Shown: piece after piece, positions 1 to 64,000 of the stretch | How positions within the stretch are numbered: the stretch's first letter is position 1 | Layout of the letters: every line of letters starts with the position of its first letter | Assembly: GCF_025231525.1 (NCBI RefSeq) | Contig: NZ_CP103057.1 | Span: 3,358,501 to 3,422,500 of the forward strand | Source: Sphingomonas endolithica | GTDB taxonomy: Bacteria > Pseudomonadota > Alphaproteobacteria > Sphingomonadales > Sphingomonadaceae | Direction of reading: 5' to 3' | DNA length: 64,000 bases | Made by a program: the position numbers and the translations under genes | The notes under the pieces: generated by a model | Seen by the model: only the letters and a program-made list of their open reading frames with translations | The model's database searches: none | Told to the model about the DNA's origin: nothing

Positions 1-954
1 GGTCGACATGGTCAGATTGGCCTTGCCGGGCGCCGACTTGCCATAACCGCGCTCCGTCTGGAAATCGGGCGTGTGCGCCGCCAGGCGCCGGGCAAAATCG
101 TAGAACTTCGCGCCATGCGCGTCGGTCCAGTTGGGGATGCCCTCGAACCCGGCAAAGAAATTGGCCGGGATCGCCTCGTCGCCATGCACGTCGATCGCAA
201 ACGCCACGCCGGTCTCGTCCATCGCATCCCGCACGCACAACACTTCCGGGCTGCGCTCGGCGCTCGGCTCGTGCCATTCGCGGTTGAGGTTCACGCCTGC
301 GGAATTGGTGCGCAGATGCCCGCGCCGGGTGCCGTCCGGATTCATGTTTGGCACGACATGGAAGGTCGCCTTGGCGAGCAAGGCCTGGGTCACCGCGTCG
401 TTGGTATCGGTCAGCCGCTCGAGCGCCCCTTCCATCCACCATTCGCACATCGATTCGCCGGGGTGCTGGCGGGCGTAGAGCCACACCGGCTTGGGGCCGC
501 TGCCGATCGTCAGGCAGTCGATCGCCTGTCGATCGAGCGACTGGCCGAGCTCGCGGTGCGTGACACCGGGCAGCGCCGCAGTGCGCGCGACCAGCGCCTC
601 ATGCTGCTCCATCGTATACGGCGCGAAATAGGCGAACCAGGCAAGCTGGCTGTCGCCGGACCAGGTCCATTCCAAGACGCCATCGGCATAATGCGTGTCG
701 GCCATGCGCCACGCCAGCCGATCGGTCGACACGCGTGTCTTGTAGCCCGGCCAGCCATCCGGATAGGCCGATTCTCCGGCGTTCAGGATGCGGAACGTCA
801 GCGTCCTGCCTTCCGCGCCGGAAACGCGGAAGTAGAACCACTGGAAGAATTCCGAATCCTTGTCATGGCGAATGCGAAGGTCGATCCGATCCCCTTCGAT
901 TGCCACGACGTCGATATTGCCGCTGTCGAAAGCGGCGTTGATGGTGATGCTCAT
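1..954 (-). CDS. M14-family zinc carboxypeptidase, cytosolic-carboxypeptidase type (3' end cut by window edge)
   Basis: Cleaves C-terminal residues from peptides by a zinc-dependent mechanism; the true substrate in bacteria is unclear. Starting at ATG 954, 318 codons are visible and the frame is still open at base 1. Residues 1 to about 125 form the beta-sandwich domain found N-terminal to the catalytic domain in the cytosolic (AGBL/CCP-like) branch. The catalytic domain shows HPGES near residue 160 (zinc His and Glu), then [15 protein letters not shown] and a GVNLNR motif, and DVHGDE near residue 255 with the third zinc ligand. The C-terminal catalytic Glu lies outside the window. The start overlaps the stop of the upstream DUF4136 gene by four bases (ATGA), so the two are co-transcribed and probably translationally coupled. 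No signal peptide is seen, so it should act in the cytoplasm. Confidence 0.9.
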
Positions 955-1580
955 TTCACCGAGATAGTGCGGCCCGATTCTCCGGGGAAGCCCTGGAACA
1001 GCGCGCGCGACAATTTGCCCGCTGCGGCATTGGCCTGCGCCTCGGGCGCGCGTTCGTCGGCGGATGTCTGCGCGCGGCCTTCCCAGATCACCGTGCCATC
1101 GCTGCGGCGGCGGATCTGCACGCCGAGTTCGGAGGTGATCGCCGAGCGTGCCTTGGCCTTGCCAATCGGGAAGGAGAGGCCACCGCCAAGCCCGACACCC
1201 CCACCACGCCGCCCGCCGCTGAACCCGCCGCCACCAAGGCCGATCGATACCGGCGAACGGCGCGGTTCGATCTCCTGCGTCGTGCGGGCGAAGCTCACCA
1301 CCGCAAGATACTGTGCCGGCGCGCCGGTTGCGGGGGTGGTGAAGCCGTTGGAGAGCAATTGGCCACGCACGGCATCGGCATAGGTCTGGAATTCCAGGCT
1401 TGCCGGGGCGCCACCGGGCAGCGGCTCGACCGTGACTGATCCGCGTTCGAGCGGGGCACCGAGATGGAAGCGTGTCACGTCGACCGGGCCGCTGGCCGTC
1501 GTCGTGGTGCAACCCGACAGGGTGGCCCCCGCCAACAAAGCCGCGGCGATCGTCAAACCAAATGCCGACTTGTTCTTCAC
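951..1580 (-). CDS. DUF4136 lipoprotein
   Basis: Predicted outer-membrane or periplasmic lipoprotein of unknown function, 209 aa from a GTG start at 1580. The N-terminus is a lipoprotein signal peptide with lipobox LSGC near residue 22. The rest matches the DUF4136 pattern: an early hydrophobic/aromatic strand, the stretch [11 protein letters not shown], and a C-terminal part with [18 protein letters not shown] glycine-rich segment (about residues 135 to 155) is low complexity. An in-frame extension upstream to 1781 is possible but would bury the signal peptide, so the GTG is preferred. It overlaps the M14 peptidase start by ATGA and forms a two-gene unit with it. Confidence 0.8.
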
Positions 1581-1666
1581 TGCCGTATCTCCGAGAACCG
1601 AATGGTTGCGTGTCTGTAACGCCCGATCTCCCGCGACGATCCGTGCTCCCCCAGGGGCGGCGCGGC

Positions 1667-1693
1667 TTGACTTGGGATGGGGGCGACTATAGG
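1667..1693 (+). promoter_or_regulatory. candidate promoter for rpmJ
   Basis: TTGACT at 1667-1672 followed after 15 bases by TATAGG at 1688-1693, about 47 bases before the rpmJ start. The -35 box is good, the spacer is short. It lies in the divergent gap between the DUF4136 lipoprotein and rpmJ. Confidence 0.45.
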
Positions 1694-1739
1694 CGCACAC
1701 GTCATTTCCGAACACCAGAATCAAGAAGCGATTCAGATC

Positions 1740-1865
1740 ATGAAGATTCGTAACAGCCTGAAGTCCCTCAAGGACCGTCATCGCGACAACCGCGTGATCC
1801 GTCGTCGCGGCCGCACGTACGTGATCAACAAGACCAACCGCCGCTTCAAGGCACGCCAGGGCTGA
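1740..1865 (+). CDS. rpmJ: 50S ribosomal protein L36 (bL36), zinc-free type
   Basis: Small basic protein of the large ribosomal subunit, 41 aa ([17 protein letters not shown]... ending RFKARQG). The length of 41 rather than 37 and the lack of the four zinc-binding cysteines place it in the C-minus (YkgO-like) paralogue type. Upstream in-frame starts to 1677 exist, but the family N-terminus MKIRxSLKSLK fixes the ATG at 1740. The next gene starts two bases after its stop, so the HAD hydrolase is probably in the same transcript. Confidence 0.95.
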
Positions 1866-1867
1866 TT

Positions 1868-2482
1868 TTGCCCCGGCCGTTGGCGCTCGTCTTCGACGTC
1901 GGCAACGTCCTGTATGCGTGGAACCCGCGGGTTCTCTACGAGCGCCTGATCCCCGAGGATCGGGCGCTCGACGCGTTCCTGCGCGACGTGACCAGTTTGG
2001 ACTGGCATTTCCAGCACGATGCCGGCCGCCCGTTCGCCGAGACTTCGGCCGAGCTGGTCGCGGACTTCCCGCAGCATGCCGAGCTGATCGCGCGCTGGGG
2101 ATCGCATTTTGGCGACAGCATCACCGGCATGATCCCCGGCATGGGCGATCTGGTCGACGATCTCGATGCGGCGGGCGTGCCGCTGTACGCCATTACCAAC
2201 TTTTCCGGTGAGTTCTGGGCGCCGTTCCGCGCGCGCGAAGCGCCGATGTTCGATCGCTTCCGCGGCATCGTGGTGTCGGGCGACGAGAAACTGACCAAGC
2301 CCGATTCGGCGATCTACCGGCTGGCATTGGAGCGGTTCGGTCTGGCGGCGGAAGAGGCGATCTTCGTCGATGATCGCCAGGAGAATGTCGAAGGCGCGAC
2401 GGCGGTCGGCATGATCGGCTTGCCCTTTATCGACGCCGAGACACTGCGCCGCGATCTGCGCGACCTGGGTATCCTTGTCTGA
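1868..2482 (+). CDS. HAD-superfamily hydrolase (subfamily IA, YihX-like)
   Basis: Predicted phosphatase or dehalogenase-type hydrolase of 204 aa with a TTG start two bases after rpmJ. Motif I is FDVGNVL with the nucleophile Asp9; the second Asp of the usual DxD is replaced by Asn, as is common in the YihX-like branch. Motif II is the Thr of YAITNFS, motif III the Lys of EKLTKPD, and motif IV the acidic pair in IFVDDRQENVEGA. An alpha-helical cap lies between motifs I and II. Substrate cannot be told from sequence. Co-transcription with rpmJ is inferred from spacing. Confidence 0.85.
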   Translation: MPRPLALVFDVGNVLYAWNPRVLYERLIPEDRALDAFLRDVTSLDWHFQHDAGRPFAETSAELVADFPQHAELIARWGSHFGDSITGMIPGMGDLVDDLDAAGVPLYAITNFSGEFWAPFRAREAPMFDRFRGIVVSGDEKLTKPDSAIYRLALERFGLAAEEAIFVDDRQENVEGATAVGMIGLPFIDAETLRRDLRDLGILV

Positions 2483-2491
2483 GTGACGGCA

Positions 2492-2514
2492 ATTGTGTAC
2501 AACGCGTACACAAT
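2492..2514 (+). promoter_or_regulatory. candidate autoregulatory operator of the Phd/PIN module
   Basis: Perfect inverted repeat with 9-bp arms ATTGTGTAC (2492-2500) and GTACACAAT (2506-2514) around a 5-bp spacer. It ends directly before the Shine-Dalgarno CTGGAG (2515-2520) of the antitoxin gene. Antitoxins of this family bind such palindromes to repress their own operon, so this is the obvious operator candidate. Confidence 0.7.
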
Positions 2515-2528
2515 CTGGAGTCGATCAC

Positions 2529-2831
2529 ATGAAGATGTCGGTCCGCGAAGCCCGCGCCAATTTCGCCCATGCGCTGGACGCCGCGGAGCGCGGTGAACAG
2601 GTGTCGATCACCCGCAACGGCAAGACGGTCGCCGAACTGGGGCCCCCACCGAAGAAAACCGGCTTCGACTGGGAGCGCGCGGCGCGAGTCCGCAAGGAAC
2701 TCGGGCTCGATAGATACGATGTCATGTCGGATGGCGATGAACGTCTCGGCGACATCGATGACGATTCCGCAAGCCGCGCGTTCTGGGGTGAGTATTTCGA
2801 GCGGTCCGATAAAGACGCCGATCCGGCGTGA
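2529..2831 (+). CDS. Phd/YefM-family antitoxin
   Basis: Antitoxin of a type II toxin-antitoxin pair, 100 aa. The first 50 residues show the Phd/YefM pattern: MSVREARANFAHALDAAERGE, then VSITRNGKTVAELGPPP, the short beta-strand and Pro-rich turn that end the DNA-binding domain. The C-terminal half is acidic and presumably wraps the toxin. The start is ATG 2529, with CTGGAG eight bases upstream; an upstream GTG-like extension would run through the operator palindrome. Its TGA overlaps the GTG of the toxin gene, the usual coupling for such pairs. Confidence 0.9.
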   Translation: MKMSVREARANFAHALDAAERGEQVSITRNGKTVAELGPPPKKTGFDWERAARVRKELGLDRYDVMSDGDERLGDIDDDSASRAFWGEYFERSDKDADPA

Positions 2832-3220
2832 GGCTACTCCTCGACACACATTTTCTGTCATGGCTGGTGCTGGCGCCGAAGAAGATCCATCGCCGCGAGA
2901 TGGCGCTGATGGCGCGGAGCGAACTTATCGTGTCAGCGGCGTCGATCCTGGAACTGCGCATCAAACGCGAGAAATTTGCCCTTAGCCGGCATCGGCTCAA
3001 GGATCTGCTCGATCCAGCAGAGGCGCTGGATTACATCAGAGGCTACGGCCTAGAACTCGTCCCGCTGACCGGCGATGTCTGTGCCGCAGCACTCGACACG
3101 CCGATGCGGCACAGTGATCCGTTCGACGAACTGCTGCTAATCCACGCGCAGTGCCTCGGCGTGAAGCTGCTGACGCGAGATGAAAAACTAATCGATCACC
3201 CGCTGGCGATCGCCGCCTAG
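2828..3220 (+). CDS. PIN-domain toxin (VapC-like ribonuclease)
   Basis: Predicted Mg-dependent endoribonuclease of 130 aa, toxin partner of the adjacent Phd-type antitoxin. Conserved acidic residues are all present: Asp6 in LLLDTH, Glu42 in ILELRIKR, Asp97/Asp100 in SDPFDELL and Asp118 in LLTRDEKL. The toxin should therefore be active. The GTG start overlaps the antitoxin stop (GTGA). Its TAG stop shares the palindrome CTAG (3217-3220) with the stop of the convergent pyruvate kinase gene. The Phd plus PIN pairing is common in proteobacteria. Confidence 0.92.
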   Translation: MRLLLDTHFLSWLVLAPKKIHRREMALMARSELIVSAASILELRIKREKFALSRHRLKDLLDPAEALDYIRGYGLELVPLTGDVCAAALDTPMRHSDPFDELLLIHAQCLGVKLLTRDEKLIDHPLAIAA

Positions 3221-4674
3221 GCCGAATAACCTTTCAGCTCGTCGCCGATGATGCGCACGACGTGCAGAACGTTGGTCGATCCGGGCGTGCGGAACGGCAC
3301 GCCGGCGATGACGATCAGGCTGTCGCCCGCCTTCACGATATTGTGCCGTAGTGCCATGCGCTTGGCCTTGGCGACCATTTCCTCGAACGATTCGACATCC
3401 TTGGTGTGCACCGCATGCGTGCCCCAGAGCAGCCCCAGGCGGCGCGCGGTCTCGATGCGCGGCGTCAGCACCATCAGCGGAACGCCCGGCCGCTCACGCG
3501 CCACGCGCCTGGCGGTCGAGCCCGACGACGTGAAGCACACGATCGCCTTGGCGGCGACCGTCATGGCGATGTTCTTGGCCGCCTCGGCCAGCGCGTCAGC
3601 AGTGGTCGGGTCGGCGCGGGTGATGGTGAAATGCACCCGGTCGCCATGCGTCGGATCGCCCTCCACCGAATTGCCGATCGAGTTCATCATCGCGACCGAT
3701 TCGATCGGCCACGCACCAGCGGCGCTTTCCGCCGACAGCATGATCGCGTCCGCACCATCATAGATCGCGGTCGCCACGTCGGACACTTCCGCGCGCGTCG
3801 GCGATGGGGAGACGATCATGGATTCCAGCATCTGCGTCGCCACCACCACCGGGCGGCCGAGCCGGCGCGACACCTCGACGATGCGCTTCTGCAGCGGCGG
3901 CACCGTCTCTGGTGGCAGCTCGACACCGAGATCGCCACGCGCGACCATCACGCCGTCGCATTGCTCGATAATCTCTTCCAGCCGGTCGATCGCCGAGGGC
4001 TTCTCGATCTTGGCCAGCAACGCCGCCTCGCCGCGGATGAGCGTACGCGCCTCGGCCAGATCCTCCGGCCGTTGCACGAAGCTGAGGGCAATCCAGTCGA
4101 CCCCCTGATCGACCGCAAAGGCGAGATCGCTGCGATCCTTGGGCGTCAGCGCGGCCATCGGGATGACCACGTCGGGCACGTTCAGCCCCTTGTTGTTCGA
4201 CAGCGGCCCGCCGACTTCGACGCGCGTGACGATCCGGTCGACGTCATGCTCGGTCACCCGCAACACCAATTTGCCGTCGTCGAGCAGCAGCCGGGCATGG
4301 GGCTCGATCGCCGCGAAGATCTCCTTGTGCGGCAGCTCGACACGCGTCGCGTCGCCCGGCGTCGGGTCGCGATCGAGCGTGAAGGTGCTGCCGGTGACCA
4401 GCTCCACCTTGCCGCCGTCGAACTTGCCGACGCGCAGTTTCGGGCCCTGCAGATCGGCCAGGATCGTGGTCGGCCGGCCATAGATCTTCTCCAGGCCGCG
4501 GATCGCCTGGATCACCGCGACCTTCGATTCCTGGTCGCCATGGCTCATGTTAACGCGGAAGGCATCGGCGCCTGCCTCGAACAATTTGCCGATCATCTCG
4601 GGCGTGCTGCTTGCCGGGCCCAACGTCGCGAGAATGCGCACTTTCCGCGAACGGGGGCTGATCGCCTTGGTCAT
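3217..4674 (-). CDS. pyk: pyruvate kinase
   Basis: Last step of glycolysis and Entner-Doudoroff flux: phosphoenolpyruvate plus ADP gives pyruvate plus ATP, in the cytoplasm. 485 aa from ATG 4674. The N-terminal barrel starts RKVRILATLGPASS and has the FRVNMSHG loop; the B domain follows; the active-site signature is LLAKIEKP with MVARGDLGVE just after, then ATQMLESM and PTRAEVSDVA. The C-terminal domain has the FTSSGSTARR loop. A second ATG at 4686 is in frame, but AGGA lies 11 bases before 4674 and directly abuts 4686, so 4674 is preferred. An open frame continues far upstream but shows no homologous extension. It is convergent with the PIN toxin and shares its CTAG stop. Confidence 0.97.
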   Translation of the reverse strand: MTKAISPRSRKVRILATLGPASSTPEMIGKLFEAGADAFRVNMSHGDQESKVAVIQAIRGLEKIYGRPTTILADLQGPKLRVGKFDGGKVELVTGSTFTLDRDPTPGDATRVELPHKEIFAAIEPHARLLLDDGKLVLRVTEHDVDRIVTRVEVGGPLSNNKGLNVPDVVIPMAALTPKDRSDLAFAVDQGVDWIALSFVQRPEDLAEARTLIRGEAALLAKIEKPSAIDRLEEIIEQCDGVMVARGDLGVELPPETVPPLQKRIVEVSRRLGRPVVVATQMLESMIVSPSPTRAEVSDVATAIYDGADAIMLSAESAAGAWPIESVAMMNSIGNSVEGDPTHGDRVHFTITRADPTTADALAEAAKNIAMTVAAKAIVCFTSSGSTARRVARERPGVPLMVLTPRIETARRLGLLWGTHAVHTKDVESFEEMVAKAKRMALRHNIVKAGDSLIVIAGVPFRTPGSTNVLHVVRIIGDELKGYSA

Positions 4675-4755
4675 CGTCGTTTTCATCCTGCAGAGGCGTC
4701 TTGCAGCCCCGGCTCTAAAGGCTATCTCCGCTCGATCAACCTTGGAGACGATAAA

Positions 4756-5052
4756 ATGGCAACGCTGGACATGATCGACGACAAGGTTGCCGCCGCTGCG
4801 TTCCGCCGACTGGTCACGCACCTGCGCCACCGCGACGATGCCGAGAATATCGACCTGATGGGGCTGGCCGGCTTCTGCCGCAATTGCCTGTCCGAATGGG
4901 TCGAGCAGGCGGACGGATCGCTCAGCCGGGAAGAAGCGCGCGAGGCGATCTACGGCATGCCGTATGCGCAGTGGAAGGCGCAGCACCAGGCCGACGCGAC
5001 CCCCGAACAACTCGCGCGCATGGCGGAGAGCATGAAGAAGAACCCGGTCTGA
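4756..5052 (+). CDS. DUF1244 family protein
   Basis: Small conserved protein of 98 aa and unknown function, largely restricted to proteobacteria. It is helical and carries the family core LMGLAGFCRNCLSEW around residues 34 to 48 with two cysteines, followed by EAREAIYGMPYAQWK. A structure of a homologue is known, but no biochemical role is established. GGAG at 4744-4747 lies eight bases before the ATG. It is divergent from pyk with about 80 bases between the starts. Confidence 0.9.
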   Translation: MATLDMIDDKVAAAAFRRLVTHLRHRDDAENIDLMGLAGFCRNCLSEWVEQADGSLSREEAREAIYGMPYAQWKAQHQADATPEQLARMAESMKKNPV

Positions 5053-5066
5053 CCTTGCGCAAGGCT

Positions 5067-5170
5067 GTTCCCCGGCGAAGGCCGGGGCCCAGTAGCGAAG
5101 GTAGATGTAACGACGCGCGGCGCTAGCCAAATGCCGCCGCGCGACTGGACCCCAGCCTCCGTCGGGGAAC
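5067..5170. repeat. 104-bp palindromic repeat, copy 1
   Basis: Outer inverted arms at 5067-5093 and 5144-5170: the left arm begins GTTCCCCGGCGAAGGCCGGG and the right arm is its near-complement. The middle holds AAGGTAGATGTA. A second copy of exactly the same length and design lies at 26047-26150. It fills the gap between DUF1244 and the amidohydrolase and can fold into a long hairpin. Confidence 0.9.
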
Positions 5171-5241
5171 TGCCGTACAGCGGCGCGCTTGACCCACTCC
5201 TCCGACCGCGCGACACCGACGCCAACAGGGGAGCAACACAC

Positions 5242-6561
5242 ATGAAATTCGGCATGCTCGCAGCCATCGCGCTGCTCACGGGAACCGCCGCCGGCGCACA
5301 GACCACACCGGCGCCAACCACCCAAAAATCGACCATCACCTACATCCACGCCGGCACGCTGCTCGATCGCCCGGGTGACAAGCCGCGCGGTAACAGCACG
5401 ATCATCGTCCGCGACGGCACCATTGCCGAGATCCGCGACGGTTTCGCCCCGCCCGAGGCAGGCGCCACCCTGGTCGATCTCTCGCGCAAGTTCGTCCTGC
5501 CCGGGCTGATCGATGCGCACGTCCATCTGTTCGGGATCGGCGGCGATCCCAAGCGGGCGCGGCTCGAGGCGCTGAACCGCGATCGGTTCGACGACATGAT
5601 GACCGCGGTTGCCAACGCCAAGGTCACGCTGGATGCCGGCTTCACCTCGGTCCGCGATCTCGGCGGCGATCCGCGCGGCGTGCGATCGCTGCGCGACGCG
5701 ATCGACCGCGGCGATGTGGAAGGCCCGTCGATCACTAATGCCGGGCAGATGATCTCGGTCACCGGCGGGCATGGCGACGAAGGCAACGGTCTGGCCGAAG
5801 CCTATGCCGATGCGGTGCACGCGACCGAGATCAACCTGTGCGATGGGCCGGACGATTGCCGCCGCGCCGTGCGCGCACAGATCGGCCTGGGCGCCAAGGT
5901 GATCAAGTTCGCCGCGACGGGCGGCGTCCTGTCCAACGTCGCCGGCGGCCTCGGCAAGGCGATGACGCTGGAGGAGATGAAGGCGATCGTCGAGACCGCG
6001 CACGCAATGGGCCGCAAGGTCGCCGCGCACAGCCACGCCGCCGACGGCACGCGCGCCGCATTGGAGGCCGGCGTCGACTCGATCGAGCACGGCACCTTCC
6101 TGGATGATCCCGCGATCGCCTCCTTCAAGGCGCATGGCGCCTATCTCGTCCCGACGATGATGGCGCCGCTCGCGGCGCTCGCCCAGGCGCGCAGCGGCGC
6201 GCTGCCGGCCGCGACCATTCCCAAGGCCGAAGCGGCCGCCGCGGCGATGCTCGCCAGCCACCGCCGCGCCATTGCCGCCGGGGTGAAGATCGCCTTCGGC
6301 ACCGATACCGGCGTCTCCAGGCATGGCGACAATGCCCAGGAATTCGCGCTGATGGTGGCGGCCGGGATGACCCCGATGCAGGCGATCCGCGCTGCCACCG
6401 TCGGCGGCGCCGACCTGCTCGGACGCGACGATGTCGGCACGCTCGCGGCCGGCAAGAGCGCAGACATCATCGCCGTCGGCACATCGCCGCTCAGCGATGT
6501 GCGAGCGCTGGAGCATGTCGATTTCGTGATGCACAAGGGTGCGGTCGCGCTGTCGCGATAA
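5242..6561 (+). CDS. exported metal-dependent amidohydrolase (imidazolonepropionase/Xaa-Pro dipeptidase-like)
   Basis: Periplasmic member of the amidohydrolase superfamily, 439 aa, probably hydrolysing a peptide or cyclic amide bond. Residues 1 to about 20 are a signal peptide (MKFGMLAAIALLTGTAAGA). Metal-site motifs occur in order: DAHVHLFG (HxH), a Lys in AKVIKFAATGGV that could be carbamylated, AAHSHAADG and SIEHGTFL (two His), and FGTDTGV (Asp). The C-terminal MTPMQAIRAAT and GKSADIIAVG match the small beta domain. AGGGGAG at 5227-5233 precedes ATG 5242; starts further upstream lie in the repeat. Substrate is not predictable; enzymes of this branch are often annotated as dipeptidases. Confidence 0.9.
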   Translation: MKFGMLAAIALLTGTAAGAQTTPAPTTQKSTITYIHAGTLLDRPGDKPRGNSTIIVRDGTIAEIRDGFAPPEAGATLVDLSRKFVLPGLIDAHVHLFGIGGDPKRARLEALNRDRFDDMMTAVANAKVTLDAGFTSVRDLGGDPRGVRSLRDAIDRGDVEGPSITNAGQMISVTGGHGDEGNGLAEAYADAVHATEINLCDGPDDCRRAVRAQIGLGAKVIKFAATGGVLSNVAGGLGKAMTLEEMKAIVETAHAMGRKVAAHSHAADGTRAALEAGVDSIEHGTFLDDPAIASFKAHGAYLVPTMMAPLAALAQARSGALPAATIPKAEAAAAAMLASHRRAIAAGVKIAFGTDTGVSRHGDNAQEFALMVAAGMTPMQAIRAATVGGADLLGRDDVGTLAAGKSADIIAVGTSPLSDVRALEHVDFVMHKGAVALSR

Positions 6562-6634
6562 GACGCCATCGTGCGGTTGAGCGCGCGGCCCGAACCGCCT
6601 AGAGGCTCTGCCCAACCCCAATTCGGAGACCATG

Positions 6635-6874
6635 ATGAGTGACGTTATCGGCGCGGAGCAGTTGCGCCTTCTGATCGAGCGGATCGAGCGCCTGGAAGAA
6701 GAGAAGAAGGGCATCGCCGACGACATCAAGGACGTCTACGCCGAATCGAAATCGAACGGCTACGATACCAAGACGATGCGTGCGATCGTCCGCCTGCGGC
6801 GCATGGAGAAGCATCACCGCGACGAGGCCGAGGCGTTGCTCGAGACCTACAAGGCGGCACTCGGGCTGGCCTGA
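6635..6874 (+). CDS. gapR: GapR-family DNA-binding protein (DUF2312)
   Basis: Nucleoid-associated protein of 79 aa. Caulobacter GapR, the founding member of DUF2312, binds overtwisted DNA ahead of replication and transcription and stimulates topoisomerases; that role is taken from the family. The sequence shows the family pattern: [19 protein letters not shown], then [22 protein letters not shown] and a charged helix to the end, consistent with a coiled-coil dimer. ATGATG at 6632-6637 gives two starts; GGAG at 6625-6628 is best spaced for ATG 6635. Confidence 0.9.
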
Positions 6875-6891
6875 ACCACGGAGCCGCGCGC

Positions 6892-7428
6892 ATGGACCAT
6901 CGCATCGCCGATCTCGCCCAGCATCTGCTCGGCAAACCCGGCCATGCGCTGGACGAGGAGGAACGCCGCGTCCTGCTCGGCATCGAAACGGGCACGGTGG
7001 GCGCGCGCGACGCGGCGGACGTGGCGGACGAGCGCGCCAGCTTCGGCGAACGCCTGTCCGATCGTGTCGCCGCGATCGGCGGGTCGTGGGGCTTCATCAC
7101 CGCGTTCACGATCGTGCTGTTCGGCTGGATGCTGCTTAACTCGAACGTGCTCGCGAAGATCGGCGCCGCGTTCGATCCTTACCCGTACATCTTCCTCAAC
7201 CTGATGCTCTCGACGCTGGCGGCGGTGCAGGCGCCGATCATCATGATGAGCCAGAACCGCGCGTCGGCCAAGGATCGCGTCGCCGCCAGCCTGGACTATG
7301 AGACCAACCTGCGCGCCGAGCTCGACATCCTGCGGTTGCACCAGAAAATGGACGCCGAGGTCATCGCGCGCCTCGCCCGGCTGGAGGCAAAGCTCGACGG
7401 GTTGGCATCCGCCCCGCCACAGGGCTAA
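6892..7428 (+). CDS. DUF1003 membrane protein
   Basis: Inner-membrane protein of 178 aa and unknown function. Residues about 65 to 120 contain two hydrophobic helices, with family motifs [24 protein letters not shown] and [11 protein letters not shown]. The last 45 residues form a charged helix with heptad character ([21 protein letters not shown]), probably cytoplasmic. The gene follows gapR by 17 bases and may be in the same transcript. Confidence 0.88.
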
Positions 7429-7463
7429 GAGCGGCCAGCACAAAACTCCCCGAAGAGAGCATC

Positions 7464-8207
7464 ATGGCAGGCCATTCCAAGTTCAAGAACATCATGCACC
7501 GCAAGGGTGCGCAGGATAAGAAGCGCTCGTCGCTCTTTTCCAAGCTCAGCCGCGAAATCACCGTTGCCGCCAAAATGGGCCTGCCCGATCCGGACATGAA
7601 CCCGCGGCTGCGCATGGCGGTCAACGCGGCCAAGGCGGCGTCGCTGCCCAAGGACAATATCCAGCGCTCGATCGACAAGGCATCGCGCGGCGATGCCGAG
7701 ACCTATGAGGAGATCCGCTACGAGGGCTTCGGCCCGGGCGGCGTGTCGCTGATCATCGAGGCACTGACCGACAACCGCAACCGCACCGCGACCAACGTGC
7801 GCACCGCCGTTGCCAAGAATGGTGGCAATCTCGGCGCCGGCGGCTCGGTCAGCCATGCCTTTGATCGCCTGGGCTTGATCAACTATCCGATCGGCGCAGG
7901 GGATGCCGATGCCGTGTTCGAAGCGGCGCTGGAGGCTGGTGCCGACGATGTAACGTCGAGCGAGGATGGCCATGAAATCTGGACCTCCAACGAATCGCTG
8001 CACGAAGTCGTCAAGGCGCTCACGCCCGTGCTGGGCGAACCCGACGGCGCGAAGCTCGCCTGGCGCCCGCAGATCATGGTCGATGTGGCGGAAGGCGATG
8101 CCGCGACCTTGTTCAAGCTGCTCGACACGCTCGACGACGACGACGACGTCCAGACCGTCTGGGGCAATTACGAAATCTCCGACGAGGTGATGGAGAAACT
8201 GGGTTGA
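7464..8207 (+). CDS. yebC: YebC/PmpR family protein (TACO1-like)
   Basis: Cytoplasmic protein of 247 aa. The family was long described as transcriptional regulators; recent work links YebC proteins to ribosomes and relief of stalling at proline tracts, and the mitochondrial homologue TACO1 is a translational activator. The N-terminus [21 protein letters not shown] is diagnostic, followed by [12 protein letters not shown] and [14 protein letters not shown]. The length is typical. The start codon is preceded by GAAGAGAG. It lies directly upstream of the ruv genes, as in many bacteria, but is separated from ruvC by a repeat element. Confidence 0.95.
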
Positions 8208-8214
8208 ACCTTAA

Positions 8215-8355
8215 CTCCTCCCCGGAACGGGGAGGGGAACCATTCGGCTTCTTCAGCCGAATGGTGGAGGGGGGCCTCCCGAAGCGCAACCGTCGCGTTG
8301 CCGGCCCACCCCCTCCGTCAGCCTTGCAGGCTGCCACCTTCCTGTTCCGGGGGGG
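8215..8355. repeat. gene-less palindromic element between yebC and ruvC, related to the DUF559 element ends
   Basis: Two hairpin-bearing arms face each other. The left arm (8215-8274) holds CCTCCCCGGAACGGGGAGG and an inner TCGGCTTCTTCAGCCGA hairpin. The right arm (8305-8355) holds CAGCCTTGCAGGCTG and ends TTCCGGGGGG. The G-rich right end lies six bases before ATG of ruvC and serves as its Shine-Dalgarno. No open frame between the arms is credible. This resembles a MITE-like derivative of the DUF559 elements at 55797 and 60855. Confidence 0.75.
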
Positions 8356-8361
8356 ATCGCG

Positions 8362-8847
8362 ATGATCATCCTCGGGCTCGACCCCGGGCTCGGCACCACC
8401 GGCTGGGGCCTGATCCGCGCCGAGGGCAACCGCCTGTCGCACCTCGCCAATGGCAAGCTGAAGACCGACACCACCGCTCCGCTTGCCCGTCGCCTGGCCC
8501 ATCTCGACACGATGATCGCCGCGCTGATCGCGGATCACGATCCGCAGGGCGCAGCGGTTGAGGAGGTGTTCGTCAACGCCAACCCGCAATCCACGCTCAA
8601 GCTGGCGCACGCCCGCGGCGTCGCCTTGTGCGCGGTGGCGCGCGGCGGGATCGAGCCGGGCGAATATGCCCCGCGACTGGTCAAGAAGGCGGTCGTCGGC
8701 ACGGGGGCTGCCGAAAAGGCGCAGGTCCACGCCATGGTCGCGCGGCTGCTGCCTGGCGTGAAGATCGACGGCGCGGATGCCGCCGATGCGCTGGCTGTGG
8801 CGATCTGTCACGCGCACCACATGGCGAGTGCGCGGCGCATTCCCTGA
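8362..8847 (+). CDS. ruvC: Holliday junction endodeoxyribonuclease RuvC
   Basis: Resolves Holliday junctions by paired nicks at the crossover, acting with RuvAB at the end of homologous recombination. 161 aa, slightly short of the E. coli protein (173). Catalytic acids are in place: Asp7 in GLDPG, Glu67/Glu68 in AAVEEVFV, and Asp139 and Asp142 in [16 protein letters not shown]. The conserved [13 protein letters not shown] segment is present. The ATG lies six bases after the G-run that ends the upstream repeat. It is separated from ruvA by 374 bases holding a palindrome array. Confidence 0.96.
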
Positions 8848-8988
8848 ATTCGCTTTCCTACTGCGCGTTGTTCCTGTTACGTACCAGGCATGTCGACCCA
8901 TGCGCCGAACATCGCCGATCGCCCGTTGCCACACCGCCGCCCGCCGCCGGTCGGCGGCACGAGGCTGGCTCGACATTGGCGTTCGTCA

Positions 8989-9072
8989 TTCAACCGGCCG
9001 GTTGAAAAACGGCGTTCATCATTCAACCGGTCGGGTGATCATTTGTGTCCGTCATTCAACCGCTCGGTTGAC
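8989..9072. promoter_or_regulatory. three 18-bp palindromes at 33-bp spacing (candidate operator array)
   Basis: Copies at 8989-9006 (perfect, TTCAACCGGCCGGTTGAA), 9022-9039 and 9055-9072, each starting exactly 33 bp after the last, or about three helical turns. The 15-bp linkers also share a GTNCRTCA tail just before each palindrome. They lie in the 374-bp gap 8848-9221 between ruvC and ruvA. The form AACCGNNCGGTT suits a TetR-type dimer, but no such regulator is in the window. The rest of the gap holds no gene I can support. Confidence 0.6.
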
Positions 9073-9221
9073 GGTGTGCCGGAAAAGGGCGGATTAGCGT
9101 CCCTCCGGCCAGCGCCAACCTTGCGCGCGCCGCAACCTACTCAACATTCGCGCAGCGTTTGGATGCCCCACCAAACGCGTTCGTGCCTGAAGTTACCCAA
9201 CATGGGCGCGGGGTGCCGGCG

Positions 9222-9812
9222 ATGATCGCGCACCTCAAGGGCATCCTCAGCGCGACCGATATCGATCATGCGGTAATCGATGTCGGTGGCGTCGGCTATC
9301 TCGTCGGCGCCTCGTCGCGCACGCTGTCGGCGATCGGGCCGGTGGGCGAGGCGTGCATGGTGCATACCGAGATGTTGGTGGCGGAGGATTTCATCCGCCT
9401 GGTCGGCTTCGCCACCGCCGCCGAGCGCGACTGGTTCCGCTTGCTCACCGGCGTGCAGGGCGTCGGCGCTCGCGTGGCGCTCGCAATCCTTTCCGCGCTC
9501 GAACCCGCCGATCTCAGTCGCGCGATCGCCGCGCAGGACAAGGCCATGGTCGCGCGCGCCAATGGCGTCGGCCCCAAGCTCGCCGAACGTATCGTGCGCG
9601 AATTGAAGGACAGGATAGGCGCAGTGTCGATCGGCACCCCCGGTGCCGTGGCGCCAAGCGGTGCCGGCGCTGACGCCGTCTCGGCCATGCTCAACCTAGG
9701 CTTCCGCCCGGCCGAGGCAAACGCCGCCGTCGCCGCGGCAGAAGAGGAACTGGGCGCCGGCGTCACCCTCGACGCGTTGGTGCGACTGGCGCTCAGGAAG
9801 GCGGCGAAGTGA
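9222..9812 (+). CDS. ruvA: Holliday junction branch-migration protein RuvA
   Basis: Tetrameric protein that grips the Holliday junction and loads RuvB rings. 196 aa starting MIAHLKGIL, the usual N-terminus; an open extension upstream to 9159 does not match the family. Domain I is the OB fold (to about residue 65, with VGYLVGAS). Domain II has the two helix-hairpin-helix motifs, [17 protein letters not shown] and [18 protein letters not shown]. Domain III, about residues 150 to 196, is the mobile RuvB-binding part with [11 protein letters not shown]. The expected neighbour ruvB is displaced by a toxin-antitoxin pair. Confidence 0.96.
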
Positions 9813-9867
9813 GGTCGATCATCTTGAAGGCGCTGGCCTGCGAAGTTGCAAAGGATATATTGCGTCC

Positions 9868-10119
9868 ATGACCCAGCTCTCGATCTCCATGCCGCCCGCA
9901 TTGCAGACCTGGGTGGACACGCGTTTGTCGGAGGGCAGCTATGCCGATGCCGCCGATTATCTGCGTGATCTCGTACGCCGCGATCAGGCGGAGGCATCTG
10001 GCGACCGGCAGTGGCTCAAGGCGATGATCGACGAGGGGATGGCATCCGGCGTTATTGATCGGGACCCTCGAGATGTGCTCGACGAGATCATCGACGAGGA
10101 CCCCGACCTTCGTGCCTAG
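9868..10119 (+). CDS. ParD-like ribbon-helix-helix antitoxin
   Basis: Antitoxin of 83 aa. The N-terminus MTQLSISMPPALQTWVDTRL is a ribbon-helix-helix DNA-binding motif, followed by SEGSYADAADYLRDLVRRDQ, which is diagnostic for ParD antitoxins. The C-terminal part is acidic (DEIIDEDPDL) and should bind the toxin. A possible -10 box GATATATT lies at 9854-9861, just before the start, so the pair may have its own promoter. The stop overlaps the toxin GTG by eight bases. The module sits between ruvA and ruvB. Confidence 0.9.
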   Translation: MTQLSISMPPALQTWVDTRLSEGSYADAADYLRDLVRRDQAEASGDRQWLKAMIDEGMASGVIDRDPRDVLDEIIDEDPDLRA

Positions 10120-10409
10120 CGCACGGGTTGCACCATCGGCGCAGAACGACCTCCGGAATATTCGTATCTACAGCAAATCGGCCTTCGGCGCGGCAGCCGC
10201 CCGCGGCTACTTGCTGGGATTGCGCGATGCCTTTGCGGCAATTACCGAGCGCCCGCTGATCGGCACTTCCGAGGGCGACTTGGGCGAGGGCGTGCGCAGT
10301 TTCGCCTACCGATCGCACCGCATCTATTATCGTCTCGACCAAGCGGGCGTTTTGGTCGTTCGTATCCTGCATTACGCCAGAGACGTGCCACGTGCCATGA
10401 GTACTCTTC

Positions 10410-10417
<8 letters not shown>
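10112..10417 (+). CDS. ParE/RelE-superfamily toxin
   Basis: Toxin of 101 aa. It has the RelE/ParE fold pattern: an N-terminal [18 protein letters not shown] helix pair, then [27 protein letters not shown] and [12 protein letters not shown] at the C-terminus, which is typical of ParE toxins that poison gyrase. I chose GTG 10112, which overlaps the antitoxin stop; an in-frame ATG further upstream lies deep inside parD and adds non-homologous residues. Its stop overlaps the ruvB GTG by eight bases, so toxin and ruvB translation are probably coupled. Confidence 0.88.
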
Positions 10418-11435
<1,018 letters not shown>

Positions 11436-11520
11436 TCACGGGCGCGCCTTGGCCGCGGAACAGAATTGCTTTTGGGGCTATGTTATGGCCCGACTTCGTT
11501 CAACCTGCTAGCCAGCGCCC

Positions 11521-13794
11521 ATGCCATCCGCCGTCGCCTCCGCCCGTGAAATCCTCGTCCGCCTGCACGACGTGATGGCGTCGCGCACGCAAGCGCAGGC
11601 CAAACTGAACGCCGTCGTCGGCATCGTCGGCGAGGCGATGTCGAGCGAGGTCTGCTCGATTTACCTGCTGCGCGACGGCGTGCTCGAACTCTACGCCACG
11701 CGCGGGCTGGCGCAGGAAGCGGTGCACGTCACCACCTTGGCCTTGGGCGAGGGGCTCGTCGGCACGATCGCGCAAGCCGGCGAGACGCTCAACCTAGACG
11801 AGGCGGCGAGCCACCCCGATTTCGCCTATAAGCCTGAGACCGGCGAGGAGAAGTTCCACAGCTTCGCCGGCGTGCCGATCATCCGGCGCGAGCGTTCGGT
11901 CGGCGTGCTCTGCGTACAGCATGCCGAGCCCCACAAATATGCCGATGTCGAGATCGAGGCGCTGCAGACCGTGGCGATGGTGCTGTCCGAACTGATCGCC
12001 AACGCCGATCTGGTCGATGCCAGTGCCGCCGCCTCGCTCCGCCCGCAATCGACCGCGCCCACGCGCATCCCGGGGTTGAAGCTCGTCGAGGGCATGGCCA
12101 GCGGCTATGCCGTCTATCACCAGCCGCGCGTGACGATCGAGCATACTGTCGCCGAGGATACCGAGGCCGAGCGCCACCGCGTCTATGCCGCATTCGACAA
12201 GATGCGCGAGCAGATCGAGCGGATCGCCTCCCAGGCGGAATTCGGCGTCGGCGGCGAGCATGACGAGGTGCTGCAGACCTACAAGATGTTCGCCTATGAC
12301 GAGGGCTGGGCACGACGGATCAACGAGGCGATCGATTCCGGCCTGACCGCCGAAGCCGCGATCGAGCGCGTCCAGCAGCGCACCCGCGCCCGCATGCGCC
12401 AGATCGACGATCCGTTGCTCGCCGACCGCATGCACGATCTGGAGGATCTGGCGAACCGCTTGCTGCGCATCGTCTCCGGGCAGATGGGTACCGCGGCGCA
12501 AGGCGGCTTGCGTCAGGACACGATCCTGATCGCCCGCAATCTCGGGCCGGCCGAGTTGCTCGAATATGATCGTCGCCGGTTGAAGGGCGTCGTGCTGGAG
12601 GAAGGATCGCTGACCGCGCACGTCACGATCGTGGCGCGGGCAATGGGCGTGCCGGTGCTGGGGCGTCTGAAGGGCGTACGCCGGGCGATCGCCGAGGGCG
12701 ATCTGCTGCTGCTCGACGTGACCGCGGGCAATGTCTTCGCGCGGCCCTCGCCGGCGATGGAAGAGGCGTTCGAGACCAAGCTGCAGCTGCGCCAGCAGCG
12801 CCGGGCGGTGTTCGCGGCGCTAAAGAACGAACTGCCGGTCACCAAGGACGGCCACCGCGTGACCGTGATGGTCAATGCCGGCCTGCGCGACGATGTCGCC
12901 GCGCTCGACGTTACCGGCGCCGACGGCATCGGGCTGTTCCGCACCGAATTCCAGTTCCTCGTCTCCGCCACCTTGCCGGCCAAGGCGCAGCAGCAGCGCC
13001 TCTACCGCGAAGTCCTGGATGCGGCCGGCGACCGCCCGGTGATCTTCCGCACCGTCGATATCGGCGGCGACAAGGCCTTGCCCTATCTCAACAAGCATGA
13101 CGGGGACGAGGAGGAGAACCCGGCGATGGGCTGGCGCGCGCTGCGCGTTGCGCTCGACCGCGACGGTCTGATGAAGGTGCAGGCGCGCGCCTTGTTGGAG
13201 GCGGCGGCGGGTCGCACGCTGAACGTCATGTTCCCGATGGTTTCCGAACCCTGGGAATTCGACGAGGCGCATGCTTTGTTCGAGGCGCAGCGCGAGTGGA
13301 TGCGTGTGCGCGCCAAGCGATTGCCGGCCGAGATCCGCTACGGCGCGATGTTGGAAGTGCCGGCGCTCGCCGAAATGCTCGACGTGCTGCTGCCGCGGCT
13401 TGACTTCCTGTCGATCGGCACCAACGATCTGACGCAGTTCCTGTTCGCCGCAGACCGTGCCAACCCGCGCCTCGCCGAGCGCTACGACTGGCTGAGCCCG
13501 TCGATCCTGCGCTTTCTCGCGCGCGTCGTCACGCCGGTACATGCGGCCGGCAAGCAGCTTGCGGTGTGCGGTGAAATGGGTGGCCGTCCGCTGGAGGCGA
13601 TGGCTCTGATCGGTCTGGGCATCGATCGCCTGTCGATCACGCCGGCGGCGGTCGGGCCGATCAAGGCTATGGTCCGCTCGTTGGATCATGGCGCGATCGT
13701 CGCGCATATGCGCACGCTGCTGGCAGACCCGCCGCGCGACATGCGCGCCAGCCTGACCGCCTGGGCAGGCGACCAAGGCGTCGAACTGGCGTAG
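11521..13794 (+). CDS. ptsP: phosphoenolpyruvate--protein phosphotransferase PtsP (EI-Ntr)
   Basis: First enzyme of the nitrogen-related phosphotransferase system: it takes phosphate from PEP and passes it to NPr and then EIIA-Ntr, linking carbon and nitrogen status. 757 aa. Residues about 10 to 160 are a GAF domain (SSEVCSIYLLRDGVLELYATRG), thought to sense nitrogen signals such as glutamine. The swivelling domain has the phosphorylatable His in SLTAHVTIVARAMGVP near residue 365. The PEP-binding barrel shows GIGLFRTEFQFL, DIGGDKALPYL, LSIGTNDLTQF and the final VCGEMGG. It stands alone between ruvB and the RodZ-like gene. Confidence 0.95.
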   Translation: MPSAVASAREILVRLHDVMASRTQAQAKLNAVVGIVGEAMSSEVCSIYLLRDGVLELYATRGLAQEAVHVTTLALGEGLVGTIAQAGETLNLDEAASHPDFAYKPETGEEKFHSFAGVPIIRRERSVGVLCVQHAEPHKYADVEIEALQTVAMVLSELIANADLVDASAAASLRPQSTAPTRIPGLKLVEGMASGYAVYHQPRVTIEHTVAEDTEAERHRVYAAFDKMREQIERIASQAEFGVGGEHDEVLQTYKMFAYDEGWARRINEAIDSGLTAEAAIERVQQRTRARMRQIDDPLLADRMHDLEDLANRLLRIVSGQMGTAAQGGLRQDTILIARNLGPAELLEYDRRRLKGVVLEEGSLTAHVTIVARAMGVPVLGRLKGVRRAIAEGDLLLLDVTAGNVFARPSPAMEEAFETKLQLRQQRRAVFAALKNELPVTKDGHRVTVMVNAGLRDDVAALDVTGADGIGLFRTEFQFLVSATLPAKAQQQRLYREVLDAAGDRPVIFRTVDIGGDKALPYLNKHDGDEEENPAMGWRALRVALDRDGLMKVQARALLEAAAGRTLNVMFPMVSEPWEFDEAHALFEAQREWMRVRAKRLPAEIRYGAMLEVPALAEMLDVLLPRLDFLSIGTNDLTQFLFAADRANPRLAERYDWLSPSILRFLARVVTPVHAAGKQLAVCGEMGGRPLEAMALIGLGIDRLSITPAAVGPIKAMVRSLDHGAIVAHMRTLLADPPRDMRASLTAWAGDQGVELA

Positions 13795-13822
13795 GCGCGT
13801 GATGATTGGCGCTGCTCGGGCG

Positions 13823-13852
13823 TTGACACAAGGCGGCCGCTTTGTGAGACAC
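13823..13852 (+). promoter_or_regulatory. candidate promoter upstream of the RodZ-like gene
   Basis: A consensus -35 box TTGACA at 13823-13828 is followed 17 to 18 bases later by a weak -10 (GAGACA/AGACAC, 13846-13852), some 50 bases before the ATG at 13904. Only the -35 is convincing. Confidence 0.35.
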
Positions 13853-13903
13853 GCTTGAGATACGCAGGCAAAAACGGCCGTAACATTCCTGCCGGAGACT
13901 GAC

Positions 13904-14905
13904 ATGACCGATCCCGTCCCGGCAGAGGATGCGACCTTGTTCCCCAAGACGGCGGGTGAACGCCTGCGCGAGGCTCGCGAGGCGCAAGGCCTGTCACTTT
14001 CCGAGATTGCCGCGCGCACCCGCGTGCCGCTGCGCCAGCTGGAAGCGATCGAGACCAACAATTTCACCGGACTGCCATCGGTGACCTATGCGGTCGGCTT
14101 CGCCAAGGCCTATGCCCGCGCGGTCGGCATGGACGAAGTGGCGATCGCCCGCGAAGTGCGTTCGCAAAACGATCTCGGCGTGCAGCGCACCGAATATGAG
14201 CAATACGAGATCAAGGAGCCGTCGCGGACTCCGTCCGGCGGTGTCGTGCTGGCAACGTTGGCGGTGCTGGCGGTGCTGTTGATCGCCATGGCGCTGTGGT
14301 TCGGCACCAACCTGTTCCGTGGCCAGGAGGAAGCGGCCCCTACCGCGGTCACCACCAACGAGTTCGCGCCACCCGAGCAGAGTGCTGCGCCAGCACCGGT
14401 GGCGCCGCAGGGCGGGCAAGTGGTGCTGACCGCAACCGACGAGGTGTGGCTGCGCGTCTATGATGCGACGGGCAAGACGCTGTTCCAGAACACGCTGAAA
14501 TCGGGCGATCGTTACGAAGTGCCGGCCGATGCCAATGGCCCGCTGATCAATGTCGGACGACCGGACAAATTACAGGTGACGATCAACGGCTCGGCCGTAC
14601 CGCCGCTCGGCAGCGGGCGCGTGGCGATCAAGGATGTCGGCATCAGCGCGACGGCATTGCAGGCGCGGAGTGCAACGGGCGCTCCAGCTGCGGCGCCAAT
14701 TGTCCCTGCGGCAACGACGGCGCAGCAGGGCGCCCGCACGTCCTCCGACAGTCGCAGCACGGTGCCGGCGGCATTTCGCAATGGTCAATCGACCACGACG
14801 GCGCCAAGCGACAGTGCGCCCGTCGTCACGCGCCCAGGTGGCGGTTCGCCGGCAGAGGTCGCCCCGGTACCCGCGCCAGGCGCCGCGCCGGCGACCGCTC
14901 CTTAA
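13904..14905 (+). CDS. RodZ-like helix-turn-helix membrane protein (DUF4115)
   Basis: Bitopic inner-membrane protein of 333 aa. Residues 16 to about 85 are a Cro/C1-type HTH (AGERLREAREAQGLSLSEIA), residues about 112 to 134 a membrane helix, and residues about 175 to 250 a periplasmic DUF4115 beta domain (EVWLRVYDATGKTLFQ...LINVGRPDKLQVTING). This is the RodZ order; E. coli RodZ couples MreB to the wall-elongation machinery. The last 80 residues are Ala/Pro/Thr-rich and disordered. The neighbour cpoB is also an envelope factor, which fits. GGAG lies nine bases before the ATG. Confidence 0.85.
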   Translation: MTDPVPAEDATLFPKTAGERLREAREAQGLSLSEIAARTRVPLRQLEAIETNNFTGLPSVTYAVGFAKAYARAVGMDEVAIAREVRSQNDLGVQRTEYEQYEIKEPSRTPSGGVVLATLAVLAVLLIAMALWFGTNLFRGQEEAAPTAVTTNEFAPPEQSAAPAPVAPQGGQVVLTATDEVWLRVYDATGKTLFQNTLKSGDRYEVPADANGPLINVGRPDKLQVTINGSAVPPLGSGRVAIKDVGISATALQARSATGAPAAAPIVPAATTAQQGARTSSDSRSTVPAAFRNGQSTTTAPSDSAPVVTRPGGGSPAEVAPVPAPGAAPATAP

Positions 14906-14967
14906 GGCTGGCGACAGGATGACCATGTCAGCTATAGCATCCTATTCCTGTCACCGGGGGGGGTGTG

Positions 14968-15948
14968 ATGCGTATCTGTCCGACCATGTTCTTTATCCTG
15001 CTCGGCACCGCGGCGGTGCCTCATCTGGCGCACGCCCAAGGCAACGTCGAGGTCCGCGTCGATCGGCTCGAGGGGCAGATGCGTGCGGTACAGCGCAAAG
15101 TGTTCCCGGGCGCTAACGGCAAGCTGATCGAGCCCGACATTTCCGGCCAGGAGGCCGTCGGCGATACCCGCGGCACACCATCGGGCAGCGCCGTGACCGA
15201 CCTGACCGCCAGGGTCGATGCGCTCGAATCGCAGCTGAGTTCGCTGACCGGGCAGATCGAACAGAACCAATTCAAGCTCCGCCAAATGGACGAGGGCTTC
15301 ACTGCCTATAAGCGCAGCACCGACGCACGGCTGAAGGCGCTGGAAGACGGCAGGTCGACGGGCGGAACGAGCTTTGGCGGCGGCGACGAACCCGCGCCGA
15401 TCGCATCGTCGCGCCCCAGCACGGCCAGGCCCACGACACGGCCGACGCCCTCCGGCACGGTGCCCAGCCGTGCTACGCCGCCGCCGGTATCCTCGACGCG
15501 CGACCCGGCCCGTGCGCAGCAGGTGGCGGCAATCGAGAAACCCTCGACCGGTGACGATGGCGAGGATGCGTACAATTACGGCTACCGCCTGTGGGAAGCA
15601 AAGTTGTATCCCGAGGCAGAGGCGCAGTTCCGATCCATACCCAAGGATTTTCCCAACCATCGCCGCGTCAGCCGTGCGCAGAACATGCTTGGCCGGGCGC
15701 TGCTCGACAGCGGCAAGCCGAACCTCGCGGTGCTCGCCTTCTACGATAACTACCGCACGCTGCCCAAGGGCGACCGCGCGCATGAGAGCCTCTATTATCT
15801 CGCACAGGCGCTGACGCAGCTGAAGAAGCCGGCAAGCGAGATCTGCAAGGTGTATGACGAGCTGACCGACGTCTATCCGGACAAATTGTCGGACGCGATG
15901 AAGACCGGCGTGGCGCGCGGCCGTGCCGCACAGAAGTGCGGGAAGTGA
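14968..15948 (+). CDS. cpoB: Tol-Pal-associated periplasmic protein CpoB (YbgF)
   Basis: Periplasmic protein that in E. coli coordinates Tol-Pal-driven outer-membrane constriction with PBP1B septal synthesis. 326 aa from ATG 14968; GTG 14965 is just upstream. Residues 1 to about 22 are a signal peptide ending AHA. Residues about 25 to 110 contain a coiled coil of heptads (LTARVDALESQLSSLTGQIEQ), then a Ser/Thr/Pro linker. The C-terminal part (from about residue 195) has TPR-like repeats with YNYGYRLWEAKLYPEAEAQF and RAQNMLGRALLDSGK. The G-run before the start forms the ribosome-binding site. tilS follows after 13 bases. Confidence 0.9.
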   Translation: MRICPTMFFILLGTAAVPHLAHAQGNVEVRVDRLEGQMRAVQRKVFPGANGKLIEPDISGQEAVGDTRGTPSGSAVTDLTARVDALESQLSSLTGQIEQNQFKLRQMDEGFTAYKRSTDARLKALEDGRSTGGTSFGGGDEPAPIASSRPSTARPTTRPTPSGTVPSRATPPPVSSTRDPARAQQVAAIEKPSTGDDGEDAYNYGYRLWEAKLYPEAEAQFRSIPKDFPNHRRVSRAQNMLGRALLDSGKPNLAVLAFYDNYRTLPKGDRAHESLYYLAQALTQLKKPASEICKVYDELTDVYPDKLSDAMKTGVARGRAAQKCGK

Positions 15949-15961
15949 CGCCGCGGACGGC

Positions 15962-17011
15962 GTGACGGATGCCTTGACCGTCGATCGGTTCCGGGCCGAC
16001 TTGACCGCGTCCCTCGGCCGGCCGGTCGTGACGGCGGACCGCATCGGCATCGCGGTATCAGGCGGGTCGGACAGCATGGCCCTGCTCACGCTTGCCGCGG
16101 CGGCATGGCCTGGCCAAGTGATTGCCGCAACGGTCGATCACGGCCTCCGGCCTGAAGCCGCCGACGAAGCGGCGATGGTCGCCGCATTCTGCAGCGCCCT
16201 TCCGCGTTCGCCGGCGGCGGCCGAAGTCCCGTCGGAACGGGTTGCTGACGAAGCGGAGGCCGGTGTTCCCCATGCTACGCTGAAACCGGCCACGCCGCTC
16301 GGCACAGCCAATCTGCAGGCGGTGGCACGGGAGGCCCGCTACACCCTTCTCACCAAATGGGCGCGCCGACATGGTGCTACCATCCTTGCCACGGCGCATC
16401 ATGCCGATGACCAGGCCGAAACATTCCTGATGCGCGCGGCGCGCGGCTCCGGGCTGTCGGGCCTGGCAGCGATCCGCCCGCGGCGGCCGCTCGACCACGG
16501 TATCACCCTCCTCCGGCCGCTGCTCGGCTGGCGCGGCATCGAGTTGCGCCAACTAGCGACGGAGTGGCGGCTGCCGTTCGTCGATGATCCCAGCAACAGC
16601 AGCGATCGCCATGACCGCACGCGCTTCCGCGCGCTGCTCGATCAGACGCCCTGGCTCGATCCCGCGCAACTCGCCCGTTCGGCAGGTTACCTTCTCGAAG
16701 CCGATGGCGATCTGCGGGCGATCGAGGCATGGCTGCTGCAGGAGAGATCGGTGGCCGCGAAGACCGGCGAGTTGGCGATAGATGTCAGCGGCCTGCCGCG
16801 CGACCTGTGCCGGCGGCTGGCAAAGAGCGGCATCGCAATGGTTCGCGATGCGGGGCTGTGCATCGATTCTCCCGGACACCCTGCCGGCAATATTGAGCCG
16901 CTGCTCGACGCGCTGGCTGTCGGCAAATCCGCGACCCAGGCCGGCGTAATGGTCTCTGCGACAGGGAATATCTGGCTTTTCAGGCCCGCTCCGCCCCGCC
17001 GGCCGACCTGA
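15962..17011 (+). CDS. tilS: tRNA(Ile)-lysidine synthase TilS
   Basis: Modifies the wobble cytidine of tRNA-Ile(CAU) to lysidine, changing both codon and amino-acid identity; essential in most bacteria. 349 aa from GTG 15962. The PP-loop ATP site is SGGSDS (residues 33 to 38), followed by VDHGLRPEAADEA and the family motif LATAHHADDQAETFLMRAARGSG. HDRTRFRALL marks the middle of the catalytic domain. The C-terminal tRNA-binding part is short and divergent. An alternative GTG at 15923 would overlap cpoB by 26 bases. The gene order cpoB-tilS-ftsH is typical of alphaproteobacteria. Confidence 0.93.
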   Translation: MTDALTVDRFRADLTASLGRPVVTADRIGIAVSGGSDSMALLTLAAAAWPGQVIAATVDHGLRPEAADEAAMVAAFCSALPRSPAAAEVPSERVADEAEAGVPHATLKPATPLGTANLQAVAREARYTLLTKWARRHGATILATAHHADDQAETFLMRAARGSGLSGLAAIRPRRPLDHGITLLRPLLGWRGIELRQLATEWRLPFVDDPSNSSDRHDRTRFRALLDQTPWLDPAQLARSAGYLLEADGDLRAIEAWLLQERSVAAKTGELAIDVSGLPRDLCRRLAKSGIAMVRDAGLCIDSPGHPAGNIEPLLDALAVGKSATQAGVMVSATGNIWLFRPAPPRRPT

Positions 17012-17092
17012 GCAGCGCAATCTCCATTCTGTTCCATTGCCATTAACCTGCGCTTGCCTATCTTGGTGGAGACGAAAGGTACGATCACACCC

Positions 17093-19051
<1,959 letters not shown>

Positions 19052-19084
19052 TCGCTCATCACCGGTTCAGCCCGGCAGCAATAA

Positions 19085-19116
19085 CTCTCCCGCCAGATGA
19101 TTGCGGGAGGGTTTTG
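19085..19116 (+). terminator. candidate terminator hairpin after ftsH, overlapping the next ribosome-binding site
   Basis: Stem CTCCCGC (19087-19093) and GCGGGAG (19103-19109) with a 9-base loop, followed by GGTTTTGC. The right arm GGGAGGG (19105-19111) is also the only good Shine-Dalgarno for the ATG at 19120, eight bases on. Termination and sequestering of the start are both possible. Confidence 0.6.
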
Positions 19117-19119
19117 CTT

Positions 19120-19506
19120 ATGAAGCGGACAAGTATCTTGATGGCCGCAATGCTGGCGCTGACTGCGTCGCCCGCGATAGCGGCAGCTCCGCGCATGACG
19201 GTGCAGACCTTCCTCACCAAGGTCGCGGCACTGAAGCAGAAGGGCATGATGGCGCTGTTCTCGCCCGACGTCAGCTTGATCAAGGCGGAGGCGAAGACCG
19301 CGACCGTCGAGCTCAAGGCCGAAGCGAAGGCGCGGGAGGCAGCCGGTAAGCCGCCGATCGCCTGCCCGCCCAAAGGCGGTCAGAACAAGATGAGCAGCAC
19401 CGAATTCGTTAAAGCGATGGAGACGATCCCGGTAGCGGAACGCGGGATGAGCTTCAAGGATGGGCTGTCGCGGGTGATCGTGGCCAAATATCCCTGCCGT
19501 CGCTGA
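19120..19506 (+). CDS. small exported protein, possibly Rap1a/Tai-like
   Basis: 128 aa, not firmly recognised. Residues 1 to about 22 are a signal peptide ending AIAAA. The mature part is helical and charged, with two cysteines: one in PIACPPKGG and one in the C-terminal KYPCRR. The pattern of a Cys-Pro, then a Val/Leu-rich helix and a final aromatic-Pro-Cys recalls Rap1a/Tai-type immunity proteins, but the match is loose. The start is ATG 19120, served by GGGAGGG inside the hairpin after ftsH. It is transcribed in the same direction as ftsH and may depend on read-through. Confidence 0.7.
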   Translation: MKRTSILMAAMLALTASPAIAAAPRMTVQTFLTKVAALKQKGMMALFSPDVSLIKAEAKTATVELKAEAKAREAAGKPPIACPPKGGQNKMSSTEFVKAMETIPVAERGMSFKDGLSRVIVAKYPCRR

Positions 19507-19518
19507 GTTGGCGGCAGT

Positions 19519-20613
19519 TCAGCCGGTAAGCCCCAGTCCCAGCGCGAGTAGCAGCACCACGAACGCGATCAGCGCCAGCCAGGCGAAGACCAGCAAGGCG
19601 ATCATTCGCCACAGGGCAGATCGCTTGCGCAAGCGATAGGCACCACGCAACTGCGCGAACATGTGTACCGGCGGCACCAGGGCGATCAGCCAGCCGAACA
19701 GCCAACCGGGCGCGCCGATCGTCGCCAGCAGGTTGAGCACCACGACCAGCCCCATCATGAATGCCAGGGAATAGGTGACGAAGATCGCGTGATCGTACAT
19801 CCGATAGCTCCGCCGCCACAGGAACAGCAGCGCGACGAATGGCGTCGATATCGGGATAAGCGCCCAACTGTATTTGTAGGCGCTGGACTGCAGCTTGTAG
19901 AGCATCAGCCCCGGATTGGCGTTGGCTTTGGCAATGCCATGGTCGAGCTTTGCCCAGCCGGTCTTCATGTTGGTAAAGGTAAATTCCTGGTCGCCGATCG
20001 AGGATGACGACATGGCATGCCGTGCCGTTTGCAGGCCCTTCACCTCGGATCGGAGTTTGGCGATAGTGTCGGGCGCGCCGTCCGACGTGGATGGCCGCGG
20101 GATCGCTTCGGCCGCGGCAAGCTTTGCGCGGGTCTCAGCAAGATTCTGGTCGATGTTCTTGAGCGCGGCAGCACGCACCAGCGGCGGCATGCCCCTATCG
20201 ATATCCCCGCTGAAAGTGTGCAGCGTGGCGAACATCAGGAACACGGTGAACAGGAACAAGGCGAGCGGCGAGACGAAGCGTGCGCGCTCGCCGGCAATGT
20301 AGCGGCGGGTGAGGGCGCCCGGGTGCAGCACCAGCATCGGCAAGGTGCGCCAGATCTTGCCCTCGAAGTGAAATACGCCGTGCAGCAGATCGTGCCCGAT
20401 CGAGCCCAGCGTGCGATGTACGTGCTCGCTCTGCCCGCAAGCGTGACAATAATCGCCGATCAACGCCGTCCCGCAATTGAGGCACAAGCCATGGCCATGG
20501 CCATGCGCCGAGCGAACGCCGCCGTGCGGCTCGACCGCACGGCCAAGCAGGATCCCCGTGGCGACGTCGCCGGCTGCGTCGATTTCCCCCGTCATCGGTG
20601 TGACGATTATCAT
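19519..20613 (-). CDS. DUF3667 membrane protein
   Basis: Inner-membrane protein of 364 aa and unknown function. A zinc-ribbon-like segment CLNCGTALIGDYCHACGQ lies near residues 42 to 60, the hallmark of DUF3667, followed by HDLLHGVFHFEGKIWRTLPMLVLHPG and RRYIAGERARFVSPLALFLFTVFL, the first membrane helix. A long soluble loop with coiled-coil character (about 150 to 220) separates it from three or four further helices at the C-terminus. The start is ATG 20613 with GGCGGGG upstream; ATG 20595 is also in frame. It is divergent from proA with about 60 bases between starts. Confidence 0.87.
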   Translation of the reverse strand: MIIVTPMTGEIDAAGDVATGILLGRAVEPHGGVRSAHGHGHGLCLNCGTALIGDYCHACGQSEHVHRTLGSIGHDLLHGVFHFEGKIWRTLPMLVLHPGALTRRYIAGERARFVSPLALFLFTVFLMFATLHTFSGDIDRGMPPLVRAAALKNIDQNLAETRAKLAAAEAIPRPSTSDGAPDTIAKLRSEVKGLQTARHAMSSSSIGDQEFTFTNMKTGWAKLDHGIAKANANPGLMLYKLQSSAYKYSWALIPISTPFVALLFLWRRSYRMYDHAIFVTYSLAFMMGLVVVLNLLATIGAPGWLFGWLIALVPPVHMFAQLRGAYRLRKRSALWRMIALLVFAWLALIAFVVLLLALGLGLTG

Positions 20614-20674
20614 CGCCCCGCCAGAAAGCGATAGGGTCTTTGGCGATGCCAGCGTGCGTGATAGCAGATGCGGC

Positions 20675-21937
20675 ATGAGCGCGCCGATCGATCCGTCAGC
20701 CCTGATCGCCGATATGGGCGGGCGCGCCCGCGCCGCCTGTGCTGCGGTTGCGGCGCTGTCGCCGATGGCGCGGAGCAGTGGCCTGGCCGCCGGTGCAGAC
20801 GCCCTGCGCCGGGCCGCGCCTGACATTCTGGACGCGAACCGGCGGGACATGGCGCATGGCGCAGAGATCGGGCTGTCGCGTGCCATGCTCGATCGGCTGA
20901 TGCTGGACGAAGGTAGGATCGAGAACATGGCGGCCGGGGTTGCGGCGATTGCCGCGCTGCCCGACCCTGTCGGCACAATCATCGACGGTAGCGCGCGTCC
21001 GAACGGCTTGCTGCTGTCGCGTGTGCGTGTGCCGATCGGAGTGATCGGTATCATCTACGAGAGCCGTCCCAACGTGACGGCCGATGCCGCGGCCTTGTGC
21101 GTGAAGGCGGGCAATGCAGTGATCCTGCGCGGTGGATCGGAAGCACAGCACAGCAATCGCGCGATTCATGCCGCGTTGGCCGCTGGACTTGTCGAAGCAG
21201 GCCTGCCCGCCGACATCACGCAATTGGTGCCGACCACCGATCGTGCCGCGGTGGGCGCATTGCTGGCGGCGGATGGGATGATCGACCTCATCGTGCCGCG
21301 CGGCGGCAAGAGCCTGGTCGCCCGCGTCCAGGCCGAAGCGCGTGTGCCCGTGCTCGCGCATCTCGACGGCATCAACCACGTCTATGTCGATCGCTCGGCA
21401 GACGCGAGCATGGCTGAGGCGATCGTCGTTAATGCAAAGCTGCGTCGCACGGGCGTATGCGGCGCGATGGAAACGTTGCTGATCGACCGCGATTATCCTC
21501 ATGCAGCGGCATTGGTGGCGGCACTGGCGGCGGCCGGGTGCGAGATCCGCGGCGATGCCGCAGTGCGCGCTATCTCTCCCGATGTCGGACCGGCCGACGA
21601 CCGCGATTGGGATACCGAATATCTCGACGCGATTGCCTCGGTCGCCATCGTCGATGGCGTGGAGGCCGCAATGGCGCACATCGCGGCGCACGGATCGCAC
21701 CACACCGACGCCATCATCGCCAGCGACGAGCGCGTGGCGGAACGCTTCCTGGCGGCGGTCGACAGTGCGATCGTGTTGTGGAACGCCTCGACCCAGTTCG
21801 CCGATGGCGGCGAGTTCGGGCTGGGCGGCGAGATCGGCATCGCCACCGGCCGCCTGCATGCGCGCGGACCGGTCGCGTTGGAAGGGCTGACGACCTACAA
21901 ATGGGTCGGGCGAGGCACCGGCCAGGTGCGACCCTGA
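20675..21937 (+). CDS. proA: glutamate-5-semialdehyde dehydrogenase (gamma-glutamyl phosphate reductase)
   Basis: Second step of proline synthesis: NADPH-dependent reduction of gamma-glutamyl phosphate to glutamate semialdehyde. 420 aa from ATG 20675. Recognised by VPIGVIGIIYESRPNVTADAAALCVKAGNAVILRGGSEA, VPRGGKSLV, the catalytic cysteine in LRRTGVCGAMETLL, and the C-terminal STQFADGGEFGLGGEIGIATGRLHARGPVALEGLTTYKW, here all in order. proB is not adjacent. It heads an operon with nadD, rsfS, rlmH and envC, all overlapping or a few bases apart. Confidence 0.97.
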   Translation: MSAPIDPSALIADMGGRARAACAAVAALSPMARSSGLAAGADALRRAAPDILDANRRDMAHGAEIGLSRAMLDRLMLDEGRIENMAAGVAAIAALPDPVGTIIDGSARPNGLLLSRVRVPIGVIGIIYESRPNVTADAAALCVKAGNAVILRGGSEAQHSNRAIHAALAAGLVEAGLPADITQLVPTTDRAAVGALLAADGMIDLIVPRGGKSLVARVQAEARVPVLAHLDGINHVYVDRSADASMAEAIVVNAKLRRTGVCGAMETLLIDRDYPHAAALVAALAAAGCEIRGDAAVRAISPDVGPADDRDWDTEYLDAIASVAIVDGVEAAMAHIAAHGSHHTDAIIASDERVAERFLAAVDSAIVLWNASTQFADGGEFGLGGEIGIATGRLHARGPVALEGLTTYKWVGRGTGQVRP

Positions 21938-22542
21938 AACGAATCGGCCTGCTCGGCGGCTCGTTCAATCCCGCACATGACGGCCACCGGGCGATCAGCC
22001 TGGCGGCGATCCGCGCACTGGGGCTGGACGAAGTGTGGTGGCTGGTGTCGCCGGGCAATCCGCTGAAGGAAGGCGTGGCGGACATGGCGCCATACGCCGT
22101 CCGACTTTCCTCGGCGCGGGCGATGAGCCGGCGTGCGCCGATCCGTCCCACCGATATCGAAGCGCGGCTCGGCACGCGCTACACCGTGGATACGCTCCGC
22201 AAGCTCGTCCGCCGCTATCCCGATGCGCGCTTCATCTGGTTGATGGGCGGGGACAATCTCGCCCAGTTGCACCGCTGGCGCGACTGGCGCGGGATCGCGC
22301 GCACGATGCCGATTGCGGTTATCGCGCGTCCGGGCTATGAGCATGCTGCCCGCGCGGCTCCCGCGATGGGTTGGTTCCGGCGCTGGCAGCGACCGCCGAA
22401 CCAGGCAAAGAGCTGGACGATGTGGAGAGTGCCGGCACTCGTGCTGTTGCGGTTCCGCCCCGACCCGACCTCCGCGACTGCCGCGCGCAAGGCCGACCCC
22501 GCTTGGGCAAAGCGGTTTCGCCTGCATCCACCCCGTCCATAG
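21901..22542 (+). CDS. nadD: nicotinate-mononucleotide adenylyltransferase NadD
   Basis: Adenylates nicotinate mononucleotide in NAD synthesis. The nucleotidyltransferase signature is GLLGGSFNPAHDGHRAIS; WWLVSPGNPLK, ARLGTRYTVDTL and FIWLMGGDNLAQLHRW are all family motifs. The start is uncertain. ATG 21901 gives 213 aa with an 11-residue N-terminal extension and overlaps proA by 37 bases. A CTG at 21934 would give the usual short N-terminus (KRIGLLGG), overlaps the proA stop as CTGA and has AGGTG eight bases upstream. The ATG is listed here; the CTG is a real possibility. Confidence 0.93.
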   Translation: MGRARHRPGATLKRIGLLGGSFNPAHDGHRAISLAAIRALGLDEVWWLVSPGNPLKEGVADMAPYAVRLSSARAMSRRAPIRPTDIEARLGTRYTVDTLRKLVRRYPDARFIWLMGGDNLAQLHRWRDWRGIARTMPIAVIARPGYEHAARAAPAMGWFRRWQRPPNQAKSWTMWRVPALVLLRFRPDPTSATAARKADPAWAKRFRLHPPRP

Positions 22543-22550
22543 GAATAGTC

Positions 22551-22982
22551 TTGGCCTCATCTTCCCCCGTCATCCGCGCAACCGATCCCGAGGAAGTGGA
22601 CGCGCTGCACAAGCTGATCCTGTCCTCGCTGGACGACGATCAGGCAGTCCAGACGATCTCGATCCCGCTCGCGGGCAAATCCAGCATCGCCGATTTCATG
22701 GTCATCGCCAGTGGGCGATCGACCCGCCAGGTGGCATCGATGGCGCAGAAGCTGCAGGAGCGGATCAAAGGCGAGCTCGGCCGTTTTACGCGCGTCGAGG
22801 GGTTGCCGACGGCGGATTGGGTGCTGATCGATGCCGGCGACGTCATCGTCCACCTGTTCCGGCCCGAGGTGCGCAGCTTCTACAATCTGGAGCGGATGTG
22901 GGCGTTCGGCGATGCGCCCGAGGCACCGCAGGAGCCACGCATGGCGCACCCGGCCGACGACTCTGACGATTCCGACGACTGA
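22551..22982 (+). CDS. rsfS: ribosomal silencing factor RsfS
   Basis: Binds ribosomal protein uL14 and blocks subunit joining when nutrients are short. 143 aa from a TTG start at 22551 with AGGA (22541-22544) six bases upstream. The DUF143 core is complete: ADFMVIASGRSTRQVASMAQKL, ...RVEGLPTADWVLIDAGDVIVHLFRPEVRSFYNLERMW. The C-terminal 20 residues are acidic and disordered. The nadD-rsfS-rlmH order is widely conserved and supports the call. Confidence 0.95.
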   Translation: MASSSPVIRATDPEEVDALHKLILSSLDDDQAVQTISIPLAGKSSIADFMVIASGRSTRQVASMAQKLQERIKGELGRFTRVEGLPTADWVLIDAGDVIVHLFRPEVRSFYNLERMWAFGDAPEAPQEPRMAHPADDSDDSDD

Positions 22983-22985
22983 GCC

Positions 22986-23408
22986 TTGCTGCTCCACATC
23001 GTTGCGCGGGGGCGGATCGGGCGCAGTCCCGAGGCCGACCTGGTCGAGCGATATTTGAAGCGGGTCACCTGGCCCACGCGGGTGACGGAATTGCCCGACA
23101 CCGGCGGCAAGATGCCGGATCTCGCGCCGAACATCCGTATCGTCATGCTCGACGAAACCGGCGAGATGTTGCCGTCCAAGGCGTTTGCCGAAAAGCTCGG
23201 CCGCTGGCGTGACGATGGCGTGCGCGAGACAAGGTTCATGATCGGCGCAGCCGATGGCTTCGACGACGCGGATCGGCAGGGTGCGGACCTGCTGCTGTCC
23301 TTCGGACGGGCGACCTGGCCGCACATGCTGGCGCGGGCGATGCTCGCCGAACAATTGTGGCGCGCGGCCAGCATCCTGTCGAACCATCCCTACCACCGGG
23401 AGGGCTAG
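22986..23408 (+). CDS. rlmH: 23S rRNA pseudouridine-1915 N3-methyltransferase RlmH
   Basis: SPOUT-fold methyltransferase acting on helix 69 of 23S rRNA in assembled 70S ribosomes. 140 aa, TTG start three bases after rsfS. The knotted C-terminal half is recognisable: IVMLDETGEMLPSKAFAEKL, FMIGAADGFDD (the SAM-binding loop) and the closing ILSNHPYHREG. The usual length is about 155 residues, so it is a little short. envC starts four bases later, also with TTG, and the operon uses TTG starts three times in a row. Confidence 0.95.
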   Translation: MLLHIVARGRIGRSPEADLVERYLKRVTWPTRVTELPDTGGKMPDLAPNIRIVMLDETGEMLPSKAFAEKLGRWRDDGVRETRFMIGAADGFDDADRQGADLLLSFGRATWPHMLARAMLAEQLWRAASILSNHPYHREG

Positions 23409-23412
23409 GCGC

Positions 23413-24600
23413 TTGGCTGGGCGGGTACGACGCTGGGCTGTAGCCGCCGCGGCGCTTGGCCTGACATGCGTCGGCGCATCCGCCCCCGCCCAGGACCAAC
23501 GGCAGCGGCTGGCCGCCGCCAAGGCGCAGTCGGCCGCCGCCGCCGCCCGCTCCGCGGCGCTCGAACGGCAAGCGGCGGGCGAACGCGACCAGGCGCGTCA
23601 GGCGCGGGCGCAGGAGGCGGCGATCGCCGCGCGTATCCAGGGTGCGGCGGCGGATATCGCTGCGGCGCAGGCCCGGCTCGACATCATCCGGCAGCTGATC
23701 GAGCGGCAGCGCACCATGCTCGATCAGCGCCAGGGGCCGGTCGTGCGCCTGGTCGCGGCGTTGCAATCGCTGGCGCGCCGTCCTGCGCTGATTAGCATCG
23801 TCCAACCGGGATCGGTCACCGACATCGTCCATGTTCGCGCCGTGCTCGCCAACACGCTGCCGTTGATCCGCGCACGCACCGCCGACGTTCGCGCCGACCT
23901 CGCCCGCGCGCGTGCGCTGCAGGCCGATGCGGCGCTGGCGGCGCGAACGCTCGCCGCGGCGCGGGACGATCTTGGCGCACAGCGTCTGGCGCTCACCCGG
24001 CTCGAGGCTGAGCACCGCGAGCGCTCCCGCATGCTGGGGCGGAACGCATTGTTCGAATCCGACCGGGCGATCGCGCTTGGCGAACGCGCCCGCGACATCG
24101 TGGACCTGATGGACGACCTGGGCGACCAGTCGGCCACCAGGCAGTCGCTGCAATCGCTCGCCGGTCCGCGGCCCCGTCCCGCGCAATTGGGGGAGCTTGC
24201 CGCGCCCGGCGACACGGTATCGTGGACCGCGGCGTCACCGCCCTATCGGCTGCCGGTGGGCGGGCGGGTCGTCACGGGGCTAGGCGAACTGTCGAGCGCC
24301 GGCGTGCGCTCGCGTGGGCTGACGCTGGCGACCGGCGCGGGTGTGGCGATCGTCGCCCCGGCGGCAGGCCGGATTGCCTATGCCGGGCCGTTCCGCGGCT
24401 ACGGCAACATCCTGATCATCGATCATGGTCAGGGATGGACATCGTTGGTGATCGGGCTTGCCGCGACGTCGGCCAAGGTTGGCATGAGCGTGCGTCAGGG
24501 CGCGGTGATCGGGCGCGCGGGGGGGGGTGAAGATCCCCGTATCACGGTGGAATTGCGCCGCCATGGCCGGGCGGTCGACATGACCCCGCTCATCGGCTGA
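23413..24600 (+). CDS. EnvC-like murein hydrolase activator (degenerate LytM domain)
   Basis: Periplasmic protein of 395 aa that should activate septal amidases during daughter-cell separation. TTG start with GGAGGG upstream, then a signal peptide ending GASAPAQ near residue 25. Residues about 25 to 250 are Ala/Arg-rich coiled coils with LERQAAGERDQARQARA-type heptads. The C-terminal 120 residues are a LytM/M23 fold (GAGVAIVAPAAGRIAYAGPFRGYGN, IIDHGQGW), but the zinc ligands of active M23 enzymes are not present (TSLVIGL in place of HxH), as in EnvC. It ends the proA operon and precedes the S41 protease, a common arrangement. Confidence 0.88.
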   Translation: MAGRVRRWAVAAAALGLTCVGASAPAQDQRQRLAAAKAQSAAAAARSAALERQAAGERDQARQARAQEAAIAARIQGAAADIAAAQARLDIIRQLIERQRTMLDQRQGPVVRLVAALQSLARRPALISIVQPGSVTDIVHVRAVLANTLPLIRARTADVRADLARARALQADAALAARTLAAARDDLGAQRLALTRLEAEHRERSRMLGRNALFESDRAIALGERARDIVDLMDDLGDQSATRQSLQSLAGPRPRPAQLGELAAPGDTVSWTAASPPYRLPVGGRVVTGLGELSSAGVRSRGLTLATGAGVAIVAPAAGRIAYAGPFRGYGNILIIDHGQGWTSLVIGLAATSAKVGMSVRQGAVIGRAGGGEDPRITVELRRHGRAVDMTPLIG

Positions 24601-24710
24601 TCATGCTCATCTCCGGTTCACGCGGTGCGCGCTTTGATCGCGCCCGATAACCCGCTAGAGTTGGCGCAACAGCTCTACAACCTTCAGTCTCGTTTGCGTG
24701 GAACACCGAA

Positions 24711-26027
24711 ATGGCTCGTCCCTTTATCCAGGCCACTGCGATCGCCGCGGTCCTCGCCCTCGTCCCCGCGGGCACTGCGGCGATGGCGCAGGTCGACAGT
24801 AATGCGTACCGCGAGCTCGATCAGTTCATGGACGTGTTCGCCCGCGTCAAGGCGACCTATGTCGACAAGGTAGACGACAAGACGCTGATCAAGGGCGCGA
24901 TCGACGGCATGCTGGCCGCGCTCGACCCGCACAGCGCGTTCGAGAGCGGGCTCGACTATGACAATCTGCGCATTCAGACACAGGGCAGCTATGGCGGCCT
25001 GGGCCTGACCGTCACGGCGGAGGACGGCGCGGTGAAGGTGATCTCGCCGCAGGAGGATTCGCCGGGGTATCGCGCCGGGATCAAGTCGGGCGACTATATC
25101 ACGCATATCGACGGCAAGCTGATCTACGGCCTGACGCTGGACGAGGCGATCACGCAGATGCGCGGTCCCCCCGGCAGCAAGATCGCCATCACCATCGTTC
25201 GCCCCGGCCGCGACAAGCCGATCGAGCTTGCCATGGTGCGCGAGAAGATCGTGCAGAAACCGGTCAAGTGGGAAGTCAAGAACGGCATCGGCATCCTCAA
25301 CATCAACACCTTTTCCGAGAATACCGGCGCGGCCGTGGCGGCGGGGATGATGAGCATCGAGAAGTCGCTGGGCCATCCGCCGCTCGGCTGGATCGTCGAC
25401 CTGCGCGACAATGGCGGTGGCCTGCGCGACGAGGCGATCAACGTGGCGGACAATTTCCTGAATTATGGCGAGATCGTATCGGAGCGCGGGCGCGAGAAGG
25501 GCGATATCGAGCGTTTCTACGCCAAGAGCGGCGATCCCTCGCGCGGGCTGCCGACGATCGTGCTGGTCAATTCCGGCTCCGCCTCGGCATCCGAGATCGT
25601 CGCCGGTGCGCTGCAGGATCATCACCGCGCGCTGGTGATGGGCATCAAATCGTTCGGCAAGGGGTCGGTGCAGACCGTGCTCGATCTCGGCAACAACACC
25701 GCGCTGCGACTCACCACCTCGCGCTATTACACGCCCTCCGGCCGATCCGTGCAGGAAGGCGGGATCGAACCCGACATCCGCGTGCCGCAGATCACCGATC
25801 CCGATTTCAAGACGCGACCCGTGTTCCGCGAGGCCGATCTGCGCCGCCACCTGATCAACGAGGTGAAGGCGGACAATGCCGTGCTGGAGGAAGACACCAA
25901 GGACGATCCGCGTTATGCCGGCACGCCCGAGCAGTTGAAGGCCAAGGGCATCGAGGATTTCCAGCTCGATTACGCGCTGAAGACGCTGGGGCGGCTTGGC
26001 GCGGCGACGAAGACGGCGGCGAAGTGA
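24711..26027 (+). CDS. ctpA: S41-family C-terminal processing peptidase
   Basis: Periplasmic serine protease that trims or degrades proteins from their C-termini. 438 aa with a signal peptide (cleavage near AAMAQ, residue 27). Order: N-terminal helical region with LDPHSAFE, a PDZ domain (about 95 to 175, GLGLTVTAEDG...SPGYRAGIKSGDYITHIDG), then the catalytic core with WIVDLRDNGGG, NSGSASASEIVAGALQDH (catalytic Ser) and KSFGKGSVQT (catalytic Lys). The 50-residue C-terminal tail is charged. It follows envC by 110 bases; envC and ctp genes are often neighbours. Confidence 0.95.
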   Translation: MARPFIQATAIAAVLALVPAGTAAMAQVDSNAYRELDQFMDVFARVKATYVDKVDDKTLIKGAIDGMLAALDPHSAFESGLDYDNLRIQTQGSYGGLGLTVTAEDGAVKVISPQEDSPGYRAGIKSGDYITHIDGKLIYGLTLDEAITQMRGPPGSKIAITIVRPGRDKPIELAMVREKIVQKPVKWEVKNGIGILNINTFSENTGAAVAAGMMSIEKSLGHPPLGWIVDLRDNGGGLRDEAINVADNFLNYGEIVSERGREKGDIERFYAKSGDPSRGLPTIVLVNSGSASASEIVAGALQDHHRALVMGIKSFGKGSVQTVLDLGNNTALRLTTSRYYTPSGRSVQEGGIEPDIRVPQITDPDFKTRPVFREADLRRHLINEVKADNAVLEEDTKDDPRYAGTPEQLKAKGIEDFQLDYALKTLGRLGAATKTAAK

Positions 26028-26046
26028 TGAGAGATGTCGAGGCTCT

Positions 26047-26150
26047 GTTCCCCGGCGAAGGTCGGGGTCCAGTCGGAAAGGTCGATGTAGGAATGCGCAG
26101 CGCCCATGACCGGCCGTGCCGCGACTGGACCCCGGCCTTCGCCGGGGAAC
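26047..26150. repeat. 104-bp palindromic repeat, copy 2
   Basis: Same element as 5067-5170, identical in length. Arms lie at 26047-26073 and 26124-26150; the middle holds AAGGTCGATGTA. It fills the gap between the S41 peptidase and dsbB. An open frame that reads from it into dsbB is not used. Confidence 0.9.
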
Positions 26151-26175
26151 AAGGGCTTGGCAGGATGGCAGCCTG

Positions 26176-26658
26176 ATGCGCAGCACTTTCAACACTGCCC
26201 GCTTGATTGCGCTTCTCCTGCCCTTGGCGCTGCTCGCCGGGGCCTGGGGGTCGCAGCTGATCGGTCATCTCTACCCGTGCGAGATGTGCCACTGGCAACG
26301 CTGGCCGCATTATGCCGCGGTGGTGATCGCCGCCTTGGCCTTCGTGGTGCCGGGCAGGGACGCCAAGCGGATGCTCGTGCTGCTTGCCGCCCTTGCCATC
26401 GCGCTGAGCGGGGCGATCGGCGCCTTTCACGCCGGGGTCGAATATCATTGGTGGCAGGGGATTACCGCCTGCACCTCGACGATGGGAGGATCGGGCGGTA
26501 CGCCGGAGGAAATGCTGGCGCGGATCATGGGTGCGCCGATCATCCGCTGCGACGTCGCGCAATGGACGTTGTTCGGCATCTCGCTTGCCGGGTTCAACGC
26601 GATCCTATCGCTGGGTGGCTCGGCGACAATCCTTTATCTGCTGGGACGACGCGCATGA
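26176..26658 (+). CDS. dsbB: disulfide bond formation protein B (DsbB family)
   Basis: Inner-membrane quinone oxidoreductase that reoxidises periplasmic DsbA. 160 aa with four membrane helices. The first redox pair is in LYPCEMCHWQRWPHY (CxxC next to helix 2), and the second pair is Cys in ITACTST and Cys in IIRCDVAQW, both in the periplasmic loop. An open extension to 26116 comes from the repeat and is rejected; ATG 26176 gives the signal-anchor start. Its stop overlaps the coq7 start as ATGA. Two DsbA-like proteins are encoded at 40060-41511. Confidence 0.93.
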   Translation: MRSTFNTARLIALLLPLALLAGAWGSQLIGHLYPCEMCHWQRWPHYAAVVIAALAFVVPGRDAKRMLVLLAALAIALSGAIGAFHAGVEYHWWQGITACTSTMGGSGGTPEEMLARIMGAPIIRCDVAQWTLFGISLAGFNAILSLGGSATILYLLGRRA

Positions 26659-27191
26659 CGGGCTGGAAACCGGGTGATCCGAAACGCGCCAGTGGGCCGA
26701 TGGTCCGCGTCGACCAGGCAGGTGAATTCGGCGCGGTGCGCATCTATGCCGGGCAGCTGGCGGTAATGGGCGATCGCACGCCGGCGGCACGGCAGATTGC
26801 CGGCATGGCCGGGCAGGAGGAGCGCCACCGCGCGTTCTTCGATGCGATGATGGCGCGGCGCGGGGTGCGCCCGACATTGCTCGCGCCGATCTGGAACGTC
26901 GCTGGCTTTGCACTGGGCGCCGTCACCGCGGCGATCGGCCCGGCAGCGGCGATGGCCTGCACCGTCGCGGTCGAGACGGAGATCGACAAGCATTATGCCG
27001 ATCAACTCGTCACTTTGGGGGACAGCGACCCCGAGCTATCGGTGGCGATTCTCGATTTCCAGGCCGAAGAGGTCGAGCATCGCGAAGCGGCGCTGGCGGC
27101 GGGCGCGGAAACCGCGTTCGCCTATCCGGTGCTCAGCGCCTTTATCCGGCTGGGATGCCGCGTGGCGATCGCCACCGCGCAGCGGATCTGA
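26655..27191 (+). CDS. coq7: demethoxyubiquinone hydroxylase (Coq7 family)
   Basis: Di-iron monooxygenase for the C6 hydroxylation late in ubiquinone synthesis. 178 aa from ATG 26655. The ferritin-like ligands are in two repeats: VDQAGEFGAVRIYAGQ and QEERHRAFF (ExxH), then VETEIDKHYADQL and EEVEHREAAL (ExxH). The family is short, so the length is normal. The start overlaps dsbB as ATGA, suggesting a two-gene operon tied to respiratory quinone. Confidence 0.95.
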   Translation: MTGWKPGDPKRASGPMVRVDQAGEFGAVRIYAGQLAVMGDRTPAARQIAGMAGQEERHRAFFDAMMARRGVRPTLLAPIWNVAGFALGAVTAAIGPAAAMACTVAVETEIDKHYADQLVTLGDSDPELSVAILDFQAEEVEHREAALAAGAETAFAYPVLSAFIRLGCRVAIATAQRI

Positions 27192-27249
27192 ACATGGTCG
27201 ACGATCAGGGCAGCCGGCCGATGCCGTGCTGCGGACAGGAGTGAATGAC

Positions 27250-27657
27250 ATGAAGTTTGCCATCGCGGCCGCGGCGCTGGGATATATCGGTCTGGCCGCC
27301 TTTACGCCGGCGACGGCGCAGAATGCCGCGCAGGGCGGTGTGCTGGTGATCTACGGTACGCAGAAATGCCCGACCAACCCCGACGGCGACGAAGTGGTCG
27401 TCTGCGTGCGGCGCAAGGCGAGCGAGCAGTTCCGCATTCCCAAGGAATTGCGCGAGCTGGAGATCACCCCCGAAAATGAGAGCTGGGCCGTGCGCGCCAC
27501 CGCCAACGACAATGCTGGCGCGTCGGGTATCGGCAGCTGTTCCACGGTCGGGCCCGGCGGCGCGAGCGGCTGCTTCTTGCAACAGGCCAACCAGACGCGG
27601 CGCGAGAACAAGAAGCGCGCGGCCGATACCAAGCAGGTCGAGGAATCGCTGCCCTGA
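27250..27657 (+). CDS. exported hypothetical protein
   Basis: 135 aa, not recognised. Residues 1 to about 24 are a signal peptide (MKFAIAAAALGYIGLAAFTP...). The mature protein has four cysteines, in QKCPTN, VVVCVRR, GSCSTVG and SGCFLQQ, suggesting two disulfides, and a short IPKELRELEITPENESW segment. The C-terminus is highly charged. Proteins of this layout are frequent in sphingomonads. GGAG at 27237-27240 lies nine bases before ATG 27250. It follows coq7 by 58 bases. Confidence 0.78.
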   Translation: MKFAIAAAALGYIGLAAFTPATAQNAAQGGVLVIYGTQKCPTNPDGDEVVVCVRRKASEQFRIPKELRELEITPENESWAVRATANDNAGASGIGSCSTVGPGGASGCFLQQANQTRRENKKRAADTKQVEESLP

Positions 27658-27693
27658 CGTGGCGGCGGTGATGCAAGGCGATCGCTTGAACCG

Positions 27694-29163
27694 ATGACTG
27701 GAAGCTCCGTCGTACGCGGCCCGCACGGCGTAGCGATCGGGCTGTTCATGCTCGTCTGGCTATCGTGCATCTGGTTCGGTTCGAACGAGCTTAACCCCAA
27801 CAATGCGACGCGGATGTTCGCGGCGGTCTCGCTGGTCGAAAATGGCGATGCCACGATCGACGAGTTCGAGACCATGACGGTCGACAAGGCGCAGTTCGGC
27901 AATCACCTATACATGGACAAGACGCCGGGCATGACGCTGATGGCGCTGCCATCGGTCTGGGCGCTCGACCGGCTGACCGGCGACAAGGCCAGCCGCTACC
28001 CGTACAGCATCTTCGACCCGCGTTTCGGCCGCTTCCTGCGCGAACGCCAGCAATTGGCCGTAGCGACCAGCGTGGCGGTGCTGATCGCTCTGGCCAGCGT
28101 GTTGCTGCTCGATCTCGCGACCGGGATCACGGGCAGTCCGCGTGCCGGGCTGGTCGCCGCACTCGGCTATGCGCTCGGCACCCCGGCCTGGGGATGGTCG
28201 ACGACCTTGTTCGGCCATGCACCGGTCGGTGCGCTGCTGCTGATCGCCACCTGGGCGGTATGGCGCGGCACGAGCAGCGCGCAGGATCTGGCGCGCTGGC
28301 GCTACCCGCTGATGCTCGGTGCCAGTCTCGGCTGGGCGATCGTGGTCGAACTGCCTGCCCTCCTGCCGGGTGCGGTGATCGGCTTATGGGCGATCTGGCG
28401 CACGAGAGCGGTCGCGATGCCGCAGCGTCTGCACCTGGTGGCCCAGGCTGCAGTACCGTTCGTCGTCGCGCTGCTGCCGTTCGCGCTCTACAATCACCTC
28501 GCGTTCGGCGATTGGTTCAGGGTCGGCTATCAGGGCGTGGTCGGGTTCGACGGCATGCAGCAGGGGCTGTTCGGCCTGACCTATCCGCACCCCGACGTGC
28601 TGGCGAAGATCATTGCCGGGCCGGAGCGCGGGCTGCTGTTCGTGGCGCCGGTGCTGGTGCTGGCGCCGATCGGCCTGTGGCTGCTGATCCGCGCGCGGAC
28701 GACCCGTGACCTGGGCATCATGGCGGCAGCATTGGTGCTGGTGGTCCTGCTGTACAATGCGTCCTATTTCTACTGGAACGGCGGCTATTCCACCGGCCCG
28801 CGGCACTCCATGCCGGCGATGGGGTTCCTGGCGCTGGGGCTGGCACCATTATGGGCGCAATGGGGCAGGAACGGCCGCCGGGCGCTGACCGTGCTGCTCG
28901 TCATCAGCATCTTCCTGAACCTAGTGATCGCGGCGACGGAAATCGCCGCACCGGCAGGCGCGCGCTTTCCGATCTACGATCCGATCCTCACCCGCTTCTT
29001 CCAGCTGGATATCCGCACCTTGCCCAGCGACTGGTGGGGCTGGCCGGCCTGGCGCGGCCTGGCGCTGTACCTGACATTGGCGGTGCCCGCTTTGTGGTTC
29101 CTGTTCCGCGCGACGAGCTTGTCGGAGCGTGCGCTCGGGGATACGATAAAGCCGGTCGCGTGA
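27694..29163 (+). CDS. polytopic membrane protein, GT-C glycosyltransferase-like
   Basis: Inner-membrane protein of 489 aa with about ten hydrophobic helices. The first periplasmic loop holds NPNNATRMFAAVSLVENG and an acidic IDEFE, where GT-C enzymes carry catalytic acids; YMDKTPGMTLMALPS and SYFYWNGGYSTGPRHSMP resemble loops of membrane glycosyltransferases that use polyprenyl-linked sugars. No family can be named safely. It may modify lipid A or surface glycans, but that is inference. Neighbours give no direct clue. Confidence 0.75.
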   Translation: MTGSSVVRGPHGVAIGLFMLVWLSCIWFGSNELNPNNATRMFAAVSLVENGDATIDEFETMTVDKAQFGNHLYMDKTPGMTLMALPSVWALDRLTGDKASRYPYSIFDPRFGRFLRERQQLAVATSVAVLIALASVLLLDLATGITGSPRAGLVAALGYALGTPAWGWSTTLFGHAPVGALLLIATWAVWRGTSSAQDLARWRYPLMLGASLGWAIVVELPALLPGAVIGLWAIWRTRAVAMPQRLHLVAQAAVPFVVALLPFALYNHLAFGDWFRVGYQGVVGFDGMQQGLFGLTYPHPDVLAKIIAGPERGLLFVAPVLVLAPIGLWLLIRARTTRDLGIMAAALVLVVLLYNASYFYWNGGYSTGPRHSMPAMGFLALGLAPLWAQWGRNGRRALTVLLVISIFLNLVIAATEIAAPAGARFPIYDPILTRFFQLDIRTLPSDWWGWPAWRGLALYLTLAVPALWFLFRATSLSERALGDTIKPVA

Positions 29164-29250
29164 CTGGCGAACGTGGATCACCACAAGGAAGCGCCGACCC
29201 TGAGCAGCGCCGTTCGCCTGGGCACCCCTCGATGACGAAGGAGTGTTCGC

Positions 29251-29943
29251 ATGCCTGAACTATCCCCGATCCGCGTGGCTTTCCTGCTGTTCCCCAATGT
29301 CACGCAACTCGACCTGACGGCCCCGGCGCAGGTGCTCGCACGGCTTGGCAATACGACGATCGATCTGGTCGCCGCGACGCGGGAGCCGGTGATGAGCGAT
29401 GCCGGTTTCGCTTTGCTGCCCACCGCAACGTTCGCGGATGCGGTGCAGCCCGACATTCTGTGCGTGCCGGGCGGGCAGGGTGTCGATGATGCGCTGCTGG
29501 ATGCGGCGACGATGGCCTGGGTTGCCCGGGTCGCGCCGGGCGCGACGTGGATTACCAGCGTCTGCACGGGCGCGCTGCTCTTGGGCGCCGGCGGGTTGCT
29601 TCGCGGCTACCAGGCGACGACGCACTGGGCGGCGCATCAGTATCTCGCCGGGTTCGGTGCCGTGCCGGTCAAGCAGCGGATCGTGTTCGACCGCAACCGA
29701 GTCACCGGCGGCGGCGTGACGGCGGGCATCGACTTCGCACTGGCGCTTACGGCGGCGATCCGCGGCGAAGCGCATGCCCGGCTGGTACAGCTCAGCCTGG
29801 AATATGATCCACAACCGCCGTTCGACAGCGGTTCGCCCGAGCGCGCCGACGCAGCGACTCTGGAGCGCCATGCCGAGATGAGCGCCACGGCGTCTGCTCG
29901 GCGCGCCGAGCGGATGGCCGAAGCGCTACGCCGAATGACCTAG
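29251..29943 (+). CDS. DJ-1/PfpI family protein (isonitrile hydratase-like)
   Basis: 230 aa. The class-I glutamine-amidotransferase-like fold is clear: RVAFLLFPNVTQLDLTAPAQVL at the start, DILCVPGGQGVDD (Glu/Gly loop), and the nucleophile elbow WITSVCTGALLLGAGGLL with Cys near residue 111, then ATTHWAAHQYL. This pattern is shared with isonitrile hydratase InhA and with the N-terminal domain of GlxA-type regulators; no AraC domain is present. GGAG (29239-29242) precedes the ATG. The TAG stop shares CTAG (29940-29943) with the convergent DedA gene. Confidence 0.9.
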   Translation: MPELSPIRVAFLLFPNVTQLDLTAPAQVLARLGNTTIDLVAATREPVMSDAGFALLPTATFADAVQPDILCVPGGQGVDDALLDAATMAWVARVAPGATWITSVCTGALLLGAGGLLRGYQATTHWAAHQYLAGFGAVPVKQRIVFDRNRVTGGGVTAGIDFALALTAAIRGEAHARLVQLSLEYDPQPPFDSGSPERADAATLERHAEMSATASARRAERMAEALRRMT

Positions 29944-30572
29944 GGGCGCGCCTTCATGCCGTGCACGCGGTGCCAGATGTAGAAGCCGATGGCGGCCACC
30001 AGCACCACGCCGATGATCGCGTCCGCGCTGTGGAAGGCCGCTTTGACGCGCGGGTCGCTGTTCCATTTGTTGCCCAGCACCATGCCGACCCAGGCGAGGC
30101 CGAAGCACCATGGCCAGGAACCGACGAACGTATAGACGTGGAACGGCACCAGCTTCATGCGCGCGACGCCGGCCGGAAAGGCGATGAACGAGCGGATCAC
30201 CGGCAGCAGCCGTCCGATCAGGATCGCGGAATTGCCGAACCGCGCAAAGAAGCGATCGGCCGCGTCCAGCTCGCCCGGGCCGATCAGCACGTAGCGGCCC
30301 CATTTCAGGATCGCCGGCCGGCCGCCGCGCTTGCCCAGTTCATAGGCCGGGATCGACCCCAGGTTGCAGCCGATCGCGCCGGCGGTTGCCGCCAGGTACA
30401 GATCGAAATGGCCGGTCGAGACCAGATACCCGGCAAACGGCATGATGATCTCGGACGGCAGCGGGATGCACGCCGATTCGATCGCCATCAGCAGCGCGAT
30501 GCCAAGATAGCCGCCGCTCGAGATGACCCAGATGGTGAAGCCGGCCAGGATGCCCAGGATATGTTCGATCAT
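29940..30572 (-). CDS. DedA-family membrane protein
   Basis: Inner-membrane protein of 210 aa. The DedA/SNARE-associated family includes undecaprenyl-phosphate and phospholipid flippases. Key motifs: ESACIPLPSEIIMPFAGYL (the acidic-Pro reentrant), GAIGCNLGSIPAYELGKRGG, FARFGNSAILIGRLLPVIRSFIAFPAG and MKLVPFHVYTFVGSWPW. The start is ATG 30572 (MIEHILG); a long upstream open extension is rejected because it is basic and lacks homology. It converges on the DJ-1 gene with a shared CTAG. Confidence 0.92.
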   Translation of the reverse strand: MIEHILGILAGFTIWVISSGGYLGIALLMAIESACIPLPSEIIMPFAGYLVSTGHFDLYLAATAGAIGCNLGSIPAYELGKRGGRPAILKWGRYVLIGPGELDAADRFFARFGNSAILIGRLLPVIRSFIAFPAGVARMKLVPFHVYTFVGSWPWCFGLAWVGMVLGNKWNSDPRVKAAFHSADAIIGVVLVAAIGFYIWHRVHGMKARP

Positions 30573-30678
30573 GGGCGCGGTGGATGCGCGATGCGCTCGC
30601 CGAAGGGAAGGCGAAAACGTCGTGTGCCCTTTGGGGCGGGCCATGCGATGTTCAGCATGACGGAGCAATAACGGCAAG

Positions 30679-31437
30679 GTGAGCGATCGATATGCCCCCG
30701 CCGGTCCACGCCGCGACCGGATGACCGCCGCAGGCGGCGTGGTGCTGGTGCATCTCGCGATCGGCTATGTCCTGGTCACCGGGCTGGCACCTGCGCTCGT
30801 GGCGCAAGCGAGCGAAGCGCTGCAGGTGTTCGACGTGACCCTGCCGCCACCCCCCCCGCCGCTGCGTGTACCGAAACCGGCGCCGAAAGCGGCCGATCCG
30901 CGCAGGAGCGGTGCGGCTGCGCCGGCCGGCAAGCAGGCGGTTCCCACGGAGATCGTCGCACCGACGCTACCGCCACCGCCCGACCCGCCGCCGGTCCTCG
31001 CCGCGCCGATCGCCGGATTGGGCAGCGCGGCATCGGCCGGTGCCGCACCGATCGTCGGTCCGGGCACCGGCGGCGGCGGGGTCGGGCAGGGTACCGGCAG
31101 CGGTGGCTTCGGCACCGGGCAGGGCGGCGGCGGCCGGGGCACCTTCGCGCGCAAGGTATCCGGGCGGATCTACGATCGCGACTATCCGCGCTCGGCGGCG
31201 CGCGCAGGGATCGGCGGCACCGTCTGGGTGCGCTATGTCGTGACGGTGAAGGGCCGCGCGCAGGATTGTCGCGTGACGCGCTCCAGCGGCAATGTCGATC
31301 TCGACGCGGTCACTTGCCTCCTCGTCACGAAACGCTTCCGCTATCAGCCAGGCACCGATGCTGGCGGCCGGCCGATCAGTTCGGTGGTGGAGGAAGACCA
31401 TGTCTGGGTGATCGACGACGACGAGGAGGCTCCTTGA
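30679..31437 (+). CDS. TonB-family energy transducer protein
   Basis: 252 aa, GTG start. A single N-terminal membrane helix (about 17 to 40) is followed by a Pro-rich stretch (LPPPPPPLRVPKPAPK) and a Gly-rich stretch, which would span the periplasm. The C-terminal TonB domain runs from about 165 to 240: SGRIYDRDYPRSAARAGIGGTVWVRYVV, ARAQDCRVTRSSGN, DLDAVTCLLVTKRFRYQP. It should couple proton-motive force from ExbBD to outer-membrane receptors; no exbB, exbD or receptor gene is in this window. It diverges from DedA by 106 bases. Confidence 0.9.
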   Translation: MSDRYAPAGPRRDRMTAAGGVVLVHLAIGYVLVTGLAPALVAQASEALQVFDVTLPPPPPPLRVPKPAPKAADPRRSGAAAPAGKQAVPTEIVAPTLPPPPDPPPVLAAPIAGLGSAASAGAAPIVGPGTGGGGVGQGTGSGGFGTGQGGGGRGTFARKVSGRIYDRDYPRSAARAGIGGTVWVRYVVTVKGRAQDCRVTRSSGNVDLDAVTCLLVTKRFRYQPGTDAGGRPISSVVEEDHVWVIDDDEEAP

Positions 31438-31452
31438 AGCGCTCGATGGACG

Positions 31453-32856
31453 TCAGGCCGCGCTCACGCGCCCCGCCGCCATGCGCAGATCCTCGACGAA
31501 GCGCGCATATTCCTGCGCGCGTGCCGCTTCATCGGGCAGCCGCAACAGGAAGCTCGGATGCACCGTGATCCACGCTTCCCCACCGCCATCGGGCAATTCG
31601 ATCGCGCGGCCGCGCTCGCGCCCGATCGTCACCACCCGCCCGAGCAGCGATCGCGCCGCTGTCGCGCCCAGCGCCACCGTTACCTGCGGCTTCACCAGCA
31701 TCCGTTCCTGGTCGATCCACCAGCGGCATGCCTCGATCTCGCCCGCGCCGGGCTTGGAATGGATGCGTCGCTTGCCGCGTTGTTCGAACTTGAAATGCTT
31801 CACCGCATTGGTGACGTAGACCCGTGCGCGATCGATCCCCGCCTCGGCGATCGCCCGGTCGAACACTTGGCCTGCCGGCCCGACGAACGGCTTGCCGGCC
31901 AGATCCTCCTGATCGCCGGGCTGTTCGCCCACGAACATCAGCCGCGCATCGACCGGACCCTCGCCGAACACGGTTTGCGTCGCGTCCTTGTACAACGGGC
32001 AGCGGGTACAGCCAGCGGCTTCGTCGCGCAGCGCTTCCCAGGCCAGTTCGATATTGCCGCCCACTGCCTCGCGTGCGGTCGTGATCATGCCGCTCTCCCG
32101 TGCCTGTGCGCCGGCAATCAGGCCCGGTACCAACGCGGTCTCGGGCATGTTCTTCCAATATTTGCGCGGCATCTCCTTCAGCATCGCGCCGACCTTCACG
32201 CGCGCCGGATTGAAGATCGATGCATAATAGGTCTTCCACACATCCTCGATCGGATCGCCGCCCGGTGCATCGCTCTTCGCCGCCCCCGGTCCTTGCTCCA
32301 GTTTCTTGCCGTCCCAGTGGATCGAGATGGCCGGCGTCAGGATCGACCAGCGCATGCTGGCGAAACGATCGATGAAGAAGCCGGCATTGGCGCGCACGAT
32401 ATGATGATCGGGCTCGAACCAGGCGACAAAGCGTGGCGTGCCGCCCTCGTCCAGTTCGCGGAAGCGCAGGAACGCCCGCATCTTGTGGATGTCGCGGCGT
32501 ACATCCTTGGCCAGCAGGTCCAGCCGGCGGAGCAACGGATCCGCGCGATCCTCCATCAACTTGGGTTCGGTACGTAGCCGCGTGAGCAATGTGTAGAGCA
32601 AGCTGAAGCGCGTCGGATCGCTGTGCAGCACGACGCTGCGCGCGAGATCGAGGAAGGCACGGGGGACGGAAAAGCCGCCGCTTGCGGCTGGGGCAGCGGG
32701 CGTATCGTCGCTGTCGTTGCCCGCGAATAGATCGCCGGGACCTTCGCCGACTTGCCACACCACGTCCGATGGCGGGACGGCCGCAGCCACCATTTCGCGG
32801 GCGGCGTCGCGCCAGCCGTCGAAATCGTCGTCTTCGGTGAGCGTTACTAGCCGCAC
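31453..32856 (-). CDS. udgX: DUF4130/UdgX fusion: uracil-DNA-binding glycosylase-superfamily protein
   Basis: 467 aa, GTG start at 32856. The N-terminal half (to about 250) is the DUF4130 domain found with a radical SAM partner: SDPTRFSLLYTLLTRL, DVRRDIHKMRAFLRFRE, FVAWFEPDHHIVRANAGFFIDRFASMRW. The C-terminal half is a UdgX-type uracil-DNA glycosylase: MFVGEQPGDQEDLAGKPFVGPAG, YVTNAVKHFKF, the defining KRRIH loop (362 to 366) and TVHPSFLLR. In UdgX the His of KRRIH bonds covalently to the abasic site after uracil removal. Cysteines 283, 286 and 377 fit the iron-sulfur ligands. The radical SAM partner is at 33534-34781 on the same strand. Confidence 0.93.
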   Translation of the reverse strand: MRLVTLTEDDDFDGWRDAAREMVAAAVPPSDVVWQVGEGPGDLFAGNDSDDTPAAPAASGGFSVPRAFLDLARSVVLHSDPTRFSLLYTLLTRLRTEPKLMEDRADPLLRRLDLLAKDVRRDIHKMRAFLRFRELDEGGTPRFVAWFEPDHHIVRANAGFFIDRFASMRWSILTPAISIHWDGKKLEQGPGAAKSDAPGGDPIEDVWKTYYASIFNPARVKVGAMLKEMPRKYWKNMPETALVPGLIAGAQARESGMITTAREAVGGNIELAWEALRDEAAGCTRCPLYKDATQTVFGEGPVDARLMFVGEQPGDQEDLAGKPFVGPAGQVFDRAIAEAGIDRARVYVTNAVKHFKFEQRGKRRIHSKPGAGEIEACRWWIDQERMLVKPQVTVALGATAARSLLGRVVTIGRERGRAIELPDGGGEAWITVHPSFLLRLPDEAARAQEYARFVEDLRMAAGRVSAA

Positions 32857-32919
32857 CTAGCCGTTACCACAGCCTTGGTTGGGGGCTTCGTGGGGTAGGC
32901 GCGGCGCATACCCGTCGCG

Positions 32920-32939
32920 ATCCCAGCCTGCGCTGGGAT
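32920..32939. terminator. hairpin between the hemerythrin and UdgX genes
   Basis: Perfect 8-bp stem ATCCCAGC/GCTGGGAT with a CTGC loop, in the 101-bp gap between two minus-strand genes. No T-run follows, so it may be a repeat remnant rather than a true terminator. Confidence 0.4.
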
Positions 32940-32957
32940 GACGCTGTCGGATAACGC

Positions 32958-33443
32958 TCACTCGCGCTCGTCGCTACCGGCGGGTTCGGCCTCGGCGCGT
33001 TCCAGTTCCTTGGGCTTGCGCTCCTCGAACACCTCGGCAAGTTTCGCCTCTTCCGCGTCCGACAATTCCTCGGCGGCGGCGGGGAACATCTCTTCCTCTT
33101 CCTCGCCGATATGGTGTTCGTAGCGGTGGCGCATCTTGTCGAACGTCTTGCGCCACGTGTCGCTGGACGAATCTAGATCGCTCAATTCGCCCAGAAAATC
33201 GTCGATTTCCTTGTGTTCGGAAACCGAGTGGCGAGCATCGTCGCGCAGATCGGGCTTGCCGAGCATCATTGCGTACAGGGATTCTTCCTCGGCAGCGGCA
33301 TGAGCCGACACTTCGACGCGGAACACGTCGAACATCCGGTCGCGTTCGGCGTCGCCGGCGGCAGTGCTGGCGATCTGCGCGAGCAGTTCGCGGTGGCGGT
33401 CGTGATCGGCCTTGAGGTCGGCGAAGATGCGGGCGTCGGCCAT
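32958..33443 (-). CDS. hemerythrin HHE-domain protein
   Basis: 161 aa, helical. Hemerythrin-like domains bind a di-iron centre and sense or carry oxygen or NO. Histidine/acid ligands appear in ADHDRHRELL, SAHAAAEEESLY, SEHKEIDDFL and YEHHIGEEEEEMFP in the right order for an HHE domain. The C-terminal 40 residues are strongly charged. AGGAG lies eight bases before the ATG. The gene lies between the radical SAM and UdgX genes on the same strand, with gaps of 90 and 101 bases, so a shared transcript is possible. Confidence 0.92.
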   Translation of the reverse strand: MADARIFADLKADHDRHRELLAQIASTAAGDAERDRMFDVFRVEVSAHAAAEEESLYAMMLGKPDLRDDARHSVSEHKEIDDFLGELSDLDSSSDTWRKTFDKMRHRYEHHIGEEEEEMFPAAAEELSDAEEAKLAEVFEERKPKELERAEAEPAGSDERE

Positions 33444-33533
33444 ATTGAGCTCCTGTGAAGTATCGGTTTGAACCGCTCATCCGCCAGGTTGTTTCTGTTG
33501 CGAATCGCTTTCACCTGTAGGCGACGGCGCAGC

Positions 33534-34781
33534 TCACCCGAACAGCTCCAATTGCTCCTTCTTGGGCGCCACGACCGGCCGCAGGTCGGCGCGATCGGAA
33601 AGCGCCACGGGCCGCCAATCGTCCGCGATCAGGAAAGGGCGGACCTTCGTGATCGAGGCAGTGAGCCGTCCGACATCGGCCAGGCTCAGCCGGCGCCAGC
33701 GCCGCGCCGCAAGGATATTGCCGACCGCCTTCACACCCAGCCCGGGCACCCGCAGCAGCATCTCGCGCGGCGAGCGATTGACGTCGACCGGAAAGTTGCC
33801 GCGAAACTTAAGCGCCCAAGCAAGTTTCGGGTCGATATCCAGCGGCAGCATGCCGGTCGATTCGTCGGCCGCAGCGACCACTTCCGCCGGCTTGTAATCG
33901 TAGAAGCGCATCAGCCAGTCCGACTGGTACAGCCGATGTTCGCGCATCAATGGCGGGCGCTGGAGCGGCAGGATCGCGCTGGCATCGGGGATCGGCGAAA
34001 AGGCCGAGTAATAGACGCGGCGCAACCCGAATCGGTCGTACAGCGACGATGCCTTCGTCACGATATCGCCGTCGGTTGCCGCATCGGCGCCGACGATCAT
34101 CTGCGTCGATTGCCCGGCAGGTGCGAAGCGCGGCGCGGATTTGTAGCGCTTGCTGGCGTCGCCGGTATCGGTGATCGCGGTCTTCATGTCCTTCATCGCG
34201 TCTTCGATCCGCACTTCGGACTTTTCGGGAGCGAGCCGCTTCAATCCGGTGGCGGTGGGGAGTTCCACGTTGATCGACACGCGATCGGCATACAGGCCGG
34301 CCTGATGCACCAGTTCCGGATCGGCATCCGGGATGGTCTTCAGGTGGATGTAGCCGCGAAATTGATGATCCTCGCGCAAGCTGCGTGCGACCTCGACGAT
34401 CTGTTCCATCGTATAGTTGGACGAGGCGATGATGCCGGAGGAGAGGAACAGGCCCTCGATATAGTTGCGGCGATAGAATGCTAGCGTGAGGTTGACGACC
34501 TCCTGCGCGGTAAAGCGCGCGCGGCGCACGTTGCTGCTCTTGCGGTTGATGCAGAAATGGCAGTCGAAGATGCAGGAATTGGTCAGCAGGATCTTGAGCA
34601 GGCTGATGCATCGTCCATCAGGGGCGTAAGCGTGGCAGATGCCCATGCCGCCATCGGTCGAGCCGATTCCCTTGCCGTCGCGCGAGGTACGTTTCGCCGT
34701 CCCCGACGAGGCGCAAGACGCATCGTATTTGGCCGCGTCGGCCAGGATTGCGAGCTTTTGCTGTACGTCGAGTTGAGCCAT
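33534..34781 (-). CDS. radical SAM protein of the UDG-linked DNA modification/repair type
   Basis: 415 aa. The radical SAM cluster motif CIFDCHFC holds Cys70, Cys74 and Cys77 (CxxxCxxC), in LLTNSC...INRKSSN. The barrel contains EGLFLSSGII and GYIHLKTIPDADPELVHQAG. The C-terminus has a helix-hairpin-helix-like LRVPGLGVKAVGNILAARRWR, consistent with DNA binding. This clade is known from comparative genomics as the partner of the DUF4130-UDG fusion, which is encoded just downstream here. The reaction is unknown; a role in DNA damage or base modification is inferred from the partner. Confidence 0.92.
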   Translation of the reverse strand: MAQLDVQQKLAILADAAKYDASCASSGTAKRTSRDGKGIGSTDGGMGICHAYAPDGRCISLLKILLTNSCIFDCHFCINRKSSNVRRARFTAQEVVNLTLAFYRRNYIEGLFLSSGIIASSNYTMEQIVEVARSLREDHQFRGYIHLKTIPDADPELVHQAGLYADRVSINVELPTATGLKRLAPEKSEVRIEDAMKDMKTAITDTGDASKRYKSAPRFAPAGQSTQMIVGADAATDGDIVTKASSLYDRFGLRRVYYSAFSPIPDASAILPLQRPPLMREHRLYQSDWLMRFYDYKPAEVVAAADESTGMLPLDIDPKLAWALKFRGNFPVDVNRSPREMLLRVPGLGVKAVGNILAARRWRRLSLADVGRLTASITKVRPFLIADDWRPVALSDRADLRPVVAPKKEQLELFG

Positions 34782-34858
34782 GCGTTCGGTATATGTTCCA
34801 ACGCGGGCAAAGTCGAATAATCTTTGTTTTACATCGGCTTTGGACCGCGCCAGCCGAT

Positions 34859-34884
34859 CGACCCCGCCGGCTTACCGGCAGGGT
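34859..34884. terminator. hairpin downstream of the 44-aa membrane protein gene
   Basis: Arms GACCCCGCCGG and CCGGCAGGGTC around CTTA, nine bases after the stop of the minus-strand small ORF (34894). No T-run is seen, so it is at best a weak terminator. Confidence 0.4.
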
Positions 34885-34893
34885 CGGTCACCT

Positions 34894-35028
34894 TCAGAAC
34901 GGCAGCATGCCGAAATATTTGAGCACGCCCAGCGCCACGATCAGCACAGTGATGGCGAGGATGATGTTGGCGATGTTGAAGCTGCTCTTGGCGACGACGA
35001 CGCGTTCGTCGCTGTTGATCTCGGACAT
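34894..35028 (-). CDS. 44-aa single-pass membrane protein
   Basis: Not recognised. MSEINSDERVVVAKSSFNIA is a short polar N-terminus, then a hydrophobic stretch (about 18 to 42) ending KYFGMLPF. The start ATG 35028 is preceded by AGGGAG eight bases upstream, a strong ribosome-binding site, and codon use looks normal, which supports translation. The topology suggests one inner-membrane helix with a cytoplasmic N-terminus. It lies between the radical SAM gene and a membrane protein gene. Confidence 0.72.
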   Translation of the reverse strand: MSEINSDERVVVAKSSFNIANIILAITVLIVALGVLKYFGMLPF

Positions 35029-35120
35029 GATGGTCTCCCTGGTTGTGCGAGGATCAACCGGCAGCCGGAAAGGTTGTTCCGTGTGGGAAATGAATAAGGC
35101 TCGGGTCGCCTCCAGCCGTC

Positions 35121-35141
35121 ACCCCGGACTTGTTCCGGGGT
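35121..35141. repeat. short palindrome (ACCCCGGA/TCCGGGGT)
   Basis: Perfect 8-bp arms around CTTGT, in the 195-bp gap between the 44-aa gene and the next membrane protein. The sequence CGTCACCCCGGACTTGTTCC recalls the CGTCATCCCGGACCAAGTCC palindrome at 48068. The rest of the gap holds nothing I can assign. Confidence 0.55.
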
Positions 35142-35223
35142 CTGCCGTGCCGCAAGGGGAGTACGAAGATGGGCGGGGCAGCGGAAGCCGCCGGAGTGAC
35201 GAACCGAATGATTGGGGATGGCG

Positions 35224-36417
35224 ATGAACGAGACCGACCATAGCCGGCGCGTGCCGTACATCGTCCTCGGGATCACCTGCCTGCTCGGCTATATCTTCAA
35301 GGCGCATTGCGGCGAAGCCTGGGTGAACGGCATCCAATATACCAGCGGGTGCTACAGCGATGCGGTGCCGTTCTGGGGGTTGCGCGGCGTGGCGGCAGGG
35401 CAGATGCCCTATTTCGAGGCACGGATGGAATATCCGGTGCTGACCGGCGCCCTGATCTGGATCGAAGGCGCGATCACGCGGCTGGTGCGCGGCTCTGCTG
35501 CCGATGCCGCCGACTTCCTGTTCGTGGTCAGCGCCGTCAACGCCGCGATCGCCTTCCTCGTCTTGTGGTTCATGGAACGCGCCGGGGTCGAGCGCCTGCG
35601 GCGGTACGCTTGGGCCGCCGCGCCCCCGCTGATCCTGTATCTGGGGCATAATTGGGACATGCTGGCGGTGGCGCTGGCAGTGGCGGCAATGCTCGCGGCG
35701 CGGCGCGGCGCCGCGACGAGGGCGGTGCAACTCGCCGCGATCGGCACGGCGGCCAAGCTGTTCCCGGTGCTGATGTTGCCGCTGATCGGTCTGGCCGCGC
35801 TGTTCCGGCGCGATGCGGCGTGGCGCGACCGCTTGCTCGCCAGCGCGTCGTTGGCGCTCGCCGCGATCCTCGCCTGGGGGGTGGTCAACCTGCCGGTCGC
35901 GTGGCTGGCCTTTGCCAATTGGTCGGAATTCTACGCTTTCTCCGGCACACGCAGCGGCACGGCCGCATCGGTCTGGGAACTGCTCGCCACGTTCGGGGTG
36001 CGGAACACGCCGATCCCGCTCCGCAACATGGCGAGCTTCGCCGCCTTTGCGATCGGGGCAGCGGCGATCGTCGGCTTTGGCTGGCGGCGGCACCGCGACC
36101 ATCTGTGGCTGCTGTTCACGCCGGTGCTCGCGTGGTTCCTGCTCACCAACAAGGTCTACTCGCCGCAATTCGATCTGTGGCTGTACCCCATGCTCGTGTT
36201 GACCAGCTATCGGCTATGGCCGTTGCTGTGGTTCGCATTGGGCGATGTGGCGGCCTATTTCGCCGAGTTCTGGATGTTCGCCGGGATGGAGGGGCGCACG
36301 CCATCGGCAACGACCACCGACATCGCCATCGCGGCGGCTTTGCGGGGCGCGGCAATGTTGTGGATCATCGTCGCCGCGCTGCGCCAGCCGGCGCCGGCCT
36401 GGGTGGCTAGAGTGTGA
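35224..36417 (+). CDS. polytopic membrane protein, GT87/DUF2029-like
   Basis: 397 aa with about ten membrane helices. The first loop has SGCYSDAVPFWGLRGVAAGQMPYFEARMEYPVLTGAL, a pattern of Tyr-Ser-Asp and a Glu-Tyr-Pro that is seen in polyprenyl-phosphate mannosyl- or arabinosyltransferases of the GT87 type. Later ILYLGHNWDMLAVALAVAAMLAARRG and TKVYSPQFDLW are also compatible. The sugar and acceptor cannot be told. I chose ATG 35224, six bases after GGGGA; TTG 35212 and ATG 35218 are also in frame. Confidence 0.8.
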   Translation: MNETDHSRRVPYIVLGITCLLGYIFKAHCGEAWVNGIQYTSGCYSDAVPFWGLRGVAAGQMPYFEARMEYPVLTGALIWIEGAITRLVRGSAADAADFLFVVSAVNAAIAFLVLWFMERAGVERLRRYAWAAAPPLILYLGHNWDMLAVALAVAAMLAARRGAATRAVQLAAIGTAAKLFPVLMLPLIGLAALFRRDAAWRDRLLASASLALAAILAWGVVNLPVAWLAFANWSEFYAFSGTRSGTAASVWELLATFGVRNTPIPLRNMASFAAFAIGAAAIVGFGWRRHRDHLWLLFTPVLAWFLLTNKVYSPQFDLWLYPMLVLTSYRLWPLLWFALGDVAAYFAEFWMFAGMEGRTPSATTTDIAIAAALRGAAMLWIIVAALRQPAPAWVARV

Positions 36418-36437
36418 TGATGTTGGGCCAACTAATC

Positions 36438-36611
36438 CCCGTTCGTCCTGAGTAGCCCCTCCGACTGCCTGCAAGGGCAGGCGCTCAGGACAGGCATCGC
36501 GTAGCGCGAAGCGCGTATCGAGAGGGCAGGCGATACCGCGCTCCAAGGTGCTTCGATACGAGCCCTCGATACGCCCTGCGGGCTACTCGGTCTCTACTCA
36601 GCACGAACGGG
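36438..36611. repeat. 174-bp inverted-repeat-bounded element, copy 1
   Basis: Ends CCCGTTCGTCCTGAGTAG (36438-36455) and CTACTCAGCACGAACGGG (36594-36611) are near-perfect inverses. Inside are GCCTGCAAGGGCAGGC and GCTTCGATACGAGCCCTCGA. A 185-bp copy in the same orientation lies at 49903-50087. It fills the convergent gap between the membrane protein and smc, with no open frame of note. Confidence 0.92.
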
Positions 36612-36650
36612 TAGAAGTCACGAACGGATCAAGAGAGAGAGCATCATGCT

Positions 36651-39600
36651 CTATGCCGCCAGATCCTGTGCGCGCTGCAGGTCGACCGAGACCAGCCGGC
36701 TAATACCCTGTTCGATCATCGTCACGCCGAACAGGCGGTGCATGCGGCTCATCGTCACTGCATTGTGCGTGACGATCAGGTAGCGCGTCTTCGTCTCGTG
36801 CGTCATCGCGTCGAGCAGGCCGCAGAAGCGCTCGATATTGGCGTCGTCGAGCGGTGCATCGACCTCGTCCAGCACGCAGATCGGGGCGGGGTTGGTGAGG
36901 AACAGGCCGAAGATCAGCGCGACCGCCGTCAGCGCCTGTTCGCCGCCCGACAGCAAGGTGAGCGACTGTAGCCGCTTGCCCGGCGGCTGGGCCATGATCT
37001 CCAGCCCCGCCTCCAGCGGATCGTCTGAATCGATCAGTTCGAGATGCGCCTGCCCGCCGTCGAACAATTTGGTGAACAGCCGTCCGAAATGCCCGTTCAC
37101 TGCCTCGAACGCGGCGAGCAGCCGCTGCCGCCCCTCGCGGTTGAGCGTGCCGATCGAGCCGCGCAGCCGATGCACCGCAAGGCCCAGTTCCGCGCGCTCG
37201 GCGGCGTTGCCGCTGCTGGCCGCTTCCAGCTCGGCCAGTTCGCGTTCGGCGACCAGATTGACCGGCCCGATCCGTTCGCGTTCCGCGGTCAGGCGCTCAT
37301 GCACGCTCGACTCGTCGACCGGGCCGCGCACCGTTTCGGCGGCGAAGTTCAGCCGTTCGGGCAGCACCGGGGCGGGGCAGGCGAAGCGTTCGCCCGACAG
37401 GCGGCCCATTTCGACGCGCCGCGATTCCTGGTTTTCGGCGCGGGCCAAGGCACCGGCGCGGACCTCGCGCGCTTGCGACAGCGCTTCGCCGGCGGTGCGT
37501 GCGACCGCCTCGGTCTCGCGCACGAGATCTTCCACGGCACGTTCAGCCTCCCGCGTGCGGTCCGCCTCGACGCGAGCCGCCTCGTGCGTCGCTTCCAGCG
37601 CGGCGATCGCCGCATCGAGCGCGGCGGGCCGGTCGGCCAGCGCTTCCGCATCGCGCTTGAGGCCCGCTGCGCGCTTGTCCATGTCGGCGATCCGCCGCGC
37701 GGCTTCCCCGGCGCGGGCACGCCAGCCTTTTGCCTCGCCCGATCCGCTGGCCAGGCGATCGCGGTCCTGCGCCAGGCGATGCTCCAGCGCCGCACGATCG
37801 GCACGCGCGGTGGCGATCATCCTCCGCCGCGCCTCGGCCTGGGTAGATAGCAAGACGACGCGGTCGCACGTCGCATCGCCGGCGGGAAGCGCGGCTTGCG
37901 CTGCAGCGGCGCGATTGGCATCGCCGCGCGCTTCGGTCAACTCGGCGGTGGTGCGGTCGCGCCGTACATCGAGATCGGCGCGCAGGCGCTCGATCCGCTC
38001 CAGCGCGGTGGCGGCGCGATCTTCCGCCCGGGCGGCCTCGCGCATGGCGCTCTCCGCCCGCTCCAGCGATCGCCGCGCTTCGGCCGCGAGCCGCTTGGCC
38101 TCGGCGATCGTGCCATCGATCCGGCCGAGCTCCGCCTCCGCCTGCTCGACCGCGCTGATCATCGCAGGCCGCATCGCATCGATCTCGCGCAGGCGATTGA
38201 GCCGCTCGAGCCGCTCCGCCGCCGCGGCACCACCCGATCTGGCGATGAAGCCGTCCCAGCGGCGCATCACGCCGTCGCGAGTCACCAGGCGCTGGCCGAC
38301 GGCCAGTTGCTGGCCGCGATCGGTGTCGACGACGAAGACCTGGCGCAACCGCCGCGCGAGAGCCTCGGGTGCTGCGACATGCCCGGCCAGAATGGTCGCA
38401 TCGGACGGAGCGGGCGGATCGGCCGCCGCGGCCTCGGCACCGCCCCAGAAGCGGTCGGCGCCGGCATCGAGGCCGGCCTCCAGGTCGTCGCCCAAGGCGG
38501 CGGCAAGCGCGCGTTCGTAGCCGGGCTCTGCACGCAGGCGATCGAGCACCCGGTCGCGACCGGAACTCTGCGTCGCGCGGCGCAAGGCTGCGGCCTCGCT
38601 GTCGAGTGCGGACAGATCGGCGCGGGCGGCGGCGCGCGCCGATTGCGCGGTGTCGCGGGCTTCGCCGCCGCGGCGTTCCGCTGCATCCGCCGCCGCCAGC
38701 GCGGTGCGGGCCGCGTCCGCCTCGGCCAGCGCCTCGACGCGCGCCGCCACCGCCCGCGCGCGCTCGGCCAGCAGCGGTGCGGTGTCGCCGATCGCCGCCG
38801 CTTCCGCTTCGAGACGCGCCAGATCGCGCGTGCTGCGCTCCAGCCGCGTGTGCGCCGCCGCCACCGCTGCCGCCGCGACACGCGCTTCGGCGGCTTCGCT
38901 CGCTTGTGCCGTCAGTCCCTGTGCCAGCGCGACCTCGGCATCGCGCCCTTCGCGCTCCGCGGTGGCCAAGGCGGCATCCATCGTCGGCATCTGCCCGGCC
39001 GCGTCGGCGATGCGCAGCTCCAGCGTCTTCGCGTCCGCCGCCAGCCGCGCCAGCGCGTCGGCGGCGTCATGCGCCAGTGCACCCTCGCGGTCGCGATCGT
39101 CGGCCAGCCGCGCGATGCTGTCGGCGAGCGTGCGCAACTGCCGATCCATATCGGTGCGCTCGGCCCGCAAGGTGGTCAGCCGATGCCCCGCCTCGCTCGT
39201 TGTATCGCGTGCGGCGAGTGCCGCCGCCCGCGCATCGGCGAGTCGGTCGATCGCCTGCTGCTGGTAAGCCGCCGCCGCACGCTGTGCCTCCGCAGTCTCG
39301 CCGACGCGGGTCTCGGCCGCCGCGGCTTCGATCTTGGCGACGTCCGCGGCGGCGGCCGCATCGCGCCAACGCGCGAAGATCATCCGCGCCTCCGCAACGC
39401 GGATCTGATCGGACAAGGTGCGGTAGCGCTCCGCCTGTCGTGCCTGCCGCTTGAGCGCGGCGGCGCGCGCATCCTGATCGGTGATGACCTCGTCGAGCCG
39501 CGTGAGGTTCGCCTCGGTCGCGCGGAGTTTCTGCTCGGCATCGCGGCGCCGCACGTGCAGCCCGGCAATGCCCGCCGCTTCCTCCAGCATCGCGCGGCGC

Positions 39601-40049
39601 TCGGCGGGCTTGGCGGCGATCACCGCGCTGATCCGGCCCTGGCTGACCAGGGCCGGGCTATGCGCGCCGGTCGCGGCATCCGCGAACAGCAAGGCGACAT
39701 CCTTGGCGCGCACGTCGCGGCCATCAATGCGGTAGGCCGATCCCGCGCCGCGCTCGATCCGGCGGACGATCTCGGTCTCCTCCGCCTGGTCGTCCTCGAT
39801 CAGCATCGAGACTTCGGCGAACTCGCGCGCGGGCCGGGTCGCGGTGCCGGCGAAGATCACGTCGTCCATGCCGGCGCCGCGCAGCGACCGGGCGGACGTC
39901 TCGCCCATCGTCCAGCGCAGCGCCTCCAGCAGGTTCGATTTGCCGCACCCGTTCGGGCCGACGATCCCCGTCAGCCCGGGTTCGATGCGCAGATCGGCGG
40001 CGTCGACGAAGCTCTTGAAGCCCGACAGGCGAAGCCGCTTGATCTGCAC
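36651..40049 (-). CDS. smc: chromosome segregation protein SMC
   Basis: ATPase of the condensin-like complex that compacts and segregates the chromosome with ScpA and ScpB. 1132 aa, GTG start at 40049. The N-terminal head has the Walker A site GIVGPNGCGKSNLLEALRW, followed by ALVSQGRISAVI; two long Ala/Arg/Glu-rich coiled coils flank a hinge near residues 500 to 620 (PGYERALAAALGDDLEAGLDAGADRFWGG). The C-terminal head has the signature LSGGEQALTAVALIF and Walker B ICVLDEVDAPLDDAN. scpA and scpB are not in the window. Two thioredoxin genes follow upstream on the same strand and are probably co-transcribed. Confidence 0.97.
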   Translation of the reverse strand: MQIKRLRLSGFKSFVDAADLRIEPGLTGIVGPNGCGKSNLLEALRWTMGETSARSLRGAGMDDVIFAGTATRPAREFAEVSMLIEDDQAEETEIVRRIERGAGSAYRIDGRDVRAKDVALLFADAATGAHSPALVSQGRISAVIAAKPAERRAMLEEAAGIAGLHVRRRDAEQKLRATEANLTRLDEVITDQDARAAALKRQARQAERYRTLSDQIRVAEARMIFARWRDAAAAADVAKIEAAAAETRVGETAEAQRAAAAYQQQAIDRLADARAAALAARDTTSEAGHRLTTLRAERTDMDRQLRTLADSIARLADDRDREGALAHDAADALARLAADAKTLELRIADAAGQMPTMDAALATAEREGRDAEVALAQGLTAQASEAAEARVAAAAVAAAHTRLERSTRDLARLEAEAAAIGDTAPLLAERARAVAARVEALAEADAARTALAAADAAERRGGEARDTAQSARAAARADLSALDSEAAALRRATQSSGRDRVLDRLRAEPGYERALAAALGDDLEAGLDAGADRFWGGAEAAAADPPAPSDATILAGHVAAPEALARRLRQVFVVDTDRGQQLAVGQRLVTRDGVMRRWDGFIARSGGAAAAERLERLNRLREIDAMRPAMISAVEQAEAELGRIDGTIAEAKRLAAEARRSLERAESAMREAARAEDRAATALERIERLRADLDVRRDRTTAELTEARGDANRAAAAQAALPAGDATCDRVVLLSTQAEARRRMIATARADRAALEHRLAQDRDRLASGSGEAKGWRARAGEAARRIADMDKRAAGLKRDAEALADRPAALDAAIAALEATHEAARVEADRTREAERAVEDLVRETEAVARTAGEALSQAREVRAGALARAENQESRRVEMGRLSGERFACPAPVLPERLNFAAETVRGPVDESSVHERLTAERERIGPVNLVAERELAELEAASSGNAAERAELGLAVHRLRGSIGTLNREGRQRLLAAFEAVNGHFGRLFTKLFDGGQAHLELIDSDDPLEAGLEIMAQPPGKRLQSLTLLSGGEQALTAVALIFGLFLTNPAPICVLDEVDAPLDDANIERFCGLLDAMTHETKTRYLIVTHNAVTMSRMHRLFGVTMIEQGISRLVSVDLQRAQDLAA

Positions 40050-40059
40050 AGTCTAGGGG

Positions 40060-40794
40060 TTACGCCCCGCCGCCCTTCAGCGCCTGTTCGACCTGCGGCC
40101 AGCTGACCGCGCCCTGCAGGACCTTGCCGTTGAGGAAGAAGGTCGGCGTGCCGCTGACGCCCATCTGCGAGCCGGCGTCCATATATTTGACCAGAGCCTC
40201 GATCTGCTTCTGGTCGGACAGGCAGGCGCGTGCCTTGGCCTCGGGAATACCGCGCTGCTTGACGAAATCGATATAGCCGAGCTTCTCGGCCCAGGCGACG
40301 GAGACGATGGCCGGCGATTTGCCCGCCATGGATTGCTGGAACTGGCCGGCATCCTCCATCTTCGTCAGGATCTGGGGCTGGGCGGCGAACATCTGTTCAA
40401 GCAACGGGAAGAACACCGCGGTGCCGGCGCAGCGGCCGAGCAGCGCCGGCGCGAAATCGGGCGCGCCGTGGACCAGATATTCGCGGAACTCGTACGATAC
40501 CTTGCCGCTCTTCACATAGGTGTCGATCAGCGGCTTCATGCCGGTATTGGCGAACGCGCCGCAGGTCGGGCACAGGCGCGAGCCATATTCGACGAGCTTG
40601 AGCGCGGCGGCGGGATTGCCCATCACGAAGCCGCCTTCCTCCGTCTGCGACACCGTCTGGGTCCAGTCCTGACCGGCAGGCGCAGGGGCGGCGGCGACCG
40701 GCGCGGCGGCGGTGCCGTTGTTGGTGGCGGTGCCATCGCCACAGGCGACGAGCGCGATCAGCGGCAGGATGGCGCAGGCAATACGAAGCTTCAT
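40060..40794 (-). CDS. DsbA-family thioredoxin-fold lipoprotein
   Basis: 244 aa. Residues 1 to 18 are a lipoprotein signal peptide with lipobox LVAC, followed by an Ala/Pro/Asn-rich linker to about 42. The thioredoxin fold has the redox motif CPTC in YGSRLCPTCGAF, helical insert, and the cis-Pro loop GVSGTPTFFLNGK. A membrane-anchored disulfide oxidase or isomerase in the periplasm is likely. It ends ten bases before the smc start and starts 21 bases after the second thioredoxin gene. Confidence 0.92.
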   Translation of the reverse strand: MKLRIACAILPLIALVACGDGTATNNGTAAAPVAAAPAPAGQDWTQTVSQTEEGGFVMGNPAAALKLVEYGSRLCPTCGAFANTGMKPLIDTYVKSGKVSYEFREYLVHGAPDFAPALLGRCAGTAVFFPLLEQMFAAQPQILTKMEDAGQFQQSMAGKSPAIVSVAWAEKLGYIDFVKQRGIPEAKARACLSDQKQIEALVKYMDAGSQMGVSGTPTFFLNGKVLQGAVSWPQVEQALKGGGA

Positions 40795-40815
40795 GTCGGG
40801 CTTACTCCAGGGGGA

Positions 40816-41511
40816 TTATTTGGCGCCGGCGGCACGCAGGATCTTTTCGAGACCGGCCCAGTCGAGGCCGGCATAGGGCTTGTTGTTGACGACGAAGCTC
40901 GGCGTTCCGCCGGGTGCCGGTGCGGCCGCGGCGCTGATCGCCTTCCAGGATGCGTCGCTCATCACCGCCAGCTGCAGCAATGCGGCATCATCGTCGAAAC
41001 AGGCCTTGAGCGCCGCATCGCCGATGCCGCGGGCATGGGCGATGTCGCTGAGGCCCGATCCTTCGGCAATCGCCCGCAACCGGGCATTGTTCGAATAGAT
41101 CGTCATGCGCTGGCCATTGACCTGTTCGAAGCGCAGGCCGCGCGGATACCAATCCTCCTGCGTGGCGAACAATTGCTCGCTGATCGCGGGAAAGGCGGCG
41201 GGGCCGCCGCAGCGCGCGATGGCGGTGGCGGCGAGATCGACCTTGTCGCGCGTGGCGTGGCGCAGTTCGACGCGGGTCGAGCCCGAGCGGATGAACTTGC
41301 CCTTGAGCGTGGCGGCGGAGGCGGCGGAATAATGCGCGCAATGGCTGCACGTGTAGCTCAGATATTCGACCAGCTTCACCTTGGCCGCCGGGTTGCCGAT
41401 GACATAGGCGCCCGCCGCCGTGCGGTTGACCGTCCTGGTCCAATCGCGGGGCGCAGGCGCGGCGCCGATCAGCAGCGGCAGGATCAGGCAGGCGAGCAAC
41501 TGGCGGATCAT
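40816..41511 (-). CDS. DsbA-family thiol:disulfide oxidoreductase
   Basis: 231 aa with a signal peptide (MIRQLLACLILPLLIGAAPA). The redox motif is CSHC in YLSYTCSHCAHY, and the cis-Pro loop is APGGTPSFVVNNK. It is a paralogue of the preceding lipoprotein but with a different redox pair, so their potentials may differ. DsbB at 26176 is the candidate partner. ATG 41511 overlaps the stop of dciA (ATGA). The tandem order mutY / dciA-dsbA-dsbA-smc is a conserved sphingomonad layout in my recollection. Confidence 0.92.
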   Translation of the reverse strand: MIRQLLACLILPLLIGAAPAPRDWTRTVNRTAAGAYVIGNPAAKVKLVEYLSYTCSHCAHYSAASAATLKGKFIRSGSTRVELRHATRDKVDLAATAIARCGGPAAFPAISEQLFATQEDWYPRGLRFEQVNGQRMTIYSNNARLRAIAEGSGLSDIAHARGIGDAALKACFDDDAALLQLAVMSDASWKAISAAAAPAPGGTPSFVVNNKPYAGLDWAGLEKILRAAGAK

Positions 41512-42050
41512 TCGTCGGTTCCGATGGCGGGGGGGCTTACAATTACGGGCGTGCCGCGCGAGGCGGCGACGCCAGCGGCCAGCGCTTCCAGCACGGCCTT
41601 GAGTTCGGGATCGGCGATCGTGCGCAGGCTGGCGCCGAGATCGACAGGCACGGGTTTGAGCGACGGCGGCGCGGCGCGCGGGCGCGGGGCCGGCACATCG
41701 CCTTGCCGCATCTGTACGCGCGCGATTGCCGCATAACCGAAGAAGCGATTGACGCGGTCGATGATCTCGGGCGCGATATGCTGCATCATCGTGCCGTGCG
41801 CGCCGCGCACCACCAGGTTCAGCGTGCCCTCTGCGCGCTTGCCTTGCGGGAAGCGGATCGATTCGGGCGCCGAGACACCCGCATAGCGCTCGCCCACGAT
41901 CTCGCCCCAGCGCGTGACGACCGCGCTCTGCACGAAGCCGAATCGCCGGAACGCCGCGCGGCCGGCATCGGGCAGCAGCTCGGCCACGCTGCGCGCACGG
42001 CCGCCGCGCACATGCTCGGGCTGGGGGGGAGGAACGGCGCGCTTGCTCAT
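41508..42050 (-). CDS. dciA: DUF721 protein DciA
   Basis: 180 aa. DciA is the ancestral loader of the replicative helicase DnaB in bacteria that lack DnaC. The DUF721 domain spans about residues 15 to 120: ARSVAELLPDAGRAAFRRFGFVQSAVVTRWGEIVGERYA, FPQGKRAEGTLNLVVRGAHGTMMQHIAPEIIDRVNRFFGY. The C-terminal part is Pro/Ala-rich and variable. The start is ATG 42050; ATG 42062 is also in frame. It is divergent from mutY, whose GTG lies 26 bases away. Confidence 0.87.
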   Translation of the reverse strand: MSKRAVPPPQPEHVRGGRARSVAELLPDAGRAAFRRFGFVQSAVVTRWGEIVGERYAGVSAPESIRFPQGKRAEGTLNLVVRGAHGTMMQHIAPEIIDRVNRFFGYAAIARVQMRQGDVPAPRPRAAPPSLKPVPVDLGASLRTIADPELKAVLEALAAGVAASRGTPVIVSPPAIGTDE

Positions 42051-42076
42051 CGCGGTACCCATGCCATAGCGGCGCC

Positions 42077-43126
42077 GTGCCCGCAAAGCCCCGATCCATC
42101 TCTGCTGCATTGTTGGCCTGGTACGATGCGCACGCCCGCATCCTGCCGTGGCGCGCGCCACCGGGCGAGGCGGCGCCGGACCCGTACCGGGTATGGCTGT
42201 CCGAGATCATGCTGCAGCAGACCACGGTCGCCACGGTGCGCCCGAAGTTCGAGATGTTCACCGCCCGCTGGCCCGACTTCGCCGCGCTGGCCGCGGCGGA
42301 CGAGGCCGAGGTGATGACCGCCTGGGCAGGGCTCGGCTATTATGCGCGGGCGCGCAATCTGATCGCCTGCGCCAAGGTGGTCACGGCCAGCCATGGCGGC
42401 CGCTTTCCCGACACCGAAGCCGAGCTGCGCGCGTTGCCCGGCATTGGCGACTATACCGCCGCTGCGATCGCCAGCATCGCGTTCGGCGAGCGCGCGGTGG
42501 TGGTGGATGCGAACGTCGAGCGCGTCGTGGCGCGGCTGTTCGCGATCGACCGGCCGCTGCCGGCGGCACGGCCGGCGATCCGCGCCGCCGCCGACCCGAT
42601 CGTGCCGGACGTGCGCTCCGGAGATTTTGCGCAGGCGATGATGGATCTGGGCTCCGGCATCTGCACGCCGCGCGCGCCCAAATGCCTGGCCTGCCCGCTC
42701 AACCGCGATTGCGACGGCTTCGCCAGCGGCGCACCCGAAGCCTATCCGGTGAAAGCAGCCAAGCCCGCCAAGCCGCAACGCTACGGCACGATCTTCTGGG
42801 CCGAGCGCGGGGGTCAGGTGATGCTCGTCCGCCGCCCGCCGCAGGGGCTGCTCGGTGGGATGCGCGCGCTGCCGACGGGTCCGTGGACGGACGTTGCGCC
42901 AGGGTTGGCCGACCCGCCGATGGAGGCCGACTGGCGCTTGCTGGAGGGCACGGCCTCCCACGTTTTTACGCACTTCCGGCTCGAACTGGCGCTTGCCGTG
43001 GGCGCGGTAGACAGGCATTCGAACGCCGGCGAATGGTGGCCGATCGCCGATCTCGAATCGGCGGGGCTGCCGACCGTTTTCGCCAAGGCCGGGGCCGCCA
43101 TTCGGGGGCTGGGATCAGGAGAGTGA
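42077..43126 (+). CDS. mutY: A/G-specific adenine glycosylase MutY
   Basis: Removes adenine mispaired with 8-oxoguanine. 349 aa, GTG start at 42077. The helix-hairpin-helix plus Gly/Pro-Asp region is LPGIGDYTAAAIASIAF with the catalytic Asp144 in VVVDANVERV; the other catalytic residue is Glu43 in LSEIMLQQTTV. The iron-sulfur ligands Cys196, Cys203, Cys206 and Cys212 follow the C-x6-C-x2-C-x5-C pattern. The C-terminal Nudix-like domain that reads 8-oxoG has VMLVRRPPQGLLGGMRALP. The serine hydrolase starts two bases after its stop. Confidence 0.96.
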   Translation: MPAKPRSISAALLAWYDAHARILPWRAPPGEAAPDPYRVWLSEIMLQQTTVATVRPKFEMFTARWPDFAALAAADEAEVMTAWAGLGYYARARNLIACAKVVTASHGGRFPDTEAELRALPGIGDYTAAAIASIAFGERAVVVDANVERVVARLFAIDRPLPAARPAIRAAADPIVPDVRSGDFAQAMMDLGSGICTPRAPKCLACPLNRDCDGFASGAPEAYPVKAAKPAKPQRYGTIFWAERGGQVMLVRRPPQGLLGGMRALPTGPWTDVAPGLADPPMEADWRLLEGTASHVFTHFRLELALAVGAVDRHSNAGEWWPIADLESAGLPTVFAKAGAAIRGLGSGE

Positions 43127-43127
43127 C

Positions 43128-44552
43128 ATGAAGTCCTTCAAGCTGTTGGTATCGGGCGGAGCACTGGCCATGGTGATCGCGGGCGCCGGCCTTGCGCAGC
43201 AGGCCGCGCCGCGCAGCCAGGCGATGCCCCGTCCCGCGCCGCAAGCCGGGCTCAAGCCGCAGCGCGATCCGATCACCGCCGTGCCGTCGTTGCTGCCCAG
43301 GACGCAGGCAGTGCTCGACGGCTATGTGCGCGACAACAAGATGCCCGGCATCGTCGGCGCCTTCGGCGTGGCCGACATGCCGACGATCTTCCTCTCGGCC
43401 GGCAAGATCGCCGACGATGCCGGCGCGGCCAGAGCAGGACCGGACAGCCTGTGGCGCGTCTATTCGATGACCAAGCCGATCACCGGCATGGCGGCGATGA
43501 TGCTGGTCGAGGATGGCAAGATCAAACTCGACGATCCGGTGAGCAAGTTCATCCCGGCGTTCAAGAACATGACGGTGGTCGATGGCCCCGACAGCCTGAA
43601 GAGCCACCCGGCGGCGCGGCCGATCACGATCCGCATGCTGCTGACGCACAGTTCGGGCCTCGGCTACAACATCATCACCAAGGGCGCGCTGCTGGGCGAA
43701 TATAACCGGCTCGGTATCAACCCGGCGCAGGTCAACAACCAATTCGAGGCCGAAGCACGCAAAGTGCGCCCGGCCACGCTGGAGGCGTTCGCCAACGCCG
43801 TCGCCAGCGTGCCTTTGGTCTACGAACCCGGCACCAAATGGAGCTATTCGATCGGGCTCGACGTGATGGGCCGCGTGATCGAGGTGGCATCGGGCATGAG
43901 CTTCGACGGCTTCGTGCAAGCCCGCATCTTCAACCCGCTCGGCATGAAATCGAGCTATTGGACGGTGCCGCAGAGCGAGATCCCGCGCTTCGCCACCAAC
44001 TATGCCTTCACCAAGGCGAGCATGGCGCAGATCAACCCGGCGTTCGACACGTCGAAGATGGACGCCAAGGCGCGCATGCCGCTCGATGCGGCGGCGACCT
44101 CGGTCTGGCTCAAGCCGCCGAGCTTTCCTTATGGCGGCGCGGGCCTCGTCATGTCGGCGCGCGATTACGACACCTTCCTGCACATGCTGCAGAATTACGG
44201 CGAGTTGAACGGCCGCCGCGTGATGAAGGAAGAAACCGCCAAGCTTGCCATGTCGAACCTGCTGCCGGCGGGCGTGACCTTCTCCGGCACGGTAGCCAGC
44301 ACCGGCGGCAACACGGCGGGGCCGAAGATGGGGTTTGGCGCGGGTGGCTCGGTGTACCTCGAGGATTTCCCGGGTGGCGCGGGCAAGGGCACGTACGGCT
44401 GGGGCGGGGCCGCGGGCACGGTCGCCTTCGTCGATCCCGGCCGCCGCGCGCGCGGCACGATCATGGTCAATTACTTCCCCGGCGAAACCTATCCGCTGCG
44501 CGCGGAGGTGTTGCCGGCCCTGCTTGCCGATCTGTCGCTGCACCGTCAGTGA
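43128..44552 (+). CDS. exported serine hydrolase, beta-lactamase/esterase family
   Basis: 474 aa with a signal peptide (MKSFKLLVSGGALAMVIAGAGLA). The class C beta-lactamase-like catalytic motif SxxK is in WRVYSMTKPITGM (Ser near residue 118), the second motif YSI in TKWSYSIGLDVMGRV, and a late GGAAGTVAFVDPGRRA replaces the usual HTG box. Such enzymes are usually esterases, D-aminopeptidases or penicillin-binding-like hydrolases; no evidence makes this one a resistance enzyme. AGGAG (43118-43122) precedes ATG 43128. It overlaps nudC as GTGA. Confidence 0.9.
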   Translation: MKSFKLLVSGGALAMVIAGAGLAQQAAPRSQAMPRPAPQAGLKPQRDPITAVPSLLPRTQAVLDGYVRDNKMPGIVGAFGVADMPTIFLSAGKIADDAGAARAGPDSLWRVYSMTKPITGMAAMMLVEDGKIKLDDPVSKFIPAFKNMTVVDGPDSLKSHPAARPITIRMLLTHSSGLGYNIITKGALLGEYNRLGINPAQVNNQFEAEARKVRPATLEAFANAVASVPLVYEPGTKWSYSIGLDVMGRVIEVASGMSFDGFVQARIFNPLGMKSSYWTVPQSEIPRFATNYAFTKASMAQINPAFDTSKMDAKARMPLDAAATSVWLKPPSFPYGGAGLVMSARDYDTFLHMLQNYGELNGRRVMKEETAKLAMSNLLPAGVTFSGTVASTGGNTAGPKMGFGAGGSVYLEDFPGGAGKGTYGWGGAAGTVAFVDPGRRARGTIMVNYFPGETYPLRAEVLPALLADLSLHRQ

Positions 44553-45418
44553 TCGGCTTCACCGGCAACACGCTCGACCGCGCCGATACCCTGCGTCACG
44601 ACGCCGCGGCCTTTGCCGCCGCGGCGAGCGACTGGCGGGCGCGGCTGCTCAAGCTTGACGGGTTGATGCCGGACGTATCGGACGAAGGACGGCTGGCCTG
44701 GACTTCGCTTGCCGACCTGCCCGACGATGCCGTGCCGATCCTGCTCGGGCTGGATGAGGGGCGGCCGCATTTCACCGCCTTCTTGCCGGGTTTCCAGCCG
44801 AGCAGCGCACCGGCGATGCGCAGCCCGGCGCTGATGGCGATGCTCGCCAGCCTCGCCCCGGGCGAGGCGGCGATCTATGCCGCCGCGCGCAGCCTGATCG
44901 ACTGGCATGCGCGGCATGGTTTCTGCGCCAATTGCGGCACGCCGACCGACGTCTTCCGCGCCGGCTGGGGCCGCAAATGCCCCAATTGCGCCGCCGAGCA
45001 TTTCCCGCGCGTCGACCCGGTGGTGATCATGATCGCCGAACATGACGGCCGTGCGCTGCTCGGCCGCGGCAAGAACTGGCCCGCGGGGCGATACTCGGCC
45101 TTGGCCGGTTTCCTGGAGCCCGGCGAGTCGATCGAAGAAGCGGTGGCGCGCGAGATCCACGAGGAGGCCGGCGTGCGCGTGGCGCAGGTGCGCTACATCG
45201 CCAGCCAGCCCTGGCCGTTCCCGTCCTCGCTGATGATGGCCTGCGTGGCGGTGGCAGAGGACGATGCGATCACGCTCGACACCAACGAACTGGAAGATGC
45301 GATGTGGGTGCCGCGCGAGATGGTCCGCGCGGTGCTGGCGGGGGAAGAGGGACCGTTTCTCGCGCCGCCGCCTTACGCGATCGCGTACACGCTGCTGACG
45401 GAGTGGGCGAAGGGGTAG
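44549..45418 (+). CDS. nudC: NAD(+) diphosphatase / NAD-RNA decapping hydrolase NudC
   Basis: 289 aa, GTG start overlapping the serine hydrolase stop. Cleaves NADH and removes NAD caps from RNA 5' ends. A zinc site is formed by Cys126, Cys129, Cys144 and Cys147 (FCANCGT, KCPNC). The Nudix box spans about 187 to 209 (GFLEPGESIEEAVAREIHEEAG), followed by the NudC-specific SQPWPFPSSLMM that sets substrate specificity. The length and order match the family. A 9-bp hairpin follows its stop. Confidence 0.95.
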   Translation: MIGFTGNTLDRADTLRHDAAAFAAAASDWRARLLKLDGLMPDVSDEGRLAWTSLADLPDDAVPILLGLDEGRPHFTAFLPGFQPSSAPAMRSPALMAMLASLAPGEAAIYAAARSLIDWHARHGFCANCGTPTDVFRAGWGRKCPNCAAEHFPRVDPVVIMIAEHDGRALLGRGKNWPAGRYSALAGFLEPGESIEEAVAREIHEEAGVRVAQVRYIASQPWPFPSSLMMACVAVAEDDAITLDTNELEDAMWVPREMVRAVLAGEEGPFLAPPPYAIAYTLLTEWAKG

Positions 45419-45431
45419 CGCCGGCGGCCTG

Positions 45432-45457
45432 AATCCTCCCCCTGGCGCGGGAGGATT
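45432..45457. terminator. bidirectional hairpin between nudC and the merR gene
   Basis: Arms AATCCTCCC (45432-45440) and GGGAGGATT (45449-45457) around CCTGGCGC, between convergent stops at 45418 and 45491. The CCTCCCC core resembles the ends of the DUF559 elements. No T-run. Confidence 0.5.
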
Positions 45458-45490
45458 GAGTGGGGCGGAGGCTCCACGGAGAGCGGGTCG

Positions 45491-45931
45491 CTAGTGCCTG
45501 CCGTTGGCGTGCAGCCCCGCGGCCTCTTGCGGGCGCGGCTCCCGTCGCCGCCGTGCCGGCACCCGCGCGAGTGCCTGGCGTTCGATCGTTTCCAGCTCCG
45601 CCAGCGTCTCGGCGATCGCCGTGCGTTGGCTCTCGAGCAGCTCGATCCGCTCGCGGCAGCGTTCGGCAAGCGCGCGCATCTGCTCCACATGCTGCGGATC
45701 GGCGTCGTAGAGGTCGAGGAACTCCTCGATGTCGCGCAGTGAAAAGCCCAGCCGCTTGCCGCGCAGGATTAATTGCATGCGCGCGATCTGCCGCTTGGTG
45801 TAGACGCGGATCGCGCCGACGCGGCAGGGCGTGATCAGCCCCTTATCCTCGTAGAAGCGCAAGGTGCGCGGCGTGATGTCCAGCATCCGCGCCGCCTCGT
45901 TGATACCGGTCATATCCTCTTGCTCGGTCAT
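45491..45931 (-). CDS. MerR-family transcriptional regulator
   Basis: 146 aa. The winged HTH begins near residue 7 (TGINEAARMLDITPRTLRFYEDKGLI), then RVYTKRQIARMQLILRGKRLGFSLRDIEEFLDLYD; a long coiled coil for dimerisation follows. No metal-binding cysteines are seen, so it is closer to LiuR-type or other organic-ligand sensors than to metal-responsive MerR. The gap 45932-46274 upstream holds an imperfect inverted repeat that could be its operator, but the target genes are not shown. Confidence 0.9.
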   Translation of the reverse strand: MTEQEDMTGINEAARMLDITPRTLRFYEDKGLITPCRVGAIRVYTKRQIARMQLILRGKRLGFSLRDIEEFLDLYDADPQHVEQMRALAERCRERIELLESQRTAIAETLAELETIERQALARVPARRRREPRPQEAAGLHANGRH

Positions 45932-46274
45932 CCGTCCCCCTTCGAGCGATGCGCGTCGCCGATCTTACGGCAAGTGTCGGCCATCGTCCTTTTGGATCGC
46001 TTGGCCAATCATCGTTCGGCTACAAGTGTCGCGCATTTCGCAGGCGCCGGGAAGCACCTTCTTGCGCCGTTATTCACCGCAAAAAGTGCTGTGGATCGGA
46101 CAGGAGTGTTGACTTGTACGCCAACGTTTCTACGGCGAGCGTTAGATGCCGTATACGTCAACTAACTCGCGCTTTGAGCCGTGAGTTCCGGCGTAGAACA
46201 AGACCGTACCGTCACACGGCATAGGCACGATTGGTGGCCGATATGCCCGCATAGCCGGGCGGGAGAGGATATAG
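45932..46274. promoter_or_regulatory. 343-bp divergent intergenic region with an imperfect inverted repeat
   Basis: Between merR (minus) and the DUF2147 gene (plus). No gene is supported here. GTTGACTTGTACG (46108-46120) and CGTATACGTCAAC (46150-46162) form a 13-bp inverted repeat with mismatches; TTGACT is a plausible -35. GGAGAGGA at 46262-46269 is the ribosome-binding site of the next gene. Confidence 0.4.
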
Positions 46275-46685
46275 ATGTCGATAATGATCGTCGCCGCATT
46301 GCTTGCCGGCGCCCCCGCTTCTGCCGACACGGTGCTCGGCCGCTGGAAGACCGAAACGCACAACGCCATCGTCGAGATCAGCCGCTGCGGCGCCTCGATA
46401 TGCGGCAAGGTCGTCACCTCCGATGCGATCCGCGCCAACCCGGCGATGAAGGACAGCAAGAACGCCAATGCCGCACTGCGCAACCGCCCCGTGCAGGGCA
46501 TGCTGATGCTGAACGGCTTCAAGCATGACGGCGCCGGCGTGTGGAGCTCGGGCCAGGTCTACAATGCCGAGGACGGCAAAACCTATAGCGGCAAGATCAC
46601 GCCGCTGGGCGCGAACCAGCTCAAGCTGCGCGGCTGCGTGTTCTTCCCGCTGTGCAAGACCCAGACCTGGACGCGCGTGCGCTGA
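46275..46685 (+). CDS. exported DUF2147 protein
   Basis: 136 aa. A short signal peptide ends near GAPASA (residue 17). The DUF2147 beta domain is complete: VLGRWKTETHNAIVEISRCGASICGKVV, ...GMLMLNGFKHDGAGVWSSGQVYNAEDGKTYSGKI, then LKLRGCVFFPLCKTQTW. Function is unknown; the fold is lipocalin-like, and the cysteines may form a disulfide. It starts after GGAGAGGA and sits 50 bases upstream of a FadL-like porin. Confidence 0.88.
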   Translation: MSIMIVAALLAGAPASADTVLGRWKTETHNAIVEISRCGASICGKVVTSDAIRANPAMKDSKNANAALRNRPVQGMLMLNGFKHDGAGVWSSGQVYNAEDGKTYSGKITPLGANQLKLRGCVFFPLCKTQTWTRVR

Positions 46686-46735
46686 TCGTCCGCCGTTCCA
46701 TTTTACCTAACCCCAATATCCAGAAAGATTACGTC

Positions 46736-48025
46736 ATGTCGTTCCGTACCAAGGCCCCGTTGCTGGCCACCGCTGCGCTCGTCTCCGCTTTCGGCCTGCA
46801 GGGCACCGCCCATGCCAATGCGTTCTACCTCGAGGAGCAGTCCGCACGTGGCGCGGGCCGTGCCTTCTCCGGTGAGGGCGCCGATACCGGCCCCGATTCC
46901 CTGTGGTGGAACCCGGCGGCGATCGCCGGCATCGAAGAGAATAGCGTGTCGATCGCTGCGTCTGCGATCCTGCCCAAGGGCGACGTGGTCGACAATGGCA
47001 CCGTGATCCGCCGTCCGGGCCAGAACTTCGTGCCGATCACCGGCAACCGCCTAGCACGCGATCCGATCAACAATGGCGTGGTGCCGAGCGGCTCGTTCGC
47101 CTTCCGCCTGGGCGACCGTGTCGCCGTTGGCATGGCGGTGACCTCGCCGTTCAGCTTCACGACCAACTATGACGCCGACAGCTGGACCCGCTACAGCGCG
47201 GACAAGACGCGGCTGCGCACGATCGACGTGCAGCCGTCGATCGGCGTGGTGGTGACCGATTGGCTGCGTGTCGGTGGTGCGCTGAACGTCGAATATACCG
47301 ATGCGACGCTCAGCAACGCGCTGCCCAACATCCTGGCCAGCCAGGCCGATGGCCGCCAGGAACTGAAGGGCGACGGCTGGGACTTCGGCTGGACCGCGGG
47401 CGTGCAACTGCACAACGATTTCGCCACGGTCGGCATCAGCTACAAGTCGAGCATCGAGCACACGCTGAAGGGCGATCTCAACGTCACCGGGCTGGTCGGT
47501 CCGCTTGCGGCGGGCAACGAATCGCTCTCGGGCGTCAAGGCGCGGTTCAACACGCCGGGCCAGGTGATCGTCGCCGGCCGTTTCCGCGCGACGCAGGCGC
47601 TGACGCTCAACGCGCAGGTCGTGGCCTATAGCTGGAACAAGTTCGACACCATCGATCTCGGCGCACCGGTCAACCAGCAGATCCCGGAGAACTACCGCGA
47701 GAGCTGGAGCCTGGCGGGCGGCTTCGATTACGCCGTCACCCCCAAGGCGACGTTCCGCGCCGGTGTGAAGCGCGCCGTGACGCCGACCCAGGACACCCAG
47801 CGCGACGCGCGCGTGCCGGATGCCAACCGCTGGGTCTATGCCGCCGGTGGCAGCTATCAGCTAAGCCCCCGCTTCGGCATCGACGCCGGCGTGAACTATG
47901 TCGACTTCTCCGACGAGACGATCGATCGCCCGACGATCGCCGCCGGATCGACGATCATCACCAACGGTCGGCTCGAGAATGCGCACGCCGTGGTGTTGTC
48001 GCTTGGCGGCCGGTTCAGCTTCTGA
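46736..48025 (+). CDS. FadL/OmpP1-family outer-membrane transport protein
   Basis: 429 aa outer-membrane beta barrel for hydrophobic substrates such as long-chain fatty acids or aromatics. The signal peptide ends ANA near residue 28, and the mature N-terminus NAFYLEEQSARGAGRAFSGEGAD is the FadL hatch signature, followed by DSLWWNPAAIAGI. TWT YSADK-type strand motifs recur, e.g. VRPSIGVVVTDWLRVGGALNVEYTD in the middle, and the last residue is Phe, as required for barrel assembly. The ribosome-binding site is weak. A hairpin follows the stop. Confidence 0.9.
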   Translation: MSFRTKAPLLATAALVSAFGLQGTAHANAFYLEEQSARGAGRAFSGEGADTGPDSLWWNPAAIAGIEENSVSIAASAILPKGDVVDNGTVIRRPGQNFVPITGNRLARDPINNGVVPSGSFAFRLGDRVAVGMAVTSPFSFTTNYDADSWTRYSADKTRLRTIDVQPSIGVVVTDWLRVGGALNVEYTDATLSNALPNILASQADGRQELKGDGWDFGWTAGVQLHNDFATVGISYKSSIEHTLKGDLNVTGLVGPLAAGNESLSGVKARFNTPGQVIVAGRFRATQALTLNAQVVAYSWNKFDTIDLGAPVNQQIPENYRESWSLAGGFDYAVTPKATFRAGVKRAVTPTQDTQRDARVPDANRWVYAAGGSYQLSPRFGIDAGVNYVDFSDETIDRPTIAAGSTIITNGRLENAHAVVLSLGGRFSF

Positions 48026-48030
48026 GAAAT

Positions 48031-48059
48031 TGGGGGGCGGAGCGTTGCTTCGCCCCCCA
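48031..48059. terminator. G/C-rich hairpin after the FadL-like gene
   Basis: TGGGGGGCG and CGCCCCCCA arms with an inner GAGC/GCTT continuation, six bases after the stop. It serves convergent genes (FadL-like and pheA), so it is probably bidirectional; on the minus strand an AATTTCT stretch follows. Confidence 0.65.
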
Positions 48060-48067
48060 CAGCACAC

Positions 48068-48096
48068 CGTCATCCCGGACCAAGTCCGGGGTGACG
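48068..48096. repeat. palindrome CGTCATCCCGGAC...GTCCGGGGTGACG
   Basis: 13-bp arms with one mismatch around CAA, in the convergent gap between the FadL-like gene and pheA. Related palindromes lie at 35121 and in the longer 54103-54178 repeat. It may act as a second terminator. Confidence 0.65.
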
Positions 48097-48116
48097 TTTA
48101 TACCGCGGGGTAAATC

Positions 48117-49007
48117 TCAGCCCCGCGCGCGCGCCTGGCGATACGTGCCCAGCACGCGCACCCATTTCGAGTGGAAGCCCAGCTCTTCCAGCGCGCGGTC
48201 CAGCCCGGCTTCGCCCGGCCGCCCCTCGACATCGGCATAGAATTCCGTCGCCGCAAACGTGCCGCCGCGCTGATAGCTTTCCAGCTTGGTCATGTTGACG
48301 CCGTTCGTGGCGAAGCCGCCCATCGCCTTGTAGAGCGCGGCGGGCACGTTCTTCACCTCGAAGATCAAGGTCGTCATCCACGGGCCATCGCCGACCGGCG
48401 CATGCCCGGCGCGCGCCAGCACCACGAAGCGGGTGGTATTGTGGTCGGCATCCGCCAGCCCCTCGGCCAGCAGGTTGAGGCCGTAGATCGCCGCCGCGCC
48501 CGGGGGCGCCAATGCCGCCACCTTGGCGTCGCCGAGCTCCGCCACGACAGCCGCCGCGCCGGCCGTATCGGGATAAGCGATTGAGGTGATTCCGTGCTCG
48601 CGCAACCAGTGCCGGCATTGGCCTAGCGCCTGCGGATGGCTCATCGCCTCGCGTACGTCATCGCGCGTGCCGACGCCCATCAAGGCGTGCTTGATACCCA
48701 GGAAATGCTCGCCGGTGATCACCAGGCCCGATTCGGGTAGCAGGAAATGCATGTCGGCGACGCGGCCATGCAGCGAATTCTCGATCGGGATGATCGCGCA
48801 ATCGGCGCGGCCATCGCGCACCGCATCGATCGCATCGGCGAAATCGAAACAGGGCAGCGGCAGGCCGTCGGGAAACGCCCCGAGTGCGGCGACATGCGAA
48901 TTGGCGCCGGGCGCTCCCTGGAACGCCACTGCCCGATTTGGCTCGGCCGCGGCGGCCTCGGTCATGCGTGCGACGATCGGGCGCGCGGGGGCGGCGAAAT
49001 TCTCCAT
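48117..49007 (-). CDS. pheA: prephenate dehydratase
   Basis: Converts prephenate to phenylpyruvate in phenylalanine synthesis. 296 aa from ATG 49007. The catalytic domain has VAFQGAPGANSHVAA, FDFADAIDAVRDGRADCAIIPIENSLHGRV, VITGEHFLGIKHALMG and the active-site HNTTRFVVLARAG (TRF). The C-terminal ACT domain (about 210 to 285) has ALYKAMGGFATNGVNMTKLESYQRGGTFAATEFYADVEG, with ESYQ in place of the usual ESRP, and should bind phenylalanine. No chorismate mutase domain is fused. It is divergent from the cytochrome c gene. Confidence 0.95.
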   Translation of the reverse strand: MENFAAPARPIVARMTEAAAAEPNRAVAFQGAPGANSHVAALGAFPDGLPLPCFDFADAIDAVRDGRADCAIIPIENSLHGRVADMHFLLPESGLVITGEHFLGIKHALMGVGTRDDVREAMSHPQALGQCRHWLREHGITSIAYPDTAGAAAVVAELGDAKVAALAPPGAAAIYGLNLLAEGLADADHNTTRFVVLARAGHAPVGDGPWMTTLIFEVKNVPAALYKAMGGFATNGVNMTKLESYQRGGTFAATEFYADVEGRPGEAGLDRALEELGFHSKWVRVLGTYRQARARG

Positions 49008-49093
49008 GAAGGGCGAGCGCTTAAGCGCCGCTTGCGGTGCGGGCAACGCGAATCTAAAGGAAGCCGACTTTTGCGAACAGGTTGGGGCTGAGG

Positions 49094-49798
49094 ATGGACA
49101 ATCGGACGAACACGATCGCGGGCTGGGTGCTGGCTGGTTGCGGCGCGGCGCTGGGGCTGTCGATCGTCGGCGGCATGATGTTCCACGACGATCGTCCGGA
49201 AAAGATGGGCTACCCAATCGAGGGCGTCGAAGAGGCAGGCGGCGAGGGCGGCGCGGCCGAGGTGCCGATCGCCACGCTGCTGGCGACCGCCGATCCGGCC
49301 AAGGGCGCCGACGTGTTCAAGAAATGCGCCGCCTGCCACACGATCGCGCAGGGCGCACCGAACGGTATCGGCCCGAACCTGTACGCGACGCTGGGCGAAG
49401 GCATCGCGCAAGGCAAGGCGGGCTTCGCCTTCTCCGATGCGCTGAAGTCCAAGGGCGGCAAGTGGGATTTCGACACGATGAGCGCGTGGCTGACCAGCCC
49501 GCGCAAGTTCGCGCCGGGCACCAAGATGACCTTTGCCGGCATCGGCAACGGGCAGGACCGTGCCAACGTGATCGCGTATCTGAATTCGATGGGATCGAAC
49601 CTGCCGCTGCCGACCGCACCTGCCGCGACGAACGGTGCACCGGCCGTTCCAGCCGGTGGCAACGAGGGCAAGGCGAGCGGCGACGCCGATCCGGGTGGCA
49701 AGGCCGAACCCTCGACCGACGATCTGTCGAATAAGGCGACACCGGCCACCGGCGCACCGTCGATCGATCCGGCGGCGAAGGTTCGCGGCTCCAAGTAG
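49094..49798 (+). CDS. membrane-anchored c-type cytochrome (c552/CycM-like)
   Basis: 234 aa from ATG 49094. A single N-terminal hydrophobic helix (about 8 to 30) is not followed by a signal-peptidase site, so it probably remains as an anchor. The heme site is CAACH (78 to 82), with the methionine ligand in APGTKMTFAGIGN near residue 140. The domain matches class I cytochromes that shuttle electrons from the bc1 complex to terminal oxidases. The last 60 residues are Ala/Pro/Gly/Thr-rich. TTG 49082 is an alternative start. Confidence 0.92.
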   Translation: MDNRTNTIAGWVLAGCGAALGLSIVGGMMFHDDRPEKMGYPIEGVEEAGGEGGAAEVPIATLLATADPAKGADVFKKCAACHTIAQGAPNGIGPNLYATLGEGIAQGKAGFAFSDALKSKGGKWDFDTMSAWLTSPRKFAPGTKMTFAGIGNGQDRANVIAYLNSMGSNLPLPTAPAATNGAPAVPAGGNEGKASGDADPGGKAEPSTDDLSNKATPATGAPSIDPAAKVRGSK

Positions 49799-49902
49799 GA
49801 ATGCCGCGGCCTTGCCGTTCCCCGGCCAAGGCCGGCTTGGTTGGGAAGGTGGCGGTACGAAGCGCAACGCCTAGACGGCAGTGCTCTGGGGCGTCATGAA
49901 CC

Positions 49903-50087
49903 CCCGTTCGTCCTGAGTAGCCCCTTCGACTGCCTGCAAGGGCAGGCGCTCAGGACAGGCATCGAGTAGCGCGAAGCGGATCGAGAAGGCGTATCGAAGG
50001 ATACGCGATACCGCGCTCCAAATGTGCTTCGATACGAGCCCTCGATACGCCCTGCGGGCTACTCGGTCTCTACTCAGCACGAACGGG
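49903..50087. repeat. 185-bp inverted-repeat-bounded element, copy 2
   Basis: Same ends as copy 1: CCCGTTCGTCCTGAGTAG at 49903-49920 and its inverse at 50070-50087. About 11 bases longer than copy 1, from differences in the middle. It fills most of the 349-base convergent gap between the cytochrome c gene and the LOG-family gene, which holds no gene I can support. Confidence 0.92.
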
Positions 50088-50147
50088 TGGAAGTGACGTC
50101 TTCAGGCTGTAGCGCATGCAGCCCCGGCCCGCGCCGGGCGCGCCGTC

Positions 50148-51041
50148 TCACCCCTTCACCGCCTCCGATGGCTCGCGGTAAAACTCCTGCACCACGTTCC
50201 ACGCTTCATCCGCCGTTTCGACGAAGGTGAACAGGCCAAGATCCTGCGGCGAGATCACGCCTTCCTCGACCAACGCCTCGAAATTCACCACCCGGTTCCA
50301 GAATTCGCGGCCGAACAGCAACACGGGGATCGGCTTGATCTTGCCGGTCTGGATCAGCGTCAGCAGCTCGAACAGTTCGTCGAACGTGCCGAACCCGCCC
50401 GGAAACGCCGCCAGCGCACGCGCGTGGAGCAGGAAGTGCATCTTGCGCAGCGCGAAATAGTGGAACTGCATCGACAGCGACGGGGTGACATAGGGGTTGG
50501 GCGCCTGTTCGTGCGGCAGCACGATGTTGAGGCCGATCGATTCCTGCCCCGCGTCATAGGCGCCGCGATTGGCGGCCTCCATGATCGACGGGCCACCGCC
50601 CGAGCAGACCACGAAGTGGCGTTTGCCTTCCTCGTCCAGCGGGCATTCGCTGACCTTGAAGGCCAGCTCGCGCGCGACATCGTAATATTTCGACTTGGCG
50701 ACCAGGCTCTCGGCGATGCGGATCGCCTGTTCGCTGCCGCCCTCGGCATTGCGCGCGAAATCGAGCATCCCCTGCGCCTTGGATGGTTCGGGAATGCGCG
50801 CCGACCCGTACATCACGAAGGTGGAGGCGATGTTCGCTTCCTTCAGGATCAGTTCGGGCTTCAGCAATTCGAGCTGGAAGCGGATCGGCCGCAGATCCTC
50901 GCGCAGCAGGAAATCCATGTCCTGGAAGGCAAGACGGAAGCTGGGGCTTTCGGTCTGCGGGGTGTGGACGCCGGCACTGGCGGTCTCGGCATCCTGGCGA
51001 GCGCGCGGAAAGACGCGCGAGGGTACGTGTGTATCGGTCAT
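50148..51041 (-). CDS. LOG-family (TIGR00730-type) nucleotide hydrolase-like protein
   Basis: 297 aa. The core Rossmann-type fold shows CSGGGPSIMEAANRGAYDAG (the GGGP loop), SIGLNIVLPHEQ and PGGFGTFDELFELLTLIQTG, the defining PGGxGTxxE motif with catalytic residues. LOG proteins release free cytokinin bases from nucleotide precursors; bacterial homologues are often general nucleosidases. An N-terminal extension of about 70 residues is polar. It lies upstream of nothing obvious; the extensin-like gene is on the same strand but separated by an inverted repeat. Confidence 0.9.
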   Translation of the reverse strand: MTDTHVPSRVFPRARQDAETASAGVHTPQTESPSFRLAFQDMDFLLREDLRPIRFQLELLKPELILKEANIASTFVMYGSARIPEPSKAQGMLDFARNAEGGSEQAIRIAESLVAKSKYYDVARELAFKVSECPLDEEGKRHFVVCSGGGPSIMEAANRGAYDAGQESIGLNIVLPHEQAPNPYVTPSLSMQFHYFALRKMHFLLHARALAAFPGGFGTFDELFELLTLIQTGKIKPIPVLLFGREFWNRVVNFEALVEEGVISPQDLGLFTFVETADEAWNVVQEFYREPSEAVKG

Positions 51042-51110
51042 CAGCGGCGCGTAGGGGATTTCACGCAGCGTTTGAAGCCCTGGTCGGGCGGGTGGCGCCT
51101 CACCCGATTG

Positions 51111-51199
51111 CCGTCATGCTGACGAAGGTCAGGATCCAGCGTGCCTCAGGGGCGAAGGCGACTGGGCCGAACTGGATCCTGACTTTCGTCAGATGACGG
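51111..51199. repeat. long inverted repeat between the LOG and extensin-like genes
   Basis: Arms CTGACGAAGGTCAGGATCCAG (51119-51139) and its near-inverse (51172-51192, one mismatch), extended outward by CCGTCAT/ATGACGG. The spacer is 32 bases. It may form a hairpin terminator for the extensin-like gene, which ends at 51217 on the minus strand. Confidence 0.8.
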
Positions 51200-51216
51200 T
51201 GGCTTTGGGGGGCTGT

Positions 51217-51885
51217 TCAGCGACAGAATCGTGCCCGATCGTCTTCCAGATGCAGGTGGTTGTAATGCGCGGCGTTATAGTCGGGGCTGAGCACCGTGCC
51301 GAACCGCTTGCAGGCCGAGCCGTGGATCGTCTGCAGGAACGCGCGCACCTGTTCGTCGCCCGAGCGCCAATCCTTTTCGATGCTGATCCGCCGCCCATCG
51401 CGCAGGATGAAGGCCGACACGTCTACCGCATTGCCCGTGGCATGGCCGGACAATCGCGCAGGGCTTCCCGAACGGCCGACAACGTTACGGCAGGCATAGG
51501 TGCCCATCGTCTCCACGCGCACCACGTCGCTGCCCAGCATCTGGTGCGCGGCCGGCGCGATCGCATTGCGCGCCCAGCCGACGAACGCGCGTGCGACGCC
51601 GCAGCGCATGCCCTTGATGCCGGTCACGGGCAGGCCGATGTCGACCAGCTGCACCGCCCCGATCAGGCTGCATCTGCCGCCATAATCACGGTCGGGCAGG
51701 GGGGAATAGCGGATGCCGACCCGCGACAGATCGGCAAAGCAGGCCTGCGTTTCTTTGGACGTCGGGATGTTGAGGGTGATCGGGCGAGCGCCCACCGGGC
51801 GCGGCGGCACGCGGCGATCGTCGCCACCGCAGGCGGCGAGTGACAATGGCAGAAGAAGTACCGGAATGAATTTCTTAAGTGTCAT
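51217..51885 (-). CDS. extensin-like C-terminal domain lipoprotein (M15-type fold)
   Basis: 222 aa. Signal peptide with lipobox LAAC (Cys19). The extensin-like C domain is the rest: CFADLSRVGIRYSPLPDRDYGGRCSL, GARAFVGWARNAI-type middle, SGHATGNAVDVSAF (HxxxxxxD) and HYNHLHLE (HxH), a zinc site like that of D-Ala-D-Ala carboxypeptidases. A peptidoglycan role is inferred. It is transcribed towards the LOG-family gene. Confidence 0.9.
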   Translation of the reverse strand: MTLKKFIPVLLLPLSLAACGGDDRRVPPRPVGARPITLNIPTSKETQACFADLSRVGIRYSPLPDRDYGGRCSLIGAVQLVDIGLPVTGIKGMRCGVARAFVGWARNAIAPAAHQMLGSDVVRVETMGTYACRNVVGRSGSPARLSGHATGNAVDVSAFILRDGRRISIEKDWRSGDEQVRAFLQTIHGSACKRFGTVLSPDYNAAHYNHLHLEDDRARFCR

Positions 51886-51930
51886 GGCCGCATGATGTCA
51901 GCGCGCTGGTGAATATAAGCCGACCGGCAT

Positions 51931-52491
51931 CTAACGGCCAAGGAGATGGCGTGCGCGGTGGCGAAGCACCTGCGTACCGAACAGATAGCAGCCAATCGCT
52001 GCCGCCAGTGCGACGGGGATGATCCACAGGCCGAGCAGATCCGCACCGGTGGGCGGAACTGCCACCAGTCCGGCCAGGGTGGCGCCATCGCCTGTTCGCC
52101 AAAGCCCGACATTGGCGGGCATGACCGGCTTTGCCGCAGCCACTACCAGAAAGGTGAGCGCGAAGACGTAGCACAGGACCGCACCGAAACCCGCGCCAAG
52201 CGCCGCCACGTTGCGCGACCCACGGCTGAGTATGGCGAGCAACAGCCGGCCCGGCGCTGCGCGGTGCAGCGCGCCGGCCAGTTCATATTCCTCGACGAAG
52301 CGCCGTGCCAGCAGATGCGGCGGCCCGAGTTTCTCGTAAGCGCGGGCCGCAGCATCGCGTCCTGCGGTCGCGCTCTCGCTCAGATGGCTGTGTATCTCCG
52401 CTGCGATGTTCAGCCGATCTTCGTGCGGCAGGCTCTGCAGCGCCCAGAGCAGCTTGCGGACATAAGCGTCGGCTTCGGTCGGTTCGGTCAT
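51931..52491 (-). CDS. HAAS-domain (DUF1700-like) membrane protein
   Basis: 186 aa. Residues 1 to about 70 are a helical HAAS-type domain (VRKLLWALQSLPHEDRLNIAAEIHSHLSE...AYEKLGPPHLLARRFVEEY), followed by three hydrophobic helices. Such proteins are almost always paired with a PadR regulator, as here, and are thought to be its transduction partner or target. The start ATG 52491 overlaps the padR stop (ATGA), so the two are co-translated. Confidence 0.88.
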   Translation of the reverse strand: MTEPTEADAYVRKLLWALQSLPHEDRLNIAAEIHSHLSESATAGRDAAARAYEKLGPPHLLARRFVEEYELAGALHRAAPGRLLLAILSRGSRNVAALGAGFGAVLCYVFALTFLVVAAAKPVMPANVGLWRTGDGATLAGLVAVPPTGADLLGLWIIPVALAAAIGCYLFGTQVLRHRARHLLGR

Positions 52492-52823
52492 GTCTCTTTC
52501 TCCACGGCAGCAGAAACCATCTTGCGGAACTCGGACCAGCGGGCGCGCATCTCGTCGGCGAGCGCACGACCTTGTGGCGTTAGAGTGTAGAATTTTCGCG
52601 GCGCCACGCCGTCGCTCCCTGTCGACCAGCGTGCGACGATACGGCCGCCTTTCTCCAGCCGGGCGAGCATCGGATACAATGCGCCGTCGCTGACCAGATC
52701 ACCGCCGGCATTGGCCTTGCGGAGTATCTGCAGCCCATAGGCCTCGCCATCGGCCAGCGCGGAGAGGACGACGAGTTCGGCCGCGCCCTTGCGTAATTGC
52801 GACTGCCACGACTCGATCTCCAT
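52488..52823 (-). CDS. PadR-family transcriptional regulator
   Basis: 111 aa. Winged-helix PadR domain: LRKGAAELVVLSALADGEAYGLQILRKA, LVSDGALYPMLARLEKGGRIVARW, APRKFYTLTPQGRALADEM. It is short, without the long C-terminal dimer helix of PadR subfamily 1, so belongs to subfamily 2. Upstream, the sequence contains a near-repeat GGGTATAGCAGGGTAT around 52831-52846 that could be its own operator. It is divergent from serC with 131 bases between starts. Confidence 0.92.
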   Translation of the reverse strand: MEIESWQSQLRKGAAELVVLSALADGEAYGLQILRKANAGGDLVSDGALYPMLARLEKGGRIVARWSTGSDGVAPRKFYTLTPQGRALADEMRARWSEFRKMVSAAVEKET

Positions 52824-52885
52824 GACATATGGGTATAGCAGGGTATCTTGTTATGCAAGTACTATGGCGATTGACAGATGTCTGA

Positions 52886-52954
52886 ACGCCTCTAGAGGCG
52901 GCGACGGGCCACGCGGTCCCAACGCCGCGCGTGCTCTCTGTGAGGAGAGACTAC
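52886..52954 (+). ncRNA. candidate serC leader RNA
   Basis: The leader has three hairpins in order: CGCCTCT/AGAGGCG (52887-52900), GGGCC-ACGC-GGTCCC (52906-52920) and CTCTC/GAGAG (52934-52938 with 52945-52949). The last one includes the Shine-Dalgarno GAGGAG. An alphaproteobacterial serC RNA motif is known at this position. I base this on position and hairpin layout only, without a covariance search. Confidence 0.5.
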
Positions 52955-54097
52955 ATGACTGATCTACCTGCCGCCCCGGCCCGTAAACCGGCGCGTCCCT
53001 ACTTTTCTTCCGGCCCTTGCGCGAAACCGCCCGGCTGGACCCCCGAGAAATTTGCCACCGACGTGCTCGGCCGGTCGCATCGCTCGAAGATCGGCAAAAC
53101 GCGTCTGGCGTACTCGATCGACCTGATGCGCGAATTGCTCAAGCTGCCGGATACGCATCGCATCGGCATCGTCCCCGGCTCCGACACTGGCGCGTTCGAG
53201 ATGGCGATGTGGACGATGCTGGGCGCCAAGCCCGTCACCACGCTCGCCTGGGAAAGCTTCGGCGAAGGCTGGGTGACCGATGCGGTCAAGCAGCTCAAGA
53301 TCGATCCGACCGTGATTCGCGCCGATTATGGCCAGCTGCCCGATCTCACCGCCGTCGACTGGTCGAACGACGTGCTGTTCACCTGGAACGGCACCACCTC
53401 GGGCGTGCGCGTGCCGAATGCTGACTGGATCCCGGCCAACCGCGAGGGGCTGAGCTTCGCCGATGCAACCTCGGGCGTGTTCGCCTATGATATCGACTGG
53501 GACAAGATCGATGTCGCCACGTTCAGCTGGCAGAAGGTGCTGGGCGGCGAGGGCGGCCACGGCGTGCTGATCCTGGGGCCGCGCGCGGTCGAGCGACTGG
53601 AAAGCTATACGCCGGCCTGGCCGCTGCCCAAGGTGTTCCGCCTGGTCTCGAAGGGCAAGCTGACCGAGGGCGTGTTCAAGGGCGAGACGATCAACACGCC
53701 GTCGATGCTGGCGGTCGAGGACGCGATCCTGGCGCTGGAATGGGCGAAATCGGTCGGCGGCGCGGACGGGCTGATCGCGCGCAGTGACGCCAACGCCGCG
53801 GCGCTCGACAAGATCGTCGAGGAGCGCTCGTGGCTGGGGCATCTCGCCGCTGATCCAGCGACGCGCTCGAAGACCAGCGTGTGTTTGACGGTCGAGGGTG
53901 CGGACGAGGGAGCGATCAAAGCGTTCGCGGCACTGCTGGAGAAGGCGGACGCGGCCTATGATATCGCCGGGTATCGCGATGCGCCGGCGGGTCTGCGCAT
54001 CTGGTGCGGCGCGACCGTCGATACGGCGGATATCGAGGCGCTGGGGCCGTGGCTGGACTGGGCCTATGCCTCGGTCATGGCGCCTGCCGCCGCTTAA
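52955..54097 (+). CDS. serC: phosphoserine aminotransferase
   Basis: Second step of serine synthesis, 3-phosphohydroxypyruvate to phosphoserine with PLP. 380 aa from ATG 52955. Recognised as the alphaproteobacterial type: PYFSSGPCAKPPGWTPEKF, GRSHRSKIGKTRLAYSIDLM, PGSDTGAFEMAMWTMLGAKPVTTLAWESFGEGW, and the PLP lysine in FSWQKVLGGEGGHGVLIL. The nearby serA at 54200 is the first enzyme of the pathway. They are separated by a hairpin repeat. The leader contains the candidate serC RNA motif. Confidence 0.96.
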   Translation: MTDLPAAPARKPARPYFSSGPCAKPPGWTPEKFATDVLGRSHRSKIGKTRLAYSIDLMRELLKLPDTHRIGIVPGSDTGAFEMAMWTMLGAKPVTTLAWESFGEGWVTDAVKQLKIDPTVIRADYGQLPDLTAVDWSNDVLFTWNGTTSGVRVPNADWIPANREGLSFADATSGVFAYDIDWDKIDVATFSWQKVLGGEGGHGVLILGPRAVERLESYTPAWPLPKVFRLVSKGKLTEGVFKGETINTPSMLAVEDAILALEWAKSVGGADGLIARSDANAAALDKIVEERSWLGHLAADPATRSKTSVCLTVEGADEGAIKAFAALLEKADAAYDIAGYRDAPAGLRIWCGATVDTADIEALGPWLDWAYASVMAPAAA

Positions 54098-54102
54098 TCT
54101 AT

Positions 54103-54178
54103 CGTCATCCCCGCGAAGGCGGGGATCCATACCCACTGCCGTCAGCGATTATGGATCCCCGCCTGCGCGGGGATGACG
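54103..54178. repeat. 76-bp inverted repeat between serC and serA
   Basis: CGTCATCCCCGCGAAGGCGGGGATCCATA at the left and its near-inverse at the right (ends at 54178). Each half is itself a hairpin. It can form a very stable structure, and could act as transcript stabiliser or terminator between the two serine genes. Confidence 0.85.
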
Positions 54179-54199
54179 GCTGTTTCGAAAGACAATATC

Positions 54200-55777
54200 A
54201 TGCCAAAAGTCCTCATCAGCGACCAGATGGATCCCAAAGCCGCGCAGATCTTCCGCGAACGCGGTGTCGAGGTCGACGAGATCACCGGCAAGACACCCGA
54301 CGAACTGATCGCGATCATCGGCGATTATGATGGCCTGGCGATCCGCTCCTCCACCAAGGTGACCAAGGCAATCCTCGCCGCCGCGACCAACCTGAAGGTC
54401 ATCGGCCGCGCAGGCATAGGGGTCGACAATGTCGATATCCCCTCCGCCTCGGCGCAGGGCGTCGTCGTAATGAACACGCCGTTCGGCAATTCGATCACTA
54501 CCGCCGAACACGCCATCGCGCTGATGTTCGCGCTCGCGCGGCAATTGCCCGAGGCGGATGCCAGCACGCAGGCCGGCAAGTGGGAGAAGAACCGCTTCAT
54601 GGGTGTCGAGCTGACGTCGAAGACGCTGGGTCTCATCGGCGCGGGCAATATCGGCTCGATCGTCGCCGATCGCGCGCTGGGCCTGAAGATGAAGGTCGTG
54701 GCGTTCGATCCGTTCCTCACCCCCGAACGCGCGGTCGAGATGGGCGTGGAGAAGGTGACGCTCGACGAGCTGCTCGCGCGCGCCGATTTCATCACGCTGC
54801 ACACGCCGCTGACCGACCAGACCCGCAACATCCTGTCGGCCGAGAACCTCGCCAAAACCAAGCCCGGCGTGCGCATCATCAACTGCGCACGCGGCGGGCT
54901 GATCGACGAGGCGGCGCTGAAGGCGGGGCTCGATTCGGGCCATATCGGCGGCGCGGCGCTCGACGTCTTCGTGACCGAACCAGCCAAGGAATCGCCGTTG
55001 TTCGGCACCCCGAACTTCGTTTCCACCCCGCATCTCGGCGCCTCGACCAACGAGGCGCAGGTCAATGTCGCGATCCAGGTCGCCGAGCAGATGGCCGACT
55101 ATCTGATGACCGGTGGCGTCACCAACGCGCTCAACGTGCCGTCGCTCTCGGCCGAGGAAGCGCCCAAGCTGAAGCCGTACATGGCGCTGGCCGAAAAGCT
55201 CGGCTCGCTCGTCGGGCAGCTGGCGCATGGCGCGTTGACGGGGATCAACATCGAGGTCGGCGGTGCGGCGGCCGCACTCAACCAGAAGCCGATCACCAGC
55301 GCGGTGCTCGCCGGCCTGATGCGCGTGCACACCGACACGGTGAACATGGTCAACGCGCCGTTCCTCGCCAAGGAACGCGGTATCGACGTCCGCGAGACGC
55401 GCCACGAGCGCGAAAGCGATTACCACACGTTGCTGCGCATCACGGTGAAGACCGATGCCGGCGACCGCTCGGTCGCGGGCACCCTGTTCGGCGATCAGGC
55501 ACCGCGCCTGGTCGAACTGTTCGGGATCAAGGTCGAGGCCGATCTTGCCGGCCACATGCTGTACGTCGTGAACGAAGACGCGCCGGGCTTCATTGGCCGG
55601 CTGGGCTCGCTGCTCGGCGAACAGGGCGTCAATATCGGCACCTTCCACCTCGGCCGCCGCTCGGCCGGCGGCGAGGCGGTGCTGCTGCTGTCGGTCGACG
55701 AGCCGGTGACGCAGGACCTGCTGGGCAAGGTGCGTTCGCTGGCTGGCGTGCGCACGGCGATGGGGTTGTCGTTCTAA
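54200..55777 (+). CDS. serA: D-3-phosphoglycerate dehydrogenase
   Basis: First committed step of serine synthesis. 525 aa from ATG 54200 (MPKVLISDQ); the 27-base open extension upstream starts inside the repeat. The Rossmann site is GLIGAGNIGSIVADRALG, the catalytic residues lie in NCARGGLIDEAAL (Arg), DVFVTEPA (Glu) and TPHLGASTNEAQ (His). The long form carries an allosteric-substrate-binding domain and a C-terminal ACT domain (VNEDAPGFIGRLGSLLGEQGVNIGTFHLGR). Feedback by serine is plausible but not shown. serA is followed by a DUF559 element and then hisZ. Confidence 0.97.
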   Translation: MPKVLISDQMDPKAAQIFRERGVEVDEITGKTPDELIAIIGDYDGLAIRSSTKVTKAILAAATNLKVIGRAGIGVDNVDIPSASAQGVVVMNTPFGNSITTAEHAIALMFALARQLPEADASTQAGKWEKNRFMGVELTSKTLGLIGAGNIGSIVADRALGLKMKVVAFDPFLTPERAVEMGVEKVTLDELLARADFITLHTPLTDQTRNILSAENLAKTKPGVRIINCARGGLIDEAALKAGLDSGHIGGAALDVFVTEPAKESPLFGTPNFVSTPHLGASTNEAQVNVAIQVAEQMADYLMTGGVTNALNVPSLSAEEAPKLKPYMALAEKLGSLVGQLAHGALTGINIEVGGAAAALNQKPITSAVLAGLMRVHTDTVNMVNAPFLAKERGIDVRETRHERESDYHTLLRITVKTDAGDRSVAGTLFGDQAPRLVELFGIKVEADLAGHMLYVVNEDAPGFIGRLGSLLGEQGVNIGTFHLGRRSAGGEAVLLLSVDEPVTQDLLGKVRSLAGVRTAMGLSF

Positions 55778-55796
55778 GGTAACCGGCGCTAATTTT

Positions 55797-56225
55797 CCTC
55801 CCTCTCCCCTCGGGGGAGAGGGTCGGGTAGAGGGGCCGTGCCCAAGAAAGACGAGCTTCAGCTACAGCGTGCCAAAGCGATGCGCAGCGAGCCGACCGGC
55901 CCCGAAGCGCGTTTATGGTATCACCTACGCGCTAAGCGGCTCGGCGGGGTCAAGTTCAGCCAGCAAGTTCTGATCGGCCGCTACACCGTCGATTTCGCCG
56001 CGCGCTCGCAAAAGCTGGTGATTGAGCTTGACGGCGACAGCCATGCCGGGAACGAGCGCTACGACGCCGCGCGCACTGCTTGGCTAGAGGCTCAAGGATT
56101 TCGCGTGCTCCGTTTTTCCAACGCCGACGTGATGGGGAACGAACCCGCGGTGCTGCAGATCATTCTCGATGCGCTCGGCACTGCCCCTCTCCCCGGCCCT
56201 CTCCCCAAAGGGGAGAGGGAGAAGG
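55797..56225 (+). mobile_element. terminal-inverted-repeat element carrying DUF559, copy 1
   Basis: Left end 55797-55836 and right end 56183-56225 are near-inverse, each with CCCTCTCCCC...GGGGAGAGGG cores and a GGGGC tail; the ends align over about 37 bases. The DUF559 gene starts two bases after the left end (GTG 55838) and ends 11 bases after the right end, overlapping the hisZ ATG. No transposase is seen, so mobility is an inference from the repeated layout. Confidence 0.7.
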
Positions 56226-56236
56226 ACGACGAATGA
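55838..56236 (+). CDS. DUF559 endonuclease-like protein (copy 1)
   Basis: 132 aa. The DUF559 domain has a PD-(D/E)xK-like core: Asp52 in YTVDF, Glu63-x-Asp65 in LVIELDGDSH, preceded by GPEARLWYHLRAKRLGGVKF and followed by FRVLRFSNADVMGN, the same order as Vsr-like repair endonucleases. Its activity is unproven. The GTG start lies two bases after the left repeat, whose AGAGGGG acts as the Shine-Dalgarno. The last 17 residues (APLPGPLPKGEREKDDE) are encoded by the right repeat and not by the domain. Its TGA overlaps the ATG of hisZ. Confidence 0.85.
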   Translation: MPKKDELQLQRAKAMRSEPTGPEARLWYHLRAKRLGGVKFSQQVLIGRYTVDFAARSQKLVIELDGDSHAGNERYDAARTAWLEAQGFRVLRFSNADVMGNEPAVLQIILDALGTAPLPGPLPKGEREKDDE

Positions 56237-57336
56237 CCGCTCTCCTCCCCCAAGGCTTTCGAGACCGCCTGCCGCCCTTCGCCGATGCCGCCGCCCGGCT
56301 GGAGGCGGCGATCCTGGGTGCGGCCTATGCGCATGGCTATGAGCGCGCCGACCCTGCGCTTGCCGAGTTCGAAGCCGGCCTTGCCGGGCGCCTGAAGGCG
56401 GCGCGCGCGCAGGATGCGGTGCGTTTCGTCGATCCGGTCAGCCAGGCGACGCTCGCCATCCGCCCGGACATGACCGCGCAGATCGGCCGCATCGCCGCGA
56501 CCCGCATGGGGCATCACCCGCGCCCGGTGCGCCTGTCTTATGCCGGCCCGATCCTCAAGCTGCGCGCCTCGCAACTGAGCCCCGAGCGCGAACGCCGGCA
56601 GATCGGCTGCGAGTTGATCGGGCTGGATACCGTCGCGGCAGCGATCGAGATCGTACAGGTCGCGGTCGAGGCCTTGGCGGCGGCTGGCGTGACCGGTCTG
56701 TCGATCGATTTCACCTTGCCCGATCTGGTCGCCACGCTGGCTGCCGGACCGTTGCCGCTCGACGACGCGCTGGTGCCGGCGGTGCGCGACCGCCTCGACG
56801 CCAAGGATGCCGGCGGCGTAGCGGAGCTTGCGCCCGCCTATCTGCCGCTGATCGAGGCGGCCGGCCCGTTCGACATGGCGCATGACCGGCTCTGCGCGCT
56901 GGACGCGGGCGGCGCACTGACCTCGCGGCTCGACGGCCTGTGGAAGATCGCCGAAAGCGTCCGCGGCCATGCGCAGCTGACGCTCGACCCGACCGAACGC
57001 CACGGCTTCGAGTATCAAAGCTGGCTCGGCTTCTCGATCTTTGCAGAGGGTGTGCGCGGCGAAATCGGGCGCGGCGGCAGCTACACGATCGTGCACGAAA
57101 GCGGCGCGGAGGAAGCCGCAATGGGCTTCTCGCTCTACGCCGACGCGATCGTTGCGGGGGGCGCAGGCACGATCGAGCGCCGGCGGTTGTTCGTGCCGCT
57201 CGGCACGGATGCTGCGGTGGCGGCGCGGATGCGGGCGGAAGGCTGGGTCACCGTCGCCGCGCTGGAAGCGGGCGATACGCCCGAGGCGCAGCTCTGCACC
57301 CACGTGCTGGCTGATGGCGCGGTGCGGAGCCTTTAA
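56233..57336 (+). CDS. hisZ: ATP phosphoribosyltransferase regulatory subunit HisZ
   Basis: 367 aa. HisZ pairs with the short form of HisG for the first step of histidine synthesis. The class II synthetase-like fold starts MTALLPQGFRDRLPPFADAAARLE; VDPVSQATLAIRPDMTAQIGRIAATRM and RRQIGCELIGLDT are diagnostic, and GEIGRGGSYTIV is the motif 3-like part. It lacks catalytic residues of HisRS, as expected. ATG 56233 overlaps the DUF559 stop; AAGGA of the repeat end provides the ribosome-binding site. It is followed convergently by a hypothetical gene, sharing TTAA. Confidence 0.93.
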   Translation: MTALLPQGFRDRLPPFADAAARLEAAILGAAYAHGYERADPALAEFEAGLAGRLKAARAQDAVRFVDPVSQATLAIRPDMTAQIGRIAATRMGHHPRPVRLSYAGPILKLRASQLSPERERRQIGCELIGLDTVAAAIEIVQVAVEALAAAGVTGLSIDFTLPDLVATLAAGPLPLDDALVPAVRDRLDAKDAGGVAELAPAYLPLIEAAGPFDMAHDRLCALDAGGALTSRLDGLWKIAESVRGHAQLTLDPTERHGFEYQSWLGFSIFAEGVRGEIGRGGSYTIVHESGAEEAAMGFSLYADAIVAGGAGTIERRRLFVPLGTDAAVAARMRAEGWVTVAALEAGDTPEAQLCTHVLADGAVRSL

Positions 57337-57976
57337 TCGGCGGGTTTTTCACTTGAGTCTTGGATGAGCGTGAGATGGCCCAGTGGTGGCCGCTCTGACA
57401 TCGCTTTAGCCAAGGCAATCAGCGATGTTGGGGAATCGATCGCGCAATAGTCCGTCAGCAGGATGTCGACCGAACGCCCCCCACGCAGCATGGATTTGGG
57501 ACAATCCCGTTGCAGCACGTCGAAACGCCGAATGATCCCGCTGCCGGGCTTGCGGCTCATAAGCAGATAGTCGCTGCCGGGTCTGACGCCGATCTGAAGC
57601 GTCCATAATTCGATCTTCGGGTCTTTGCTGAGCAGCACGAAGAAGGACGGTCTTTGATCGCTCGTATCGAGCCCGGCTTTGTCGTTTGCCGTCCCGACCA
57701 GCGCCCAGCAATGGAATGCGCCATGATTGGAAAAGCCGTACCAGAGCGGGTCTTCATCCTTACTGCTCGAGCGATATATCCAGTTCCCGAACGCTACCCG
57801 AGTACTGCAACCGATTGCGTCGCCGCCCATGGACTGCGGCCATTTATCGGCGGTTTCCTTGAACAGCGGCAGGTCTGCGTGCAGAAGGTCGTCGGCCGGC
57901 GCCGCGTCGCGATCTGATGCGTAGACCGGCGTGGCAACTGAAGGAGCAACGCGGCGATGGCGAGTCTCGGCGACAC
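57333..57976 (-). pseudogene. exported hypothetical protein with an apparent frameshift in the signal peptide
   Basis: Unknown function; the body has about 195 residues, including KWPQSMGGDAIGCSTRVAFGNW and YGFSNHGAFHCWALVG, and a Cys-rich second half (RDCPKSMLRGG, DYCAIDSP). The best start is GTG 57976, after AGAAGGAGACGTAA, encoding a signal peptide [13 protein letters not shown]. That frame does not continue into the body: the body frame begins within 57930-57950, where it reads SVATPVYA, a plausible cleavage site. One inserted base there would join both. The body frame itself is open to 58025. It is either a real frameshift or a sequencing error. Its TTA stop shares TTAA with hisZ. Confidence 0.7.
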
Positions 57977-58063
57977 TTACGTCTCCTTCTGGCGCGCCAA
58001 AGAATTGGACGATCGGGCTGCCCATGTCTACAGGAGCGCCCTTCAGGAATTCGGGAATATGCC

Positions 58064-59353
58064 TTGGCGAACGTAGCAGTGATCGGCGCCCAATGGGGTG
58101 ATGAGGGCAAGGGCAAGATCGTCGACTGGCTCGCCGAGCGCGCCGATGTCGTGGTGCGCTTCCAGGGTGGGCACAATGCCGGCCATACCCTTGTCGTGGG
58201 CGAGAAGGTCTACAAGCTCTCGCTGCTGCCGTCGGGCATCGTGCGCGGTACGCCGTCGGTGATCGGCAATGGCGTGGTGCTCGATCCGTGGCATTTGAAG
58301 GCCGAGGTCGAGAAGCTGGCCGGGCAGGGCGTGCATATCACGCCGGACACGCTGATTATCGCCGACAACTGCGCTCTGATCCTGCCGTTCCACCGCGATC
58401 TCGATTCGCTGCGCGAGGATGCGAGCGGCGCAGGCAAGATCGGCACGACGCGGCGGGGCATCGGGCCGGCTTATGAGGACAAGGTCGGCCGGCGCGCGAT
58501 CCGCGTGTGCGATCTGGCGCATCTCGACGCGCTCGACGCGCAACTCGACCGGCTGACCGCGCATCACGATGCCTTGCGTGCAGGATTCGGCGAGCCGCCG
58601 ATCGACCGCGCGCGGCTGGTTGCGGAGCTGCGCGAGATTGCGGGCTTCGTGCTGCAATTCGCCAAGCCCGTCTGGCGCGATCTCAACGCGCAGCGCGCAG
58701 CGGGCAAGCGCATCCTGTTCGAAGGTGCGCAGGGCGTGCTGCTCGATGTCGATCACGGCACCTATCCGTTCGTTACCTCGTCCAACACGATCGCCGGCAC
58801 GGCGGCGGGCGGCTCCGGCCTAGGGCCGAGCGCGGTCGGCTTCGTGCTGGGTATCACCAAAGCCTATACTACGCGGGTCGGCTCGGGGCCGTTCCCGACC
58901 GAGCTGGACGACGAGACCGGCGAGCGGCTCGGGCAGCGCGGGCATGAATTCGGTACGGTCACCGGGCGCAAGCGGCGCTGCGGCTGGTTCGATGCCGTGT
59001 TGGTGCGGCAGTCGGCGGCCGTTGGCGGGATTACCGGCATCGCGCTGACCAAGATCGACGTGCTCGACGGGTTCGAGCAGGTCAACATCTGCACCGGCTA
59101 TACGCTGGATGGAGCGGAGCTGGATTATTTCCCGGCGCATGCGGCGGATCAGGCGCGGGTTGTGCCGGTGTACGAAACCATGCCGGGGTGGCAGGAATCT
59201 ACCGCGGGGGCACGTAGCTGGGCCGATCTGCCCGGTCAGGCGATCAAATATATCCGTCGCATCGAAGAACTGATCCGTTGCCCGGTGGCGTTGGTATCGA
59301 CCAGCCCAGAGCGCGACGACACGATCCTGGTGCGGGATCCGTTCGCCGACTGA
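58064..59353 (+). CDS. purA: adenylosuccinate synthetase
   Basis: GTP-dependent first step from IMP to AMP. 429 aa from a TTG start at 58064, giving [25 protein letters not shown], the signature P-loop-like motif at the correct position; further upstream codons do not match. Then [61 protein letters not shown] and [22 protein letters not shown] (58053-58057) gives the ribosome-binding site. It follows the divergent hypothetical gene by 87 bases and ends before a strong hairpin terminator. Confidence 0.97.
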
Positions 59354-59382
59354 CAAAAAGGCCGCGACTGGCGTCGCGGCCT
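59354..59382 (-). terminator. Rho-independent terminator after purA and the Thr-rich gene
   Basis: Perfect 10-bp stem AGGCCGCGAC/GTCGCGGCCT with a TGGC loop (59359-59382). On the minus strand it is followed by TTTTTGTC, a classical terminator for the gene ending at 59390; on the plus strand it directly follows the purA stop, so it probably serves both. Confidence 0.85.
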
Positions 59383-59389
59383 GACCGTC

Positions 59390-59680
59390 TTACTTCGGTT
59401 TACGGTGCTTCTTTGATTTTTCGCCCGTTGTTGCTGCCGCATCGGTCGCGGTGTCGGGCGTCGTCGTTGTGGTCGTGCTGTCCGTCGTCGTAGTCGTCGA
59501 GGGACTTGCCGGATCGACGCCCGGATTGGCCGTGGTCGAATCCGGGATGGTCGGGCCGGTGGTCGACTGACCGGGGGTGGGCGTCGATGGCGACGTCTGG
59601 CCGGTCGTTGGCGCGGTCTGGGCCAGCGCAGCGGTCGAGAGGCCAAGTGCGGCGACGCCGATGAGAGTCTTCATATACAT
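59390..59680 (-). CDS. Thr/Pro-rich exported small protein
   Basis: 96 aa, not recognised. Signal peptide MYMKTLIGVAALGLSTAALA, then a low-complexity mature part of TTTTTDSTTTTTT and PSTPTPGQ runs, ending in a basic EKSKKHRKPK. AGGAGA precedes ATG 59680 with 6 to 7 bases; ATG 59674 is also possible. Low-complexity exported proteins of this kind are common in sphingomonads; no role is assigned. It is followed by a clear terminator. Confidence 0.75.
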   Translation of the reverse strand: MYMKTLIGVAALGLSTAALAQTAPTTGQTSPSTPTPGQSTTGPTIPDSTTANPGVDPASPSTTTTTDSTTTTTTPDTATDAAATTGEKSKKHRKPK

Positions 59681-59780
59681 TCTCGTTCTCCTGTCCTGTA
59701 TAATCAGGTCAGGGATAAGAACGCCGTCGTCCGCAAAAGGACGCTCAACCTGTCCCTTCAATCGAACGCCTTGCCTTTGT

Positions 59781-60851
59781 TCAGCCACATTGTGCCCGAT
59801 GAAGCAGCTTCTGATCGGCCAATACTAGAGCCATCATCGCCTCTACTACCGGAGCGCCGCGGATGCCGACGCACGGATCATGGCGTCCCTTGGTCATGAT
59901 CTCGGTCGCCGCTCCATCACGCGTGATCGTTTCGACCGGTGTCAGGATCGAGCTGGTCGGCTTGAACGCCACGCGGATGGTGACCGGCTGGCCGGTGGAA
60001 ATGCCCCCCGCGATCCCGCCCGCATGGTTGGCGAGGAACTCCGGCCCCCCCGCGCCACCCGGACGCATCGCATCGGCATTGTCTTCCCCGCGCAGCGCTG
60101 CTGCGGAGAAGCCGTCGCCGATCTCGACCCCTTTCACCGCATTGATGCTCATGCACGCAGCGGCCAGTTCGCTGTCCAGCTTGGCATAAAGCGGCGCGCC
60201 CCAGCCGGCGGGCACGCCGGTCGCCTCGCACGCGATCGCGGCGCCGAGCGACGAGCCGTTCTTGCGCGCGGCATCGATCATCGTCTCCCAGCGTCGCGCA
60301 GCTTCCGCGTCGGGGCAGAAGAACGGGTTCAGGTCGATCTGTTCGGCATCGAAATTGGCCGGATCGATGGCATCGCCACCAATCGCCTCGACCCATGCGC
60401 GGACGCGCACCTCGGGGATCACCAGCCGCGCCACCGCGCCCGCCGCCACCCGCGCCGCCGTCTCGCGCGCCGAGGATCGGCCTCCACCGCGATAATCGCG
60501 AAAGCCATACTTCGCGTCATAGGCAAAATCGGCATGGCCGGGGCGATAGGCATGGGCGACCTCGGAATAATCCTTTGATCGCTGGTCGACATTCTCGATC
60601 ATCAGGCTGATCGGCGTGCCCGTGCTGCGCCCCTCGAACGTGCCCGAGAGGATGCGCACCTGATCCGGCTCCTGGCGCTGCGTGGTGAAGCGCGAGGTGC
60701 CCGGGCGGCGCTTGTCGAGGAACGGCTGGATGTCGGCCTCGCCGAGCGACAGCCCCGGCGGGCATCCATCGACCACGGCGCCCAACGCAGGCCCATGGCT
60801 TTCACCCCAGGTAGTGAACCGGAAAACGCGCCCGAACGTGTTGAAGCTCAA
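59781..60851 (-). CDS. aroC: chorismate synthase
   Basis: Last step of the shikimate pathway, from EPSP to chorismate with reduced FMN. 356 aa. The TTG at 60851 gives the family N-terminus [20 protein letters not shown]; an open frame to 60866 would start inside the repeat. Other signatures are [53 protein letters not shown] and [19 protein letters not shown] overlaps the stop of the DUF559 copy 2 gene as TTGA, and GGGGAGAGGG of the element end forms its ribosome-binding site. Confidence 0.97.
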
Positions 60852-61270
60852 AATCCCTCTCCCCAATGGGGGAGAGGGAGGGGCCCGCTCGGCGCAGCCG
60901 AGTGGGAGGGTGAGGGGGCGAGTGCGGCTCGAATTACCTCCGCCACGCCGTCGACATTGCCCATCACATCGCCATTGGTAAAACGAAGCACCCTGTAGCC
61001 CTCACGTTCCAGAAATGCCGTCCGCTGGGCATCGTACAATTCGGTTTGAGCGTGCGTATCGCCATCGATCTCGATCACCAGTCGCTGGGCCTGGCAAACA
61101 AGATCTCCATAGAATGGCCCTATGCGTTGCTGACGGCGGAACTTGTGACCGTCAAGCGAGCCGCCGCGCAGGGCAGACCAGAGCTTGGCTTCGGCGAGGG
61201 TGGAGTTGCGCCGGAGTTCGCGCGCGCGGGCGATGCTACCATCGTCGACTGTGTACCGGGATCGCGTCAC
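60848..61270 (-). CDS. DUF559 endonuclease-like protein (copy 2)
   Basis: 140 aa, GTG start at 61270. It has the same DUF559 core as copy 1: [50 protein letters not shown] with Asp56, Glu67 and Asp69, [14 protein letters not shown]. Overall the two are only moderately alike, so they are not a recent duplication. The tail after residue 118 ([21 protein letters not shown]) is encoded by the right-hand repeat. The stop overlaps the aroC TTG. It lies between fabI and aroC, all on the minus strand. Confidence 0.85.
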
Positions 61271-61333
61271 CAGCCCTCACCCTTCCCACCGCTGCGCGGC
61301 GGGCCCCTTCCCTCTCCCCCGAAGGGGAGAGGG
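60855..61333 (-). mobile_element. terminal-inverted-repeat element carrying DUF559, copy 2
   Basis: End near aroC 60855-60916 and end near fabI 61274-61333 are inverses over about 60 bases, each with CCCTCTCCCC...GGGGAGAGGG cores, an AGGGGCCCG stretch and an inner hairpin ending GGGTGAGGG. It fills the space between the fabI stop (five bases away) and the aroC start (three bases away) exactly. No transposase is seen. Confidence 0.72.
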
Positions 61334-61338
61334 AGTCC

Positions 61339-62142
61339 TCAGACCAACGCGATATCCGGTGCGTCCTCGGCCTTCATGCCGATCACATTGTACCCGGCGT
61401 CGACATGATGGGTCTCGCCCGTCACGCCGCTCGCCAGGTCGCTCAGCAGGTACAGGCCGGCGCCGCCGACATCCTCGATCGTCACGTTGCGCTTGAGCGG
61501 CGAGTTGAACTCGTTCCACTTCAGGATCAGCCGGAAATCGCCGATGCCGCTGGCGGCCAGCGTCTTGATCGGCCCGGCGGAGATCGCATTTACGCGAATA
61601 TTGTCGCCGCCAAGATCGACCGACAGATATTGCACGCTGGTCTCGAGCGCTGCCTTGGCCACGCCCATCACGTTGTAATGCGGGATGACCTTCTCGGCGC
61701 CATAATAGCTGAGCGTCAGCAACGCACCGCCATTCGGCATCATCGCCGATGCACGCTTGGCCACTGCGACGAACGAATAGACCGAGATGTTCATCGTCAT
61801 CAGGAAATTGTCGAGACTGGTATCGACATAGCCGCCGCGTAGCTCGTTCTTGTCGGAAAAGCCGATCGCATGCACGACGAAGTCGATCGTCGGCCACCGC
61901 TCGGCAAGCGTCGCGAAGCACGTATCGAGATCCGCCATGTCCGAAACGTCGCACGGGATCAGGAAATCCTGTCCCAGCGATGCCGCCAGCGGCCGCACCC
62001 GCTTCTCCAGCGCCTCGCCCTGATAGCTGAACGCCAATTCCGCCCCATGTTCGGCCAGCTTCTGCGCGATCCCCCAGGCCAGCGACTTGTCGTTCGCAAG
62101 CCCCATGATGAGCCCGCGCTTGCCTTGCATCAATCCATTCAC
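61339..62142 (-). CDS. fabI: enoyl-[acyl-carrier-protein] reductase FabI
   Basis: NADH-dependent reduction of trans-2-enoyl-ACP, last step of each fatty-acid elongation cycle. 267 aa from GTG 62142, which overlaps the yihY stop (GTGA). N-terminal MQGKRGLIMGLANDKSLAWGIA carries the FabI-type nucleotide loop; the catalytic pair Tyr and Lys is in HYNVMGVAKAAL (Y-x6-K), preceded by LSYYGAEKV. C-terminal GETHHVDAGYNVIGM is typical. An ATG at 62130 is also possible. The gene is the classical target of triclosan-type inhibitors. Confidence 0.96.
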   Translation of the reverse strand: MNGLMQGKRGLIMGLANDKSLAWGIAQKLAEHGAELAFSYQGEALEKRVRPLAASLGQDFLIPCDVSDMADLDTCFATLAERWPTIDFVVHAIGFSDKNELRGGYVDTSLDNFLMTMNISVYSFVAVAKRASAMMPNGGALLTLSYYGAEKVIPHYNVMGVAKAALETSVQYLSVDLGGDNIRVNAISAGPIKTLAASGIGDFRLILKWNEFNSPLKRNVTIEDVGGAGLYLLSDLASGVTGETHHVDAGYNVIGMKAEDAPDIALV

Positions 62143-63098
62143 GCCGTCGCCGCCTCCACACTCTTGTCCGGCGTCTGTACGACGGGTTCGGGGGGTTCCG
62201 CCAGTGCTGCGTTGAGATGCGCGCCGAACACCAGCCCCAGACCGATGAGATAGAAGAACAACAGCATCACGACCACGCCGGCCAGGCTGCCATAAGTCAT
62301 GTCATAGCCGCCGAGCTGCGCCAGGACGAGCGGCAACGCCGCGGTCATGCTCACCCACCAGACGGTGGTGAACAGCGCGCCCGGCCATTTGCGCGAATCG
62401 GTATAGCGATATTTGGACGGCGTGACCGAGTAGAACAGCATGTACAGCGCGCCGAACATCACCAGCCCGGGGATGATGCGCGACAGGCCGATCCAGCCGG
62501 CGGCATCCTCGGCAAAGGGCAGCAGGCGATAGATGAACTGCTCGGCGGCGGTCAGGATGCCCTGGATCAGGAACGAGATCAGGGCCAGGATCACCGAGGC
62601 GACAATCGCCAGGCTCAGCCCCAAGCGTGCGCGCCACATCGGTGCACTGGCAACGGTGCCGTAAGCCTTGCGGAAGATATCGCGGATCGTCTCGACGAAG
62701 CTGCCCACTGTCCACAGCCCGACCAGCGCGCCCAGCCACAGCAGTGATCCGGTGCGCGCCGCCAGCACGTCGCTGATCGGCTTGCGCAGCAACTCGCTCA
62801 CGTCTGCCGGCAGTACGTGCAGGAAGGAACTCACCGCGCGCTGCGTCTCCTCGCTCTGCCCGAACAGCGACAAGACGGCGGCCGCGACGATGAAGAACGG
62901 GAACACCGTCATCAGGGTTAGGTAGGCCAAGTTGCCGGCATACATGAAGCCGTCGGTGTACACGCCGATCCCGGCGCGCTTGAACGTCCGCCAGGCATAA
63001 GCGAACGGCTTCACCACCGGCGGCGCCTGTTCGGGATCGGGGCCGTCCTCGCCATGTTGGGCACGATGTTCGGGCGAAGCGGGGGAAATATCGGTCAC
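62139..63098 (-). CDS. YihY/UPF0761 family membrane protein
   Basis: 319 aa inner-membrane protein with six hydrophobic helices. The family, once called ribonuclease BN by mistake, has no proven function. Motifs seen: FMYAGNLAYLTLMTVFPFFIVAAA, LWLGALVGLWTVGSFVETIRDIFRKAYG, YSVTPSKYRYTDSRKWPGALFTTVWW and GSLAGVVVMLLFFYLIGLGLVFGAHLNAAL. The N-terminal 30 residues are polar and the C-terminus charged. GTG start at 63098, five bases after the dnaJ-like gene; ends in GTGA overlap with fabI. Confidence 0.92.
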   Translation of the reverse strand: MTDISPASPEHRAQHGEDGPDPEQAPPVVKPFAYAWRTFKRAGIGVYTDGFMYAGNLAYLTLMTVFPFFIVAAAVLSLFGQSEETQRAVSSFLHVLPADVSELLRKPISDVLAARTGSLLWLGALVGLWTVGSFVETIRDIFRKAYGTVASAPMWRARLGLSLAIVASVILALISFLIQGILTAAEQFIYRLLPFAEDAAGWIGLSRIIPGLVMFGALYMLFYSVTPSKYRYTDSRKWPGALFTTVWWVSMTAALPLVLAQLGGYDMTYGSLAGVVVMLLFFYLIGLGLVFGAHLNAALAEPPEPVVQTPDKSVEAATA

Positions 63099-63103
63099 AC
63101 GGT

Positions 63104-64000
63104 TCAGACGCCCAGATTGGCGCGCGGGTTCCGCGTGTCGCTCCAGCCGGCCAAGAATTCGGCAAGCGCGGCATCCTGTGTCGGAAGATCGACCATCAAC
63201 GTCACCAGCTGATCGCCGCGCGTGCCATCCTTGCGGTGGAAGCCGCGCCCGCGCAACCGCAGCGTCTTGCCCGACGTGGATCCGGCCGGCACGCTCAGCA
63301 TCACCGCACCCTCGACGGTCGGCACGCGCACGCTGGCACCTAGCACCGCTTCGCCGAGCGTGACCGGCAGGTCGATCCGGACATTGTCGCCATCGCGCAC
63401 GAAGAAACGGTGCGGCTGGACGTTGATCGTCACCATGCCGTCGCCGGCGCCGCCCGGCCCCTGCTGGCCCTTGCCGGTCAGGCGCATCTGCATGCCGTCG
63501 TCGAACCCGGCAGGCAGTTTGAGGTCGATCGTCTTGCCGTCCGCAAGCGTCACGCGCTGCGGGGCGAGTGTCGCGGCATCGATGAACGGCACCGCCAGGC
63601 TGTACCCGATATTCGCGCCCTTGGCCGCCGCCTGCCGCCGCCCGAAGCCGCCGAACGCGCCGCCGAGACCACTGGCAAAGCCGCCGCGCTGCGCACCGCC
63701 GAACAGCCCCTCGAACAGATCGCTCGCATCGCCGCTCTCGCCGAAATCGCTGCCACGAAAGCCGCCCGGCGTTCCGCCGCCGCCTTGCCCGAAGCCGAAC
63801 GGCGCGGCCGGGTTGCCGTCGCCGTCGATCTCGCCGCGGTCGAAGCGCGCGCGCTTGTCCTTGTCGTTCAGCAGGTCGTACGCCTGCGTCGCCTGGCTGA
63901 ACCGCTCGGTCGCCTTGGGATTGTCCTTGTTGCGGTCCGGATGCAGCTCCTTGGCGAGCTTGCGATACGCCTTCTTGATGTCGGCCTCGCTGGCGGTGCG
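63104..64000 (-). CDS. DnaJ/CbpA-type co-chaperone (5' end cut by window edge)
   Basis: 299 codons are visible, the N-terminus lies beyond 64000. The J-domain part starts in TASEADIKKAYRKLAKELHPDRN with the HPD motif that stimulates DnaK ATPase. A Gly/Phe-rich linker follows (about 70 to 140 in the visible part). The C-terminal client-binding domains have RVTLADGKTIDLKLPAGFDDGMQMRLTGKGQQGPGG and GKTLRLRGRGF. There is no Cys-rich zinc finger, so this is a class B/CbpA-like protein. It is followed after five bases by yihY and probably heads an operon with fabI. Confidence 0.94.
   Translation of the reverse strand, partial: RTASEADIKKAYRKLAKELHPDRNKDNPKATERFSQATQAYDLLNDKDKRARFDRGEIDGDGNPAAPFGFGQGGGGTPGGFRGSDFGESGDASDLFEGLFGGAQRGGFASGLGGAFGGFGRRQAAAKGANIGYSLAVPFIDAATLAPQRVTLADGKTIDLKLPAGFDDGMQMRLTGKGQQGPGGAGDGMVTINVQPHRFFVRDGDNVRIDLPVTLGEAVLGASVRVPTVEGAVMLSVPAGSTSGKTLRLRGRGFHRKDGTRGDQLVTLMVDLPTQDAALAEFLAGWSDTRNPRANLGV

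Follow-up and report, generated by a model that had tools for sequence, protein, structure and literature searches.

A DUF559 endonuclease-like gene as the probable gene-bearing member of a REPIN-like hairpin repeat family in Sphingomonas

RIME- and BIME-type repeats, which are orphan intergenic hairpin doublets, are among the described systems most similar to the locus analyzed here. In the REPIN/RAYT system, as presented in two sources (PMC6006769, PMC8266576), inverted hairpin repeats occur in pairs in intergenic DNA, including gene-less copies; generally, one resident gene per repeat type lies near the same repeats, and repeat and enzyme co-evolve. The CGTC-type REPs, also orphan intergenic hairpin doublets, are said in PMC3733652 to have no dedicated transposase. 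On the enzyme side, EDxHD enzymes are described in a review (PMC3943268), and a Thermosynechococcus DUF559 gene is placed in the EDxHD family in PMC9403480. According to PMC12907096, VsrA of Caulobacter, a protein with a DUF559 domain, is induced by DNA damage and is active in cells from which the ScmA methylase is absent. A search of CC-licensed PMC papers, mostly at listing level, found no description of a DUF559-repeat system.

The window, i.e., the whole stretch of DNA analyzed, spans 64,000 nucleotides of Sphingomonas endolithica (assembly GCF_025231525.1, contig NZ_CP103057.1, positions 3,358,501 to 3,422,500), whose genome, labelled G000 below, is a single contig of 4.09 Mb. A sequence-only reading of this DNA had drawn attention to a DUF559 gene that stands free between serA and hisZ. 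The features of this unit, and of a second DUF559 unit nearby, are listed below in window coordinates.

54173–55777, plus strand: serA, the left neighbour, recognized by ORF content and named as in the sequence-only reading.
55800–55822, no strand: left outer palindrome CCCTCTCCCC-TCG-GGGGAGAGGG, from the sequence.
55825–55836, no strand: left inner motif GGGTAGAGGGGC (degenerate GGGAGAGGGGC), from the sequence, with the consensus taken from relatives.
55838–56236, plus strand: DUF559 (PF04480) endonuclease-like gene, an ORF of 132 aa with a GTG start and a Pfam match.
56184–56193, no strand: right inner motif CCCCTCTCCC, within the 3' end of the gene, from the sequence.
56197–56219, no strand: right outer palindrome CCCTCTCCCC-AAA-GGGGAGAGGG, within the 3' end of the gene, from the sequence.
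56233–57336, plus strand: hisZ, the right neighbour, an ORF whose start overlaps the DUF559 stop, named as in the sequence-only reading.
60848–61270, minus strand: second DUF559 gene, 140 aa, from its ORF and the DUF559 search.
60854–60886, no strand: first arm of the inverted repeat in the second unit; a small hairpin and an inner motif come next, reaching about 60916.
61302–61334, no strand: opposite arm of that repeat in the second unit, with its inner part at 61274–61286.

The 132-aa protein matched PF04480 with 125.9 bits in a Pfam search, against a curated cut-off of 20.6 (E 7.7e-37). That the gene lies between inverted repeats, as first proposed, is confirmed: two arms of 45 nt each (55798–55842 and 56177–56221) are 89% complementary, and the flank-to-flank inverted match scores 30, compared to 13 at the 99th percentile of 449 shifted controls. 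Each arm combines a perfect outer palindrome (a 10-bp stem CCCTCTCCCC, a loop, and GGGGAGAGGG) with an inner motif. The gene had been said to begin two bases after the left repeat, which is accurate for palindrome plus motif (one or two bases past) but not for the 45-nt arm, which overlaps the gene by 5 nt. It does end just past the right repeat, with the arm stopping at 56221 and the gene at 56236; its last 20 codons start in this repeat, and about 15 of them lie inside it (..TAPLPGPLPKGERE..). The described overlap between the TGA stop of DUF559 (56234–56236) and the ATG of hisZ (56233–56235) is also present. As for the idea that the right repeat provides the hisZ Shine-Dalgarno, a Shine-Dalgarno-like AGAAGG (56220–56225) abuts the right palindrome, with just its first two bases inside the arm, although AGAAG is likewise found after gene-less copies of the repeat, at least three of them (L023, L024, and L027). 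The unit takes up almost all of the 458-bp serA-hisZ gap, as the earlier reading had it, and DUF559 is the sole ORF between the ends; the transposase gene that an insertion sequence would carry is missing.

The second DUF559 unit (60848–61334), 5 kb from the first, has C-type ends with A-type outer palindromes, and from the reading of ORFs its neighbours are presumably aroC and fabI. In E. coli, ycjD, which is a DUF559 gene, is likewise annotated adjacent to fabI. The sole Rfam match in the region 55300–61800 is a weak one to whalefall-1 at one end of this unit (61273–61333; 22.1 bits, below the 37-bit gathering threshold), and whalefall-1 RNAs may themselves belong to this kind of repeat. The gap before serA (54104–54179) contains a CGTC-type doublet, cgtcatccccgcgaaggcgggg ... 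ccccgcctgcgcggggatgacg, which belongs to a different repeat family.

More copies of the ends of the serA-hisZ unit, for which the sequence-only reading suggested looking, are present in the genome; rather than flanking many unrelated genes, an outcome which that reading had considered fatal to a mobile element, they occur as gene-less doublets. The pattern CCTCTCCCCN{2,6}GGGGAGAGG is found 19 times (reversed control, 0), and the 19 palindromes resolve into 11 units, three with a DUF559 gene and eight gene-less. A doublet consists of a palindrome, TYGGGGAGAGGGGC (in some cases after an extra spacer), a core of 24–40 nt (seven measured), GCCCCTCTCCC, and a second palindrome, for a total of 91–126 bp in the six gene-less doublets measured; by eye, no constant GTAG stands beside the palindromes of the doublets read here and in relatives. 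Three doublets (L023, L025, and L026) contain one perfect palindrome alone, the partner being imperfect in L023. Long DNA hairpins are seen in three doublets, with folding z-scores of -6.9, -8.6, and -11.7; the gene unit's two ends, folded alone as DNA, give -2.4 and -1.3. Thus, inverted doublets that form hairpins and exist without a gene are found here as in REPIN/RAYT. Judged by the protein starts downstream of them, two doublets are presumably in the rpoB-rpoC and atpD-atpC gaps. The genome has six DUF559 genes, and all six are framed by inverted repeats of several flavours (scores 25–34), so that DUF559 does sit between ends of this general kind, here and at 41 of 43 genus loci. In L026 (G000 positions 1002500–1003300), an A doublet has its left palindrome interrupted by another hairpin sequence, CGATC(A/G)TGCCCCCGGCA(C/T)GATCTGAA..., and in L025 (3659100–3659900) a hairpin sequence like it stands in the left palindrome's place; both look like an element nested in an element.

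We compared the serA-hisZ site in 61 genomes of the same genus. All 61 have a hisZ homologue, with serA beside it in 55. A DUF559 gene or remnant occupies the gap in 25 of the 55; the gap lacks DUF559 and is at most 131 bp long in 22 (at most 35 bp in ten of these), and it is longer without DUF559 in the remaining eight. Empty sites, which a mobile element would leave in relatives, therefore exist. Occupancy changed at least 14 times on a SerA+HisZ tree (24 genomes, the remnant of G043 left out), and the gene has the orientation of hisZ in 23/23 copies (not counting the badly broken ones of G027 and G043), a uniformity that fits inheritance and recombination better than repeated insertion. The picture of a self-contained unit hopping into serA-hisZ is thus supported only in part: empty sites exist, but the gene has a single orientation, and no target-duplicating insertion was found at the sites compared. 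Gene and flanks also have discordant histories: G024/G058 and G034/G018 are 97–98% identical in SerA+HisZ but 53% in DUF559, and G014/G013 are 96% identical in the former and 63% in the latter. In G000, the gene shares 82% identity with the G040 copy (flanks 79%) but 63% with the copy of G053, the nearest relative in the sample (flanks 88%). Taken together, occupancy, orientation, and allele exchange indicate a copy that for the most part stays in place, is frequently lost, and is exchanged through recombination or transfer. Purifying selection is evident from dN/dS values of 0.06–0.24 in nine close DUF559 pairs, three of them with dS above 1, and residues E63, D65, G66, H69, D76, and R79 are invariant in 23/23 copies, D52 in 21/23. 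As judged by eye, other hairpins or doublets occupy the serA-hisZ gaps of G015, G030, G045, G055, G056, G057, G046, G047, and G031, and the gap is possibly a general hot spot for hairpin elements.

The number of repeats in a genome follows the presence of the gene. With the clade-A gene defined as a match of at least 100 bits, a threshold set after seeing the scores, the 27 genomes that carry it have a median of 19 palindromes (range 5–62), compared to 1 (range 0–6) in the 34 that do not (AUC 0.995, p 3e-11, 61 genomes). Subtracting the gene's own two ends leaves a median of 17 (3–60) and an AUC of 0.972; phylogenetic regression on the SerA+HisZ tree gives t=10.5 and p=4e-15 for flavour A, and the reversed pattern yields 0 palindromes in 61/61 genomes. 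The gene need not be at serA-hisZ: G021 and G026, with 35 and 14 palindromes, have no DUF559 there and carry a clade-A gene elsewhere. Two genomes counted as lacking the gene, G027 (stop codon in its copy) and G013 (truncated match), have 2 and 3 palindromes, respectively. For flavour B, the relationship is weaker (12 genomes with the gene; medians 36.5 and 0; AUC 0.86), although the B gene predicts B repeats in phylogenetic regression (t=5.0). The B correlation is less clean because the B pattern is also abundant in genomes without an above-threshold B gene; several such genomes are rich in B repeats, and G002 has a 67%-identical B-type match below the threshold. Cross-flavour effects are smaller but not nil, with uncorrected AUCs of 0.71 and 0.64 (p 0.03 and 0.05) and p-values of 0.11 and 0.09 under phylogenetic regression. 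The coupling of copy number to a cognate gene known from REPIN/RAYT is thus observed for flavour A and, less strongly, for B.

Repeat flavour, in classes set after seeing the ends, is largely associated with protein clade. A tree of 61 genus DUF559 domains requires 30 flavour changes, compared to 43.6 after shuffling (0/200 shuffles as low). In clade A (27 rows, support 97/91), 25 rows have an A-type end on one or both sides and two are unassigned, and A-type ends appear in only 1/34 rows outside it; C-type ends are not confined to a single clade. The inner motif, GGG(A/T)GAGGGG, differs by one base between two subclades of clade A: the genes' own ends have GGGAGAGGGG and GGGTGAGGGG in a ratio of 35:1 in the A subclade and 3:14 in the T subclade. 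This split was seen first on the genes' own ends and then tested on gene-less doublets, where G000, G033, and G001 gave 33 A and 0 T (22 loci), and G005 and G018 gave 3 A and 16 T (12 loci, for G018 the first seven sites listed). G034, of the T subclade, has 1 A and 5 T in three elements, and G047 and G054, without an A gene, have 7 A and 0 T in eight loci. The prediction that doublet motif matches the resident subclade was borne out in five genomes plus G034 but failed in G024, which has an A-subclade gene at serA-hisZ and yet 0 A and 8 T in six elements within 400 kb. If G024/G058 acquired their allele recently by exchange, that would account for these T-type doublets; G018 and G034, near relatives of G024, carry T-subclade alleles at serA-hisZ.

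Doublets turn over between species. The flanks of six doublets were sought in ten relatives, with 25 of 60 site-relative pairs readable. Gaps with an A doublet in G000 mostly hold other doublets (types assigned by eye), other sequence, or little elsewhere, e.g., 4 bp at atpD-atpC and 17 bp at site24 in G028; in G022, site24 seemingly has the same doublet as in G000. At one site in G024 and G034, the flanks are homologous (~94% over 4 kb) and the doublet plan is alike, whereas the cores differ. Cores are more alike within than between genomes (0.58 versus 0.45, 0/5000 permutations; 28 cores, with G018/G024/G034 as one group), a likeness carried by G018/G024/G034 (0.62), G033 (0.58), and G000 (0.49), and absent in G005 (0.39) and G001 (0.41). 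Together, core likeness and site turnover fit within-genome amplification and doublet-by-doublet replacement. No target duplication was found in the six doublet sites across ten relatives, in serC-serA of four near species, or in the syntenic stretch of G024 and G034, a test limited by the divergence of the genomes compared. The rpoB-rpoC gap (L022 and relatives), in an operon that we take to be essential, holds mostly different hairpin elements in G000 and the nine relatives read; one element is common to G012 and G028, and an unrelated longer sequence is found in G053.

An AlphaFold2 model of the DUF559 protein (mean pLDDT 81) is close to 3hrl and 3r3p, with a TM score by target of 0.89 for 3hrl, a DUF559 protein of N. 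gonorrhoeae. The closest match outside DUF559 is the EDxHD homing endonuclease I-Bth0305I (TM 0.81 by target, profile E 4.6e-4), and the predicted structure has the catalytic-domain fold of EDxHD homing endonucleases; Vsr is a poorer match (TM 0.48–0.51; 1cw0, E 0.03). The likeness to I-Bth0305I comprises fold and profile, as well as the replacement of alleles at one site with discordant gene likeness. Unlike I-Bth0305I, the 132-aa protein has no extra DNA-binding domain, no intron or intein was seen, and its gene lies between inverted repeats that also exist gene-less. With Vsr and VsrA, the protein shares a nuclease superfamily and, in the latter case, a DUF559 domain (PMC12907096), but here repeats surround the gene. 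Unlike the orphan CGTC, RIME, and BIME repeats, a gene family is proposed here for the C/T-rich flavours. The system works like REPIN/RAYT and fails that family's defining enzyme test, having a PD-(D/E)XK-type DUF559 protein in place of an HUH/Y1 enzyme; its ends also differ in being C/T-rich palindromes with an inner 10-mer.

The association extends beyond the genus into the phylum, with DUF559 present in 57/61 genus and 108/299 phylum genomes. We examined 113 best-scoring loci, 43 from the genus and 70 from the phylum, with one or two taken from most genomes and L125 left out, and found flanking inverted repeats at 83 (41/43 genus, 42/70 phylum), compared to 1/449 controls. With a wide motif set that was broadened after seeing the data, a repeat motif lies within 200 bp of 103/113 best-scoring loci and on both sides of 76/113, versus 35/448 and 3/448 shifted controls, respectively; a decoy motif was found at 0/113 loci and in 1/448 controls. 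The DUF559 copy of S. meliloti has doublets on both sides, and that of Azospirillum on the left side only. A scan with E. coli YcjD, in which 80 of 278 loci were kept and 76 were usable, gave inverted repeats at 25/76 loci versus 1/290 controls and the motif at 72/76 versus 37/290. The 28 loci whose titles are enterobacterial all stayed below an inverted-repeat score of 16; two E. coli loci were read, and both have their repeats on the downstream side of ycjD. Scores of 19–25 were obtained for some loci from metagenome assemblies with Gastranaerophilales or Melainabacteria in the title, which may be real or a binning error. A ycjD locus covering at least 80% of the query is found in 3361/5426 complete E. 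coli genomes. As a within-species empty site, the E. coli ycjD locus was rejected, since three ycjD-less loci (sapF-fabI) hold an efflux operon instead. CGTC-type repeats were likewise discarded as general DUF559 partners, with their motif near just 6/113 loci.

In our judgement, the serA-hisZ unit is probably the gene-bearing member of a REPIN-like family whose enzyme would be a DUF559 endonuclease of the PD-(D/E)XK/Vsr-like fold rather than a tyrosine transposase. The doublet anatomy alone would suit ordinary REPIN/RAYT, with a Y1 transposase moving the doublets. However, the Y1 model PF01797 has no match in 57/61 genus genomes, including G000, and matches in 4/61; G000, G018, G034, G004, G024, G058, and G060 have 19 to 62 palindromes each without it. 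Unless a diverged enzyme evades the Pfam model, a Y1 transposase is rejected for the genus sample, and we give this account hardly any credence. An insertion sequence or MITE, placed in serA-hisZ by an ordinary transposase, would account for terminal inverted repeats and for the existence of empty sites; it is very improbable given the lack of a transposase ORF in the unit, the single orientation in 23/23 copies, and the absence of a target duplication at the sites compared.

Two further explanations accept the enzyme as an endonuclease and detach it from the spread of the repeats. In one, DUF559 is a Vsr-like host mismatch-repair enzyme, as VsrA would suggest with its DUF559 domain, DNA-damage induction, and action without ScmA (PMC12907096), and the repeats have no connection with it, being terminators or mRNA elements; doublets inside operons would indeed be transcribed, and Vsr is among the fold matches (1cw0). 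This leaves the repeats at 103/113 best-scoring loci, the match of flavour to clade, and the dosage unexplained, and I-Bth0305I matches the fold better, which makes a repair role as the whole explanation decidedly unlikely, even if the Vsr-like role and the repeat role are not mutually exclusive. In the other, the doublets are spread by other machinery and DUF559 is a passenger homing gene that uses the repeats as target and finds a safe intergenic home there. Different doublet families occupy the same gaps, which marks these gaps as general hot spots, and CGTC-type doublets occur in these genomes with no obvious DUF559 link (6/113 loci), in agreement with REPs said to lack a dedicated transposase (PMC3733652). 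A passenger, however, is not expected to set copy number, flavour, or motif base, and A-doublet number tracks the clade-A gene, flavour largely tracks protein clade, and the inner-motif base tracks the subclade with the exception of G024; we consider a passenger unlikely, though it deserves more weight than a repair enzyme.

The partnership of an endonuclease with repeats, likened to REP-associated transposases in the sequence-only reading, draws support from the empty sites, the extra copies of the ends, and the framing of 6/6 DUF559 genes. The association, dosage, clade specificity, turnover, selection, and fold obtained by comparison suggest that the DUF559 enzyme may help hairpin repeats to spread. 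In such a reaction, the enzyme would recognize the ends, mainly via the inner motif, either as hairpins or as duplex ends, and nick or cut there; the outer palindrome may serve structure and the inner motif specificity. Recombination repair would then copy doublets into other intergenic sites, or swap one doublet or DUF559 allele for another in a homing-like manner. Pure homing fails to explain entry into doublet-free gaps, for which a second, rarer route, i.e., microhomology repair, would be needed. The serA-hisZ copy itself would be mostly resident, being inherited, lost, or swapped by recombination, and the right end of the unit would leave hisZ its own start signals.

On a broader scale, and with slightly less than even confidence, we propose that DUF559 proteins, E. 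coli YcjD included, could be the missing enzymes for a large class of intergenic C/T-rich palindromes throughout Pseudomonadota and perhaps outside it. They would define a new class of mobile element, in which a homing-type nuclease of ~120–140 aa, without transposase activity, would act in trans via a short inner motif to spread and replace hairpin doublets by cut-and-repair. The analysis gives DUF559, a common family of 'unknown' function present in 108/299 phylum genomes, a likely function and a partner, and it offers an enzyme for a class of orphan palindromic repeats. If true, partnerships between repeats and nucleases have also evolved from an unrelated enzyme class, a homing-type nuclease can sustain mobile DNA without intron, intein, or transposase, and the question of how REPIN-like repeats spread and persist would become testable in E. 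coli K-12, through ycjD, and in Sphingomonas.
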